Shown here: positions 1-64,000 of the stretch, one piece after another | Layout: the number at the start of each line of letters is the position of its first letter | Numbering within the stretch: the first letter of the stretch is position 1 | NCBI RefSeq assembly: GCF_003725695.1 | Contig: NZ_RJSE01000005.1 | Span: 1 to 64,000, forward strand | Reading direction: 5' to 3' | DNA length: 64,000 nt | Source of the DNA: Nocardioides marmoriginsengisoli | GTDB lineage: Bacteria; Actinomycetota; Actinomycetes; Propionibacteriales; Nocardioidaceae | The notes under the pieces: generated by a model | Database searches by the model: none | Seen by the model: only the letters and a program-made list of their open reading frames with translations | What the model was told of the DNA's origin: nothing | Position numbers and translations under genes: made by a program

Positions 1-918
1 ATCGGCGAGGCCATCACTGTCGAGGTCACCGGCACCCTGGCGGGACACACCACGACCGTGAAGACTTCGTCGCCCACTGCTGCGGTGACCGCGGCTCCGG
101 TTCCCCCGGTCACCGGGACGACGCCGACGATCAACGGAACGCCTCAGGTCGACCAGGTCCTCACCGCGACACCGGGAACGTGGGGGCCGTCCGGGGTGGC
201 GCTCGCCTACCAGTGGTTCGCCGGTGCCGACGAGATCACCGGCGCGACCAACCCGACCTACACGCCTGTCACCGGTGACATCGGGGACGCCATCACCGTC
301 CAGGTCACCGGCACCCTGGCCGGACACACCACGACCGTGAAGACCTCCTCGCCCACCGCTGCGGTGACCGCCGCTCCCCTGCCCCCGGTCACCGGGACGA
401 CACCGAGGATCACCGGCACCGCGCGCACCGGCTCCACGCTGACGGCGGTCCCGGGCGCCTGGGGACCTGCTGGTGTCCACCTGACCTACCGCTGGTTCGC
501 CAACGACACGGTGATCGCGGGAGCACGGTCCAGCACGTTCAAGCCGCGCAACACCGAGGCCGGCCGAAGGATCACCGTCGAGGTGACCGGCACGTCACCG
601 GGAGTCGCCGCCGTCACGAAGCGGTCGGCGCCCACCGCCACCTCGATCGGCGTCCTGACCCCGACTGCCGTCACGATCACCGGGACCCGCAAGGTGGGCA
701 GGACCCTGAGCGCGAGCACCGGGTCCTGGGGGCCCAAGCCGGTCGCGCTGAGCTACCGCTGGTACCGCGACGGGAAGCTGATCCCCGGACAGGTCCGACG
801 CACCTACAAGCTCCGCAAGGCCGACAAGGGCAAGCGGATCTCGGTGCGCGTCTACCAGAGCAAGACGTCCTACCTGACCGCCAACCGGGTGAGCGCGAAG
901 ACCGGGAAGATCAAGTAG
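1..918 (+). CDS. Ig-like repeat surface protein, C-terminal part (5' end outside window)
   Basis: The reading frame is open from the first base, so this is the C-terminal ~305 residues of a larger protein. It consists of tandem ~93-residue beta-sandwich-like units, each with a GTW/GSWGP motif, a central YxWF or YRWY motif and an ITVxVTG strand, followed by a short linker rich in P, V and T. The last unit is more divergent and ends in a basic tail (SAKTGKIK). No LPXTG anchor or membrane segment is seen at the C terminus. Such repeats occur in secreted actinobacterial proteins as spacers or adhesive stalks. The function of the whole protein cannot be judged because the N terminus is missing. 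The stop overlaps the end of the convergent CHAD gene by 8 nt. Confidence 0.85.
   Translation: MGEAITVEVTGTLAGHTTTVKTSSPTAAVTAAPVPPVTGTTPTINGTPQVDQVLTATPGTWGPSGVALAYQWFAGADEITGATNPTYTPVTGDIGDAITVQVTGTLAGHTTTVKTSSPTAAVTAAPLPPVTGTTPRITGTARTGSTLTAVPGAWGPAGVHLTYRWFANDTVIAGARSSTFKPRNTEAGRRITVEVTGTSPGVAAVTKRSAPTATSIGVLTPTAVTITGTRKVGRTLSASTGSWGPKPVALSYRWYRDGKLIPGQVRRTYKLRKADKGKRISVRVYQSKTSYLTANRVSAKTGKIK
4..400 (+). repeat. Near-identical 279-bp tandem repeat inside the Ig-like gene
   Basis: The DNA from position 1 recurs at position 280, an exact 93-codon period, with only scattered changes that are mostly synonymous. Later units are much more diverged. The left edge of the array is outside the window. 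Confidence 0.8.
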
Positions 919-1759
919 CCGTACGGATCGCGCCGGCCCGGGCGACGAGCCGATCGACCGCGGGGACCAGCTTCTCCTCGACGGCGACCATCCCGGCACG
1001 CTCCTCCCGGCGGAGCCGGCGTACCAGGTCGGCCGTGGCCGGTTCCCGGATCGCGACCAGCGTCATCCACTCTCGGGCCACGACCGCGTCGTGGTGCTCC
1101 CCGAGTAGCTCCTGGACGGACCGCATCGCCTTGTCGAGCCCGGAGCGCTGCTCCGCGGCCACGTCCAGCACACCGGTGACCGCCCGGGCAACCTTCACCT
1201 GCTTCCGTTGGTCGTGCAGCAGGCGCGCACGCCGGCCCGGCGGGAGGTCGGTAGCAAGGGCCGCCGGCAGGTCGGCGCAGAGGTCGTCGAGCGTCCGCAT
1301 CGCCAGTCGCCGGATCTCGAGGTCGAGGTAGATCTGCGGCGCGGTCGGCACCTGGAGGTGCAGCCGGCCCAGCGCGAGCAGCAGGAGGTCGGTGCGCTCG
1401 TCGGCGAGGGCCGCTCCGGCCGCAGCTGCTGCCTCGTCCGCCCAGCAGGCCAGGTGGTCGGCGAGGACCACGGCCGCGGCACGCTCCTCGGCTGCCTCCA
1501 GGCGCCCGCCCAGTCGCTCGCCGGCGACCTCCGCGTCTCGGGTCGCGGCCAGCTGCCGGGCGAACCAGCGCAGGTCCGTACCGAGCTCGGGCGGGAGGTC
1601 CGCCAGCACCGGTCGGAAGACGGTCAGCGTCGCCCGCAGTCTGCGCAGCGCGACCCGGGCGTCGTGGACCGCTCCCAGGTCGACCCGCAGCTCGGCGACG
1701 GCGGCACGCACTGCCACCACCTGGTCCTCGACGAGCCGACCCAGGGGTACCCGTGACAC
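911..1759 (-). CDS. CHAD domain protein
   Basis: An all-helical protein of about 280 residues with the CHAD signature near the N terminus (AVHDARVALRRLRATL), then many conserved His, Arg and Lys residues such as LLHDQRKQVKVARAV and LLGEHHDAVVAREW. CHAD domains bind polyphosphate and often sit next to CYTH or polyphosphate genes; no CYTH domain is present here. I chose the GTG at 1759, which leaves 13 nt after the upstream small gene. A TTG at 1780 in the same frame would overlap that gene by 8 nt and is possible. It is probably co-transcribed with the 66-residue gene upstream. Polyphosphate binding is inferred from the family only. Confidence 0.8.
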   Translation of the reverse strand: MSRVPLGRLVEDQVVAVRAAVAELRVDLGAVHDARVALRRLRATLTVFRPVLADLPPELGTDLRWFARQLAATRDAEVAGERLGGRLEAAEERAAAVVLADHLACWADEAAAAAGAALADERTDLLLLALGRLHLQVPTAPQIYLDLEIRRLAMRTLDDLCADLPAALATDLPPGRRARLLHDQRKQVKVARAVTGVLDVAAEQRSGLDKAMRSVQELLGEHHDAVVAREWMTLVAIREPATADLVRRLRREERAGMVAVEEKLVPAVDRLVARAGAIRTAT

Positions 1760-1772
1760 CCCCGCGCCGGGG

Positions 1773-1973
1773 TCAGGCAACCTGCTGTTCCACCTTCTCC
1801 AGCGCAGCGCGTTCGACCAGGATCTCCACGAAGTCGCGGATCGGGGCCCCGTCGAACTCGTGGTACGCCGCGTCGACCTGGGCCTTGATGGTGGTGATGT
1901 CGATGCTCGGGTGCCGCGCCTTCAACCGGGCCGCGACCTGCTCGAGCGCTTGTGCCTCATCCTTGGACGCCAT
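1773..1973 (-). CDS. Small three-helix-bundle dimerization-type protein
   Basis: A 66-residue charged helical protein (MASKDEAQALEQVAARL...). The pattern of an N-terminal helix, an LKARHPSIDITTIKAQVDAAYHEF block and a C-terminal VEILVERAALEKV helix resembles the small actinobacterial three-helix-bundle dimerization proteins. It starts with ATG and lies just upstream of the CHAD gene, so the two are probably one transcript. No function can be assigned. Confidence 0.7.
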   Translation of the reverse strand: MASKDEAQALEQVAARLKARHPSIDITTIKAQVDAAYHEFDGAPIRDFVEILVERAALEKVEQQVA

Positions 1974-2035
1974 GACTCATCATCGGCATCGTCCCGCTCC
2001 ACGACAAGTGAACGGTTGGTGAACAATCCAGAGGC

Positions 2036-3076
2036 TCAGTCGGCCGCCGGGACCTTCCCGGAGATCAGGGGCAGCGCCCAACGGGCGTCCGGATCGGCCT
2101 CGACCAGCAGTGCCTTGAACAGCAGGCTCAGCGGGACCGCGAGCAGTGCCCCGAGCGGGCCGACCGCCCAGGCCCAGAAGACCAACGAGATGAAGGTCAG
2201 CGTCGCCGAGAGGCCGACGGCGTCACCGACGAACCGGGGCTGGATCACCGACTGGATCACGAAGTTGATCACCGAGTAGATGATGACCACCGCGATCATC
2301 AGGCCCGGGCCGCCGTCGAGGAGCGCGATCACCGCCGGCGGGACCACCCCGATCACGAAGCCGACGTTCGGGATGAAGTTGGTGACGAACGCCAGCACTC
2401 CCCAGATGAAGGCGCCGGGCACACCGATGATCAGCAGCGCGCCGACATCGACCACGGCGACGATGAACCCGAAACCGGCCGAGACCGCCATGTAGCTGCG
2501 GGTGCCGCTCGCGAAGCTGGCCAGGCCCGCCACCACGTCGGGCTTGTGGTCGGCCAGGGTGCCGACGACCTTCATCGTCGGCGCCGCGTCGAACGCCAGG
2601 AAGAGCAGCAGGGTCATGATGAAGAAGATGTCCGAGAGGACGCCCAGGATGCCGCTCAGGATGTCCGTGGCGACGCCCACCAGGCTGCCGACGTCGAAGG
2701 AGTCCTTGATCGCGTTGACCTGGTCGCTGCCGACACCCCGGTCCTGCAACCAGGCCGTCACGTCGGTGACGTAGCCGTTGATCTGCGGGGTGTAGTCGGG
2801 CACCAGTACCGCGAGCCGCCCGACCGAGATCACCAGGGCCAGGGTCACCAGGATCATCAGCGCGTAGACCGAGAGCAGCAGGATCACCGAGGCCAGCCAC
2901 CCCGGCACGTGGTGCTTCACCAGCCACACCCGCACGGGGTAGACCGTGATGATCAGGACCAGCGCCAGGAAGGCAGGGCCGACGATGCCGGCGACACCGC
3001 GCAGGCCGGCCAGCGCGATCGTCAGCGCAGCCAGCCCGACGAGGACGCTGAGCGCCCGGGGTTGAAGTCGTTCCAT
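2036..3076 (-). CDS. AI-2E family transporter (YdiK/PerM-like)
   Basis: A membrane protein of 346 residues with about eight hydrophobic segments: paired N-terminal helices, a soluble loop (QINGYVTDVTAWLQDRGV), then a helix-rich C-terminal half containing NFIPNVGFVIGVVPPAVIALL and the QPRFVGDAVGLSATLTFIS signature of the AI-2E/PerM family. Members export varied small molecules; the substrate is unknown. I chose the ATG at 3076 because GAGGAG lies 7 nt upstream. An in-frame upstream start at 3121 would add 15 hydrophilic residues with no comparable ribosome binding site. It stands alone between the small-protein pair and rlmC. Confidence 0.88.
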   Translation of the reverse strand: MERLQPRALSVLVGLAALTIALAGLRGVAGIVGPAFLALVLIITVYPVRVWLVKHHVPGWLASVILLLSVYALMILVTLALVISVGRLAVLVPDYTPQINGYVTDVTAWLQDRGVGSDQVNAIKDSFDVGSLVGVATDILSGILGVLSDIFFIMTLLLFLAFDAAPTMKVVGTLADHKPDVVAGLASFASGTRSYMAVSAGFGFIVAVVDVGALLIIGVPGAFIWGVLAFVTNFIPNVGFVIGVVPPAVIALLDGGPGLMIAVVIIYSVINFVIQSVIQPRFVGDAVGLSATLTFISLVFWAWAVGPLGALLAVPLSLLFKALLVEADPDARWALPLISGKVPAAD

Positions 3077-3131
3077 CGCCGGCTCCTCGGGTGTCGGTGA
3101 GCGTCGAACGTACTGCATCACCTGGTCGCGC

Positions 3132-4256
3132 TCACCGGCCGGTGCGCTCCAGCAGGGTCAGCACCTCGACGTGCTCGGTGTGCGGGAACATGTCGAAGAG
3201 CCGGGCGCGTCGTGGAACGAGGCTCGGCATCCGGGCCAGATCGCGGGCCAGCGACTCGGGGTTGCAGCTGGAGTAGAGCACCTGGCGGACCGTCGAGGCC
3301 TCCAGCCAGTCGGTCAGCTCGGTACCGATCCCGCGGCGAGGCGGGTTCACGACCACCAGGTCCGGCGGCGGGCTGTCCAGTGCGTACGCCGTCGCGTCCG
3401 CGACCACGAACTCCGCAGCGGCCCCGGCGTCGACCGCGCTCTCCTGGGCGCTCCTGATCGCCTCGGCGCTCGACTCGACGCCGATCACCCGGCGCCCCGG
3501 CCCGGCCAGGTGCAGCGCGAAACCGCCGACCCCGCAGTAGAGGTCCCAGACCGCCTCCGTCCCGAGGTCGGCGACCCAGCTCCGGGCGTCCCGGTAGAGC
3601 GCCGCCGCCACGGTGGTGTTGGTCTGGAAGAAGCTCCTGGTGCGCAGCTGCAGGTGGACGTCGTTGACCGGCATCGGCAGCGCGTCCGCCTCGGTGAGCA
3701 GGATCTCGTCCGCACCCTCCAGCACCGCCTTGTGCTCGGGCTGGAGGTTCACCGAGACCACGAGCAGACCGGGCAGGGTCTCGAGCAGCCACGGCAGGTG
3801 CTTCCGGATCCGGGTCACCGGCTCCTGCGAGCGGGCCACGAACCGGAGCATCAGCCGGCCGGTGGGCGCGGCGGTCAGGATCACCAGCTTCAGCTCACCG
3901 CGTCGCGCGGCCACGTCGTACGGCGGCAGCTTCGCCCGGGTGACGAACTCGGCGACGACCGGGAGCGCGTCCGTGATCGCCGGCACGTAGAGGCCGCAGT
4001 CGCGCAGGTCGACCCCCGCGCCGGACTCCCCCAGGATGCCCAGCCGCGGTGCGTCGGCGGTGCCGGTGACGACCATCTTGGCCTTGTTGCGGAACGCCTG
4101 CTCGGGACCGCGGAACGGTACCTCCCAGACCAGTCCCGCGGGGGTCTGGAGCAGCGCCTCACTGCGTGCCTGCAGCGCGGCGACCTGGTCGTCGTACGGG
4201 CGGGGCAGCCAGCTGCAGGAACGGCAGCGGCCGGCGTCGTAGTGGTCGCAGTCCAT
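3132..4256 (-). CDS. rlmC: 23S rRNA (uracil-C5)-methyltransferase, RlmC type
   Basis: A 374-residue TrmA/RlmC/RlmD-family SAM-dependent rRNA methyltransferase. The N-terminal Cys pattern MDCDHYDAGRCRSC plus the later RDCGLYVP Cys gives the four ligands of the family's [4Fe-4S] cluster. LYCGVGGFALHL is the SAM-binding loop, VVVNPPRRG is motif IV, and the catalytic Cys is in YSSCNPESLARDL near the C terminus. The lack of an N-terminal TRAM domain and the short length fit RlmC (U747 in E. coli numbering) rather than RlmD. The site specificity is inferred from these family features. It is a single gene, 6 nt from the acyltransferase upstream. Confidence 0.85.
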   Translation of the reverse strand: MDCDHYDAGRCRSCSWLPRPYDDQVAALQARSEALLQTPAGLVWEVPFRGPEQAFRNKAKMVVTGTADAPRLGILGESGAGVDLRDCGLYVPAITDALPVVAEFVTRAKLPPYDVAARRGELKLVILTAAPTGRLMLRFVARSQEPVTRIRKHLPWLLETLPGLLVVSVNLQPEHKAVLEGADEILLTEADALPMPVNDVHLQLRTRSFFQTNTTVAAALYRDARSWVADLGTEAVWDLYCGVGGFALHLAGPGRRVIGVESSAEAIRSAQESAVDAGAAAEFVVADATAYALDSPPPDLVVVNPPRRGIGTELTDWLEASTVRQVLYSSCNPESLARDLARMPSLVPRRARLFDMFPHTEHVEVLTLLERTGR

Positions 4257-4262
4257 CGGAGC

Positions 4263-4967
4263 TCAGAAGAGCGGAGGGATCTCGCCGGCGAGCATCGCCT
4301 CGACCTCTTCGGTCGTCCAGGTGGGCCGCAGGTCACCGGACCCGCTGGTCGCCAGCCAGCCGACGCCCGGCTCCAGCACCCGGACCACCTTGGCCGGCAC
4401 ACCGGCGATCACGGCGTGGTCGGGGATCTCGCCGCGTACGACGGAGCCGGCACCGACGACCACGTTCCGCCCGATCTGCGCGCCCGGGAGCACGATCGCG
4501 CCGTGCCCCAGCCAGCTGCCCGACCCGATCGAGACCGGCTGCTTCGGACCGAGCTGCTGCCCGATCGGCGTGCTCGGATCCTGGTAGCCGTGGCTGGCGT
4601 CGGAGACGAAGACGTTGCGGCCGAACCAGACGTCGTCGCCGATCGTGATCGACTCGTGCGCGGTGAGCGTCGCCATCGCGCCGATCACGCAGCGATCGCC
4701 GATCACCAGGCCGCGTGCGGGGAGGTCCACCTCGTCCGGGGAGTACCCGACGATCAGGTTCGAACCGGCGCCGATCAGGGTGTCCTCACCGATGTGGATC
4801 GCGCGGTGCCCGTAGACGGCGGCCGGCGGGTAGGAGAAGTAGCTCCGCGCCCCGAAGGTGCCGAACTTGTCCGCTTCCGCCGTACCGGGCACGATCGCGC
4901 CGGCCTCCAGCACCCAGCGGCGGGCGGCATGGACGGCGCGGTTGCGCAGGCGACGGGACCAGGACAC
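4263..4967 (-). CDS. Left-handed beta-helix acyltransferase (acetyltransferase-like)
   Basis: A 234-residue protein with many hexapeptide repeats (for example IHIGEDTLIGAGSNLI, VIGDRCVIGAMATL, IGSGSWLGHGAIVLPGAQIGRNVVVGAGSVV), followed by IPDHAVIAGVPAKVVRVL, the typical end of the maltose/galactoside O-acetyltransferase-like fold. Such enzymes acetylate sugars or cell-surface glycans from acetyl-CoA. The divergent neighbour is a polytopic membrane protein resembling sugar transferases, so a surface-glycan role is plausible but not shown. Confidence 0.82.
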   Translation of the reverse strand: MSWSRRLRNRAVHAARRWVLEAGAIVPGTAEADKFGTFGARSYFSYPPAAVYGHRAIHIGEDTLIGAGSNLIVGYSPDEVDLPARGLVIGDRCVIGAMATLTAHESITIGDDVWFGRNVFVSDASHGYQDPSTPIGQQLGPKQPVSIGSGSWLGHGAIVLPGAQIGRNVVVGAGSVVRGEIPDHAVIAGVPAKVVRVLEPGVGWLATSGSGDLRPTWTTEEVEAMLAGEIPPLF

Positions 4968-5079
4968 GGGCGGAGATTACCGCTTCGCGCCGGTGCGCAC
5001 AGCACCGCAGGCGCTAAAGTCCGACCCGCTGGTGCGACAGCCGCCCTTGTCGATCTGCGCCGGCAGCAAAGGACGGGTC

Positions 5080-6495
5080 GTGCGCACCGAGCACCGCAAC
5101 ACCTCCGCGCCTACCCGGTGGGGGCGCGTGCTGCCGTGGGCGCTGGGACTGCTCGCCGCCCTCGTGCTCACCGAAGCCTGGCGCCAGGTCGGGCACCCCT
5201 ACATCGCCCACGACGACTGGGGCTTCCTGCTCCCCGTCGATGCGGCGCGACGCGACGCGATGCTCGATCACGTCCTGGCCGAGGGGCGCTGGCTCAACTA
5301 CCTGTGGTGGCTCGGGCCCGGGCACCTGCTCACCCCGGTGACCGCGGTGCTGCTCTTCGGGACCGCCTACCTGACCTTCGTCGCCGGCGTCGCCCGACGG
5401 TGGGCGCCGGGCTGGCTCGGCCTGCCGGTCGCGCTGGCGTTGTTCTCCTCCCCGATGATCGCCGACCTCTGGCTCTGGCCGGCCACCCTCGGGCCCTCGA
5501 TGCTGATCACGGCCGTGGCCGCCCTCACGGTCTCCCGCTGCGCGCGACGCCCCCAGCTGCTCCGCGCCTGGGTGGTGCTCGCTACCTTCCTGGCGTTCCT
5601 GAGCTATCCCCCGGCGGCCCTCGTGATCCTGGTGATCGTCGTGGTCGAGCTCGTCGACCGCAGCCTGCGCGAGCTGACCGGGATCACCGTCGTCTTCGGA
5701 CTTGCCTACGTCGCCAGCGCGCTGGTCGTCTTCACGCTGAACCAGATCGCCTTCGGCACCTTCGGCATCGAGCCGATGGCCTGGCGGCGCCCGAATCCGC
5801 TGCACGACCTGGGCGATGTCGGCCAGAACCTGCGCACGTACGCCGACAGCGTCGGCGAGCTCGTCGGCAGCACGACGATTCCGATCGCGCTCGGCGCCCT
5901 GGGCGTCGCCGTCTGTCTCGCACTGCCGCGGTTGCGCGCCCGCGGCCTGCGCCTCGTGCTGCTCGTCGTCGCCCTCCTCGGGGTGCAGGCCGCAACCACG
6001 ATCGCGAGCGGCACCTTCACGCCGTACCGGTCCAACGCCTGGCTCTGGCTGCTCGTGGTCGTTCCGTTCGTCTGGATCGCCCGGGAGACGAGCGCACGTC
6101 AATGGGGCCGCGCGGCCGCGGTGGTGGCGCTGGTCGTCGTCGGCTCCTGGGGTATCCGGTACTGGCAGGCCGCCGTCGAGTACTCCCAGGACCGGCGCGA
6201 GCACTACCAGCGGATCGAGGACCGGGTGGTGGCCGAGGCCCGGAAGGCGCCGTACGACGCCATCTACCTCCTCGGCAGCGAGGAGGACTGGCGCCGGGGC
6301 CTGTTCCGCCAGGAGACCCAGTACCTCAGCGAGAAGACCCGCGCCGACCACGGGATCACGCTGCTCGGGTGTCACCCGCCGTCCTGCCGGCTCGGCTCGA
6401 GACCGAGCGTGGTCGCCCGCATCGCGGCCGGCCGCCACGTGATGCGTACCGGTGACTACATCGTGGTGGTCCCCTCCGCGGCTCGCCACCGGTGA
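5080..6495 (+). CDS. Polytopic membrane protein, GtrII glucosyltransferase-like
   Basis: A 471-residue protein with about ten hydrophobic helices, an early AHDDWGFLLP motif after the first helix, and a C-terminal soluble tail. A short first periplasmic loop with DD, then many helices, resembles the GtrII family that transfers glucosyl units from lipid carriers to surface polymers. No direct motif proves this. I chose the GTG at 5080 because AAAGGA lies about 8 nt upstream and the hydrophobic segment starts soon after; the frame stays open upstream into the divergent acyltransferase gene. No homologous partner genes (flippase or bactoprenol glucosyltransferase) are adjacent. Confidence 0.6.
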   Translation: MRTEHRNTSAPTRWGRVLPWALGLLAALVLTEAWRQVGHPYIAHDDWGFLLPVDAARRDAMLDHVLAEGRWLNYLWWLGPGHLLTPVTAVLLFGTAYLTFVAGVARRWAPGWLGLPVALALFSSPMIADLWLWPATLGPSMLITAVAALTVSRCARRPQLLRAWVVLATFLAFLSYPPAALVILVIVVVELVDRSLRELTGITVVFGLAYVASALVVFTLNQIAFGTFGIEPMAWRRPNPLHDLGDVGQNLRTYADSVGELVGSTTIPIALGALGVAVCLALPRLRARGLRLVLLVVALLGVQAATTIASGTFTPYRSNAWLWLLVVVPFVWIARETSARQWGRAAAVVALVVVGSWGIRYWQAAVEYSQDRREHYQRIEDRVVAEARKAPYDAIYLLGSEEDWRRGLFRQETQYLSEKTRADHGITLLGCHPPSCRLGSRPSVVARIAAGRHVMRTGDYIVVVPSAARHR

Positions 6496-6529
6496 CGGGT
6501 GTTCTGAGAACTCTGCCGGTCCCTGGTCG

Positions 6530-6541
6530 TAGTTTGGGTGC
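6530..6541 (+). promoter_or_regulatory. Leaderless promoter -10 of the ABC exporter
   Basis: TAGTTT (6530-6535) fits TANNNT and ends 6 nt before the ATG, the spacing of leaderless actinobacterial promoters. An imperfect palindrome GTTCTGAGAAC lies just upstream (about 6500-6510) and could be an operator. Confidence 0.5.
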
Positions 6542-7447
6542 ATGAGTGCTGCTGTCATCGACGTGCAGGGGCTGGTCAAGGAGTTCGGTGCCTTCCGAGC
6601 CCTCGACGGCCTCGATCTCTCGGTCGCTCCCGGCGAGGTGCACGGGTTCCTGGGCCCGAACGGCGCCGGCAAGTCGACGACCATCCGGGCCCTGCTCGGC
6701 CTGCTGCGGATCGACGGCGGCACCGCGTCGGTGTTCGGCCTGGACCCCTGGCGCGACACCGTCGCGATCCACCGACGGCTGGCCTACGTGCCGGGCGACG
6801 TCGCTCTCTGGCCGAACCTGACCGGTGGCGAGACGATCGACCTGCTGACCCGGATGCGGGGCACCAAGCCGGACCCGGCCCGTCGGGGCGCGTTGCTCGA
6901 GCTGTTCGCGCTCGACCCGACCAAGAAGGGGCGGGCCTACTCGAAGGGGAACCGTCAGAAGGTCGCCCTGGTCGCCGCGTTCTCCGCCGACACCGATCTG
7001 CTGATCCTCGACGAGCCGACCTCCGGACTGGACCCGTTGATGGAGCAGGTGTTCAACGACTGCGTGGCCGATCACACCGCACGCGGCGCGACCGTCCTCC
7101 TCTCCAGCCACATCCTCAGCGAGGTCGAGCGGCTCGCCGAGCGGGTCACGATCATCCGGGACGGCCGGGCGGTCGAGACCGGGTCCCTCGCCGAGCTGCG
7201 ACACCTGAGGCGCACCAGGATCCGGGCCGAGGTGAGTGCAGCGGTCCCCGACCTCGGCGGCCTCGACGGCGTCCACGACCTCGGCGTCGAGGGCCGGTGG
7301 ATCAGCTGCTCGGTCGACCCCGACGCCCTGGAGAAGGTGCTCACCGCGCTGACCGGCGCTGGCGTGGTGTCCCTGACCAGCACGCCGCCGACCCTGGAGG
7401 AGCTCTTCCTCGACGCCTACCGGACCGATCCGGAGCGGACGCCGTGA
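6542..7447 (+). CDS. ABC transporter ATP-binding protein
   Basis: A 301-residue ABC-2-type exporter ATPase. Walker A is GPNGAGKST, Walker B is [13 protein letters not shown], and the H-loop is in LSSHIL. The signature is [11 protein letters not shown] rather than the usual LSGGQ, as is common in this drug/antibiotic exporter subfamily. A C-terminal ~80-residue extension follows. It overlaps the permease gene by 4 nt (GTGA), so the two are translationally coupled. The substrate is unknown. Confidence 0.9.
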
Positions 7448-9036
7448 CCAGCGGCACGCTCGCCGGTACGACGCTCCTGGTCCGGCACTCGTGGCGACGG
7501 GACCGGGTGCTCGCGTCGCTCTGGGGACTGGCACTCGTCGCGGTCGCCTACGCCTCTGCCGCCGCCACCTCCTCGCTGTACCCGACCGTGCGCGACCAGG
7601 TCGCCGCCGCCGAGGCGATCAACGCCAGCCCGGCGATCGTCGCGCTGTACGGGCCGATCCTCGACGTCACCAGCCTCGGTGAGCTGGCGATGACGAAGAT
7701 GACGGTCCTGTACTCGGTCTTCGTCGCGGCGCTGTTCGTCGTCCTGCTCCGCCGGCACACCCGGGTGGAGGAGGAGTCCGGACGTGCAGAGCTGCTGGGC
7801 GGCACCGCGATCGGCCGGGACGCACCGCTGGCCTCGGCGGTGGTCGAGTCGAGTGCCATCGCGGTGGCGATCGGCCTCCCGACCGCCGCCGTCAACGTCG
7901 CCGGAGGCCTCCCGCTCGCCGGGTCGCTGGCATTCGGCGCCGGCTGGATCGGGATCGGCCTCGTCGCGATCGGTATCGGGGCGGTCGCCTCCCAGGTCTC
8001 CGCCAGCGCCCGGACCTGCGGCGCGGCGGCGGCCGGGGCGATCGGCGCGGCGTACCTGCTCCGTGCCGTCGGCGACACCTCCGTGCACTGGCTCAGCTGG
8101 GCGACGCCGTTCGGGTGGTCGACCCAGCTCCGGGCGTACTCCGACCCGCGCTGGTGGGTGCTCGCCCTCTACGCCGTCCTGGCGGTCGCACTGCTCACCG
8201 GCGCGCAGGCGTTGCGAAGCCGGCGCGACCTGGGAAGCGGCCTGGTCGCCGCGCGCCCGGGGCCGGCCGACGCGGCGCCGGGACTCACCGACGCCCTGGC
8301 GCTCGCCCTGCGCGTGCACACCCCGACGATCGCGGTCTGGAGTGCGGCGACCGCCGTCCTGGGCGCAGTGCTCGGCGCGATCGTGCCGAACGTCGGCGAC
8401 CTCCTCGACTCGGAGGCCGCCCGCGAGGTGGTGGCCCGGCTGGGCGGCGACGGTGCTGTCGAACGAGCACTGATCGCTGCGGAGCTCTCGATCGTGGCGA
8501 TCGCGGTCAGCTGCTTCGGCATCGCCGTGATCGCGCACGGCGGCGCGGACGAGCAGGCGGGCCGCACCGAGCTGGTGCTGGCCACCGGTACCTCACGCGC
8601 GCGCTCCTTCGGCGCCACCCTGCTGGTCGCGCTCACCGGCGCGACCTGGCTCCTGGCCGTCTCCGGGGCCGCTGTCGCCCTCGGCTACGGGATCGTGGGC
8701 GGCGACGTCGGCGACACCTTCGGCGAGATCCTCCCGGCTGCGCTCGCCCAGGCGCCCGCTGCCTGGGTGGTGGTGGCGCTGGCCGCCCTCGCCTTCTCCG
8801 TCCGGGCGTCCTGGACCGTGGCCGGGTGGGGAGCGGTGGCGCTCTTCGTCACGCTCGGCCAGGTGGGCGAGCTGCTCGGGCTGCCGGCCGTGGTGCTGGG
8901 GCTCTCGCCGTACACGCACACGCCGTCGATGCCGGTCGAGGCCTTCGCCGTGGTCCCGGAGATGGTGCTGACCGCGATCGCGGCGGCACTCCTCGGCGTC
9001 TCCTGGATGCGGTACCGCACCCGCGACCTCGGCTGA
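7444..9036 (+). CDS. ABC transporter permease, polyketide-antibiotic exporter type
   Basis: A 530-residue membrane protein with about twelve hydrophobic segments arranged as two similar halves (each with a soluble [17 protein letters not shown] or [17 protein letters not shown] segment). This duplicated EExGRxELL pattern is typical of permeases annotated as polyketide antibiotic exporters. I chose the GTG at 7444 that overlaps the ATPase stop; the open frame continues upstream only as an out-of-phase reading of the ATPase gene. Together the two genes should form a complete exporter (two ATPases plus one double-size permease). Transport of a particular drug is not supported by the sequence. 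Confidence 0.88.
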
Positions 9037-9045
9037 CCGGTCAGC

Positions 9046-9633
9046 TCAGACGGTGCCGGTCTCCTCCTCGCGCAGCCGGGGCTCGGTGCGGTTCTCCGGC
9101 TTGATGCCGTGCTTGTCGGCGTAGAAGGCACGGACGAAGTCCATGTCGGCGACCAGGTCGCCGGACGGGTGGAAGGTCGGCCCCATTCCCAGGTTCCGGG
9201 TCGGACCGTCGACGAAGCCGAGGGTGATCGGCAGTCCGGTCTGCTGGGAGATCCGGTAGAAGCCGGCCTTCCAGTACTCCCCCTTGCCGCGGGTGCCCTC
9301 GGCGGCGATCGCCAGCAGGAACGCGTCGCTCCCCTCGGCCTCCGCCAGCAGCGCCCGGATCGCGGCGCCCGGGTTCTCCCGGTCCAGCGGGATGCCACCG
9401 GTCGCCCGCAGGATCACTCCGGCCGGCCCCTTGAAGTACGTGTGCTTGATCAGCACCTGCGGCCGGACCCCGTTGCTCCAGGCCATCAGCACGGTGACCA
9501 GCCAGTCCCACTGGGACGTGTGCGGGGCTCCCACCAGGATGCCGCTCTCGGGAACGCTCCCGACCAGCTTCCACCGGGTGAGCTTGAGAACGGTTCGGGC
9601 GAGGGCGGGACGGATCCTCATCGTGCGGGCCAC
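9046..9633 (-). CDS. PlsC-like 1-acyl-glycerol-phosphate acyltransferase family protein
   Basis: A 195-residue protein with the acyltransferase HX4D motif as HTSQWD (His38, Asp43) and the later AEGTR motif near residue 110. The short length and the absence of a clear membrane anchor match the soluble PlsC-like branch common in actinobacteria and proteobacteria. The GTG at 9633 has AGGAG 5 nt upstream; an in-frame ATG at 9621 is an alternative. It converges with the ABC permease gene. The acyl acceptor is unknown. Confidence 0.82.
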   Translation of the reverse strand: MARTMRIRPALARTVLKLTRWKLVGSVPESGILVGAPHTSQWDWLVTVLMAWSNGVRPQVLIKHTYFKGPAGVILRATGGIPLDRENPGAAIRALLAEAEGSDAFLLAIAAEGTRGKGEYWKAGFYRISQQTGLPITLGFVDGPTRNLGMGPTFHPSGDLVADMDFVRAFYADKHGIKPENRTEPRLREEETGTV

Positions 9634-9653
9634 GGGTCTCCTGCTCAGGGTGG

Positions 9654-10037
9654 GTGAAGGGTGAGCGTAGTGCGTGCCCCGGTGCGCAGCGTCAGCCGTC
9701 CCGCCACGCCCTCGCGGAAGCGCTCGACAGCGGGCGGGTTCTGGTGAACCCGATCGTGTACGCCGAGGTGTCGCTCGGCTTCGACCACGTCGAGGACCTC
9801 GACAACGCGATGCCTGCGAGCCAGTTCCTCCGAGAGCCCCTTCCCTACGCCGCAGGTTTCCTGGCGGGCAAGGCGTTCCTCGCGTACCGGCGTCGCGGAG
9901 GGTCGCGCCCGACGCCCCTTCCGGACTTCTACATCGGAGCGCACGCGGCTGTCGGCGGCTACCGGCTGCTGACCCGCGACGACAAGCGGTACCGGACGTA
10001 CTTCGCCGGGCTGGAGCTCGTCACCCCCGGCGGCTGA
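9654..10037 (+). pseudogene. PIN-domain (VapC-type) toxin remnant lacking its N terminus
   Basis: From about 9699 the frame encodes a typical VapC-like PIN domain (ALAEALDSGRVLVNPIVYAEVSLGF, then LPDFYIGAHAAVGGYRLLTRDDKRY). The conserved acidic residues of the middle (AEVS) and C-terminal (PDFYIGAH, TRDD) parts remain. The first strand, with the first metal-binding Asp (the usual hDxNhhh), is absent: the residues before RHALAEAL are unrelated and run back into the PlsC gene's upstream region. No antitoxin gene lies upstream. I read this as a 5'-deleted toxin gene, probably inactive. Confidence 0.7.
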
Positions 10038-10055
10038 GCACGGTCCCGGCAGGCT

Positions 10056-10096
10056 CTACCCCCGTGGTCGAGCCTGCCGAGACCCCTACCCCCGTG
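10056..10096. repeat. GTCGAG-type palindromic element flanked by an 11-bp direct repeat
   Basis: GGTCGAGCCTGCCGAGACC (10066-10084) is an imperfect palindrome of the same family as copies at 15640 and 31610. CTACCCCCGTG occurs at 10056-10066 and again at 10086-10096, directly flanking it. The arrangement looks like an inserted element with a target duplication, but it could also be a short tandem duplication. Confidence 0.55.
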
Positions 10097-10262
10097 ACCG
10101 CCGGGTCGCCCGGGGAAGGTCGTCGAAGATCGCGGCCAGGTAGTCGACCGGGTCGGACTCGTCGGCGCGCCAGACGGCGATCGGCGTGCCGTCCGCGCTC
10201 GCCAGGGTGTCCGGGGACGCCTTGGCCGGCCGTCGGTCGGCACTGATCTGGTCACGCCGCAT
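10086..10262 (-). CDS. Hypothetical protein, 58 residues
   Basis: A short acidic-to-basic ORF (MRRDQISADRR... WRADESDPVDYLAAIFDDLPRATRRSRG). ATG at 10262 has GGAGG 5 nt upstream, which is the main support. I recognise no family. Its stop codon lies within the right direct repeat flanking the palindromic element, so its C terminus may have been altered. It lies beyond the PIN remnant on the opposite strand and is not an obvious antitoxin. Confidence 0.4.
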   Translation of the reverse strand: MRRDQISADRRPAKASPDTLASADGTPIAVWRADESDPVDYLAAIFDDLPRATRRSRG

Positions 10263-10296
10263 GCTCGCCTCCAACCGTGGTGAACCTGTCCGGGTA

Positions 10297-10345
10297 GCGC
10301 GTCGCCCGGGCGGAAGGGGGATAAGACTCCGACCGGGCGACGCGC
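10297..10345 (-). terminator. Perfect 13-bp inverted repeat downstream of the sigma factor gene
   Basis: GCGCGTCGCCCGG (10297-10309) and its exact complement (10333-10345) are separated by 23 nt. It lies 75-123 nt after the sigma factor stop. There is no T-run, so a Rho-type or processing stem, or a regulatory site, is also possible. Confidence 0.5.
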
Positions 10346-10419
10346 AGTAGATCTCCCGGTGAACTGACGATCCCGGTCCCGAGATCCGACGCGGGCCGGC
10401 CTAGCTGGCCTAGACCAGC

Positions 10420-11757
10420 TCAGGGAACGGGCAGCGGCGGCAGCGTGACGGCGACGTCCGGGAGCGGCACCCGGTCGAGAACAGGCGCGTCCAGGACGTC
10501 GAGCTCACGGGTCAGCCGGGTCTCGGGCAGCTCGACCGGGACGACAGCGGTGCGTCCGGGGAGCGGGTCCTGCCGCAGGCTGACGGAGGGACACCCGGCG
10601 CCGGTCACCGAGCCGACGGCCGGTGCGACCAGCTCCGGGACCGTCGCGAGGCTGATCCCCGCCAGCGCCGTCGGTACGACGGACGGGAGCAGGTCGGCGC
10701 CCGCTGCGCAGGTCGGCGCGACCACCGCTGGAGTCACCTGCGACGCCGCCTTCACCCGGTGCGGAGCCGATGCCTTCACCCGCGCCTTCCGCAGCACGGT
10801 CGGCGTCGGCGCGACCTGGACGCGACTCGTTCGGACCGTGCCGTCCGGTTCCGGCTGACGCTCGCCGACGTCCACGGCCAGCACCGTCGCGGCTACCGCC
10901 CCGGCGACTGCGGCGGCGACCCCGTACCGGAACCCAGCGCTCGCGAGCCGGACGGACTCGAGCACGCCCATCCGGGCCGACTCCGAACCGGCGAGCACCA
11001 ACCCGATCGCGGCCGGTCCCAGCAGCGCGCCGAGCCTGGTGTTGATCGCGCTCAGCTCGCGGTATCCCTCGGCGCAGTGCGCGCACCCGCGCAGGTGCTG
11101 CCAGACCTGGCGGTCGTCGGCGGTGCGCCGGTTCCGGCCGCGCACGGTGGCGGCCAGGCTCCGGTGCACCTCGGCGCACTCCGGGTCGCAGCCCGGGAGG
11201 GCGTGCTCGGTCAGGTAGCGCTGGCGGAGCGCCTCCAGCGCGCGGGCCTTCAGCGCGTAGACCGCCGACGGGGCGATTCCGAGCTCGGTAGCGACCTGGT
11301 CGCCCGGCCGTCCCTCGACGAGGGTTGCCCAGAGCACCTGGCGCCAGCGGTCCGGAAGCCCTCGGAACGCCCGGCCGACCAGCGCCGACTCGGTCACGTC
11401 CGGAGTCTCGGCCACCAGCCGCAGCACCCGGTCGTCGTCCAGCTCGACCGGGGTGCCGGTCCTCCGCTGGCGGCGCAGCGCGGTGGTGTGCAGGTTCCGG
11501 ATCGTCGTCGCCACGTACGCCCGGACCACGTCGGTCGGACCGGCCCCGCGCGCGATCGCCGCGAAGACCGTGGCCATCGCCTCGGAAGCCAGGTCCTCGG
11601 CGTCCCCGGTGTCGGCCGCGACGAACCGGGCGACCGCGAGCGCGGAGGGCCAGCTGCGTACCCAGAGCACGGCAGCGGCATCCGGGTCGCCGGCGCGGGC
11701 CAGCGCCAGCAGCCGTCCGTCGTCGTACGTCTCCAGCGACTCGTGCCGAACCAGCAC
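10420..11757 (-). CDS. ECF sigma factor fused to anti-sigma-like zinc finger and membrane segment
   Basis: A 445-residue protein. Residues ~20-95 form a sigma-70 region 2 (DAEDLASEAMATVFAAI) and ~125-185 region 4 with a helix-turn-helix (GDQVATELGIAPSAVYALKARALEAL). Then comes HLRGCAHC (His221, Cys225, Cys228), the HxxxCxxC pattern of zinc-binding anti-sigma domains, a hydrophobic helix at ~277-296 and a ~150-residue Pro/Val-rich exterior tail. Thus sigma factor, anti-sigma-like domain and membrane anchor are in one chain; fused ECF groups of this kind are known in actinobacteria. The GTG at 11757 follows a G-rich site. A TAGTCT -10 box lies at 11814-11819. No separate anti-sigma gene is adjacent, which fits self-contained control. 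Confidence 0.8.
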   Translation of the reverse strand: MLVRHESLETYDDGRLLALARAGDPDAAAVLWVRSWPSALAVARFVAADTGDAEDLASEAMATVFAAIARGAGPTDVVRAYVATTIRNLHTTALRRQRRTGTPVELDDDRVLRLVAETPDVTESALVGRAFRGLPDRWRQVLWATLVEGRPGDQVATELGIAPSAVYALKARALEALRQRYLTEHALPGCDPECAEVHRSLAATVRGRNRRTADDRQVWQHLRGCAHCAEGYRELSAINTRLGALLGPAAIGLVLAGSESARMGVLESVRLASAGFRYGVAAAVAGAVAATVLAVDVGERQPEPDGTVRTSRVQVAPTPTVLRKARVKASAPHRVKAASQVTPAVVAPTCAAGADLLPSVVPTALAGISLATVPELVAPAVGSVTGAGCPSVSLRQDPLPGRTAVVPVELPETRLTRELDVLDAPVLDRVPLPDVAVTLPPLPVP

Positions 11758-11841
11758 CGCATCACCCCCCGGTCGATGTCTCCGGCGCCGCCACGATCGA
11801 CTGCCTGAGGGAAAGACTAAGCGCAGGACACCGCCGGTGTC

Positions 11842-13815
<1,974 letters not shown>

Positions 13816-13819
<4 letters not shown>

Positions 13820-14739
13820 CGTCGCTCCCCCAGCCAGGTCAGGATCGCCTTCTGCGCGTGCCGGCGGTTCTCCGCCTCGTCCCAGATCACGCTCCGCGGA
13901 CCGTCGAGGACCTCTGCCGTGATCTCCTTGCCCCGGTACGCCGGCAGGCAGTGCAGCACGATCGCGTCCGGCGCGCCCTGGGCGAGCAGCTCCTCGTTCA
14001 GCTGCCAGGGCCGGAACACCTCGGCACGGTCCGCCGACTCGGTCTCCTTGCCCATCGAGACCCAGGTGTCGGTGATCAGGACGTCGGCGCCGTCGCTGGC
14101 CTTGCGGGGGTCGGCGACCACCGCCGCCGATCCGCCGGTCGTCGCGGCGATCTCCTGCGCACGCGCCAGGATCCCTGCCTCGGGCTCGAAGCCGTCCGGG
14201 CCGCTGACCCGGACGTGCATCCCCGCGGCGGCACCGCTGAGCAGGTAGGAGTGGCCCATGTTGCAGGCGGCGTCCCCGAGGAACGTCATCGTCAGGCCCG
14301 CCAGCGTCCCCTTGTGCTCGCGGATCGTGAGCAGATCGGCCAGCGTCTGGCACGGATGGAACTGGTCGGTCAGCGCGTTCACGACCGGGACCCCGGCGTG
14401 CGCCGCCATCTCCTCGATCCGGCTCTGGTCGTGGGTGCGCCAGACGATGGCGCTCGCCTGCCGGCCGAGCACCCGGGCGACATCGGCGATGGACTCCCGG
14501 GTCCCGATCTGGGCCAGGTTGCCGTCCACCACCATCGGGTGGCCGCCCAGCTCGGCGATCCCGGCCACGAACGACGCCTGGGTCCGCAGGGTCGGCTTGT
14601 CGAAGATGATCGCCACCGTCTGCGGGCCGGCGAACGGCTTGCTCGCGTACGGCGCCGCCTTGAGCGCCGCGGCCAGGTCCAGCACCTCGACGAGCTCGGC
14701 CGGCGACAGGTCGTCGTCGCGCAGGAAGTGCCGGGTCAT
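13816..14739 (-). CDS. argF: Ornithine carbamoyltransferase
   Basis: A 307-residue enzyme making citrulline from ornithine and carbamoyl phosphate. Visible motifs: [12 protein letters not shown] (HPxQ), [11 protein letters not shown] (ornithine-binding Cys loop), and [12 protein letters not shown]. The carbamoyl-phosphate loop reads KPTLRTQAS (residues ~48-56) instead of the classic STRTR motif: Arg52 and Thr53 are kept, but the first Ser is Thr, Thr is Leu, and the last Arg is Gln. It starts with ATG and overlaps argD by 4 nt. The carbamoyl phosphate probably comes from CarAB, encoded further along this window. Confidence 0.94.
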
Positions 14740-15929
14740 GACACGTCTCCCGGGAAAGCCGCGTCGAGGATCGAGGGCCAGGCCGCCAGGAACGCGTTCG
14801 CGTCCTCGTCGGTCAGCACCAGCGGCGGCGCGATCCGAATCCGCTCCGGCGTCGGGTTGTTCACGATGAAGCCCGCTGCCTGGGCGGCCGCGGCCACCTC
14901 GGCACTGAGCGACGCGGACAGCGTCAGGCCGATCAGCAGACCGACGCCCCGGACCTCCGTCACCCGCGGGTCGGCAGCGAGGCCGTCCCGGAGCTTCTGG
15001 CCGAGCACCGCGGTGCGCTCGAGCAGCCCCTCGGCCTCGATCACGCCGATCACCGCCAGCGCAGCGGCGCAGGCAACCGGGTTGCCGCCGAAGGTGGTGC
15101 CGTGGTTGCCGGGCTCCAGCAGGGTCGCCGCGTCGCCGAGCGCGAGGCACGCGCCGATCGGGAAACCGCCGCCGAGGCCTTTCGCCACCGTGACCAGGTC
15201 CGGCGCGACCCCCGGGTCGTTCGCGGCCGCGAACCAGGCTCCCGCCCGGCCCATCCCGGTCTGGATCTCGTCGAGCCAGAGCAGCGCCCCGTGCTCGGCA
15301 GTGATCCGCCGGGCCTCGGCCAGGTAGCCGTCCGGCGGGACCAGGACACCGGCCTCCCCCTGCATCGGTTCCAGGATGACGGCAGCGGTCTCGTCGGTGA
15401 CCGCGGCCGCGAGGGCCTGGGCGTCGCCGTACGGGACGAAGGTGACGTCGCCGGGCAGCGGCTCGAAGGGACCCCGGTAGGCGGCCTTCGCGGTCAGCGC
15501 CAGCGCTCCCATGGTCCGGCCGTGGAAGGAGCCCTCGGCGGCGACGATCCGGGTCCGCCCGGTACGCCGGGTCACCTTGAAGGCGGCCTCGTTGGCCTCG
15601 GCGCCGGAGTTGGTGAAGAAGACCCTGCCCGATCCGGACGTCGAGCCTGTCGAGACGAGCTCCAGCAGCTTCTCGGCGAGCTCGACCTGCGGCTCGGAGA
15701 GGAACAGGTTCGAGATGTGCCCGAGGGTCTGCAGCTGCCGGGTGACCGCCTCGACCAGGGCGGGGTGCCCGTGGCCCAGCGCGTTCACCGCGATACCGCC
15801 GAGCAGGTCGACGTACTCGTTGCCCGCGTCGTCCCAGACGTGCGCACCCGCACCCCGGACCAGGGCGAGCCTGGGCTGGCCGAAGGTGTTCATCATCGCT
15901 TGGGCGTAGCGCCCCTGGAGATCGCTCAT
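14736..15929 (-). CDS. argD: Acetylornithine aminotransferase
   Basis: A 397-residue class III PLP aminotransferase that forms N-acetylornithine. The PLP Lys is in [13 protein letters not shown], with [12 protein letters not shown] and [14 protein letters not shown] as further signatures. Between LLEL and GRVFFTN there is an extra low-complexity stretch (VSTGSTSGS) encoded by a GTCGAG-type palindromic repeat, an unusual insertion. It overlaps argB and argF by 4 nt each. Confidence 0.95.
15640..15656. repeat. GTCGAG-type palindromic element inside argD
   Basis: GTCGAGCCTGTCGAGAC on the plus strand; read on the minus strand it encodes part of VSTGST in ArgD. It matches the elements at 10066 and 31610. 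Confidence 0.6.
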
Positions 15930-16861
15930 GAGGTGGCCTTGGCCTTCCTGATCTTGGTGACGACGCCGGGCAGCACCTGGGTGCCCACGCCCTCGTCGGT
16001 GAAGAGCTCGAGCAGGACGGCGTGCGGCTCCCGGCCGTCCACCACGGACGCCCGCGGCACGCCGCCGTTCAGTGCGGCCAGGCAGGCGGACATCTTCGGG
16101 ACCATCCCGCTGGCCAGGCTCGGCATCAGCTCGGCCAGCGCCTCCGGGCTGATCTCGCCGATCACGTCGTCGCTGTCCGGCCAGTCCCGGTAGAGGCCCT
16201 CGACGTCGGTGAGCACCAGCAGCTTCTCGGCACCCAGCGCGGCGGCCAGGGCGGCAGCGGCGGTGTCCGCGTTGACGTTGTGGATGGCGCCGTCCTCGTC
16301 CGGCGCGACCGAGGAGATTACCGGGATGCGGCCGGCGTCGATCACGTCCTGGACCGCTTCGGGGCGGACCGAGGCGACCTCGCCGACCAGACCGAGGTCC
16401 ACCTCCTCGCCGTCGATCACGACGCTGGTCTTCTGGGCGGTGAACAGGCCGCCGTCCTCACCGGAGAGCCCGACCGCCAGCGGGCCGTGCTGGTTGATCA
16501 GGCCGACGAGCTCACGCTGCACCTGACCGACGAGCACCATCCGGACCACGTCCATAGCCTCGTCGGTGGTCACCCGGAGACCGCCCTTGAACTCGCTCTC
16601 GATGCCGAGCCGGTCGAGCATCTCGGAGATCTGCGGTCCACCGCCGTGGACGACGACCGGCTTGAACCCGGCCATCCGCAGGAACACGATGTCCTCGGCG
16701 AAGGCCTTCTTCAGGCCCTCGTCGACCATCGCGTTGCCGCCGTACTTCACCACCACGATCTTGCCGTGGTACGCCTTCAACCAGGGCAGCGCGGCTGCCA
16801 GGGTCTCCGCCTTCGCCGGCTCGACGGCTGGCCTCATCTCGTCTCCGCTCGTCGCGCTCAT
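15926..16861 (-). CDS. argB: Acetylglutamate kinase
   Basis: A 311-residue amino-acid kinase with VVKYGGNAM (N-terminal Lys/Gly loop), [10 protein letters not shown] and the C-terminal KMSACLAAL motif. It phosphorylates N-acetylglutamate, normally the arginine-feedback-controlled step. The chosen ATG at 16861 overlaps the argJ stop by 4 nt; an internal ATG eight codons later would drop only a non-conserved tail. It has no extra N-terminal helix of the kind typical of arginine-sensitive hexameric forms beyond about 20 residues before the first strand, so its regulation is uncertain. Confidence 0.95.
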
Positions 16862-18009
16862 GAGCTGTACGCGCTGTTCTCGTGCACGTAGGCGTGGGTC
16901 AGGTCGTTGGTCCAGACCGTCGCCCGCTCGGTGCCCGCCTTGAGGTCGATCGTCACCGACACCTCCCGCGCCGTCAGGTCGACACCGGCCGGGTCGGCGT
17001 CCGGGGTGGACTTCCGGCAGACCCAGACGCCGTTCATCGCCACGTCCAGGTCGGCCGGGTCGAACGCCGCCGCGGTGGTGCCGACGCTGGCCAGCACCCG
17101 GCCCCAGTTGGGGTCCTTGCCGAAGACGGCCGCCTTGAAGAGGTTGCTCCGCGCCACGCTCCGGCCGACCTCGACGGCGTCGTCCTCGGAGGCCGCGTTG
17201 AGCACGGTGATCGCGATCTCGTGGTCGGCGCCCTCGGCGTCCTTGAGCAGCTGCATCGCCAGGTCGGTGCAGACCTGGGTCAGCGCGTGCGTGAAGTCGG
17301 CCGCGGTCGGCGTGATCCCGCTGGCGCCGCTGGCCATCACCGTGACGGTGTCGTTGGTCGACATGCAGCCGTCGGAGTCGAGCCGGTCGAAGGTGACCCG
17401 GGTGGCGGCCCGCAGCGCCGCGTCCAGCTCCGCCGCCGGTACGACGGCATCGGTGGTGATCACCACGAGCATGGTGGCCAGCTGGGGCGCCAGCATGCCG
17501 GCGCCCTTCGCCATCCCGCCGATGCTCCAGCCGGCCCCCTCGACAAGAACCTGCTTGGCGACGGTGTCGGTGGTCATGATCGCCTGGGCAGCGTCCGCTC
17601 CGCCGTCCGCGCTGAGAGCGGCGACGCAGGCGTCGACCCCGTCGAGGAGGTTCTGCCGCGGATTGGCCAGGCCGATCAGCCCGGTCGAGCAGACGACCAC
17701 GTCGATCGCACCGATCCCCAGGCCGGAAGCGACCTGCTCGGCCACGGCGTGCGTGGTCTGGAAGCCCTCGGCACCGGTGTAGCAGTTCGCACCGCCGGAG
17801 TTGAGGACGACGGCCTTGACGACGCCGTCCTTGACGACCTCCTGGCTCCACAGCACCGGGTTGGCCTTGCACCGGTTCGCGGTGAAGACGGTGGCGGAGT
17901 CGAAGGCGGGGCCCTGGTTGACCACCAGGGCGAGGTCCTTGCCGCCGGAGCTCTTCAAGCCGGCGGAGACACCGGTGGCGACGAAACCGGCGGGATGGGT
18001 GACAGACAT
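16858..18009 (-). CDS. argJ: Bifunctional ornithine acetyltransferase / N-acetylglutamate synthase
   Basis: A 383-residue ArgJ that recycles the acetyl group from acetylornithine to glutamate. The self-cleavage site is seen as [18 protein letters not shown], where the Thr of ATML becomes the N-terminal nucleophile of the beta chain. Further motifs are [10 protein letters not shown] and [13 protein letters not shown]. Its presence means the operon uses the cyclic pathway and needs no separate argE. It lies 24 nt downstream of the ACT-domain gene. Confidence 0.96.
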
Positions 18010-18033
18010 GGGTTCAGCTCTTTCGGATCGGTG

Positions 18034-19586
<1,553 letters not shown>

Positions 19587-19592
19587 TCAGAG

Positions 19593-20327
19593 TTGGCAGG
19601 CAGCCACCGCGCACCGCGCCCCCAGCAGTCTTCGCGCGTGTCCCGGCGTGCGGTGCTGATCGCCGTCGTCGTCGCCCTGGTGCCGGCCCTGGTCTTCAGC
19701 GTGCAGCGCCTCCTCGACGACGACCCTGCCGGGGCCAGGACTCCGCGGACCGAGCTGCCGATCCCGTCCGTCGGCACCCCGTCCAGCACACCGTCCGGCA
19801 CCCCGACCAGTACGCCGTCCACGCCGGCTGCGACCCCGACCAGGACCGCACGCATCAACACCGCGGGTCTCCCCCGGGTGGCTCCGGACCCGCCCCGCCG
19901 GCTGCTCTCGGCGGGACTGCTCGACGTCGGCTTCGACAATTCCGTCGAACCCCGCAACGGCACCTTCCGGGCGGCGTCGACCGCCGAAGCCGCCCGCTGG
20001 GGCTCCCGCGGCACGCCCGGCAATCCGGCGACCGACACGGTCTACGTGATCGGCAAGACGAACTCCCGCGGAGTCAGCGCGTTCGACACCCTGCCCCGCA
20101 TCAAGGTCGGCGCGAAGATCGTGATCAGGACCGACAACGGCGACCTGACCTACACCGTGCGGACCGTCGGGACCCGCGCCGCGTCCGGACTGGCCCGCAA
20201 CGCCGGGATCGCGGCGAAGACGCCCGGCCGGCTGATCCTGATCGGGGTGCGTTACGACAACGCGCAGAACCTCACCGGCCAGGCCGTGGTCGTCACTGCG
20301 GACCTGACCGGCGCCGCTCGCCGCTAG
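19593..20327 (+). CDS. Sortase-like secreted protein lacking catalytic His and Cys
   Basis: An N-terminal membrane anchor (RRAVLIAVVVALVPALVFSVQRLL) is followed by a Thr/Pro/Ser-rich linker and a C-terminal class-F-like sortase fold: WGSRGTPGNPATDTVYVIGKTNS, AFDTLPRIKVGAKIVI, LTYTVRTVGT, PGRLILIGVRYDN. In active sortases the strand ends in GH with the catalytic His, and the later strand in LVTC with the nucleophile; here they read GK (near 20051-20056) and IGVR (near 20236-20250). So it is probably a non-catalytic relative. The start is uncertain: TTG at 19593 has AGGACA upstream, and a GTG at 19638 or an ATG at 19500 are alternatives. It is transcribed divergently from argC; TAAACT (about 19548-19553) could be its -10 box. 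Confidence 0.72.
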   Translation: MAGSHRAPRPQQSSRVSRRAVLIAVVVALVPALVFSVQRLLDDDPAGARTPRTELPIPSVGTPSSTPSGTPTSTPSTPAATPTRTARINTAGLPRVAPDPPRRLLSAGLLDVGFDNSVEPRNGTFRAASTAEAARWGSRGTPGNPATDTVYVIGKTNSRGVSAFDTLPRIKVGAKIVIRTDNGDLTYTVRTVGTRAASGLARNAGIAAKTPGRLILIGVRYDNAQNLTGQAVVVTADLTGAARR

Positions 20328-20330
20328 GGT

Positions 20331-22811
20331 TCAGCGCTGCACGGCGCCGTGCCGCTCGGCCGCCAGCGCCACCGCGGCACCGCGGGCCTCGCCGGTCTCG
20401 GCCTCGGTCAGGGTGCGGTCGGGGGCCCGGAACCGGAGTGCGAACGCCAGCGACCGGTGTCCGGCCTGAACCTGCTCGCCGGTGTAGATGTCGAAGAGCC
20501 GGACCGACTCGCAGAGCGCACCCGCGCCCTCCCGCAAGGTCTGCGCGACGTCCTCAGCCGGAACCTCGACGGGCAGCAGCAGCGCGACGTCCTCCTTCGC
20601 GACCGGGAACGTCGAGAACTCCGGTCCGGGGACGACCGCAACTGCGTGCGCGAGCAGCGTCGACAGGTTGACCTCTGCCACGGCGGTGCGCTCCGGTACC
20701 CCGGCTGCCTTGCAGACCCGCGGGTGCAGCTCTCCGGCGTACCCGATGCTGAGGTCGCCCAGGAAGAGCTCGGCACAGCGTCCGGGGTGCCACGGTGCCT
20801 GGTCGCCGGCACGGACGGTCACCTCGATGCCCAGGGCAGCGGCGACCTCGCGGACCGCCTCGACCGCGTCGGCCCACTCGGCCTTGCGGCCGGGCCCCCA
20901 CCAGCCGGCCGTGTCCCGGTCCCCGGTGAGGGCGAGCGCCAGGTGCAGCGGCTGGTCCGGGAGGGCTTCGTTCAGCTCGTCCCACTCGCTCGGCGTCGGA
21001 CGACGGTCGACCGGCAGGATCGGGGCGACGGCGCCGACCCGCGGAAGCGTGACCGTGGCCGCCTCGAACAGCGCCAGGTCGCCGTTCCCGCGACCCAGGT
21101 TGCGGGCGAGCGCCTCCAGCGCCCCCGGCAGCAGGGTGGTGGCCATCAGCGGAGCCTCGGCCGAGAGCGGGTTCGCCAGCCGCAGCGCCGTACGACGGGC
21201 ATCGTCCGCCGGCAGGCCCAGGGTGTCGAAGGCGGTCTCGCCGAGGAACGGGAAGGTCAGCACCTCCACGAAGCCGGCTCCGGCCAGGGTGCGACCGACC
21301 CGGCGGCGGAACAGCTGCTCCTGGGTCAGGCCGCGTCCGGCCGGTGCCGGTGGCAGCACCGAGGGGACGTTGTCGTAGCCGACGATCCGGGCGACCTCCT
21401 CGACGAGGTCGAACGGGTCGGTGATGTCCGGGCGCCACGGCGGCGGGACCACGGTCAGCCGGTCGGTGCCGGTGACCTCGCAGCCGACGGCCAGCAGGTT
21501 GTCGACGACGGTCTCGGCCGGGATCTCCATCCCGGTGATCCGGGCCGGCAGGCCGGCCTCCATGGTCACGGTCGGCTGCTCGGGCGCGACGCCGATCTTG
21601 GTCACGCCGGGCTCGGCAGTGCCGCCTCCGTGCGCCACCAGGAGCTCCACGACACGGTCAGCGGCCGCCTCGGGAATCGTCGGGTCGACGCCGCGCTCGT
21701 TGCGCTTGCCGGCCTCCGAGGTGAGCTTGTGGCGCTTGCCGGTGCGGAACATCGAGGTCGGGTTCCAGGACGCGACCTCGACCAGGATCCGGGTCGTCGT
21801 CTCCGACATCTCGGTGGTGGACCCGCCCATCACCCCGCCCAGGCCGATCGGCCCGGTGTCGTCGGTGACGACCAGGTCCTCGGACGCGAGCGTTCGCTCC
21901 GCCCCGTCGAGGGTGGTCAGCCGCTCGCCTTCGGTGGCACGCCGCACCCGGATCGGTCCGGCCAGCTTGTCGGCGTCGTACCCGTGGATCGGGTGACCGA
22001 GCTCGAGCATCACGTAGTTGGTGACGTCGACGGCCAGCGAGATCGGCCGCATCCCGGCCAGCTGGATCCGCCGCGCCATCCACCGCGGCGTGGGCGCGGC
22101 CGGGTCGAAGCCGGACACCGTCCGTGCCACGAAGACCGGGCAGCCCGCGGGGTCGTCGACGACGACCGGGTAGCCCTGGTCGTTCGGCGCCGGTGTCTCC
22201 CGCAGGGCGGGGTCCGCGTACGGCGCCTCGAAGGCCAGCGCCGCCTCACGAGCGACACCTCGCAACGAGAGCGCGTAGGCGCGGTCCGGGTTGATCTCGA
22301 ACTCGATCACCTCGTCGTCGAGGTGCAGCAGCTCACGGACCTCGTCGCCGGGCTTGCCGGCGTCCGGGGGCAGCACGATGATGCCGTGCGCGCCGTCGTC
22401 GCCGAGGCCGAGCTCGGCCGACGAGCAGATCATCCCGGCGGAGAGGTGCCCGTAGGTCTTCCGCTCGGAGATCTCGAAGCCACCGGGCAGGACGCCGCCG
22501 GGCAGGACCACTACGACCAGGTCGCCGGGCGCGAAGTTGTGCGCGCCGCAGACGATCCCCTGGGGCTCGCCGGTGCCGTTGGCGTCCGCGACGTCTACGG
22601 TGCACCAGTTGATCGTCTTGCCGTTCTTCTGCGGCTCGGGGTCCATCGTGAGGACGCGGCCGATCACCAGCGGGCCGGTGATGTCGGCACCCGGGCGCTC
22701 CAGCGCCTCGAGCTTGAGTCCGAGCGCGGTCAGCCGGGCGGCGAGCTCGTCGGTGGTCGCTGCGGCAGGCAGGTCGACGTACTCGCGGATCCAGGAAACG
22801 GGGGCTTTCAT
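20331..22811 (-). CDS. pheT: Phenylalanyl-tRNA synthetase beta subunit
   Basis: A full-length 826-residue beta chain: an N-terminal tRNA-binding EMAP-like domain (residues ~40-155), B3/B4 editing domain, B5 domain with DLVEEVARIVGYDN, and a C-terminal anticodon-binding domain (FPVAKEDVALLLPVEVPAEDV). It forms an alpha2-beta2 enzyme with PheS. Only 1 nt separates it from pheS. Confidence 0.97.
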   Translation of the reverse strand: MKAPVSWIREYVDLPAAATTDELAARLTALGLKLEALERPGADITGPLVIGRVLTMDPEPQKNGKTINWCTVDVADANGTGEPQGIVCGAHNFAPGDLVVVVLPGGVLPGGFEISERKTYGHLSAGMICSSAELGLGDDGAHGIIVLPPDAGKPGDEVRELLHLDDEVIEFEINPDRAYALSLRGVAREAALAFEAPYADPALRETPAPNDQGYPVVVDDPAGCPVFVARTVSGFDPAAPTPRWMARRIQLAGMRPISLAVDVTNYVMLELGHPIHGYDADKLAGPIRVRRATEGERLTTLDGAERTLASEDLVVTDDTGPIGLGGVMGGSTTEMSETTTRILVEVASWNPTSMFRTGKRHKLTSEAGKRNERGVDPTIPEAAADRVVELLVAHGGGTAEPGVTKIGVAPEQPTVTMEAGLPARITGMEIPAETVVDNLLAVGCEVTGTDRLTVVPPPWRPDITDPFDLVEEVARIVGYDNVPSVLPPAPAGRGLTQEQLFRRRVGRTLAGAGFVEVLTFPFLGETAFDTLGLPADDARRTALRLANPLSAEAPLMATTLLPGALEALARNLGRGNGDLALFEAATVTLPRVGAVAPILPVDRRPTPSEWDELNEALPDQPLHLALALTGDRDTAGWWGPGRKAEWADAVEAVREVAAALGIEVTVRAGDQAPWHPGRCAELFLGDLSIGYAGELHPRVCKAAGVPERTAVAEVNLSTLLAHAVAVVPGPEFSTFPVAKEDVALLLPVEVPAEDVAQTLREGAGALCESVRLFDIYTGEQVQAGHRSLAFALRFRAPDRTLTEAETGEARGAAVALAAERHGAVQR

Positions 22812-22812
22812 G

Positions 22813-23925
22813 TCAGATCTCCGTTCCGAAGGCGCGGGAGAAGCGGACGTCGCCCTCGAAGAACGAGCGCAGGTCGCCGACTCCGTGGCGGAACATCAGG
22901 GTGCGGTCGATGCCCATCCCAAACGCGAAGCCGGTGTAGCGCTCCGGGTCGACGCCGCAGGCGGTGAGCACCCGCGGGTTGACCACGCCGCACCCGCCCC
23001 ACTCGATCCAGCCCTCGCCGCGGCAGGTGCGGCAGGCACTCTCACCGGACTCGGCCAGGCCGCTCCCCCGGCAGACGAAGCAGATCAGGTCGACCTCGGC
23101 GCTCGGCTCGGTGAACGGGAAGTACGACGGCCGGAAGCGGGTGGTGATGCCCTCGCCGAAGACGGCCTGGGCGAAGTGGTCCAGGGACCCCTTGAGGTGC
23201 GCCATCGTGATGCCCTCGTCGACCACCAGGCCCTCGACCTGGTGGAACATCGGGCTGTGGGTGGCGTCGTACTCGTCGGTGCGGAAGACCCGGCCCGGGC
23301 AGACCACGTAGATCGGCGGCGTCCGGGTCAGCATGGTGCGCGCCTGCACCGGCGAGGTGTGCGTGCGCAGCACCACGTTGTTCTCGGCGGGCTCGGTCCA
23401 GAAGGTGTCTTGCATCGTCCGCGCCGGGTGGTCGGCGCCCAGGTTGAGCGCGTCGAAGTTCAGCCACTCGGCCTCGACCAGCGGGCCCTCGGCGACCTCC
23501 CAGCCCATCGCGACGAAGATGTCCGCGATCCGCTCGGACATCATCGTGATCGGGTGCCGGGCCCCGCGCGGCGACCGGTCCCACGGGACCGTGACGTCGA
23601 CGGTCTCGGTGAGCAGCATCCGCTCCTCGGCCTCGGCCTCCAGCACCTCCTGGCGGGCGGCCAGGGCCTGGTTGACGGCGCCGCGGACCTGTCCGACGCG
23701 CATCCCGGCGTCCTTCTTGGCCTGCGGCGGCAGCGCGCCGATCTCGCGGTTGGCGAGACCGAGCGGCGAGCGGTCGCCGGCGTGCTCGGTCCGGACCTGC
23801 TTGAGAGCGTCCAGGTCCGCGGCCGCCTCGATCGCCTGCAGCGCCGCGTCGCGCATCGCAAAGACCTGCTCCTCCCCGAGCGGGGTGACCTGCACGGGAT
23901 CGAAGGAGTTGTTGGGCGCTGACAT
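22813..23925 (-). CDS. pheS: Phenylalanyl-tRNA synthetase alpha subunit
   Basis: A 370-residue class II synthetase catalytic chain. It has the N-terminal coiled coil, FDALNLGADHPARTMQDTF (motif 2 region), the phenylalanine-pocket segment and the C-terminal motif 3 FAFGMGIDRTLMFRHG. The ATG at 23925 has GAGAGG 6 nt upstream, and a TAGACT -10 box lies at 23961-23966. There is no room for a T-box or a Phe leader peptide in the short upstream gap. Confidence 0.97.
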   Translation of the reverse strand: MSAPNNSFDPVQVTPLGEEQVFAMRDAALQAIEAAADLDALKQVRTEHAGDRSPLGLANREIGALPPQAKKDAGMRVGQVRGAVNQALAARQEVLEAEAEERMLLTETVDVTVPWDRSPRGARHPITMMSERIADIFVAMGWEVAEGPLVEAEWLNFDALNLGADHPARTMQDTFWTEPAENNVVLRTHTSPVQARTMLTRTPPIYVVCPGRVFRTDEYDATHSPMFHQVEGLVVDEGITMAHLKGSLDHFAQAVFGEGITTRFRPSYFPFTEPSAEVDLICFVCRGSGLAESGESACRTCRGEGWIEWGGCGVVNPRVLTACGVDPERYTGFAFGMGIDRTLMFRHGVGDLRSFFEGDVRFSRAFGTEI

Positions 23926-23995
23926 GACGGCCTCTCGTGACGCGGGGGTGACAACGGAGCAGTCTAGAGGCCGGCGCCGGCCCGACGAACCGGTT
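23926..23995 (-). promoter_or_regulatory. pheST promoter region with GC palindrome
   Basis: The 70 nt between the histidine kinase gene and pheS hold a TAGACT -10 box (23961-23966) and, immediately upstream, a perfect GGCCGGCGCCGGCC palindrome (about 23967-23980) that may end kinase transcription. Confidence 0.5.
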
Positions 23996-25024
23996 TCAAT
24001 TCCGGCGGTCCGCGGCGGGCCAGTCGACCACGATCCGGGCGCCGCCACCGGGAGCGTCCTGGATCCGCAGCTCACCGCCGTGCACCCGGACCAGACCGTT
24101 GACGATGTACATCCCCAGCCCGGATCCGCCCCGGGTGCCGTGCTTCCAGAACTTGGTGAACACCCGGGCGCGGAGCGCCTCCGGGATGCCCGAGCCCTGG
24201 TCGTCTACGGTGAACCGGGTGCCCAGCGGACCGTCGTCGACGGTCACGGTGACCGGCCCCTCGCCGTGTCGGACCGCGTTGTCGACCAGGTTGGTGAGCA
24301 CCTGCACCAGCTTGTCCGGATCCGCGAAGACAGCAGCCGTGCCGCCGGGCGCGACGATCGTGATGCTCCTGCTGGTGCTGGCCCGGACGGAGGCGACCAC
24401 CCGCTCGATCGTCGCCATCGCGTCCATCTCGCGGGGGTAGAGCGGCAGCCGGCCGGTGTCGATCCGGGCGACGTCGAGCAGCTCGGTGATCAGCCGCGAC
24501 AAGCGCTCGGAATCGGTGGCGACGGTCCTGAGCATCAGCTTCTTCTGGTCGTCGTTGAGCCGCTCCCACTTGCTCAGCAACGTGGTCACGAATCCCTTCA
24601 CCCCGGTCAACGGCGAGCGGAGCTCGTGGGCCACCGTCGCCACCAGGTCGGAGCGTTCCCGGTCGAGGCGCGCCCGGCCGCGTCCGGAGCGGAGCACCAG
24701 CGCGACCCGCTCGACCGGCACGTTCGGCCCGCTGCGCTCCAGGCGGGTGGTGACCAGGACCTCGGTGCCGTCCGGCAGCAGCCAGGACTGCTCGGGGACG
24801 CCGGACCGGGTCCCGATGCCGTCGTACGGGCGGACCTGGGCGAACCAGTCGCCGGCGTCCTGGTCCTGCAGGGTGAGCGCGTCGGCCAGCCGGGCGCCCG
24901 GTGCGGCCTGGTCCCCCAGCATCCGGCGCGCAGTCGCGTTCACCAGCAGGATCACCCCGGATCCGTCGGCCACGACGACACCGTCAGGCAGCGCATCCCA
25001 CAGGTCGCGCGCGTCGGAGTCCAC
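23996..25024 (-). CDS. PAS-containing sensor histidine kinase (orphan)
   Basis: A 342-residue soluble kinase. A PAS-like domain occupies residues ~5-110 (LPDGVVVADGSGVILLVNATARRMLG), HisKA follows with the phosphorylated His133 in VAHELRSPLTGVKG, then the HATPase domain with NLVDNAVRHGEG (N box), DDQGSGIP (G1) and GSGLGMYIV (G2). No membrane helices are present, so it senses a cytoplasmic signal. No response regulator gene lies nearby. The GTG at 25024 begins the protein 32 nt after the small ORF. Confidence 0.9.
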   Translation of the reverse strand: MDSDARDLWDALPDGVVVADGSGVILLVNATARRMLGDQAAPGARLADALTLQDQDAGDWFAQVRPYDGIGTRSGVPEQSWLLPDGTEVLVTTRLERSGPNVPVERVALVLRSGRGRARLDRERSDLVATVAHELRSPLTGVKGFVTTLLSKWERLNDDQKKLMLRTVATDSERLSRLITELLDVARIDTGRLPLYPREMDAMATIERVVASVRASTSRSITIVAPGGTAAVFADPDKLVQVLTNLVDNAVRHGEGPVTVTVDDGPLGTRFTVDDQGSGIPEALRARVFTKFWKHGTRGGSGLGMYIVNGLVRVHGGELRIQDAPGGGARIVVDWPAADRRN

Positions 25025-25056
25025 GAGTCGAGGCTACCGAGCGTCCGGGTCCGCCC

Positions 25057-25209
25057 TCACCCGGCGTTGCGCAGGACGAACGTCGTCTCCGGGTTGGTGC
25101 CGCCGTCGGGATCGGGAACCGGGCGGGTGTCGACCTCGGCGATGGTGTCCTCGAGCGCTACCGGCGCCGGGAGCGTTCGGTAGTCAGGCGATGCCGAGTC
25201 GGAGGTCAT
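25057..25209 (-). CDS. Small acidic protein coupled to the TrmH-type gene
   Basis: A 50-residue ORF (MTSDSASPDYRTL...NPETTFVLRNAG) whose ATG overlaps the upstream stop by 4 nt (ATGA). The overlap, the codon use and the position before the kinase gene support it as real. No family recognised; no membrane segment or metal-binding motif. Confidence 0.6.
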   Translation of the reverse strand: MTSDSASPDYRTLPAPVALEDTIAEVDTRPVPDPDGGTNPETTFVLRNAG

Positions 25210-26036
25210 TCCCCTACGGTGCCACGCGCCTGGGCCGATGCATAGAGGCACACCGCGGCGGCGGTGGCGAGGTTCAGGCTCTCGGCCCGGCCGTAGATCG
25301 GGATCGAGACCCGGTGGTCGGCAGCGGCCGCGATCTCGGCGGGCAGGCCCCACGCCTCGTTGCCGAAGAGCCAGGCGACCGGTCCGGCGAGCAGGTCGCC
25401 GGCGGCGAACAGGTCGGTCTCCCCGGAGCCGTCGGCGGCGAGCACCCGGTACCCCGCCGCCTGGGCCGTGGCGATCGCCTCCAGCACGTCGATCCCGGTA
25501 GCGATCGGCACGTGGAAGAGGGAGCCGACGGTCGCCCGGACGGTCTTGTCGTTGTACGGGTCCACGCTGCTGCCGGCGAGCACGACCGCGCCCACCCCGG
25601 CGGCGTCCGCCGTACGGATGATGGTGCCGGCGTTGCCGGGGTCCCGTACGTCGGCGCAGATCACCACGGTGCGCCCGGTCAGGACGACCTCGACCGGGCG
25701 GTCGACGTACCGGCAGACGGCGACGACGCCCTGCGGGGCCTGGGCACCGGCCAGGGACGCGACCGCGTCGTCGGTGGCGGGCTGCCAGGGGAGCCCCGCT
25801 TCCTCGACCGCGGCCCGGAGCTCGGGCTCGGCCGCGGTGGCCGCCACGGTGGCGAAGACCTCGACGACGCAGCCGGGCAGCTCCAGCGCCTCGACCAGGG
25901 CCTTGGTGCCCTCGGCCAGGAAGAGCCGGACCTCGGCCCGGGAATTGCGACGGGCGAGCTTCCTGGCCGCCTTCACCCGGCCGCTGCTGCTGGTGAGCAG
26001 AACAGCGTCGGAGAGGTCGGTCGGGAAGCTCGCCAC
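25206..26036 (-). CDS. TrmH/SpoU-family RNA 2'-O-methyltransferase
   Basis: A 276-residue SPOUT methyltransferase. An N-terminal substrate-binding domain (residues ~15-100, beginning LTSSSGRVKAARKLARRNSR) precedes the knotted catalytic domain: DVRDPGNAGTIIRTADAAG (motif 1), PIYGRAESLNLATAAAVCLY (motif 3), with AWLFGNEAWGLP as motif 2. The usual targets are ribose 2'-O positions of rRNA or tRNA; the exact site is unknown. The start is GTG at 26036, 24 nt after rplT, so it is probably read from the infC operon. Confidence 0.9.
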   Translation of the reverse strand: MASFPTDLSDAVLLTSSSGRVKAARKLARRNSRAEVRLFLAEGTKALVEALELPGCVVEVFATVAATAAEPELRAAVEEAGLPWQPATDDAVASLAGAQAPQGVVAVCRYVDRPVEVVLTGRTVVICADVRDPGNAGTIIRTADAAGVGAVVLAGSSVDPYNDKTVRATVGSLFHVPIATGIDVLEAIATAQAAGYRVLAADGSGETDLFAAGDLLAGPVAWLFGNEAWGLPAEIAAAADHRVSIPIYGRAESLNLATAAAVCLYASAQARGTVGE

Positions 26037-26060
26037 GTCGTCAGAGAGGTGTTGCGTCGA

Positions 26061-26444
26061 TCAGGCGTTGACCGGGGCGTTCACGTCCGCCGGCAGCGCC
26101 GCCTTGGCGACGTCGACCAGCGCGACGAACGCGGCGTGGTCGTTGACGGCCAGGTCGGCGATGATCTTGCGGTCGACCTCGACACCGGCCAGGTTCAGGC
26201 CCTGGATGAACCGGTTGTAGGTCAGACCCTGCTCGCGCACACCGGCGTTGATCCGCTGGATCCAGAGCTTGCGGAAGTCGCCCTTGCGCTTGCGGCGGTC
26301 GTTGTAGCTGTAGACCAGGGAGTGGGTGACCTGCTCCTTGGCCTTGCGGTACAGGCGCGAACGCTGACCCCGGTAGCCGGAGGCGCGCTCGAGAACAACC
26401 CGACGCTTCTTCTGGGCGTTTACCGCCCGCTTAACGCGTGCCAT
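26061..26444 (-). CDS. rplT: 50S ribosomal protein L20
   Basis: A 127-residue L20 with the basic N terminus [38 protein letters not shown] and the conserved [18 protein letters not shown] block. Third gene of infC-rpmI-rplT, 32 nt after rpmI. Confidence 0.98.
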
Positions 26445-26476
26445 CTTGTGTTACTCCTTCAGAAATTTCGGGTGAC

Positions 26477-26671
26477 TCAGAGACCGAGCAGCTTCTTGGC
26501 GCGGGGGACGTCGGCCTTGGCGACCTCGGTCGTCCCGGACAGGCGGCGCTTCACGCCGGCAGACTGCTTCTCCAGGTTGTGGCGCAGACCGGCCTTCTGG
26601 CGGCGGATCTTGCCCGAACCGGTCACCCGGAAGCGCTTGCTGGCTCCGGAGTGCGTCTTGTTCTTCGGCAT
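26477..26671 (-). CDS. rpmI: 50S ribosomal protein L35
   Basis: A 64-residue L35 ([28 protein letters not shown]...) with the expected length and start. Located 16 nt after infC. Confidence 0.98.
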
Positions 26672-26687
26672 CTGTACTTTCCTTCTC

Positions 26688-27368
26688 TCAGGCTTCGATC
26701 TCGGGATCGAGGTTCTCTGAACGCTTGCGTTCCTTCTTCTGCGCGGCGGGTCCGGTGTGCGAGGCCTTGATCTCGGCCTCGATCTCGGCCTGCTCGGCTG
26801 CCTTCTCGGCGGCGGCCTCGACCTTCTCGGCCTTGACCTCGGCCTTCGCCTCCGCCTTCTTCTTGTGCGGGCCGATCACCATCGTCATGTTGCGGCCGTC
26901 CTGCTTGGGCGACGACTCGACGAAGCCCAGCTCGGTGACCTCCTCCGCCAGCTTCTGCAGCAACCGGTACCCGAGCTCGGGACGGTGCTGCTCGCGGCCG
27001 CGGAACATGATCGTGATCTTGACCTTGTCGCCCTGGCGCAGGAAGCGCACGACGTGACCCTTCTTGGTCTCGTAGTCGTGCGCGTCGATCTTGGGGCGCA
27101 GCTTCATCTCTTTGATGACGACGTTCGTCTGGTTGCGACGGGCTTCACGGGCCTTTTGCGCGTTCTCGTACTTGAACTTGCCGTAGTCCATGAGCTTGCA
27201 GACCGGCGGCCGGCCCTGGGGCGCGATCTCGACGAGGTCGAGGTCCGCTTCCTGGGCAAGCTTGAGCGCCTGGTCGGTCGGCACGATGCCAACGGTCTCC
27301 CCGTTGGGTCCCACGAGACGGACCTCGGGAACCCGGATCCGATCGTTGATGCGCAGCTCAGTGCTGAT
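26688..27368 (-). CDS. infC: Translation initiation factor IF-3 with a non-canonical ATC start
   Basis: About 226 residues: N-terminal domain, linker, C-terminal domain ([21 protein letters not shown]), then an actinobacterial Ala/Glu/Lys-rich tail. A GTG at 27314 would omit the conserved N-terminal block. Reading upstream gives [23 protein letters not shown], which matches IF-3 from its first residues and begins with ATC at 27366-27368, preceded by AGGAGG at 27373-27378. Bacterial infC commonly uses AUU, AUC or similar codons so that IF-3 limits its own translation, so I place the start at 27368. Confidence 0.93.
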
Positions 27369-27610
27369 GTGTCCTCCTGGGTCGTGTTACCTGGTCGACC
27401 GGAGGGCGGCCCGTCATGACGAAAGGGCTCCCGCACCGACGCGGAAGCCCCTGGGACAGCGGGCCCGATGCATCCATCGAACCGCTGGACCTGACCCGAC
27501 GACCTGATCGTGCTGCGGTCGGTGCGGGTGGGAGGAGGCCTCCACTTTGTCGGATCGGGCGCCCTGGAGTGATCCGGGACGTCCGATCGGTCGTCAACCA
27601 GGGTACAGGC
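27369..27610 (-). promoter_or_regulatory. infC leader with terminator-like hairpin
   Basis: Between the SseB-like gene and infC the only strong structure is a 10-bp hairpin (27441-27450 paired with 27425-27434, one G-U, loop of 6) followed by TTTCGTC on the minus strand, about 57 nt before the ATC start. It can act as an attenuator. A TTGACG -35-like box lies at about 27592-27597. Confidence 0.5.
27425..27450 (-). terminator. Candidate attenuator hairpin in the infC leader
   Basis: The minus-strand stem GGGCTTCCGC / GCGGGAGCCC with loop GTCGGT precedes a short T-rich run. Confidence 0.5.
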
Positions 27611-28153
27611 TTATCGCTCCTGGGTCACATCGGGCCGCTCGACCGCTTGGGCCCAGCCCCAGCCCTCGCCCACGCGGACCAGCAGCAGGTCCTCGCCGAG
27701 CGCCCGCAGGTCGTCGCCCTCGATCGGGAAGAGCACCGGGCCGGCGACGTCGACCAGGAGTGCGTCGGCACCGTCCTGGATCGCCGAGAGCGCCGCCTTC
27801 CGCAGGCTCACCGCCACCGGGCGCGCCTCGGGGTTCCAGGTGGTCAGGGCTTCCTGGGAGGTGAACGCGAGCAGCGCCGTGCGGCCGTCCTGGCCGGTGA
27901 TCAGCACGGTGGCCATGTCGCTGGTCTTGTCGTGGGCGAGTCCGTTCTCGTCGTACTCGACCTCGCCGAGGACGGCCAGCACCGGCACCAGCACCCTGGT
28001 GTCCTGGAGCGTTGCCAGCGTCGGCGCGTTTCGTCCGTGCGGGTCGGCGTCGTAGGCGGCCAGCGCCGCGGTGACGGCGGGGTCGGCACGGCCGTCGTCG
28101 TCGGCGAAGCCGGGATCGGGGATCACTCGTTCCAGCGCCACGCCGACCATCAT
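27611..28153 (-). CDS. SseB N-terminal domain protein
   Basis: A 180-residue cytoplasmic protein. It has the SseB-like core: LVPVLAV, DMATVLITGQDGRTALLAFTSQEALTTW, then VSLRKAALSAIQDGADALLVDVAGP. Members are widespread in actinobacteria and of poorly known function; some resemble ESX-linked or type III secretion enhancer proteins, but there is no secretion locus here. ATG at 28153 (or 28150, two Met in a row). The downstream gene is infC. It is divergent from the racemase-fold gene, with only 48 nt between. Confidence 0.8.
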   Translation of the reverse strand: MMVGVALERVIPDPGFADDDGRADPAVTAALAAYDADPHGRNAPTLATLQDTRVLVPVLAVLGEVEYDENGLAHDKTSDMATVLITGQDGRTALLAFTSQEALTTWNPEARPVAVSLRKAALSAIQDGADALLVDVAGPVLFPIEGDDLRALGEDLLLVRVGEGWGWAQAVERPDVTQER

Positions 28154-28188
28154 CCCAAACCTGCTCCCCGCTCCGCAGCCCGGCTCCG

Positions 28189-28201
28189 TAGGCTGGCCGG
28201 T
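28189..28201 (+). promoter_or_regulatory. Leaderless promoter of the racemase-fold gene
   Basis: TAGGCT at 28189-28194 ends exactly 7 nt before the GTG start at 28202, the spacing expected for a leaderless mRNA. Confidence 0.6.
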
Positions 28202-29416
28202 GTGAACGACTCCACTGCCCGCAATTCTCTGGCCCGCCGGCTCTCCGGGGCCGTGAACGCACTCGCCGACCCGGTCACCCCGATGGTGGTGGTCGACCTC
28301 GACGCCTTCGACGCCAACGCCGACGACCTGGTACGCCGGGCCGGCGGCACCCCGATCCGGGTCGCCTCCAAGTCGTTGCGGGTGCCGGCGCTGCTGACCC
28401 GGGCGCTCGCCCGCGACGGGTTCGCCGGGGTCCTGGGCTACACGCTGCGCGAAGGTCTCTGGCTCGTCGAGCAGGGCATCAGCACCGACGTCGTGCTCGC
28501 GTACCCGACCGTGGACCGCGGCGGCCTCCGACGCCTGCTCGCCGACGAGAAGGCACGCGCTTCGATCACCCTGATGGTCGACAACGTCGCCCACCTCGAC
28601 CTGATCGACGGCTGCCGGGAACCGGGCACCAGCGTCCCGGTCCGGGTCGCCCTGGACATCGACGCCGGGCTGCGGCTCGGGCGCTCGCACGTAGGACCGA
28701 AGCGGTCCCCGCTGCACGACAGTGCCGACGTCCTCGGTTTCGCCCGCGCGGTGATCGCCCGGCCCGGTTTCGAGTTGGTCGGCGTGATGACCTACGAGGG
28801 CCAGGTCGCGGGCGTCCAGGACGCGGTGCCGACCCAGCGCGCCAAGTCGCTCGTCGTACGGCGGTTGAAGTCGGCCTCGATGGCCCAGCTGGCCGAGCGC
28901 CGCAGCCAGATCGCGTCGGCGCTCGCCGAGCTGGTCGAGCTGGAGTTCTGGAACGGCGGCGGATCGGGCAGCGTCGAGGCCACCGCCGCCGACCGCGCGG
29001 TGACCGAGATCGCTGCCGGTTCCGGGCTGCTGGTGCCCACGCTCTTCGACCACTACCAGAGCTTCCGGCCCCGTCCGGCGGCCTTCTACGGGGTTCCGGT
29101 CGTCCGGAAGCCGTCCGAGGGCATCGTCACGGCGGCTGGCGGCGGGTTCATCGCGAGCGGACCGGCCGGGAAGGACCGCGCGCCGCTCCCCTGGGCTCCG
29201 GCCGGGCTGCACCTGACCGGACTCGAGGGTGCCGGCGAGGTCCAGTCCCCGCTCACCGGACCCGGCGTCGCGGCGCTGGAGATCGGCGACTGGGTCTGGT
29301 TCCGGCACGCGAAGTCCGGCGAGCTCGCCGAGCACACCAACCTGGTGCACCTGGTCAGCGGTGATTCCGTGGTCGAGACGGTCCGCTCCTACCGCGGGTT
29401 CGGCTGCTCCTGGTGA
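28202..29416 (+). CDS. Amino acid deaminase/aldolase, alanine-racemase-like fold
   Basis: A 404-residue PLP-dependent protein of the D-threonine aldolase / D-serine dehydratase type. The N-terminal TIM barrel begins VVVDLDAFDANADDL and has the PLP Lys in IRVASKSLRV; a C-terminal beta domain follows, containing HTNLVHLV near its end. The product may cleave or deaminate a D- or beta-hydroxy amino acid; the substrate cannot be told. I chose the GTG at 28202 because of the leaderless promoter. It overlaps the kinase gene by 4 nt. Confidence 0.82.
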   Translation: MNDSTARNSLARRLSGAVNALADPVTPMVVVDLDAFDANADDLVRRAGGTPIRVASKSLRVPALLTRALARDGFAGVLGYTLREGLWLVEQGISTDVVLAYPTVDRGGLRRLLADEKARASITLMVDNVAHLDLIDGCREPGTSVPVRVALDIDAGLRLGRSHVGPKRSPLHDSADVLGFARAVIARPGFELVGVMTYEGQVAGVQDAVPTQRAKSLVVRRLKSASMAQLAERRSQIASALAELVELEFWNGGGSGSVEATAADRAVTEIAAGSGLLVPTLFDHYQSFRPRPAAFYGVPVVRKPSEGIVTAAGGGFIASGPAGKDRAPLPWAPAGLHLTGLEGAGEVQSPLTGPGVAALEIGDWVWFRHAKSGELAEHTNLVHLVSGDSVVETVRSYRGFGCSW

Positions 29417-29955
29417 GCAGCGCCGCGGAGATCGGCCGGCTCCTGGACCTGCGGGCCGGCGACGATCCCAGCGCACGGCAGATCCTCTGCATCGACGGCC
29501 GGGCCGGGACCGGCAAGAGCACCCTGGCCGCCGAGCTCTCGGCGGCCTCGGGCGGGATCACCGTCGTGCACACCGACGACCTCCTGCCGGGCTGGGGCGG
29601 TCTCCCCCGCCTCCCGGACCTGCTCGCCGCGCTGGTGGAGCCGCTGGCCGCGGGCCGACCGGGCAGCTACCCGCGGTACGACTGGATCGCCGGCCGGGTC
29701 GCGGAGACCGTCGTCGTCGACCCGCTGCCAGGACTCGTGATCGTCGAGGGCGTCGGCGCCGGGTGCCGGTCGCTGCGGCCGTGGCGCACCGTCCTCGCCT
29801 GGCTGGAGACGCCGACCGAGCTGCGTCGTACCCGCGCCCTCACCAGGGACGGCGACACCTTCGCGCCGTACTGGGACGCCTGGGCCGAGGCCGAGCTGGA
29901 GTACCTGCGCACCGACGCCGACCGGGACGCGGCCGACCTGGTCCTCAGGACCTGA
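29413..29955 (+). CDS. P-loop kinase, uridine-kinase-like
   Basis: A 180-residue NTPase with Walker A GRAGTGKST, TVVHTDDLLPGW (the Asp pair typical of uridine-kinase-like proteins), YDWIAGRVAE and IVEGVGAGCRSLRPW. Its GTG overlaps the upstream stop by 4 nt, so it is translationally coupled to the racemase-fold enzyme. A small-molecule phosphotransferase is likely; the substrate is unknown. Confidence 0.75.
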   Translation: MSSAAEIGRLLDLRAGDDPSARQILCIDGRAGTGKSTLAAELSAASGGITVVHTDDLLPGWGGLPRLPDLLAALVEPLAAGRPGSYPRYDWIAGRVAETVVVDPLPGLVIVEGVGAGCRSLRPWRTVLAWLETPTELRRTRALTRDGDTFAPYWDAWAEAELEYLRTDADRDAADLVLRT

Positions 29956-29970
29956 GTCCGCGCAGGCCGA

Positions 29971-30441
29971 TCAGCCTTCCGGCGGAGCCGGCGTGTTCTC
30001 GACGACCAGGCGGCGCAGGTCCCGGACCGCCTGCTGTGCGCGGGACCCGTCCGACGACTGGATCGCGACCGCGGAGATCGAGGTGCCGTCGGAGAGGTCC
30101 AGCCCCGCCCACGGTGCCCCGCGACGCAGGTTCACGGCGACGATCTGCGACCAGTCGTAGTGCCGGGTCCGGTAGCCGTTGACGACGGTGACGCCCTGGT
30201 CGTCGACGCTGACCCGGGACCGCATCAGAGCGAACCAGACCCCCAGCGCGATCAGGCCGAGGAAGACCAGCGTCGACTTCTGGAAGACGGTGAACCGGGC
30301 GCGCACGTCCGGTCCGAACGCGATCCAGACGGCCAGGGTGAGCACCAGCAGCATCACGCCGAGCGCGGTCCCCATCATCCGGGCGCCGAACGGGCGCCAG
30401 GTGTGCGGCAGGGTGACCGGCTTGGCAGTCATCGTGGTCAC
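29971..30441 (-). CDS. Bacterial PH-domain membrane protein
   Basis: A 156-residue protein with two hydrophobic helices (MGTALGVMLLVLTLAVWIAF and LVFLGLIALGVWFAL), then a PH-like domain with VSVDDQGVTVVNGYRTRHYDWSQIVAVNL. The GTG at 30441 overlaps the hisG stop by 4 nt; an ATG at 30432 is an alternative. It is the last gene of the hisE-hisG unit. Function unknown. Confidence 0.8.
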   Translation of the reverse strand: MTTMTAKPVTLPHTWRPFGARMMGTALGVMLLVLTLAVWIAFGPDVRARFTVFQKSTLVFLGLIALGVWFALMRSRVSVDDQGVTVVNGYRTRHYDWSQIVAVNLRRGAPWAGLDLSDGTSISAVAIQSSDGSRAQQAVRDLRRLVVENTPAPPEG

Positions 30442-31295
30442 AGCCGGCAGGCGTGGATGTCGGTGAGCAGGATCGCCCGGGCTCCGAGCTCGTAGAGATC
30501 GTCCATCAGCCGCTGCGCACCGTCGCTGGGCACCATCGACCGCACGGCGACCCAGCCCTCGCGATGAAGCGGCGAGACCGTCGGGCTCTCCAGACCGGGG
30601 GTCAGCTTGACGGCTTCCTCGACCCGGTCCATCGGGATGTCGTAGTCCATCATCAGGTACGAGCGCGCCACCAGGACGCCCTCGAGGCGCCGCTTGAACG
30701 CGGTCAGTCCCTCCGGCTCGGCACCGGCCCGGGTGATCAGGACCGCTTCGGACTCCATGATCACGTCGCCGACGATCACCAGCCCGGCCTGCTTCAGGGT
30801 GCTGCCGGTCTCGACGACGTCGGCGATCACGTCGGCGACGCCGAGCTGGATGCTGGTCTCGACGGCGCCGTCGAGGTGGACGACGCTCGCTTCGATCCGC
30901 TGCTCGTCTAGGTAGCGCTGCACCACACCGACGTACGAGGTGGCGATCCGCTTGCCACGCAGCTCGGCGAGGGATTCGAGCACGCCGGGCCGGGCGGCGA
31001 ACCGGAACTTCGAGCGGCCGAAGCCGAGCTGCATGGACTCCTCGGCGACCGAGCCCGAGTCGAGCAGCAGGTCGCGCCCGGTGATGCCGATGTCGAGGGT
31101 GCCCTCGCCGACGTACAGGGCGATGTCGCGGGGGCGGAGGTAGAAGAACTCCACACCGTTCGCGGTGTCGAGCAGGCTCAGCTCCTTGGAGTCCGTGCGC
31201 TGGCGGTAGCCGGCTTCACGGAGCATCTCGGAGGCAGCGGTGGAGAGGGCGCCCTTGTTGGGCAGGGCGATCCTCAGAAGATTGCCGTTCGTCAT
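30438..31295 (-). CDS. hisG: ATP phosphoribosyltransferase, long form
   Basis: A 285-residue HisG, first enzyme of histidine synthesis, joining ATP and PRPP. It has RIALPNKGAL (start of domain I), the PRPP loop VVETGSTLKQAGL, and a C-terminal ~75-residue regulatory domain (LTPGLESPTVSPLHREGWVAVRSMV), so it is the histidine-inhibited long form that needs no HisZ. It lies 8 nt downstream of hisE. The other his genes are not in this window. Confidence 0.97.
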   Translation of the reverse strand: MTNGNLLRIALPNKGALSTAASEMLREAGYRQRTDSKELSLLDTANGVEFFYLRPRDIALYVGEGTLDIGITGRDLLLDSGSVAEESMQLGFGRSKFRFAARPGVLESLAELRGKRIATSYVGVVQRYLDEQRIEASVVHLDGAVETSIQLGVADVIADVVETGSTLKQAGLVIVGDVIMESEAVLITRAGAEPEGLTAFKRRLEGVLVARSYLMMDYDIPMDRVEEAVKLTPGLESPTVSPLHREGWVAVRSMVPSDGAQRLMDDLYELGARAILLTDIHACRL

Positions 31296-31303
31296 GAGAC
31301 TTC

Positions 31304-31567
31304 CTAGAGGTGTGCGTAGACGTCGTCGAGCGAGATTCCGGCGGCGAGCATCAGCACCTGCGCGTGGTAGAGCAGCTGGCTGATCTCCTCGGCCGCCCGC
31401 TCATGGCCCTCGTGCTCGGCGGCCATCCAGGACTCGGCGGCCTCCTCGACCAGCTTCTTGCCGATCTGGTGCACACCGGCGTCCAGGGCCGCCACGGTGC
31501 CGGAGCCCTCCGGACGCGTCTCAGCCTTCTCGCTGAGCTCGGCCCACAACTCCTCGAACGTCTTCAC
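31304..31567 (-). CDS. hisE: Phosphoribosyl-ATP pyrophosphatase
   Basis: An 87-residue all-helical MazG-like enzyme ([15 protein letters not shown]..., [17 protein letters not shown] with the metal-binding EExxE). It performs the second step of histidine synthesis. I chose the GTG at 31567: TAGGCT at 31575-31580 ends 7 nt upstream, giving a leaderless mRNA; an in-frame ATG upstream would begin before this promoter. Confidence 0.95.
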
Positions 31568-31580
31568 GGGGTCCAGCCTA
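31568..31580 (-). promoter_or_regulatory. Leaderless promoter of hisE-hisG
   Basis: The minus-strand TAGGCT (31575-31580), 7 nt gap, then GTG. The same hexamer and spacing occur at 28189 on the plus strand. Confidence 0.6.
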
Positions 31581-31609
31581 GTGGTCGCTGTCGATCGGTT
31601 TCCCACCGC

Positions 31610-31626
31610 GTCTCGACAAGCTCGAC
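31610..31626. repeat. GTCGAG-type palindromic element downstream of ribH
   Basis: GTCTCGACAAGCTCGAC lies between ribH and the hisE promoter. It is a relative of the copies at 10066 and 15640. Confidence 0.55.
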
Positions 31627-31636
31627 GACCGGGTCC

Positions 31637-32131
31637 TCAGTTCCCGAGATGCTCGCGGCGCCGGATCTTGCGCAGCGTGACCGCGGTCTGCAGCGCGGCG
31701 CTGGTCGCCTCGTACCCCTTGTCCTCCCGCGAGCCCTCCAGGCCGGCGCGATCCAGCGCCTGCTCCTCGTCGTCGCAGGTGAGCAGCCCGAAGCCGATCG
31801 GGACGCCGTGGTCCAGCGCGACCCGGTTCAGGCCGTCGGTGGCGGCGGTGGAGACGAACTCGAAGTGCGGGGTGCCGCCGCGGATGATCACGCCGAGCGC
31901 GATCACCGCGTCGAAGCCCTGCCGGGCGAGCGCGTCGGCCACCACCGGGAGCTCGAACGAGCCCGGGACGCGGACCACTACGGGAGACTCGACCTGGTGC
32001 TTCTTCAGAGCGTCCAGGGTGCTCTCCAGCAGCCCGTTCATCACCTTCTCGTGCCAGCTCGCCGCGACGACGGCGACCCGGAGGTCGTGGCAGTCGAAGG
32101 GCCGGTCAGCCGGGGTGCCGTCACCGCTCAT
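31637..32131 (-). CDS. ribH: 6,7-dimethyl-8-ribityllumazine synthase
   Basis: A 164-residue lumazine synthase with [14 protein letters not shown], the catalytic His in [11 protein letters not shown], and [16 protein letters not shown]. It makes the penultimate riboflavin intermediate and usually assembles into pentamers or icosahedra. ATG overlaps the ribBA stop by 4 nt. Last gene of the rib operon. Confidence 0.97.
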
Positions 32132-33420
32132 GAGGTCGCTCCTGTGGTCTCGGCGTGCGGGGCCTGATCGGTGGCGAGGCCGGGCAGGTCGTGCCCCATC
32201 CGGTCGCGCTTGGTCCGAAGGTAGGCGATGTTGTGGTCGTTCGGCCGCGGTGTGAGCCCGACCTGCTCGGCGACCGGGATCCCGTACGACGCCAGGCTGT
32301 CCGTCTTGTCCGGGTTGTTCGTGAGCAGCCGGACCGAGCCGACGCCCAGGTCGCGCAGGATCTGCGTCGCCGCGCCGTAGTGCCGGGCGTCCGCGGGCAG
32401 GCCGAGGTCGAGGTTGGCATCGACGGTGTCGCGGCCGCCGTCCTGCAGCTGGTAGGCCTGCAGCTTGGCGAGCAGGCCGATCCCCCGGCCCTCGTGGCCG
32501 CGCAGGTAGATCACCACGCCGCGACCCTCCTGGGCGATCCGCTCGAGCGCCTCGTCGAGCTGGGGACCGCAGTCGCACCGGGACGACCCGAAGACGTCCC
32601 CGGTCAGGCACTCGCTGTGCACCCGGGCCAGCACCGGCTCCCCGGTGCGCAGCGCCCCCGGGTCGCCGTACACGAGGGCGATGTGCTCGGAGCCGTCGAC
32701 GGTGATCCGGTAGCCGAACGCGGTGAAGTCGCCGTGCGCCGTCGGCAGCCGGGTCTCGGCGACGCGCTCGACGTGGGTCTCGTTCTTGCGGCGGTAGTGC
32801 ACCATCTGCTCGATCGAGATCATCTTGAGGCCGTGCTCGTCGGCGAACTCACGGAGCTCCGGGCCGCGCTTCATGGTGCCGTCGTCGTTGACGACCTCCA
32901 CCAGGACGCCGGCCGGGGTCAGACCGGCCATCTTCGCCAGGTCGACGGCCGCCTCGGTGTGGCCGCGGCGGACCAGGACTCCCCCTTCGCGGTAGCGCAG
33001 CGGGAAGACGTGGCCGGGCCGGGTGATCTCCCAAGGCTCGGTCGCCGAGTCCGCCAGCACCCGGGCGGTGTGCGCCCGGTCAGCGGCGGAGATGCCGGTG
33101 GAGACGCCGTCGCGGGCGTCGACCGAGATCGTGTAGGCGGTCCGCAGCTTGTCCTTGTTGTGCGGGGTCATCAGCGGGATCTCGAGCCGGTCCAGCATGT
33201 CGGCGGGCATCGGCACGCAGATCACGCCGCTGGAGTGCCTGATCGTGAACGCCATCAGCTCCGGGGTCGCCTTGGAGGCGGCGAAGATGAGGTCGCCCTC
33301 GTTCTCGCGGTCCTCGTCGTCGACGACCACCACCGCCTTGCCGGCGGCGATGTCGGCGATCGCCTCCTCGATCGGGTCCAGCCGGACCGGACCGCGGTTG
33401 TTCGGGTCTTTCGCGCTCAT
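32128..33420 (-). CDS. ribBA: Bifunctional 3,4-dihydroxy-2-butanone-4-phosphate synthase / GTP cyclohydrolase II
   Basis: A 430-residue fusion. The N-terminal RibB domain (residues ~10-215) has [18 protein letters not shown] and [17 protein letters not shown]. The C-terminal RibA domain has the zinc Cys set [20 protein letters not shown] and [12 protein letters not shown]. It supplies both precursors of lumazine. It overlaps ribE and ribH by 4 nt. Confidence 0.97.
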
Positions 33421-34004
33421 TGCTTCACCATCTTCTCGACGTACTTCGCGATCACGTCAACCTCGAGGTTGACCGGATCGCCGGGTTGCTTGAAGCCCAG
33501 GGTGGTCCGGGCGAGGGTCTCGGGGATGAGGCTGACGGTGAACGACTCCGCCTCCACGTCGGCCACGGTCAGGCTGATCCCGTCCACGGTGATCGAGCCC
33601 TTGTCGACCAGGTACCGGTTGAGCTCGAAGGGCAGCGAGATCCGGACCAGCTCCCAGTGCTCGCTCGGGGTGCGGGAGAGGATCTCTCCGGAGCCGTCGA
33701 CGTGACCCTGGACGATGTGGCCGCCGAGCCTGGTCGCCGGAGTGACGGCCCGCTCCAGGTTCACCCGGGTGCCGACCTTGAGGGCGCCGAGCGAGGTGTT
33801 GGCCAGCGTCTGCAGCATCACGTCGGCGGTGAAGACGCCCTTCTTGTTCGTCACCACGGTGAGGCAGACGCCGTTGACCGCGATGGAGTCGCCCGGGCGG
33901 GCGTCGCCCGCGACCACGGGTCCCTTGACGGAGAGGCGGACAGCCTCGTGGAGCGGTTCGATGCCCGCGACCTGTCCGAGCTCTTCGACGATGCCGGTGA
34001 ACAT
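33417..34004 (-). CDS. ribE: Riboflavin synthase alpha chain
   Basis: A 195-residue enzyme with two tandem lumazine-binding domains; it begins [10 protein letters not shown] and has [11 protein letters not shown] in the first repeat and [11 protein letters not shown] in the second. It dismutates two lumazines to riboflavin. Located 1 nt from ribD. Confidence 0.97.
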
Positions 34005-34005
34005 G

Positions 34006-35034
34006 TCAGTCCTTCCCTCTCAGCCTTCCGGTGATCCGGACGTCGGAGCCGAGGACGGTGACGTCCTCCACCACGAGGTCCAGCGCATCGGTGATCGATT
34101 CGATTCCCAGGTCGGCGACGGCGTTGCGGCCGGACCCGAGGAGCTTGGGTGCCAGGTAGCCGACGACCTCGTCCACCAGGCCCGCGCCGACGAAGGCGGA
34201 CGCCACGGTCGGGCCGCCCTCCAGGAACAGGTGCTGGCACCCCCGGGCATGCAGCTCGGCCAGGACGGCGGCGACGTCGCGGGTGCGCAGGTGCACGGTC
34301 TCGGCAGCGTCGTCGAAGACCTTGGCGTCCTGGGGCAGGTCCCGCTCCCCCATCACTACGCGCAGCGGTTGCCGGTCCGCGGGTGCGCCGACCTCGTCCC
34401 GGACGGTCAGCGCGGGGTCGTCGCGGAGCACCGTGCCGGTGCCGACCAGGATCGCGTCGCACGCGGACCGGAGCCGGTGCACGTCACGGCGGGCGGGTTC
34501 GTCGGTGATCCACCGGCTGGACCCGTCGGCGGCGGCACTGCGGCCGTCGAGGGTCGCGGCGAACTTCCAGGTCACGAACGGGCGGCCCCGCTCCATCGCG
34601 AACGTCCAGGCCCGGTTCAGCCGCCGGGACTCGTGCTCGAGCAGCCCCAGCTCGACCGCGATCCCCGCGTCGCGCAGGGTCTGCGCTCCGCCGGCCGCCT
34701 CCGGGTTCGGGTCCGGTTGTGCGAAGACCACGCGGGCGACCCCGGCTTCGACCAGCGCGCGGGCGCACGGTCCCGTCCTGCCGGTGTGGTTGCAGGGTTC
34801 CAGGGTGACGACCGCGGTGGCGCCTCGGGCGGCGGCACCGGCCTCGGCCAGCGCTGCGGCCTCGGCGTGCGGCGTACCGGCTCCGCGGTGGAAGCCCTCG
34901 GCGATCTCGGAGCCGTCCGGGGCGAGCAGGACGCACCCGACGCGCGGGTTCGGGCCGTGCGGGACGCCGGGCGTGGCGGCGAGCTCGAGGGCGCGGCGCA
35001 TCGCACGTTCCAGCGTGCTGCTGTCGATGCTCAT
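34006..35034 (-). CDS. ribD: Bifunctional pyrimidine deaminase / reductase
   Basis: A 342-residue RibD. The deaminase domain has the zinc motifs PHAEAAAL and LEPCNHTGRTGPC; the reductase domain has the ARRDVHRLRSACDAILVGTGTVL and HLFLEGGPTVASAF segments. First gene of the rib operon, just behind the FMN riboswitch. GAGAGG (35043-35048 on the minus strand) is 8 nt before the ATG. Confidence 0.97.
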   Translation of the reverse strand: MSIDSSTLERAMRRALELAATPGVPHGPNPRVGCVLLAPDGSEIAEGFHRGAGTPHAEAAALAEAGAAARGATAVVTLEPCNHTGRTGPCARALVEAGVARVVFAQPDPNPEAAGGAQTLRDAGIAVELGLLEHESRRLNRAWTFAMERGRPFVTWKFAATLDGRSAAADGSSRWITDEPARRDVHRLRSACDAILVGTGTVLRDDPALTVRDEVGAPADRQPLRVVMGERDLPQDAKVFDDAAETVHLRTRDVAAVLAELHARGCQHLFLEGGPTVASAFVGAGLVDEVVGYLAPKLLGSGRNAVADLGIESITDALDLVVEDVTVLGSDVRITGRLRGKD

Positions 35035-35042
35035 CGGTCCCG

Positions 35043-35131
35043 CCTCTCGTCCTGGCCCGCGGACTCTGAGAGGTTGTCGAGAAGGGGACGCACGGGAACG
35101 CGGACGAACTCGGAAAGTCCGTCGACGGGCC
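35043..35131 (-). promoter_or_regulatory. Riboswitch expression platform controlling ribD translation
   Basis: The ribD ribosome binding site GAGAGG (35043-35048) can pair with CCTCTC (35068-35073), helped by GTCC/GGAC inside, hiding the site. The loop AGTCCGCGGGCC (35054-35065) can instead pair with the two blocks right after the aptamer, GGCCCG (35126-35131) and CGGACT (35116-35121), leaving a 4-nt TCGA bulge. The two folds exclude each other, as expected for a translational switch. Confidence 0.6.
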
Positions 35132-35133
35132 CT

Positions 35134-35260
35134 GCGTGCAACTTCCCATCCGGACTTTCACCGTCGGTCCAGGAATTTCACCTGGTCAACCGGTCGCTGG
35201 CTGCGATCGGGTCGCGGACTTTAACCGCCGGCTCGGACTTTCACCGATCCCAGTGCACGC
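35134..35260 (-). ncRNA. FMN riboswitch (RFN element)
   Basis: On the minus strand the conserved RFN core is clear: GGGATCGGTGAAAGTCC, CCGGCGGTTAAAGTCCGCGA, CAGGTGAAATTCCTGGACCG and GACGGTGAAAGTCCGGATGG. The closing stem P1 is GCGTGCA (35254-35260) with TGCACGC (35134-35140). It lies about 100 nt before ribD. FMN binding should lower expression of ribD-ribE-ribBA-ribH. Confidence 0.97.
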
Positions 35261-35313
35261 GAGTTGTTTCACTCGTCTTGGGGACAAGCCTGCCATATCT
35301 GGGACGGATGTGG

Positions 35314-35401
35314 ACTGTGAGGTCCCTTACGCTCCGTTGAACAGGCCCTTCTAGCCCCTTCAATCGGCCCTTGCCGTCGCTTGACACTGCCGGGACCCGA
35401 G
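35314..35401 (+). repeat. Degenerate 22-bp-period repeat array, left of rpe (4 units)
   Basis: Units begin at 35314, 35336, 35358 and 35380, exactly 22 bp apart. Consensus: GTTGAnnnGGCCCTT then seven bases often ending GTCG; the best units are at 35336 (GTTGAACAGGCCCTT) and 35358 (CTTCAATCGGCCCTT). It is oriented on the plus strand, opposite to the array at 36101. Confidence 0.65.
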
Positions 35402-35405
35402 TCCG

Positions 35406-36068
35406 TCAACCGAGAGTGGCTTCGGCCTTCGCCTTCAGCTCACGCACCATCGCGTCCGGGTCCTCGGCGGAGAAGACAGCCGAACCGGCGACGAAGACGT
35501 CCGCGCCGGCGTCCGCGCAGCGCTCGATGGTCTCCAGGGAGACGCCCCCATCGACCTGGAGCCAGACCTCGAGGCCGGCCGCCGAGATCAGCTCGCGGGC
35601 ACGGCGGATCTTGGGCAAGCAGAGGTCGAGGAACTTCTGACCTCCGAAGCCCGGCTCGACGGTCATGATCAGCAGCATGTCGAGCTCGCCGAGCATGTCG
35701 GCGTACTGGTCGATGCCGGTCGCCGGCTTGAGGGCCATCGAGGCGCGCGCGCCCTTGGCACGGAGCTCGCGGGCGAGTCGGACCGGAGCGGCGGCCGCCT
35801 CCGCGTGGAAGGTCACCGAACCCGCGCCTGCCTCGGCGTACGCCGGCGCCCAGCGGTCCGGGTCCGCGATCATCAGGTGCGCATCCAGCGGCGTCGTCGT
35901 CGCCTTCGCGAGCGATTCGAAGACGGGGATGCCCAGCGTCAGGTTCGGGACGAAGTGGTTGTCCATCACGTCGACGTGGATCCAGTCGGAGCTGGGGATG
36001 CGGGCGACCTCGTCCGCAAGGCGTGACAGGTCGGCGTTCAGGACGCTCGGCGTGATCTGGATTCCCAT
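35406..36068 (-). CDS. rpe: Ribulose-phosphate 3-epimerase
   Basis: A 220-residue TIM-barrel enzyme with [45 protein letters not shown] and [10 protein letters not shown], interconverting ribulose-5-P and xylulose-5-P. It is bracketed by the two inverted repeat arrays, and its stop is at the edge of the left one. Probably transcribed with rsmB, although the right array lies between. Confidence 0.97.
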
Positions 36069-36100
36069 GGCGGGTCGATCCTAGTGGCCGCCGTCTGCGC

Positions 36101-36166
36101 CGACCCAAACGGCCGACTCAACGGACGGCAACGGCCTGTTCAACCGACGAGAAGGGACTACTCAAC
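36101..36166 (-). repeat. 22-bp-period repeat array, right of rpe (3 units)
   Basis: Three contiguous 22-bp units on the minus strand: GTTGAGTAGTCCCTT (ending at 36166), GTTGAACAGGCCGTT (36144) and GTTGAGTCGGCCGTT (36122). They share the consensus of the left array in inverted orientation. The first unit supplies the TGA stop codon of rsmB. Confidence 0.7.
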
Positions 36167-37478
36167 GGCGGCGGAGGAGGGAGAGGAACATGGCGTCGGT
36201 GCGGTGGCGGTGGGGCCAGAGCTGGAGGGCGCCGGGGAGATGGGCGGACTCGGCGTCCTCGAGGTCGCCGATCAGGTCCAGGGCCGGCTCCACGACCGCG
36301 TCGGTACGGCGCTCCAGCACCGTGCGCACCACGCCGGCGGTCTCGGCGACCACGGGCGAGCAGGTCGCGTAGAGCACGACTCCTCCGGGGCGGGCCGCGT
36401 CGAGCGCCGCATCGAGCAGGGCGACCTGGAGCGGCACCAGCTCCTCGACATCCGCTGCGGTGCGCCGCCACCGGCTCTCCGGACGACGGCGCAGCGCCCC
36501 CAGGCCGCTGCACGGCGCATCGACCAGGACCCGGTCGAAGGTGCCCGGCGACCAGGGCGGTCGGGTGCCGTCGCCGGTGACCACGCCCAGGACCCCCGCG
36601 CGTGCGGCGCGCACACCCTGGGCGACCAGCTGGGCCCGGTGCCGCTGCCGCTCGTTCGCGAGGACGCCGGCACCGCGCTCAGCGGCGATCGCGGCCAGCA
36701 GCGCCGCCTTGCCTCCGGGGCCGGCGCAGACATCGAGCCAGCGCTGATCGTCCCCCTCCAGAGCGGCGCGGGCCAGGACCAGGGCGACGAGCTGGGAGCC
36801 AGCGTCCTGGACCCCTGCCCGACCCTCGCGGACGGCCGGTACGGCGCCAGGATCGCCCCCCTCCAGCTCCACCGCGTACGGCGACGCCGCCAGCGCGCTG
36901 CCGCCGAGCTCGGCCACGTCGGCCAGTCCCGGCCGGGCGACCAGAACGACGGCCGGACGCTCGTTGTCCGCGGCGAGCAACGCGTCCAGCTCGGCGGGCC
37001 GGTCCAGCGCCTCGGCGAGCGCGTCGATCACCCAGGCTGGATGGGCCGTCCGTGCCGGCCGCGGCCGATCGGTGAGCCAGCTCTCCAGGTCCTGCGCGGC
37101 CACCTTGCGGAGCACCGCGTTGACCAGTCCGGACGGCTTGTGCCCGATCTGCTCCTTGACCAGGTCCACCGTGGTCGTGACCGCGGCGTGGGTCGGCACC
37201 CGCATCGAGAGCAGCTGGTGGGTGCCGAGGCGCAGGGCGTCGCGCACGGGCGGTTGCAGCGTTCCCTTGACCAGCCGGTCCAGGATGTCGTCGTAGGACC
37301 CCTGGAGGCGGAGGGTGCCGCCGACCAGCTCGGTCGCCAGGGCGGCGTCACGACCGCTCACCCCGCGTTCGCGCAGCAGCCGGGAGAGCTCGAGGTTCGC
37401 GTAGGCGTCCTGGTCGCTGACCGCGCGCAGCACCTCGAAGGCGACCAGGCGCGCCGGATCAGTCCGAGCCACCGGCAC
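36162..37478 (-). CDS. rsmB: 16S rRNA (cytosine-C5)-methyltransferase RsmB
   Basis: A 438-residue enzyme. The N-terminal NusB-like RNA-binding domain covers residues ~8-140; the catalytic domain has the SAM loop LDVCAGPGGKAALLAAI, the VDAPCSGLGALRRRPE motif IV Cys and the YATCSP catalytic Cys. It methylates a cytosine of 16S rRNA (C967 in E. coli numbering). GTG at 37478 overlaps the end of the MmcQ gene by 20 nt. Confidence 0.95.
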   Translation of the reverse strand: MPVARTDPARLVAFEVLRAVSDQDAYANLELSRLLRERGVSGRDAALATELVGGTLRLQGSYDDILDRLVKGTLQPPVRDALRLGTHQLLSMRVPTHAAVTTTVDLVKEQIGHKPSGLVNAVLRKVAAQDLESWLTDRPRPARTAHPAWVIDALAEALDRPAELDALLAADNERPAVVLVARPGLADVAELGGSALAASPYAVELEGGDPGAVPAVREGRAGVQDAGSQLVALVLARAALEGDDQRWLDVCAGPGGKAALLAAIAAERGAGVLANERQRHRAQLVAQGVRAARAGVLGVVTGDGTRPPWSPGTFDRVLVDAPCSGLGALRRRPESRWRRTAADVEELVPLQVALLDAALDAARPGGVVLYATCSPVVAETAGVVRTVLERRTDAVVEPALDLIGDLEDAESAHLPGALQLWPHRHRTDAMFLSLLRRR

Positions 37479-37890
37479 GGTCCGCGAGGAAGGCCTTCAC
37501 GAGCGACTTCGCGGCGCAGGCGCACCAGGCATCGGTGATCACCTCGACCAGCTCGTCGTAGGAGATCTCACCCAGGCGCGAGGTCTGGACCAGGACGGCG
37601 TTGTAGCCGTTGAAGTGCGGGATCGTGAAGTACGGCCCGCCCCCGGCGAGGAGCGCCTGCTTGTCGCCGTCGTCAGCGGTCCGGATCACCAGCAGGTCGT
37701 CGTACAGGTCGCCGGTCTCGGGATCGATCGCGGACTTGTGCGGCTGCCGGTAGAGCAGGAACCCCCGGCCCTTGTCGCGGTGCGGCACCAACCAGGTCGG
37801 GACGTCGCCCCAGCTGGTCCCGAACCAGGTCTCGGGCAGCGAGGCGCAGATCGCGTCCACGTCCTCCGGGGTCGCCGGCCGGGACGCCAT
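37459..37890 (-). CDS. MmcQ/YjbR family protein
   Basis: A 143-residue protein of the double-wing MmcQ/YjbR family, with ATPEDVDAICASLPETWFGTSWGDVPTWLV at the start and YFTIPHFNGYNAVLVQTSRLGEISYDELVEVITDAW. Members bind DNA-like ligands in some cases, but no function is settled. It overlaps fmt by 1 nt and rsmB by 20 nt, so it sits tightly inside the def-fmt-rsmB unit. Confidence 0.85.
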   Translation of the reverse strand: MASRPATPEDVDAICASLPETWFGTSWGDVPTWLVPHRDKGRGFLLYRQPHKSAIDPETGDLYDDLLVIRTADDGDKQALLAGGGPYFTIPHFNGYNAVLVQTSRLGEISYDELVEVITDAWCACAAKSLVKAFLADRAGGSD

Positions 37891-38825
37891 CAGGACCCCA
37901 GCGCCGGGTTCTCGGGGAACTGGGTCCCGCGGGCCCAGTCGGCGGCCGGCATCTGCTTCTTGCCGAACGGCTTCACGTCGCCGAGCTGCACCGGCGTAGT
38001 CGCGGTGCCGACCCGGACCGAGTTCTTGGTGATCTCCAGCCGGCCCGGCGGCAGCGGCTCGCCGTCCGAGGACTCGACCAGCCTGACCGGGCCGATCTTC
38101 ATCCGCTCGCCGCCGAACGTCGTCCAGGCGCCCGGCCCGGGCGTGCAGGCGCGGACCCGACGGTCGATTGCGAGCGCGGGATCGTCCCAGTCGATCCGGG
38201 CGTGCTCGACCAGGATCTTCGGCGCGAAGCTGATCCCCTCGGCCGGCTGCTCGCGCGCCTCGATGGAGCCGTCGGCGATGCCGTCGAGCGTCGCGACCAG
38301 CAGGCCGGCGCCGCCCTCGGCCAGCTTGGCCAGCAGCGTCCCGGCGGTGTCGTCGTCGTGGATCAGCTGGGTCATCAGACCGAACGTCGGACCGGCGTCC
38401 AGCTCCTTGACGATCCGGAAGGTGGTGGCGCCGGTGACCTCGTCGCCGGCGAAGATCGCGTGCTGCACCGGCGCGGCCCCGCGCCAGTGCGGGAGCACCG
38501 AGAAGTGCAGGTTCACCCAGCCGTGCACCGGGATGTCCAGGGCCGACTGCGGCAGCAGCGCCCCGTAGGCGACCACCGGGCAGCAGTCGGGCTGCAGCGC
38601 CCGCAGCTCCTCCTGGAACGCCGGGTCCCGCGGGTGCTCCGGCTTCAGGACCGGTACGCCGAGCGACTCGGCCAGCTGGGCGACCGGCGAGGCGACCAGC
38701 TTGCGGCCCCGGCCCGCGGGCGCATCCGGGCGGGTGATCACGCCGACGAGCTCGTGCGGACTGTCGGCGATCGCCTGCAACGCGGGCAGGGCGGGCTCGG
38801 GGGTGCCGGCGAAGACGACGCGCAT
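37890..38825 (-). CDS. fmt: Methionyl-tRNA formyltransferase
   Basis: A 311-residue enzyme formylating initiator Met-tRNA. It has the N-terminal [17 protein letters not shown], the loop [32 protein letters not shown] with the catalytic Asn/His set, and DAGPTFGL. Located 3 nt after def, the enzyme that later removes the formyl group. Confidence 0.97.
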
Positions 38826-38828
38826 CGC

Positions 38829-39371
38829 CTAGATCCCCAGCCCGTTGGTGCCGTGCGGGGAGATCCGGACCTGGGTGTCGGCACTGAACCAGTCGGACTC
38901 CCGGATCGTCCGCATCGCTTCCCGGCGGGCTTCGCGGTCCAGCCGGTCGAGGAACAGGATGCCGTCCAGGTGGTCGGTCTCGTGCTGGATCGCCCGGGCG
39001 AGCAGCTCCGACCCCTCGATCGTCACCGGGTCGCCGTGCATGTTGAACCCGTTCGCCACCACCGACATCGCCCGGACGCAGTCGATCGACAGCCCGGGGA
39101 GGGAGAGGCAGCCCTCCTCCCCGTCCTGGGTGTCCGAGGAGAGCGTCAGCTTCGGGTTGATCAGGTGGCCGAGCAGACCGTCGACGTGCCAGGTGAACAC
39201 CCGGAGGCCGACGCCGATCTGCGGCGCGGCCAGACCGGCACCCGGAGCGTCCAGCATCGTCTCGGTCAGGTCGGCGACCAGGGTCCGGATCTCCCGGTCG
39301 AAGTCCACGACCTCGAGAGCGGGGGTGCGCAGCACCGGATCACCGAACAGTCGGATGGGCCTGACAGACAC
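38829..39371 (-). CDS. def: Peptide deformylase
   Basis: A 180-residue metalloenzyme with the three motifs GAGLAAPQIGV, EEGCLSLPG and QHETDHLDGILFLDR (HExDH metal site). The GTG at 39371 is preceded by AAGGAG; a TAGACT -10 box lies at 39399-39404. Confidence 0.96.
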   Translation of the reverse strand: MSVRPIRLFGDPVLRTPALEVVDFDREIRTLVADLTETMLDAPGAGLAAPQIGVGLRVFTWHVDGLLGHLINPKLTLSSDTQDGEEGCLSLPGLSIDCVRAMSVVANGFNMHGDPVTIEGSELLARAIQHETDHLDGILFLDRLDREARREAMRTIRESDWFSADTQVRISPHGTNGLGI

Positions 39372-39533
39372 TCGTTCTCCTTCGCATGGGGCGCGGCAAG
39401 TCTATGCGGGCACGCACGTCGTCAGACGTGGTGGAGGGCAAGGCGGAGGAGCGAAGGAGTCCACAGGCGGAGCGAAGCGGAGCGGACTTCGAGCGACGAC
39501 AACGCGGCCAGGCGCCGCGTATGGCGCCGTGCG
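39372..39533 (-). promoter_or_regulatory. def promoter and priA 3' region
   Basis: Contains the def -10 box TAGACT (39399-39404), a purine-rich GGAGCGAAG-repeated stretch (about 39446-39490), and a GGCGCC-N6-GGCGCC hairpin (39511-39528) just after the priA stop, without a T-run. Confidence 0.5.
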
Positions 39534-41567
39534 TCAGCCGAGACTCGTCGGGTCGACCTCTACCCGCAGGTGCGGCTCCTTGCGTGCCGACCGCCGTGCC
39601 TGCAGCTCCACCAGGGCGGCCGAGAGCTGGGCGCCCGCGGTCCGGGGCACCCGGACGACGTACCGCTGGTCCTCGGGGTCGTCCCCGCTGGGCACCGGGC
39701 CGAGCACCTCGGCACCCTCGGGGAGCGCGAGCGAGCCGAGCGCCGCTTCGAGGAGATCAGCCGGGCCGGTCACGGTCGCGACCCGGGAGGCGGGCGGCAG
39801 GTGCGCGTCCTGACGCTCGGCGATCTCGCGGCGGGCGAACCCGGCGGGGTCCCAGCGGATCAACGCCTGCAGCACCGGCCTTGCCGGATCCCCGACGACC
39901 ACCACCCGGCCCGGCGCGTCCCCGGAGCCGACCAGTGCGGCCGCGTTCAACCAGCGCCGCAGCGCCTCCTCCTCGGCGCGCAGGTCCGAGCGCGCGAGCA
40001 GCAGCCAGGAGTCGAGCAGCACCACCGCGACGTACCCGCCGGGCACCGTCGGCTCGGCTCCCGGGGTCGCGACGATGATCGCCGGCCGCGCCCGGACGTC
40101 GAGCAGCACCCGGTCGGCCGACGACGTCTGCACCGGCACCGAGGGGAAGGCCCGGCCGAGCTCCTCGGCGGTGCGCTGGTCCCCGAGCACCGGTGCCCGC
40201 AGACCGCGGCCGCCGCACTCGGCGCACGTCCACCCCAGGGCCTGGGTCCCGCACCAGGTGCAGGTCGGCGGCGCCTGGGGCCCGGGGATCCGCAGCGGAC
40301 CGTGACAGGTCGCGCAGACCGCGGGTGTCCGGCAGGTCTCGCACGCCAGCCGGGTCGCGTACCCGGATCGGGGCGTCTGCACCAGCACCGGACCCGCGGT
40401 GAGCGCGTCCCGCAGGACGTCGAAGACCTCCCGCGGCAGCCTGCTGGTCCGGGCTCGCGGGTCGCGGACGAGGTCGAAGTCGCTCCCGCCGGTGACGTTC
40501 GCGGCCACCCGCGTGCGCAGCTCGGCCCTGGGCAGCGAGACGTCCCGCGCCCAGCCGCTGCGGACCAGGTACTCGGCCTCCACGCTCCGCGCGTGCGCCG
40601 CCAGGAGGACGGCGCACCCGCTGCGCTGGGCTCGGATCAGCAGTACCTCACGCGCGTGCGGGTACGGCGCCCGCGGCTCGGCGTACAGGTCGTCGCCGTC
40701 GTCCCAGATCGCCACCAGCCCGAGGTCGTGGACCGGGGCGAACGCGGCGGCGCGGGTGCCGATGACGATCCGCACGGCCCCGCGGGAGACGGCCAGGAAC
40801 GCCCGGTAGCGCTTGGCCGGTCCGGAGTCCGCCGTCAGCACCACGTGGTGACCGGGACCGAGTCGTTCGGTGAGCGCCTGGTCGAGCCGGGCCACGTCCC
40901 GTACGTCGGGCAGGCAGACCAGGGCGCCGCGTCCGCCGGCCGCCGTGGCCGCGACCGCCTCGGCGAGCAGCCGGGCGCCGTCGTCCCCGGGGCCGACCGT
41001 CCAGACCGCTCGGGCCTGCTCCCCCGCGGCCAGCGCCTCCAGCGTCTCGGCGCCGCCGTCGTACAGGCGCCAGGGACCGGGCTCGACCGTGCCGCTGAAA
41101 GGCGGGGCAGTGGCGCTCTCGAGCTTCTCGGTGGTGGCGTGCCGGGACGGAACCGCGAGCCGGAGCACGTCGGAGCGGGTCCCGGCGTACCGGGCGGCGA
41201 CCTCGCCGACGACGGCCGCGATCTCCGCGGAGAGCACCGGCTCCGCGCTGACCACCCGGCGCAGGTAGGCGAGCCGGCCGGCGTGCTCGGTCTCCGCGAC
41301 CCGGGCGACGAGGTAGCCGTCGACGTCCTGGCCGGCGAACCGGACCTTCACCCGCGCGCCCGGGACGGCCGTTTCCGCCATCGACGCCGGGACGGCGTAG
41401 TCGAACGGACGATCCAGGTGGGCGAGCGGCAGGTCCACCAGGACCTGGGCGATCGGATCGACCTCCGCGCGCTCCTGGGGCTTCTTCTCCACCGGTGCCT
41501 TGGCCTTGCGCGCCTCTGCTCGCGCGATCCCGGGCAGCGAGAGCTGCGCGTCGGGGTCCTCGGTCAT
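39534..41567 (-). CDS. priA: Primosomal protein N' with degenerate helicase motifs
   Basis: A 677-residue PriA homologue. The N-terminal DNA 3'-end binding domain (residues ~35-140) has HLDRPFDYAVPASM. The eight zinc Cys are present: CETCRTPAVCATC and CTWCGTQALGWTCAEC. The ATP site is eroded: where PriA has a GxTGSGKT loop this protein reads VWTVGPGDDGARL, and the DEEH motif is replaced by WDDGDD. Actinobacterial PriA proteins are generally of this kind and are thought not to be active helicases. The ATG at 41567 was chosen; one four codons upstream is possible. Confidence 0.92.
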   Translation of the reverse strand: MTEDPDAQLSLPGIARAEARKAKAPVEKKPQERAEVDPIAQVLVDLPLAHLDRPFDYAVPASMAETAVPGARVKVRFAGQDVDGYLVARVAETEHAGRLAYLRRVVSAEPVLSAEIAAVVGEVAARYAGTRSDVLRLAVPSRHATTEKLESATAPPFSGTVEPGPWRLYDGGAETLEALAAGEQARAVWTVGPGDDGARLLAEAVAATAAGGRGALVCLPDVRDVARLDQALTERLGPGHHVVLTADSGPAKRYRAFLAVSRGAVRIVIGTRAAAFAPVHDLGLVAIWDDGDDLYAEPRAPYPHAREVLLIRAQRSGCAVLLAAHARSVEAEYLVRSGWARDVSLPRAELRTRVAANVTGGSDFDLVRDPRARTSRLPREVFDVLRDALTAGPVLVQTPRSGYATRLACETCRTPAVCATCHGPLRIPGPQAPPTCTWCGTQALGWTCAECGGRGLRAPVLGDQRTAEELGRAFPSVPVQTSSADRVLLDVRARPAIIVATPGAEPTVPGGYVAVVLLDSWLLLARSDLRAEEEALRRWLNAAALVGSGDAPGRVVVVGDPARPVLQALIRWDPAGFARREIAERQDAHLPPASRVATVTGPADLLEAALGSLALPEGAEVLGPVPSGDDPEDQRYVVRVPRTAGAQLSAALVELQARRSARKEPHLRVEVDPTSLG

Positions 41568-41618
41568 GGGGTCATCCAATCAGTCGGGGCCGACTGATGC
41601 GGAGCGGCGGTGGAAACG

Positions 41619-41657
41619 CAGAACCGGCCGTTCCCCGCGGGGGAACGGCCGGTTCTG
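41619..41657 (-). terminator. Strong terminator after metK
   Basis: A perfect 18-bp stem (CAGAACCGGCCGTTCCCC at 41619-41636 with its complement at 41640-41657) and a 3-nt loop, beginning 5 nt after the metK stop and followed by CGTTTCC on the minus strand. It separates metK from priA. Confidence 0.85.
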
Positions 41658-41662
41658 AGGGA

Positions 41663-42859
<1,197 letters not shown>

Positions 42860-42950
42860 TTGTAGTCTCCTGCAATTTCTCCGGTCCCGAAACGGCCCGG
42901 TGAGTCATGGATTGGGTGCAACGGAGTCAGCCTAACGGCTTGTCCTCATG

Positions 42951-42967
42951 CTGAGATGGCATCTCAG
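42951..42967. promoter_or_regulatory. Palindrome between coaBC and metK
   Basis: CTGAGAT-GGC-ATCTCAG lies 8 nt after the coaBC stop and just upstream of the metK -10 box. It may be a metK operator or a weak coaBC terminator; it has no T-run in the coaBC direction. Confidence 0.45.
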
Positions 42968-42974
42968 AAACTTG

Positions 42975-44216
42975 TCAGCGGGATTCGAGCAGACCGGCTA
43001 CCCGGTCCCAGATCGCTTGCGCCACCGCGCTCTTGGCGCCTCGCGGTACCGGCGTGGTCACACCGTCGGCGCCCAGGATCACGGCCTCGTTCTCCTCGGA
43101 CCCGAAGACCTTGCCGCCGCCGACGTCGTTGACGACGAGCAGGTCGCAGCCCTTGCGCGCGAGCTTGGCCCGGGCGTGCTCCATCACGGTGCCGTGGGCG
43201 TCACCGGTCTCTGCCGCGAAGCCCACGACCACCTGGGCCGGGCTCGGACGGTCCCGGGCGAGTCCGGCCAGGATGTCCGGGTTCTGGGTGAGCCGGATGT
43301 CCGGCGCCGAACCGTCCTCGGCCTTCTTGATCTTGGAGTCGGTGAACTGCGCCGGGCGGAAGTCCGCGGGCGCGGCCGCCATCACCACCACGTCGGCGCT
43401 GCGGGACGCCGAGACCACCTGCTCCTGCAGCTGGGCCGTGGTCTCGACCTTGACCACCTTCACCCCGGCCGGGTCCGCCAGGGTGACGTTCGCGGCGACC
43501 AGGGTCACCTCGGCGCCGCGGGCGGCCGCGGTCCGCGCCAGCGCGTAGCCCTGCAGGCCCGAGGACCGGTTGCCGAGGAAGCGCACCGGATCGAGGTACT
43601 CGCGGGTGCCGCCGGCGGAGACCACCACGTGCCGGCCGGCGAGGTCCTGGGCCTGCGCTCCCCCGCGGGCCAGTACGTCGACCGCGTAGGCGTAGATCTC
43701 GGCCGGGTCCGGCAGCCGGCCCTTGCCGGTGTCGGCGCCGGTCAGCCGGCCCTCGGCGGGCTCGATCACCAGGGCGCCGCGCTCCCGCAGGGTGGCGACG
43801 TTGGCGACGGTGGCCGGGTGGTCCCACATCTCGGTGTGCATCGCCGGCGCGAAGACCACCGGGCAGCGGGCCGTCAGCAGGGTGTTGGTGAGCAGGTCGT
43901 CCGCCAGGCCGTGGGCGGCCTTGGCGAGCAGGTTCGCGGTGGCCGGCGCGACCACGACCAGGTCGGCGGTCTGGCCGATCCGGACGTGCGGCACCTGGTG
44001 GACGTCGGTCCAGACCTCGGTGCTCACCGGCTTGCCGGAGAGGGCGGCCCAGGTCGGCGCGCCGACGAACTCGAGCGCGGCCTCCGTCGGGACGACCGTG
44101 ACGTCGTACCCGGACTCGGTGAAGCGCCGGAGCAGCTCACAGGCCTTGTACGCAGCAATCCCGCCGCTCACGCCGAGGACGACGTGAGGACGGGATGGTG
44201 CTGACGAAGTGGTCAT
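42975..44216 (-). CDS. coaBC: Bifunctional phosphopantothenoylcysteine decarboxylase / synthetase
   Basis: A 413-residue CoA-pathway fusion. The N-terminal flavin CoaC domain begins VVLGVSGGIAAYKACELLRRF and has FAPAMHTEMWDHPA; the C-terminal CoaB domain has SAGGTREYLDPVRFLGNRSSGLQG and VGFAAETGD. It uses CTP and cysteine to form phosphopantetheine. Located 12 nt after rpoZ. Confidence 0.97.
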   Translation of the reverse strand: MTTSSAPSRPHVVLGVSGGIAAYKACELLRRFTESGYDVTVVPTEAALEFVGAPTWAALSGKPVSTEVWTDVHQVPHVRIGQTADLVVVAPATANLLAKAAHGLADDLLTNTLLTARCPVVFAPAMHTEMWDHPATVANVATLRERGALVIEPAEGRLTGADTGKGRLPDPAEIYAYAVDVLARGGAQAQDLAGRHVVVSAGGTREYLDPVRFLGNRSSGLQGYALARTAAARGAEVTLVAANVTLADPAGVKVVKVETTAQLQEQVVSASRSADVVVMAAAPADFRPAQFTDSKIKKAEDGSAPDIRLTQNPDILAGLARDRPSPAQVVVGFAAETGDAHGTVMEHARAKLARKGCDLLVVNDVGGGKVFGSEENEAVILGADGVTTPVPRGAKSAVAQAIWDRVAGLLESR

Positions 44217-44228
44217 CGTGAACCTGCG

Positions 44229-44528
44229 TCAGGCGGTCGCGGGCTCCGCGACGGCCTCGTCGGGGTCGATGTCCTCGCACACGAGCAGGTCCTCGTTGAT
44301 CTCGCGCATCGCGATCGACAACGGCTTCTCCTGCACGTGGGTGTCCACGAGCGGGCCGACGTACTCCAGCAGGCCCTCGCCGAGCTGGGAGTAGTAGGCG
44401 TTGATCTGCCGAGCACGCTTGGCGCTGTAGAGCACCAGCTTGTACTTGGAGTCGGTCTTGGTCAGCAGGTCATCGATCGGGGGGTTGGTGATCCCCAGGG
44501 CGACGGGCTGGTTACCGGACACGCTCAT
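44229..44528 (-). CDS. rpoZ: RNA polymerase omega subunit
   Basis: A 99-residue omega with [38 protein letters not shown], matching actinobacterial RpoZ. It lies between gmk and coaBC, the usual actinobacterial order. Confidence 0.97.
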
Positions 44529-44576
44529 GCGGGCCTCTCGAGAGCAGTGGAGTGGGCGATCCGAGGCGGATCAGCC

Positions 44577-45131
44577 TCAGGACCGCATCAACTCTACCAA
44601 CTCTTCGACCGCAGCGGGAATCGTGTGGTTCACGACGGTGGCGTCGAACTCGGCCTCGGCCGCCAGCTCGGCCCGGGCGGTGGTGAGCCGGCGCTCCCGT
44701 TCCTCCTCGGTCTCGGTGCCGCGCCCGACCAGCCGGCGCACCAGCTCGTCCCACGACGGCGGCGCCAGGAACACGAACCGGGCCTCCGGCATCCGCTCGC
44801 GGACCTGCCGCGCACCCTGCAGGTCGATCTCCAGGAGTGCCAGCCGGCCCTCGGCGAGCGCTGCCGTGACGGGGCCGCGCGGCGTGCCGTACCGAGCGGC
44901 CCTGTGCACGACCGCCCATTCGAGCAGCTCGTCCTCGGCGACCATCCGGTCGAACTCGGCGTCGTCGACGAAGTGGTAGTGCACCCCGTCGACCTCGCCC
45001 GGACGCTGCTTGCGCGTGGTGGCGGAGACCGAGATCCAGACCTCCGGGTGGTGCTCGCGCAGGTGCGCGGTCACGGTGCCCTTGCCGACCGCGGTGGGGC
45101 CGGCCAGCACCGTCAGGCGCGCGTCACTCAC
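44577..45131 (-). CDS. gmk: Guanylate kinase
   Basis: A 184-residue kinase with Walker [33 protein letters not shown] and YGTPRGPV, phosphorylating GMP. It overlaps the end of mihF by 8 nt. Confidence 0.97.
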
Positions 45132-45444
45132 CGGCGGGGAACTCGGCGACGAGCGCCGCGACCTGCTTCGCGCCGAGGCCGCGGACCCGTCGGCTCTCGG
45201 AGATCTTCAGACGTTCCATCACCTGGGCCGCCCGCACCTTGCCCAGGCCGGGCATCGACTGCAGCAGCTCGCTGACCCGCATCTTGCCGATCACCAGGTT
45301 GTGCTCGCCCTCGGCGAGCACCTCCGCGATCGACGCCCCCGAGTGCTTGAGGCGGTTCTTCACCGCGGCCCGTTCCCGACGGGAGGCAGCAGCCTTGTCC
45401 AGTGCAGCCTGGCGCTGTTCTGGAGTTAGTGGTGGCAGAGCCAC
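45124..45444 (-). CDS. mihF: Actinobacterial integration host factor
   Basis: A 106-residue mIHF: a long N-terminal helix ([32 protein letters not shown]), then the DNA-binding helix-two-turn-helix region ([31 protein letters not shown]). It is a nucleoid-associated protein bending DNA. I chose the GTG at 45444, with GAGGT about 8 nt upstream; the TTG further upstream would add six residues. Confidence 0.95.
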
Positions 45445-45483
45445 GACGGCGACCTCTTTCAAATGTCCAGTGCGGTGTGGAGC

Positions 45484-45513
45484 AATCTAGTCAGCGATGC
45501 CGGTTCCCTGCAA
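45484..45513 (-). promoter_or_regulatory. mihF promoter
   Basis: On the minus strand, TTGCAG (45508-45513), an 18-nt spacer and TAGATT (45484-45489), giving a leader of about 35 nt before the mihF GTG. It probably drives mihF-gmk-rpoZ-coaBC. Confidence 0.6.
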
Positions 45514-45523
45514 CGCGGGGCCT

Positions 45524-45961
45524 TCAGAGACCCAGCTGGAGCTTGCAGACATCCTTTGCCTGCTGGTCGATCCCGGTCAGCGCATCCGCCACCGTGGGCG
45601 AGGCCAGCTCGTTCGCCGCCGCCTTGATCTCCGCCCAGTCCGCCTCGGAGACGCTGTCGGGGCGCACTCCACCGACGATGTCGGCCGGCTTGACCCCGGC
45701 CGCGGTGATCTTGTCCCGCAGCTCCCCCAGCGCTCCGAGGAAGACCTGCCACTCGTCGCTGAGGTCGTCGGGCGCGTCGTCGCTGATCTCGGTCAGTGCC
45801 GACAGGTTCTCGACCAGGCTCTCGCCGGTGCCGTCGTCGGAGAAGATCGACTGGTGCTTCTTGAGCGCCGCGCAGTAGTCGGCCTCCTGGTCACCGCAGG
45901 CAGTCGGGCCGGCGAGCAGCACCACGGCGGTCAGGACGGCGCCGACCCGACGCGGGCTCAT
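45524..45961 (-). CDS. Putative secreted lipoprotein of unknown function
   Basis: A 145-residue protein with an N-terminal signal peptide and a lipobox-like LAGPTAC (Cys22 the likely lipid site, though the -3 position Pro is atypical). The mature part is acidic and helical with two further Cys (ADYCAAL and KDVCKL) that may form a disulfide. It overlaps the pyrF stop by 4 nt and is the last gene of the pyr operon. No family recognised. Confidence 0.7.
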   Translation of the reverse strand: MSPRRVGAVLTAVVLLAGPTACGDQEADYCAALKKHQSIFSDDGTGESLVENLSALTEISDDAPDDLSDEWQVFLGALGELRDKITAAGVKPADIVGGVRPDSVSEADWAEIKAAANELASPTVADALTGIDQQAKDVCKLQLGL

Positions 45962-46791
45962 CGGGCACCCAGGGCCGCGAAGGAGGCCGCTGCCTGCTCC
46001 GCTGCCGCGGCGAGCGCGGCCGGATCGGGACCGGCACCGAGGATCTCGCGCGAGCTGGAGGGCAGTACCTGGTGCAGCACGTCACCGAAGAGCCGCCGTA
46101 CGTCGTCCGCCGTCCCGCCCTGGGCACCGATACCGGGCACCAGCAGCGGTCCGTTGATGTCCAGCTCCGGGACCGGCTCGGCGATGGTGGCGCCGACCAC
46201 CGCACCGAACGACCCCAGCGGGTCCGCTCCCGCGTTGGCGGCGCGCAGCGAGTCGAGCACCGACGCCGCGACCATCCGGCCGTCCGGCTTGGTGGCGTGC
46301 TGGAACTCCGGCCCCTCGGGGTTCGACGTGAGCGCCAGCACGAAGACGCCGGCATCGTTGCGCCGGGCCGTCTCGATCATCGGGTCCAGGCTGCCGAACC
46401 CGAGGTAGGGACTAGCGGTGATGGCGTCCACGGCGATCGGCGAGCGCTGGTCCAGGTAGGCGTCCGCGTAGGCCTGCGCCGTGCTCCCGATGTCCCCGCG
46501 CTTCACGTCGAGGACGACCAGGGAACCGGCCTCGCGGCAGACGGTGATGGTCTCCTCCAGCACGGCGACCCCGGCGGAGCCGAAGCGCTCGAAGAAGGCC
46601 GACTGGGGCTTGATCGCGGCCACGGTGGGCGCGAGTGCCTCGGCCGCCCCGAGCGCGAACCGGCGGAGGCCGTCGACGGTGTCGTCCAGCCCCCAGGCCG
46701 TGAGCAGGCCGACGTGCGGGTCGATGCCGGCGCACAACGGCCCGCGGGCGTCCATGGCCGCGCGCAAGCGGGTTCCGAACGGTTCGGTCAT
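45958..46791 (-). CDS. pyrF: Orotidine 5'-phosphate decarboxylase
   Basis: A 277-residue enzyme of the longer actinobacterial type ([13 protein letters not shown]...[11 protein letters not shown], catalytic [13 protein letters not shown]). It makes UMP. ATG at 46791 overlaps pyrD by 4 nt. Confidence 0.96.
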
Positions 46792-47833
46792 CGGCGCTGC
46801 TCCTTCGCGATGGCGGTGTTCATCCGCCGGGGCCACAGCGGGCCCTCGTAGATGAACGCGGTGTAGGCCTGGAGCAGGTCCGCTCCGGCGTTGAGCCGCT
46901 CCAGGGCGTCCTCGATGCCGGCGATGCCGCCGACCCCGATCAGGGTCAGGTCGTCGCCGACCGCGCCGCGGAGCAGCCGCAGGACCTCCAGGGACCGCTT
47001 GCGCAGTGGTTCACCGGAGAGGCCGCCGGCACCGGCCTGCTCGATCTCCGCGGCCGACGAGGTCAGGCCGGACCGGTCGATCGTGGTGTTGGTGGCGACG
47101 ATGCCGTCCAGGCCGATCGCGGTGGCCAGCGCCGCCACCTCGAGGACGTCCGCGTCGCTGAGGTCGGGCGCGATCTTGACCAGCAGCGGCACCCTGGTGT
47201 CGGTCACCTCGTCGGCGCGGCGCCGTACGGCCAGCAGCAGCGGCTCCAGCTTCGCGACCGCCTGGAGGTCGCGCAGGCCGGGCGTGTTCGGTGAGGAGAC
47301 GTTGACCACCAGGTAGTCGGCGTACGACGCCAGCAGCCCGGTGCTCTTCTCGTAGTCGGCGATCGCGGCGTCCTCGGGGACGACCTTGGTCTTGCCGATG
47401 TTGATCCCGAGGACCGGCCCTCCGGGCCGGCCGCCGGCCGCGCGGCGGGCCAGCCGGCGCGCCACCGCTTCGGCGCCGTCGTTGTTGAAGCCCATCCGGT
47501 TGACCACGGCGCGGTCGTGCGGCAGCCGCAGCAGACGGGGCTTCGGGTTGCCCGGCTGCGGTTCGCCGGTCACGGTGCCGATCTCCACCGAGCCGAAGCC
47601 GAGCGCGCCGAGCGCATCTATCCCGACCGCGTTCTTGTCGAAGCCCGCGGCCAGTCCCAGTACCCCCGGGAAGTCGAGGCCCATCACCCGGACGCCGGCC
47701 CTGGACGGGAGCGCCCGGGAGATCCCGCGCAGCGCCGGGGCCGCGGCCCGGATCCCCGCGAAGCCGAGGTGGTGCGCCTTCTCCGCGTCGAGGTTCACGA
47801 ACCCCTTGTCGAAGAGCAGCCGGTAGGGACTCG

Positions 47834-47837
<4 letters not shown>
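46788..47837 (-). CDS. pyrD: Quinone-dependent dihydroorotate dehydrogenase (class 2)
   Basis: A 349-residue membrane-associated flavoprotein. An N-terminal helical quinone-tunnel segment ([23 protein letters not shown]) precedes the FMN barrel: [41 protein letters not shown] (the catalytic Ser site) and LIGVGGIAG. The GTG at 47837 overlaps the carB stop by 4 nt. Confidence 0.97.
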
Positions 47838-51133
<3,296 letters not shown>

Positions 51134-51136
51134 GGG

Positions 51137-52264
51137 TCAGGCCTTCTTCCGGTCGTTCATGAGCGTGAGGAACCGGTCGAACAGGTACGCCGCGTCGTGC
51201 GGCCCCGCTGCTGCTTCCGGGTGGTACTGGACCGAGAAGGCCGTCAGGGCGCCGGCCGCGTCCCGCAGCTCCAGGCCCTCCACGACGTCGTCGTTGAGGC
51301 AGACGTGGCTGACCGTGGCCTCGCCGTACGGCGTGGTCGTCGCGCCCTCCAGCGGCGCGTCCACGGCGAACCCGTGGTTGTGCGCGGTCACCTCCACCTT
51401 GCCGGTCGTGCGATCCATCACCGGCTGGTTGATGCCGCGGTGCCCGTACTTCAGCTTGTAGGTGCCGAACCCGAGCGCGCGCCCGAAGAGCTGGTTGCCG
51501 AAGCAGATCCCGAAGTACGGGAGGCCGCGGCCGAGAGCGTCCTTGAGCAGCTCGACCTGCCCGACCGTGGCAGCCGGGTCGCCGGGACCGTTGGAGAAGA
51601 ACAAGCCGTCCGGCTCGACCGCGAGGACGTCCGACAGCGTGGCCGTCGCCGGGAGCACGTGCACCTCGATGCCGCGCTCGCTCATCATCCGCGGCGTGTT
51701 CGCCTTGATGCCGAGGTCGAGGGCCGCCACCGTGGCCACCTTGGCGCCGACCGCCGGGACGACGTACGCCTCGGTCGTGCTGACCTCGCCGGCCAGCTCC
51801 GCGCCGGCCATCTCGCCGGACGCGAGCACCCGCTCCAGCAGCGCCTTCGGGTCGGTCTCGGTGGAGGAGATCCCGACCCGCATCGCGCCGCGCTCGCGCA
51901 GGTGCCGGGTCAGTGCGCGGGTGTCGATGCCGCTGATGCCGACCACCCCCTGGGCGCGGAGCTCGTCGTCCAGGCTGCGCACCGAGCGCCAGTTGGAGGG
52001 CGTCCGCGCCGGGTCGCGGACCACGTAGCCGCTCACCCAGATCCGCGACGACTCCGGGTCCTCGTCGTTCATCCCGGTGTTGCCGACGTGCGGGGCCGTC
52101 ATCACCACGACCTGCCGGTGGTACGACGGGTCGGTCAGGGTCTCCTGGTAGCCGGACATGCCGGTGGAGAACACCGCCTCGCCGAAGGTCTCGCCCTCGG
52201 CTCCGTAGCTCTCGCCCCGAAAGGTGCGCCCGTCCTCGAGGACCAGGATCGCTTCGTTCGTCAT
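51137..52264 (-). CDS. carA: Carbamoyl-phosphate synthase small chain
   Basis: A 375-residue glutaminase subunit. N-terminal domain, then class I glutamine amidotransferase with the nucleophile in [16 protein letters not shown] and the His-Glu in [12 protein letters not shown]. It supplies ammonia to CarB, 3 nt away. ATG overlaps the PH-like gene by 4 nt. Confidence 0.97.
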
Positions 52265-52740
52265 GAATTTCCCTTGCTCTCTCGGGCCAACTTCGAAATC
52301 GTGCGGACCCAGGCGCCGACGTCCGCGGCCGGCACCTGCCTGCCCTTGCCCAGCTGGGCCTTCGCCGCGTCCCGGACGCTGCGCGCCGCGTCCAGCCGGA
52401 ACCCCGTCTCCCACTCCCGGCCGTCGTGCTGCCAGCGGATCACCAGCAGGTCGTCGACCGCCTTGCCGTTGAAGCGCTCCCCCGGACGGGCGCCGTCCAG
52501 CGCATCCGGCCGGATCCGGAACGAGCCGGCGATCCGGACCACGTCGATCCCCTCGGCGGAGAGCGACAACCGGGCCGCGCTCTTGGCGGAGAGACTCTGC
52601 CCGATCACCCGGTTGCCGTCGGCGTCCAGCGTGCCGAGGTACCGCGCCGACGCCTGCAGCTTCGCCGGCGGCAGCTCGGCGATCGGCGGGATCGGCACCA
52701 ACGGCGCGATCCCGTCCGAGGCGTGCCTGAAGAGGGGCAT
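52261..52740 (-). CDS. PH-like domain protein in the pyrimidine operon
   Basis: A 159-residue protein. The core ([57 protein letters not shown]) resembles the PH-like protein found between pyrC and carA in other actinobacteria such as mycobacteria. Unlike those, it shows no N-terminal membrane helix; it begins [20 protein letters not shown]. It overlaps pyrC by 1 nt and carA by 4 nt. Function unknown. Confidence 0.75.
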
Positions 52741-54026
52741 CAGGCGAGCTTTCCGTCCAGCACGGTTGGCCTGCCGCGCAGGAACGTGGCCACCACGCGG
52801 CCGGGGAGCTCGCGGCCGGCGTACGGGGTGTTGCGGGAGAGGGACGCCATCGCGCCGGCCTCGATCACCCGGGTCGCGTCGGCGTCGTACAGGACGATGT
52901 TGGCCGGCTCGCCGACCGCGATCGGACGGCCGTGGTCGCCGACCCGACCGATCCGCGCGGGGGCGTAGGAGAGCCGCTCAGCGACGCCCTCCCAGTCGAT
53001 CAGCCCGGAGTCGACCATCGTCTGCTGCACGATCGAGAGCGCGGTCTCCAGCCCCAGCATCCCGAAGGCCGCCGCCTGCCACTCGCAGTCCTTGTCCTCG
53101 TGCGGGTGCGGGGCGTGGTCGGTCGCGACGATGTCCAGGGTCCCGTCCGCCAGACCGGCCCGGACCGCCTCGACGTCGGCGGCCGAGCGCAGCGGCGGGT
53201 TCACCTTGTAGATCGGGTCGTACGTGGCCGCGAGCTCGTCGGTCAGCAGCAGGTGGTGCGGGCAGACCTCGGCGGTGACGTTCCACCCTTTGCTCTTCGC
53301 CCAGCGGACGATCTCCACCGAGCCGGCGGTCGACACGTGGCAGACGTGCAGCCGCGAGCCGACGTGAGCGGTGAGCAGGCAGTCCCGGGCGATGATCGCC
53401 TCCTCCGCCACAGCGGGCCAGCCGCGCAGCCCGAGCCGGCCGGAGAGCTCGCCCTCGTTCATCTGGGCGTCCTCGGTCAGCCGCGGCTCCTGGGCGTGCT
53501 GGGCGATGACGCCGTCGAACGCCTTCACGTACTCCAGCGCCCGGCGCATCAGCACCGGGTCGGCGACGCACTTGCCGTCGTCGGAGAAGACCCGGACCCG
53601 AGCGGCCGAGTCGGCCATCGCGCCGAGCTCGGCGAGCTGCTCGCCGGCCAGACCCACGGTGACCGCGCCGACCGGGTACACGTCGCAGTGCCCCGCCTCG
53701 CGGCCCAGGCGGTGGACCTGCTCGACGACGCCGGCGGTGTCGGCGACCGGATCGGTGTTCGCCATCGCGTGCACCGCGGTGAAGCCGCCCAGCGCCGCCG
53801 CCTGGGTGCCGGACTCCACGGTCTCGGCGTCCTCGCGGCCGGGCTCGCGGAGGTGCGTGTGCAGGTCGACCAGCCCCGGCAGCGCGATCAGGCCGGTCGC
53901 GTCGACCACCTCGGCGCCGTCCGCCGTCAGCCCGGTGCCGATCGCGGAGACGACGCCGTCCGCGATCAGGATGTCGGTCGGCTCCGCGCCGAGGATGCGA
54001 GCGCCGGACAGGAGGTAGCTGGTCAC
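52740..54026 (-). CDS. pyrC: Dihydroorotase
   Basis: A 428-residue class I dihydroorotase of the amidohydrolase superfamily. Metal ligands appear in [27 protein letters not shown] and the catalytic Asp in ATDHAPH. GTG at 54026 overlaps the pyrB stop by 4 nt. Confidence 0.97.
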
Positions 54027-55000
54027 GCGGGGGTCTCCTCGGTGGTGGGGGTCTCGTCGGCGCCGATGGCCGGTTCGCTGCCGCCGAGCAGCAGGTAGAG
54101 CACGGCCATCCGCACGGCCACGCCGTTGGTGACCTGCTCGACGATCACCGAGCGGTCCGAGTCGGCGACGTCGGCGGTGATCTCCATGCCGCGGATCATC
54201 GGACCGGGGTGCATCACGATGGTGTGGTCCTGCAGGGTCGCCATCCGGCGGGCGTTCAGGCCGTAGCGCCGCGAGTACTCGCGCACGCTCGGGAAGTACG
54301 AGTCGTTCATCCGCTCGCGCTGGACCCGCAGCATCATCACCGCGTCGGCCTTGGGCAGCACCGAGTCCAGGTCGTACGACGTCTCGACGCCCCAAGTCCC
54401 GACGCCGTACGGGAGCAGCGTGGGGGGCGAGACCAGGGTGACCTCGGCGCCGAGGGTCTGCAGCAGCAGCGCGTTGGAGCGAGCCACCCGGCTGTGCAGC
54501 ACGTCGCCCACGATCGCGATCCGGCGGCCGTCGAGGCCGCCCCCGTCGCTAGCCAGGTGCCGGGTCATCGTGAAGGCGTCGAGCAGCGCCTGGGTGGGGT
54601 GCTCGTGGGTGCCGTCGCCGGCGTTGATCACGGTGGACCGCGACCAGCCGGCGTTGGCGAGCGAGTGCGGGGCGCCGGACGCCCAGTGCCGGACGACGAC
54701 GGCGTCGGCGCCCATCGCCTCCAGGGTGAGCGCGGTGTCCTTCAGCGACTCCCCCTTGCTCACCGAGGAGCCCTTGGCGGAGAAGTTGATGACGTCGGCG
54801 GAGAGTCGTTTCGCGGCCGCCTCGAAGGACATCCGGGTCCGGGTGGAGTCCTCGAAGAACAGGTTGACGACGGTGCGGCCGCGCAGGGCCGGCAGCTTCT
54901 TGATCGGCCGGTCGGCCAGGGCGCGCATCTCGCCGGCGGTGGCCAGGATCAGCTCGGCGTCGTCCCGGGTCAGGTCCCCGGCGGACAGCAGGTGCTTCAT
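54023..55000 (-). CDS. pyrB: Aspartate carbamoyltransferase catalytic chain
   Basis: A 325-residue catalytic chain with [19 protein letters not shown] (carbamoyl-phosphate loop), [13 protein letters not shown] and [12 protein letters not shown]. No pyrI regulatory gene is near, as is normal for actinobacteria. It overlaps pyrR by 4 nt. Confidence 0.97.
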
Positions 55001-55566
55001 CGGATCGTCACCGAGTCCTCCCCGTCGTACTCCTCGAGCCGGACGGCCACCTTCTCGGCCTGGGACGTCGGCAGGTTCTTGCCGACGAAGTCGGCCCGGA
55101 TCGGCAGGTCCCGGTGCCCGCGGTCGACCAGGACGGCGAGCCGGACGGCCTGGGGGCGACCGATGTCGTTCATCGCGTCCAGCGCCGAGCGGATCGTCCG
55201 CCCGGAGTACAGGACGTCGTCGACCAGGACGACGATCTTGTCGTCGATGCCGCCGGCCGGGATCTCGGTCGGCAGCAGGGTCCGGGCCGGGCGCATCCGC
55301 AGGTCGTCGCGGTACATCGTGATGTCCAGGGAGCCGACCGGCACCTCGACGCCCTCGACCTCGGCGATCCGGGCGGCGATCCGCTGGGCGAGGTGGACGC
55401 CGCGGCTCGGGATGCCGAGCAGGACCAGGTCGTGCGAACCCTTGTTGCGCTCGAGGATCTCGTGCGAGATGCGCGTCAGTGCCCGGGCGATGTCACGGGC
55501 GTCGAGGACGGTGCGGCCGTCGGCCGGCAGGTCCGTCCCGGGTGGGGGCGCAGCGGTAGGCGTCAT
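54997..55566 (-). CDS. pyrR: PyrR regulator / uracil phosphoribosyltransferase
   Basis: A 189-residue PRTase-fold protein with the PRPP loop [19 protein letters not shown] and [14 protein letters not shown]. In actinobacteria PyrR binds the pyr mRNA leader when UMP is high. The ATG at 55566 has AGGAGG about 9 nt upstream, inside the PyrR-binding hairpin. Confidence 0.96.
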
Positions 55567-55575
55567 CGCGCCTGA

Positions 55576-55633
55576 CCTCCTTCTCCGCCTCACGGGACGG
55601 ATCGTTAAAGGATGTCGAACAGCCCCGACTCTA
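55576..55633 (-). promoter_or_regulatory. PyrR-binding leader hairpin and pyr promoter
   Basis: On the minus strand a -10 box TAGAGT (55628-55633) precedes a hairpin with an upper stem CCGTC/GGCGG (55596-55600 with 55585-55589) and the hexaloop CCGTGA (55590-55595), which matches the PyrR loop consensus CNGNGA. A lower pairing TCCTT (55608-55612) with AAGGA (55578-55582) covers the pyrR ribosome binding site AGGAGG (55576-55581). PyrR bound to UMP should stabilise it and block translation. Confidence 0.8.
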
Positions 55634-55672
55634 CCAGTCCGGCGACGGACCCCGGCCGCCGGTACTGCCGCG

Positions 55673-57025
55673 CTAGAGCAGGTCCCGGAGGACGGGCTGC
55701 ACGGCCCGGTAGAACGTCGGGTAGGCGAAGTGCATCTCCGCCAGGGTCGCGATCGGGATCTCGGCGTGGATCGCGGTCGCCAGCATCGAGAGCACCTCGC
55801 CGCCGGTGGAGGCCACCACGCACGCGCCGACCAGCACCCCGCGGGACCGGTCCGCCACCAGCTTGACCAGGCCCTCCTCCTTCGCCAGCCAGCCCCGGGA
55901 ACCCAGGTCGCCGGTCGCCACCCGCACGTCCAGGCCCTGCTGGCGCGCGGCCGCCTCCGAGAGGCCGACCGACCCGATCTCCGGAGCGGTGAAGGTTGCC
56001 CGCGCCACCGCCCGGTAGTCCGCCCAGGGACCGTCCTCGCCGAGGACGTCGCGGACGACCACGTCGGCCTGGTACATCGAGACGTGCGTGAACGCGCCCT
56101 TGCCGGTGATGTCGCCGACAGCCCAGACCCCGTCGGCCACCCGCATCCGCTGGTCCGGTTCGAGCACCCGCGCCTCCGGGTCCAGGCCGACGTGCTCGAG
56201 CCCGATCCCGGCGAGGTTGTTGCGCCGCCCGGCCGCGACCAATAGCCGCTCGGAGACGATCTCCCGGTCGTCGAGGACCACGGTGAACGCGTCCCCGGCG
56301 TGCTCGACCCGCTGGATCCTCGCCCCGGTGACCACCTCGATGCCCTGCGCGGCGAACGCCCGGGTCAGCAGGTCCGACGCCTCGGGCTCCTCGACCGCGA
56401 TCAGCCGGTCCGCGACCTCGACCACGGTGACCGCGACGCCGAACGTCGCGAGCACCTGGGCCAGCTCGCAGCCGATCGGGCCGCCGCCGATCACGGTCAG
56501 GGACGCCGGCAGCTCGGTGACCTTGACGATCTCCCGGTTGGTCCAGAACGGTGTCTCCGCCAAGCCGTCGATCGGCGGTGCGCCGGGCGTCGTACCGGTG
56601 TTGAGGACGATGCCGCGGCGGGCGACGTACGCCGTCCCGTCGACGGTGACCTCGCGCGGAGCCGTGATCGTCCCCCGGCCGCGGACGAAGGTCGCGCCGG
56701 CCGCCTCCAGCCGCTCGACGGCCACCTTGTCGTCCCAGTCGTCGGTAGCCTCGTCCCGGATCCGGGACGCGACCGGACCCCAGTCGGGGCGTACGTCGGC
56801 TCTCCCGGCCAGGCCGGGGACCCGGCGGGCCTGCTGCAGCGCGGTCGCCGCGGCGATCATCATCTTCGACGGCACGCACCCGAAGTACGGGCACTCGCCG
56901 CCGACCAGGCGCTCGTCGATCGCGACGACGTCGAGGCCCTTGCCGGCGAGCACCGCGGCGGCGTGCTCACCGCCCGGCCCGAGTCCGAGGACGACGACGT
57001 CACACTCCTGCTGGTGCTGGCTCAT
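55673..57025 (-). CDS. Flavin disulfide oxidoreductase, lipoamide-dehydrogenase/mercuric-reductase family
   Basis: A 450-residue two-dinucleotide-binding protein: FAD loop [14 protein letters not shown], redox-active Cys pair [16 protein letters not shown](P) loop [18 protein letters not shown], and [21 protein letters not shown]. The C-terminal dimerisation domain ends [12 protein letters not shown] where true lipoamide dehydrogenases have a HPTLSE His-Glu pair; the His/Glu charge relay is therefore absent, so the substrate is likely something else. It is related to the actinobacterial quinone or diaphorase-type proteins. The ATG at 57025 was chosen over a TTG four codons upstream. Confidence 0.85.
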
Positions 57026-57067
57026 ACGGCCAGACAACCACCCGGAGCCGACGAGGACCAGTGCCGG

Positions 57068-57083
57068 CTAGGGCGTGCCCTAG
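57068..57083. repeat. Perfect 7-bp inverted repeat at the nusB 3' end
   Basis: CTAGGGC-GT-GCCCTAG spans the nusB stop codon and lies about 45 bp before the disulfide reductase gene. It may be a terminator stem or an operator; no T-run follows. Confidence 0.45.
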
Positions 57084-57490
57084 GCGAGCAGGCGTTCCTT
57101 GTCGCGGGTCACCGACGCCAGGATGCCGTTGACGAACCCCGGGGACTCGTCGGTGGACAGGTCCCGGGCCAGGTTGACCGCCTCGCTGACCGCGACCGCG
57201 TCCGGGACGTCGTCGACGTACAGGAGCTCGTAGATGCCGAGCCGCAGCACGTTCCGGTCGACGGCCGGGAGCCGCTCGATCGTCCAGCCCTCGGCGTAGG
57301 TCGAGATCAGCTCGTCGAGACGGGCAGCCTTCTCGTGGACACCGCGGACCAGGGTGACCGTGTACTCGTTGGACGGGGCCTCGCCGGCGTCGACCTGCGA
57401 GCTCAGCAGCTCGTCGACGGACATTCCACGGGCCTCGGCGGCGAAGATCAGGTCGAGAGCCCGCTTCCGGGCCTTGGAGCGGGCGCTCAT
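57080..57490 (-). CDS. nusB: Transcription antitermination factor NusB
   Basis: A 136-residue all-helical RNA-binding protein (MSARSKARKRALDLIFAAEARGM..., IYELLYVDDVPDAVAVSEAVNLARDLSTDESPGFVNGIL). It forms the rRNA antitermination complex with NusE. 28 nt after efp. Confidence 0.97.
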   Translation of the reverse strand: MSARSKARKRALDLIFAAEARGMSVDELLSSQVDAGEAPSNEYTVTLVRGVHEKAARLDELISTYAEGWTIERLPAVDRNVLRLGIYELLYVDDVPDAVAVSEAVNLARDLSTDESPGFVNGILASVTRDKERLLA

Positions 57491-57518
57491 CGTGCTGCGA
57501 TTCGCGTGGACAGCCGAC

Positions 57519-58085
57519 TCAGCCCTTGACCCGGCCGAGGTAGGAACCGCCCTCGCGGGTGTCGACCTTGATCTTCTCGCCCTGGTTGATGAAGAGCGGG
57601 ACCTGGATCTCGTGGCCGGTCTCCAGGGTGGCCGGCTTGGTGCGCCCGGTGGCGCTGTCACCGGCCAGGCCGGGCTCGGTGAAGGTGATCTCCAGCTCTA
57701 CGGAGGCGGGCAGCTCGACGAACAGGACCCGGCCGTCGTTGGTCGCGACGATCGCCTCCTGGTTCTCCAGCAGGTAGTTGGTGGCGTCGCCGACGATCTC
57801 GGGCGAGACCTCGAGCTGGTCGTAGGTCGAGGTGTCCATGAAGACGAACGAGGTGCCGTCGTTGTACAGGTACTGCATCGTCCGCTTGTCGACCGTCGCG
57901 GTCTCGACCTTGGTGCCCGCGTTGAAGGTCTTGTCGACGTTCTTGCCGGACTCGACGTTGCGCAGCTTGGTGCGGACGAACGCCGGACCCTTGCCCGGCT
58001 TCACGTGCTGGAAGTCGGTGACAGCCCAGAGCTGACCGTCGATGTTGAGAACCATGCCGTTCTTGAGGTCGTTCGTCGTTGCCAT
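57519..58085 (-). CDS. efp: Elongation factor P
   Basis: A 188-residue EF-P with three beta-barrel domains; the tip loop is [10 protein letters not shown], its Lys the usual modification position. It relieves stalling at polyproline. A TAGACT -10 box lies at 58151-58156, overlapping the end of aroQ, so efp-nusB probably have their own promoter. Confidence 0.97.
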
Positions 58086-58153
58086 GCGCGCAGGAACCTT
58101 GTCTTTGGAGTGCGGTGGAGGGGCGGCACCTGGAGGCGCGCCAGCGGGAGAGT

Positions 58154-58591
58154 CTATCCGTTCCGGGACGAAGCCAGGTGCTCCAGTGCCATCCGGTACC
58201 CGTCGACGCCGTACCCGGCGATCACCGCGGCCGCGTGCGGGGTCACCACCGAGGTGTGCCGGAACACCTCGGGACGGGACTCCGGGTCGGAGATGTGCAC
58301 CTCGACCAGGGGGGCCGTGAGCTGACCGCAGGCGTCGAAGATCGCGTACGAGTAGTGCGTCCAGGCGGCGGCATTGAGCACCACCGGGGTCTCGGTGTCG
58401 GCCGCGTCGTTGAGCCAGTCCAGCAGCTCGCCCTCGTGGTTGGTCTGCCGGACCTCGACCTCCAGGCCGAGGTCGAGACCCCAGCCGACGCAGCGGTCGG
58501 CGAGCTCGTCGTGGGTGGTGTACCCGTAGATCTCCGGCTGCCGCCGACCGAGCCGGCCCAGGTTGGGGCCGTTCAGGACGAGCACCTTCAT
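58154..58591 (-). CDS. aroQ: Type II 3-dehydroquinate dehydratase
   Basis: A 145-residue enzyme with [21 protein letters not shown] (catalytic Tyr loop), [26 protein letters not shown] and [18 protein letters not shown]. Third step of the shikimate path. ATG overlaps aroB by 4 nt. Confidence 0.97.
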
Positions 58592-59694
58592 CGCGCACCG
58601 GCCAGGTGCTCGTACGCCGCCCGGAGGTCGGCGTCGGTGGGACCGGCCAGGATCGACGGCTGCGCGAGGCCGTCCAGGACCACGAACCGGAGCTGGGAGC
58701 CGCGAGTCTTCTTGTCGACGCGCATGGCGTCGTGCAGCACCTCGAAGTCGACCTCGCCGAAACGGACCGGCAGGCCCACCGACGCCAGCGCGGCGGCGTG
58801 CCGGGCGGCGGTGTCCGCGTCGAGCCGGCCGGCGAGCCGCGCGAGCTCGGCGACGTAGACCATGCCCAGCGCGACCGCCTCGCCGTGCCGGACCCGGTAC
58901 GACGTCGCCTTCTCGATCGCGTGCGCCATCGTGTGGCCGTAGTTCAGGACCTCGCGCCCGGGGTGGCCGTCGGCTCCCCCGGTCTCCTTCAGGTCGCCCA
59001 CGACGACCGCGATCTTGACCGCGATCGCCCGCTCGACGAGCTCCCGGAGCTCCGCCGAGCGCGGCTCCAGCGCATCGGCCGGGCAGCGCTCGATCAGGGC
59101 CAGGATCTCCGGGTCGGCGATGAAGCCGCACTTGACGACCTCGCCGAGACCGGCGATCAGCTCCGGCTCCGCCAGGGTGCCGAGGACGTCCAGGTCGACC
59201 ACGACGCCGGCGGGCTCGTGGAAGGAACCGACCAGATTCTTGCCGGCCCGGGTGTTCATCCCGGTCTTGCCGCCGACGGCCGCGTCCACCATCGCGAGCA
59301 GCGTGGTCGGCACGTGCACCACCGGGACGCCGCGCAGCCAGGTGGCCGCGATGAAGCCGCCCATGTCGGTGGTGGCGCCGCCGCCGACCGTGACGACGGC
59401 GTCGGAGCGGGTGAAGCCGGCAGCGCCGAGCTGCTCCCAGGCGTCGATCGCGACCGCGCCGGTCTTGGCGATCTCGCCGTCCGGCAGCACGATCCGGAGC
59501 ACCTCGTAGTCGCCGAGCGTGGCGATCACCCGCTCGGCGATCCCGGCCAGCGGCTCGGCGTGGACCACGGCGACCCGCTGCGGGCGGTCGCCGAGCATCC
59601 CGGCGACCTCGCCGAGGACGCCGTGCCCGACCACCACGTCGTACGGCGAGGCGCCACCGACGTGCATCCGGGTCTCAGTCGTGCTGGTGGACAT
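58588..59694 (-). CDS. aroB: 3-dehydroquinate synthase
   Basis: A 368-residue NAD- and metal-dependent enzyme with [56 protein letters not shown] and metal ligands in [12 protein letters not shown] and [11 protein letters not shown] chose the ATG at 59694, which overlaps the aroK end by 20 nt. Confidence 0.97.
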
Positions 59695-60205
59695 GCTCAC
59701 CATCCTGCACCAGCGCCAGCACCAGGTCAGCAACCTCGGCGGCATCCAGCCCGTCGGTGGGGACGGTGTGCCGGGCCACCGCCGCGTAGATCGGGGTGCG
59801 CTCGTCGAGCAGCTGCTTGATCCGGCCGCGGACGTTGCCGAGCAGGAGCGGGCGGGAGACGCCCAGGCCGACCCGGGACGCGGCGTCGCTCAGGCCGACC
59901 TGCAGGAAGACGACCTGGTGGCCGTCGAGCAGTGCCCGGGTGGACTCGTCGAGGACCGCGCCGCCACCGAGGGCCAAGACTCCCCCGTGGGAGCTCAGCG
60001 CCGCCGCTACGGCGATCCGCTCGAGCTCACGGAAGTGGTCCTCGCCGTCGTCGACGAAGATCTCCGCCACCGGCTTGCCCGCGGTCGCCTCGACCAGCTG
60101 GTCGGTGTCGAGGAACTCGACGCCGAGCGCCGTGGCGACCAGACCGCCCACGGTCGTCTTGCCGGCGCCCATCGAGCCGACGAGCACGAGCAGCGGTGCC
60201 GTCAC
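59675..60205 (-). CDS. aroK: Shikimate kinase
   Basis: A 176-residue kinase with P-loop [11 protein letters not shown], the shikimate-binding [19 protein letters not shown] and [11 protein letters not shown] at 60205 overlaps the aroC stop by 4 nt. Confidence 0.97.
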
Positions 60206-61380
60206 CTGAACCTCAGGTTGGCCAGGTAGTTCTCCAGGTTGCGCTTGGTCTCGCCCACGGAGTCGCCGCCGAACTTCTCCAGCAGCGCGTCCGCCAGCAC
60301 CAGCGCAACCATCGCCTCGGCGACGATCCCGGCCGCCGGCACCGCGCAGACGTCGGAGCGCTGGTGATGCGCGACCGCGGCCTCCCCGGTGGCGACGTCG
60401 ACGGTGCGCAGCGCCCGCGGGACGGTGGCGATCGGCTTCATCGCGGCCCGGACCCGGAGGGTCTCGCCGGTCGACATCCCGCCCTCGGTGCCGCCCGAGC
60501 GTCCCGACGTACGGCGGATCGCCCCGTCGGTGCTCACGATCTCGTCGTGCGCCAGCGACCCCGGAGTGGCGGCCAGGTCGAAGCCGTCGCCGACCTCGAC
60601 ACCCTTGATCGCCTGGATGCCCATCAGCGCGCCGGCCAGCTTGGCGTCGAGCCGCCGGTCCCAGTGCACGTGCGAGCCCAGGCCCGGCGGGAGGCCGTGC
60701 ACGACCACCTCGACGACGCCGCCGAGGGTGTCGCCGTCCTCGTGGGCCTGGTCGATGCGGGCGACCATCGCCGCCGACGCGTCCGCGTCCAGGCAGCGCA
60801 CCGGGTCCTCGTCGAGGCGCGGCGTGTCACCGCGCTCCGGGACAGAACCCGCCGGAGCGGGCACCCCGCCGAGCTCGACCACGTGCGAGAGGACCTCGAC
60901 GTCGGCCACCTGCGCGAGGAAGTTGGTGGCCACCCGGCCGAGCGCCACCCGGGCGGCGGTCTCGCGCGCCGACGCGCGTTCCAGGATCGGGCGGGCCTCG
61001 CCGAAGTCGTACTTCTGCATGCCGGCGAGGTCGGCGTGCCCGGGGCGCGGCCGGGTCAGGGCGGCGTTGCGCCCGGTCTCCTTGAGCAGCGAGGGGTCGA
61101 CCGGGTCGGCCGCCATCACCGTCTCCCACTTGGGCCACTCGGTGTTGCCGACGCTGATCGCGATCGGGCCGCCCTGGGTGACGCCGTGCCGGACCCCGCC
61201 GGTGATGGTGACCTCGTCCTGCTCGAACTTCATCCGGGCACCACGGCCGTAACCGAGCCGCCGGCGGGCCAGCGCATCGGCGATGTCGGCGGAGGTCACC
61301 TCGACGTGAGCCGGGAGACCTTCAAGGATTGCGGTCAGGGAGGGGCCGTGCGACTCCCCCGCGGTGAGCCATCGGAGCAT
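60202..61380 (-). CDS. aroC: Chorismate synthase
   Basis: A 392-residue FMN-dependent enzyme with [32 protein letters not shown] and [14 protein letters not shown]. Last step of the shikimate path. Separated from the prepilin peptidase by 43 nt, so it can have its own promoter. Confidence 0.97.
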
Positions 61381-61423
61381 GTGCGAAGTCTTTCACGCGC
61401 GGCGCCGGCGGTGGCCGTCGCCG

Positions 61424-62158
61424 TCAGTAACCGAGACTGCCGGCGATCCACGGCCCGGTCGCGATCCCGACCAGTGCCCCGATCACCATGAACGGACCGA
61501 ACGGGATCCGGCTCTTCAGGAAGCCCCGGTCGCGGCGGACCAGGGCGACCACGATCCCCGGGGCCACGAAGACCACGAACCCGGCGTAGATCCCGATCAC
61601 GACCTCGGCCCAGCCCAGGTAGCCCAGGCCGAAGGCGAGCAGCGCGGAGAGCCGCACGTCGCCGAAGCCCATCCCCGCGGACCTGATCCACCAGAGCATC
61701 CAGAAGATCGAGCGCACCACCAGCATCGCGATCACGGCTCGGAGCAGGGCGTCGAGATCGGCGGACACCAGGGCGGCGACGACCCCCAGCGCGAGCAGCA
61801 CGGCGTGCGCCGGCAGCAGCAACCGGCTGGGCAGCAGCCGGGTGTGCCAGTCGATGTAGCCGAGCGCCACGCAGACCGGGACCGCGGGCAGCAGGACCAG
61901 CAACGGCCAGTGCCAGCCGACCGAGGCGCCGATCACCGCGCTGGCGAGGCCGGTCGCCACGGCTGCCTGCCAGGCGAGGCCGCGGCGGGCCGCCAGATCG
62001 ACGTACAAGAGCTTCGGCGCGGCATCCGGGGCCGCCTCGGGGTCGGGATCCGGTTCGGGGACCAGAGCCACCATCCTGGGCACCAGCAGACCGGCGAGCA
62101 AGCCGATCGCCAGCGCCGCCAGTGCGGTCGCCGGATGACCCGGGTCGAACCAGCTCAC
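61424..62158 (-). CDS. Prepilin peptidase, A24 family
   Basis: A 244-residue polytopic aspartic protease. The two catalytic Asp are in LGYIDWHTRLLPS and MGFGDVRLSALLAFGLGYLGW (GxGD motif shown as GFGD). The N-terminal zinc Cys domain of PilD is absent, suggesting peptidase without N-methylation. About seven hydrophobic segments. It processes type IV/Tad-like prepilins, whose genes are not in this window; the location between aroE and aroC is usual in actinobacteria. The GTG at 62158 overlaps the aroE stop by 4 nt. Confidence 0.88.
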   Translation of the reverse strand: MSWFDPGHPATALAALAIGLLAGLLVPRMVALVPEPDPDPEAAPDAAPKLLYVDLAARRGLAWQAAVATGLASAVIGASVGWHWPLLVLLPAVPVCVALGYIDWHTRLLPSRLLLPAHAVLLALGVVAALVSADLDALLRAVIAMLVVRSIFWMLWWIRSAGMGFGDVRLSALLAFGLGYLGWAEVVIGIYAGFVVFVAPGIVVALVRRDRGFLKSRIPFGPFMVIGALVGIATGPWIAGSLGY

Positions 62159-62988
62159 CGCCGGGTCCGGGCTGCCAGCGCACCTTCCCCGGCGGCCCGC
62201 ATCGCGGCGACCGGAGCGGTCTGCTTGGTCATCAGCTCGACCTGCAGCGCTGCCTGGTTGATCAGCAGGTCCAGGCCGCTGATCAGGATCCGGCCGGACA
62301 CCAGGGCGGCGGCGGCCAGCGGCGTCGGCCACGGGTCGTAGATCACCTCGAAGACGACCGGGCACGGGTCGGCGCTCTTCACCAGCCACTTCGTCTGGGC
62401 CACGGCCGGGATCGTGGAGACCACCAGGTCCACCGCGCCGACCGGGTCGCCCAGGGTCCCGACGGTGACCGCCGGGCCGCGCTCGAAGGCCGCCACGACC
62501 TGGAGGGTCTCGGTGGCCCGGGACGGCTCCCGGACCAGCAGCCGCGCGTGCTGGCAGCCGAGCTCGCCCAACGCCAGCAGCATCGAGGCCGCGGTGGCAC
62601 CGCCGCCGAGGACCACGGCCTCGGTGAACGGCCCGGGGACCCGCTCCCGGAGCGCGGCGATCGCGCCCGGGATGTCGGTGTTGTAGCCGGTCAGCGCGCC
62701 GTGGTTGAGAACCACCGTGTTCGCCGACCCGGACAGCCGAGCCCACGGGTCCGCGTCGTCGAGCATCGGCATCACGGTGCGCTTGAGCGGCATCGTCAGC
62801 GAGAGGCCGCGCCAGGTGCGGTCCAGCCCCTTGATGAACCGGGCCAGCTCACGCTCCTCCACGTCGATCGCCTGGTAGCTCCAGGGCAGCCCGAGCTCGG
62901 CGTACGCCGCCCGGTGCAGCACCGGGGAGAGCGAGTGGTCGATGGGCGAGCCGAGAACGGCGCACTTCGTGGCTGCGGTCGTGGGCAT
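62155..62988 (-). CDS. aroE: Shikimate dehydrogenase
   Basis: A 277-residue enzyme with CAVLGSPIDHSLSPVLHRAAY, the catalytic-Lys loop WRGLSLTMPLKRTVMP, the NADP loop AVVLGGGATAASML and a C-terminal LLINQAALQVELMT segment. It lies 3 nt after mltG. Confidence 0.94.
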   Translation of the reverse strand: MPTTAATKCAVLGSPIDHSLSPVLHRAAYAELGLPWSYQAIDVEERELARFIKGLDRTWRGLSLTMPLKRTVMPMLDDADPWARLSGSANTVVLNHGALTGYNTDIPGAIAALRERVPGPFTEAVVLGGGATAASMLLALGELGCQHARLLVREPSRATETLQVVAAFERGPAVTVGTLGDPVGAVDLVVSTIPAVAQTKWLVKSADPCPVVFEVIYDPWPTPLAAAALVSGRILISGLDLLINQAALQVELMTKQTAPVAAMRAAGEGALAARTRR

Positions 62989-62991
62989 CGG

Positions 62992-64000
62992 TCAGCAGGC
63001 GTCCGAGGTCTGGCAGTACTGGCGGAAGACCTCGACGTCTTGCTGGTGCGCCGCGAAGGTCTCGTTGAACCGGGTCTCTCCGGTCTTCAGGTTCACCACC
63101 ACCCAGTACAACCACGGTCCGTCCGCCGGGTTCAGAGCGGCCTTGATGGTCTGCTCCCCCGGCGATCCGATCGGGCCCGGCGGCAGGCCCTTGTGCAGGT
63201 AGGTGTTGTACGGCGACGGGTTCGCCCGGTCCGCGTCGCTGGTGTAGATCGTGCCGGAGAGGTTGTTGGCGAACGCGACGGTCGCGTCGGACTGCAGCGC
63301 CATCCCGTCGTCGAGGCGGTTGTAGATCGCCCGGGCCACCTTCGGGTAGTCCTGGTTCCGGCTGGCCTCGTACTCGAGGATGCTGGCGATCGTGATGATC
63401 TGCGCCGGGGTGTAGCCGAGGGCCTGCGCCTTCGACTCCAGGTCCAGGTCCTTCTCGACCTGCTTGGCCTTGGTGACCATCTGCTTGAGCAGCTCGGCCG
63501 CGGTCTCACCGGGGACGACGCTGTAGGTGGCCGGGAACAGGTAGCCCTCCGGGTCGCCGTTCGCGGACGCGGGCAGTCCCAGGGCCCTGGTGTTCCTCAG
63601 CGCCTTGTTCACCTGGGCCTTGGTGAAGTCGGTAGCCTTCACGATCGCCTTCACGACCGACTCCTTGCGGGACCCCTCGGGGATCACCACCCGGGTCTGG
63701 ATCAGGTTCTTCGGGTTGATCAGGATCGCCAAGGCGTCGACCGCCTTCATCTCCTTCTTGACCTCGTAGAACCCGACCTGGATCGACCGGGACGCCTCGT
63801 CCGCCCGGGCGGCGTCGACGAACGCGTCCACGCTCTTCACGACGCCCTCGGCCTTCAGGGTCCGGCCGATGTCGGAGGAGGTGTCGCCGCTGTGCACCTC
63901 GACGACGGCGGAACCGGAGCCCGGACCGCCGAAGTCGGGGCTCGAACCGGTCAGCGACTTGACCTTGTCCAGCGCCCAGCCGCCGCCGAAGTACGCGCCG
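62992..64000 (-). CDS. mltG: Endolytic murein transglycosylase MltG, C-terminal part (5' end outside window)
   Basis: The frame is open to the right edge, so about 336 C-terminal residues are seen. They contain the LysM-like segment (GDTSSDIGRTLKAEGVVKSVDAFVDAA), and the YceG catalytic domain with Glu in SILEYEASRNQDYPKVARAIYNRL, SDATVAFAN and YNTYLHKGLPPGPIGSPG. It cuts nascent peptidoglycan and is membrane-anchored at the missing N terminus. Classic actinobacterial neighbour of aroE. Confidence 0.95.
   Translation of the reverse strand, partial: GAYFGGGWALDKVKSLTGSSPDFGGPGSGSAVVEVHSGDTSSDIGRTLKAEGVVKSVDAFVDAARADEASRSIQVGFYEVKKEMKAVDALAILINPKNLIQTRVVIPEGSRKESVVKAIVKATDFTKAQVNKALRNTRALGLPASANGDPEGYLFPATYSVVPGETAAELLKQMVTKAKQVEKDLDLESKAQALGYTPAQIITIASILEYEASRNQDYPKVARAIYNRLDDGMALQSDATVAFANNLSGTIYTSDADRANPSPYNTYLHKGLPPGPIGSPGEQTIKAALNPADGPWLYWVVVNLKTGETRFNETFAAHQQDVEVFRQYCQTSDAC

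Follow-up and report, generated by a model that had tools for sequence, protein, structure and literature searches.

How can a sigma factor act when its own chain runs on into an anti-sigma zinc domain and a membrane anchor? The question is raised by one gene of the window, i.e., the 64,000-nucleotide stretch of Nocardioides marmoriginsengisoli DNA that was analyzed, in which a sequence-only reading had placed these three elements in a single protein. Pfam matches, profile comparison and hydropathy, given below, agree with that architecture: judged from its sequence, the chain has both sigma2 and sigma4 complete, followed by a zinc anti-sigma (ZAS) domain bearing four ligands, a strong hydrophobic helix and a tail. 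Our answer, which we hold to be probable, is that the window protein is a membrane-tethered, self-inhibited ECF sigma factor, freed most likely by intramembrane proteolysis. The gene is read from a GTG start at 11757 to a TGA stop at 10422-10420, and is accompanied by two short elements:

10420-11757, minus strand: the whole window gene (ECF sigma, ZAS, membrane helix and tail), 445 aa, GTG start.
11765-11770, minus strand: likely ribosome binding site GGGGGG, a candidate from the sequence, 7 nt 5' of the GTG.
11827-11841, no strand assigned: inverted repeat GACACCG-G-CGGTGTC, seen in the sequence directly past the argH stop.

The G+C content at third codon positions is 0.88-0.98 across all parts of the open reading frame, tail included, and because it never falls below 0.88 the whole chain looks coding. 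A frameshift artefact merging two genes was ruled out, as third-position G+C is high along the frame. The argH gene lies 84 bp upstream, and a PIN-like open reading frame and an acyltransferase gene occupy the opposite flank. The PIN-domain frame (9588-10034, plus strand; Pfam E 1.2e-4, just under the cut-off) matches its profile from position 16 only, and its start is uncertain. Scans of 9900-12100 for sigma-70 promoters and terminators gave no match, a simple terminator scan reported nothing at the inverted repeat, and the 300 nt upstream of the window gene and of its two orthologues, compared in search of a common promoter, shared only short words.

The N-terminal part of the protein is that of an ECF sigma factor, with sigma-70 regions 2 and 4 only:

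11458-11736, minus strand: sigma2 domain, residues 8-100 (Pfam Sigma70_r2; structural match to ShbA).
11200-11403, minus strand: sigma4 domain with helix-turn-helix, residues 119-186 (Pfam Sigma70_r4_2; structural match to SigL).

Pfam Sigma70_r2 matches residues 39-100 (E 2.3e-8) and Sigma70_r4_2 residues 127-177 (E 1.8e-6), and the NCBIfam model of the ECF superfamily, TIGR02937, gives 52 bits against a cut-off of 42.9. In the structural model, residues 12-100 superpose on ShbA (Z 11.9, rmsd 2.1, 88 residues) and residues 118-188 on the SigL sigma4 chain of 3hug, the RslA complex (Z 8.4, rmsd 2.4, 71 residues), and the top Foldseek match is the ECF sigma factor AlgU (E 5.6e-4). Among the three orthologues (the window protein and two others), the sigma2 and sigma4 parts are 57-74% identical and the helix-turn-helix region is intact.

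The motif HLRGCAHC, pointed out earlier as following the sigma regions, indeed sits behind them, and its ligands align throughout the family:

11023-11184, minus strand: ZAS domain, residues 192-245, with helices at 192-204, 212-224 and 226-245 (hhalign, family profile).
11176-11178, minus strand: first zinc ligand, C194, aligned in the family.
11074-11097, minus strand: HLRGCAHC, residues 221-228, with ligands H221, C225 and C228, aligned in the family.

The predicted ligand spacing is C194-x26-H221-x3-C225-x2-C228, and the protein thereby displays, at the sequence level, what defines a ZAS domain, namely a helical domain in which a Cys or His ligand precedes H-x3-C-x2-C. Both orthologues (44-47% identical in the alignment) retain the four ligands, and hhalign aligned the three orthologous ZAS segments (A6) with those of 20 relatives (A7) at 98.4% probability; on these two grounds the match is taken to be more than chance. 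A profile (A5) of 26 ZAS segments, which includes the three orthologues left outside A7, found the solved structures of RslA (E 2.8e-6), RsiW (4.1e-4) and ChrR (0.014), with weaker matches (E 0.06-0.8) including a further anti-sigma factor as well as three unrelated proteins; the 26 rows were chosen by the H-x3-C-x2-C pattern, and the invariant columns are thus partly a matter of choice. The pattern is present in 63 of 75 family rows; among the motif-bearing rows of the alignment, L037 alone has His as first ligand, the others Cys.

Pfam zf-HC2, a general model of 35 positions that serves as a detection aid and not as a definition, matches 22 of the 26 family segments at E ≤1 and gave no match to the window protein. 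The alignment suggests that this miss is due to a one-residue insertion in the window clade, which has x26 between the first ligand and the His where x25 is usual. NCBIfam anti-sigma models matched the ZAS segment of the window protein weakly when it was searched alone (E 0.02 and 0.026), and the RsrA model matches 23 of the 26 family members at E ≤1 (best 2.5e-6). By analogy, the window protein would bind zinc. The absence of a separate anti-sigma gene, also claimed earlier, is in line with our results, as none is visible among the neighbours and the genome's seven zf-HC2 places all fall on other contigs; this genome search could miss similar proteins, since zf-HC2 fails to match the window protein itself.

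The conserved ligands bear on how inhibition might be relieved. RsrA is a redox-responsive ZAS protein, and the window protein keeps its four ligands as such proteins do; oxidation of the zinc site, or zinc loss, could open the ZAS clamp and leave the sigma factor active while tethered. Moreover, sigma-ZAS fusions lacking a membrane helix exist (10 of 74 tree rows, two of them in the window genome), so ZAS control without the membrane probably occurs in the family. For the window protein we nonetheless regard release without cutting as rather unlikely, since the membrane helix and tail are retained in all three orthologues and a tethered sigma factor would presumably have poor access to DNA.

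The reading of a tethered factor freed by proteolysis depends on what follows the ZAS domain:

10867-10926, minus strand: membrane helix, residues 278-297 (hydropathy; helix at 278-294 in the low-confidence model).
10423-10866, minus strand: Pro/Val-rich tail, residues 298-445, predicted disordered and probably outside (composition, model).
10708-10710, minus strand: tail Cys 350; each of the three orthologues has two tail Cys.
10591-10593, minus strand: tail Cys 389, the second of the two.

Hydropathy peaks at 2.02 over residues 279-297 (Kyte-Doolittle, 19-residue window). Other topologies may apply, given the weaker hydrophobic stretches at 237-255 (1.47), before the helix, and 360-378 (1.61), in the tail; many family members have a weaker stretch past the ZAS motif, so a second membrane pass would be compatible with hydropathy alone. 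By analogy with relatives, we infer a single pass with the N-terminus inside and the tail extracytoplasmic. Lys and Arg were counted over 20 residues on either side of the helix in 49 rows that have both helix and ZAS: they are more numerous on the N-terminal side in 35 rows, balanced in 11 and less numerous there in 3. The 49 include the window protein and two sister proteins, described below, and in a few of them (e.g., L008) the stretch taken as the helix may be the hydrophobic one that comes earlier in the chain. Secreted-type domains in the tails of two relatives also support an outside tail: FN3 domains in L059 (one of six proteins scanned) and a ricin-type lectin domain in the C-terminal part of a Streptomyces goshikiensis protein. 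The exterior position assigned earlier to the tail is thus backed by relatives, but not by the window protein's own charges, which are equal (3 before, 3 after).

The tail has the length and composition first described, i.e., 148 residues, rich in Pro and Val, with two Cys (15.6% Pro, 17% Val, 7.5% Arg and 2.0% Lys over the 147 residues 299-445), and these Cys would be expected to form a disulfide. The proposal that it senses an outside signal did not fare as well: no Pfam domain was found in it, its identity among the three orthologues is only 17-30%, with the count of two Cys kept, and the full-length AlphaFold2 model (pLDDT 58.5, pTM 0.37) falls below 50 for nearly all of 255-445, which predicts disorder. 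The model of residues 1-310, built from four sequences, is also weak (pLDDT 67, pTM 0.43), and the packing of ZAS on sigma that it displays is therefore not reliable. A fast-evolving, disordered tail with no recognised sensor domain would also suit a membrane-proximal activator regulated by turnover, whose C-terminal part sets location and half-life and whose sigma part is freed or destroyed by Clp. We consider this quite improbable, as the ZAS domain is about as conserved as the sigma parts (59-64% identity among the three orthologues versus 57-74%), which fits a specific clamp better.

In the self-inhibited, proteolytically released sigma factor that we favor, the ZAS domain would, as its family and that of the sigma regions lead us to expect, clamp the sigma regions of the same chain, and the clamped protein would be barred from joining RNA polymerase. 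An envelope signal would cause the tail to be cut, a site-2 (M50) protease would then cut the membrane helix, and with loss of the ZAS part a soluble sigma factor would be freed. M50 protease genes are present in the window genome, which says little, because they are also present in all 14 control genomes. According to the sections of PMC8999054 drawn upon here, proteolytic release is the expectation for groups ECF48, ECF52 and ECF53, and processing by Prc and RseP has been shown for IutY, a sigma factor with a fused anti-sigma part and the only ECF sigma factor whose proteolytic activation has been characterised by experiment. In the corresponding sections of PMC5826349, SCO4117, called the first characterised member of ECF52, had its expression activated in a strain in which it was cut down to the sigma part, and its protease is called uncharacterised by the authors. 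Release by proteolysis, as suggested earlier, is in our view plausible. Against our reading we count the equal charges around the helix, the fairly high Arg/Lys content of the tail, the weaker hydrophobic stretches and the weak model.

Relatives of the window protein are widespread. Matches at E ≤0.001 occur in 21 of 24 genomes of the genus, some only weakly and via generic sigma regions, and within the taxonomic family the family profile matches 89 of the 120 genomes searched at E ≤1e-25, 63 of the 89 with a single match; whole-genome searches scored few candidates per genome (12 or 5), and copy numbers are lower bounds. At E ≤1e-45, four of 341 genomes of the taxonomic family match. The fourth (G287, locus L097) was dropped from the window clade, as its protein resembles the common form when aligned; the clade is found in three of 341 genomes (the window genome G000, G019 and G020), and in three of 24 within the genus.

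Outside the taxonomic family, tblastn against plasmids returned 17 records, 13 of them from Streptomyces, none covering 80% of the window protein, the best stretches spanning about residues 32-239 (sigma and ZAS). The S. goshikiensis relative (the only one of the 13 to be scanned) aligns to residues 32-239 at 37.8% and carries sigma, HLRACPDC, a helix at 321-339 and the lectin domain. A contig scan with the window protein as single query found Ruania rhizosphaerae (L021) and a weak match in a Candidatus Kuenenia record (L022). Fused sigma-ZAS-helix frames are also seen on two IMG/VR contigs (L053:2905-4170, plus strand; L054:2917-4008, plus strand), each preceded by a small frame without a Pfam match, the two small frames being similar by eye; further scans of such putatively viral contigs gave no locus beyond these two.

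Several variant arrangements were seen among the loci. The helix-less sigma-ZAS fusions fall in several places of the tree (L024:6418-7161, minus strand, and L025:6431-7291, plus strand, both in the window genome; L066, L067, L078 and L081-L085). At L038 one gene fuses a sigma factor to a membrane helix and lacks the ZAS motif (5467-6825, plus strand); a plain sigma gene belonging to the family lies after it (7198-7785, plus strand). At L068:3737-5315 (minus strand) the sigma part and the ZAS-helix part lie in two overlapping frames, by natural split or sequencing error. Proteins of the common form reach 1769 aa among the loci read, and those of L055-L058 (1670-1769 aa in total) have very long tails that look repetitive by eye, with many Cys-pair units in L055, L056 and L057. 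At L027:9480 and 12 other loci, a promoter-like motif, AACGG-N14-YATGACGCG, precedes the common family gene by about 80-165 nt. The form AACGG-N13 to 17-TGACG was looked for in 57 upstream stretches and occurs in 13, with one locus appearing twice; it is absent upstream of the window gene and its orthologues. The best dyad upstream of family genes reaches 10 of 18, versus 4-6 in 20 shuffles, among sequences that are related; the full motif has one exact site in the window genome, at the common family gene itself, and looser forms are not clearly commoner there than controls (25 versus 21; 19 versus 49).

In a tree of 74 rows (L068_3737 left out; L019, L054, L070 and L071 relabelled as helix-bearing at hydropathy 1.52-1.68, below the 1.7 cut-off), the three orthologues, the window protein among them, fall together with L028, from the window genome, and L069, from G020, at 100/99. 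The L028/L069 pair is placed as sister to the window protein at 98/83, on a long branch (3.39) that may affect this placement. These two proteins belong to a second family:

L028:5449-6792, minus strand: sister gene in the window genome; its relatives are L069 and L089-L094.

Searched with a profile of L028/L069, 8 of the 24 genomes of the genus give strong matches, with a best E of 7.3e-84 or lower (G000, G005, G010, G012, G016, G017, G019 and G020). In all eight proteins the link from sigma2 to sigma4 is 21-29 residues long, versus 37 in the window protein, and the helix-turn-helix spans 12-19 residues, versus 31; in the alignment, about half of the sigma4 helix-turn-helix stretch is missing. 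The ZAS ligands C, H, C and C are kept in all eight, as are a hydrophobic stretch (hydropathy 2.63-2.87) with Arg ahead of it and, at the very C-terminus, a Cys loop C-[NS]-x-[LV]-x-[HK]-[LIV]-[LF]-x-x-C (C-x9-C). Pfam matches none of the three sister proteins tried (L028, L069 and L089), and NCBIfam gives no match to L028 at E ≤1e-5. The gene sits between homologues of an AAA ATPase and of a formamidopyrimidine-DNA-glycosylase-type protein in 8/8 loci, as judged from gene clusters across loci and a Pfam run on the copies of the window genome. Values of dN/dS below 1 in two pairs, G012/G016 and G000/G005, suggest purifying selection (overall 0.31 and 0.50; sigma remnant 0.36 in both; ZAS 0.14 and 0.57, respectively). 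The sister seems to be a conserved protein that has gone from sigma factor to something else.

Next to such a family, the window gene could itself be a duplicate that is losing its sigma function and has little role today. The long-branch clade that it shares with the sister proteins points that way, as do the small number of genomes carrying its clade and its surroundings: when the first 40 kb of the window was compared with 16-kb stretches at the two orthologues, only the window gene was common to them, and a flavin-oxidoreductase-type gene is common to the two orthologue loci. The conservation of sigma2 and sigma4 across species, with the helix-turn-helix intact, speaks against decay, which we judge very unlikely.

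The sister is present in all three genomes bearing the window clade, a co-occurrence that is suggestive only, because there are eight carriers among 24 related genomes. It is conceivable, though we rate it as doubtful, that both proteins form a two-part system, with the sister acting in trans on the tethered sigma factor. Both would go back to one fused protein, from which the sister would have lost some of the link between sigma2 and sigma4 and roughly half of the helix-turn-helix. Held at the membrane, the sister would catch the freed sigma factor, either as an anti-sigma factor or as a decoy, or it would vie with the sigma factor for the protease. Were this true, anti-sigma factors could arise by decay of sigma factors. 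Among the open-licence papers that a search listed, nothing fits a sigma-crippled fused protein, nor a tethered actinobacterial sigma factor beyond PMC8999054 and PMC5826349; papers on ECF41 domain fusions and on methanobactins did turn up.

Fused sigma-ZAS-membrane proteins are little studied, and related genomes hold a natural series of them: plain sigma, sigma-ZAS, sigma-ZAS-membrane-tail, and ZAS-membrane with a crippled sigma. Since the family forms such a series, the role of each part in a self-inhibited, tethered sigma factor can be tested by comparing natural variants.

Ordinary ZAS anti-sigma factors are encoded by separate genes. RslA, RsiW, ChrR and RsrA have the ZAS sequence in common with the window protein and differ from it in that respect; the separate arrangement also occurs in the window genome, where an ECF-like sigma gene and an anti-sigma gene of the RsrA family (TIGR03988, E 1.9e-28) stand side by side at L027:5962-6998 (minus strand), with some 2.5 kb separating them from the common fused gene. 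Fusion into one chain is already known in actinobacteria: the sections of PMC8999054 considered here list ECF48, ECF52 and ECF53 as sigma-zinc finger-membrane fusions, a class that the sequence-only reading had left unmentioned. Compared by description, ECF48 and ECF53 resemble the window protein in their C-terminal fusions with a zinc finger and one to two membrane helices, with extensions that reach 400 residues (PMC8999054, same sections). IutY of Pseudomonas putida (ECF243) is likewise a sigma factor that carries a membrane-bound anti-sigma part in its chain and becomes active through proteolysis, but it is an iron-starvation sigma factor of another phylum, and its description in those sections of PMC8999054 mentions no ZAS domain. 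The likeness to ECF52, as portrayed for SCO4117 of Streptomyces coelicolor in the sections of PMC5826349 considered, extends to sigma, zinc finger, membrane region and proline-rich extension in one chain, all of which the window protein has. ECF52 is, however, set apart in that description by a C-terminal carbohydrate-binding domain, and the window protein, with its short, predicted disordered tail and divergent clade, lacks one and is for this reason not filed as ECF52. Overall, the window gene is a well-formed case of a known kind, and the sister family is the unusual, unexpected piece that deserves follow-up.
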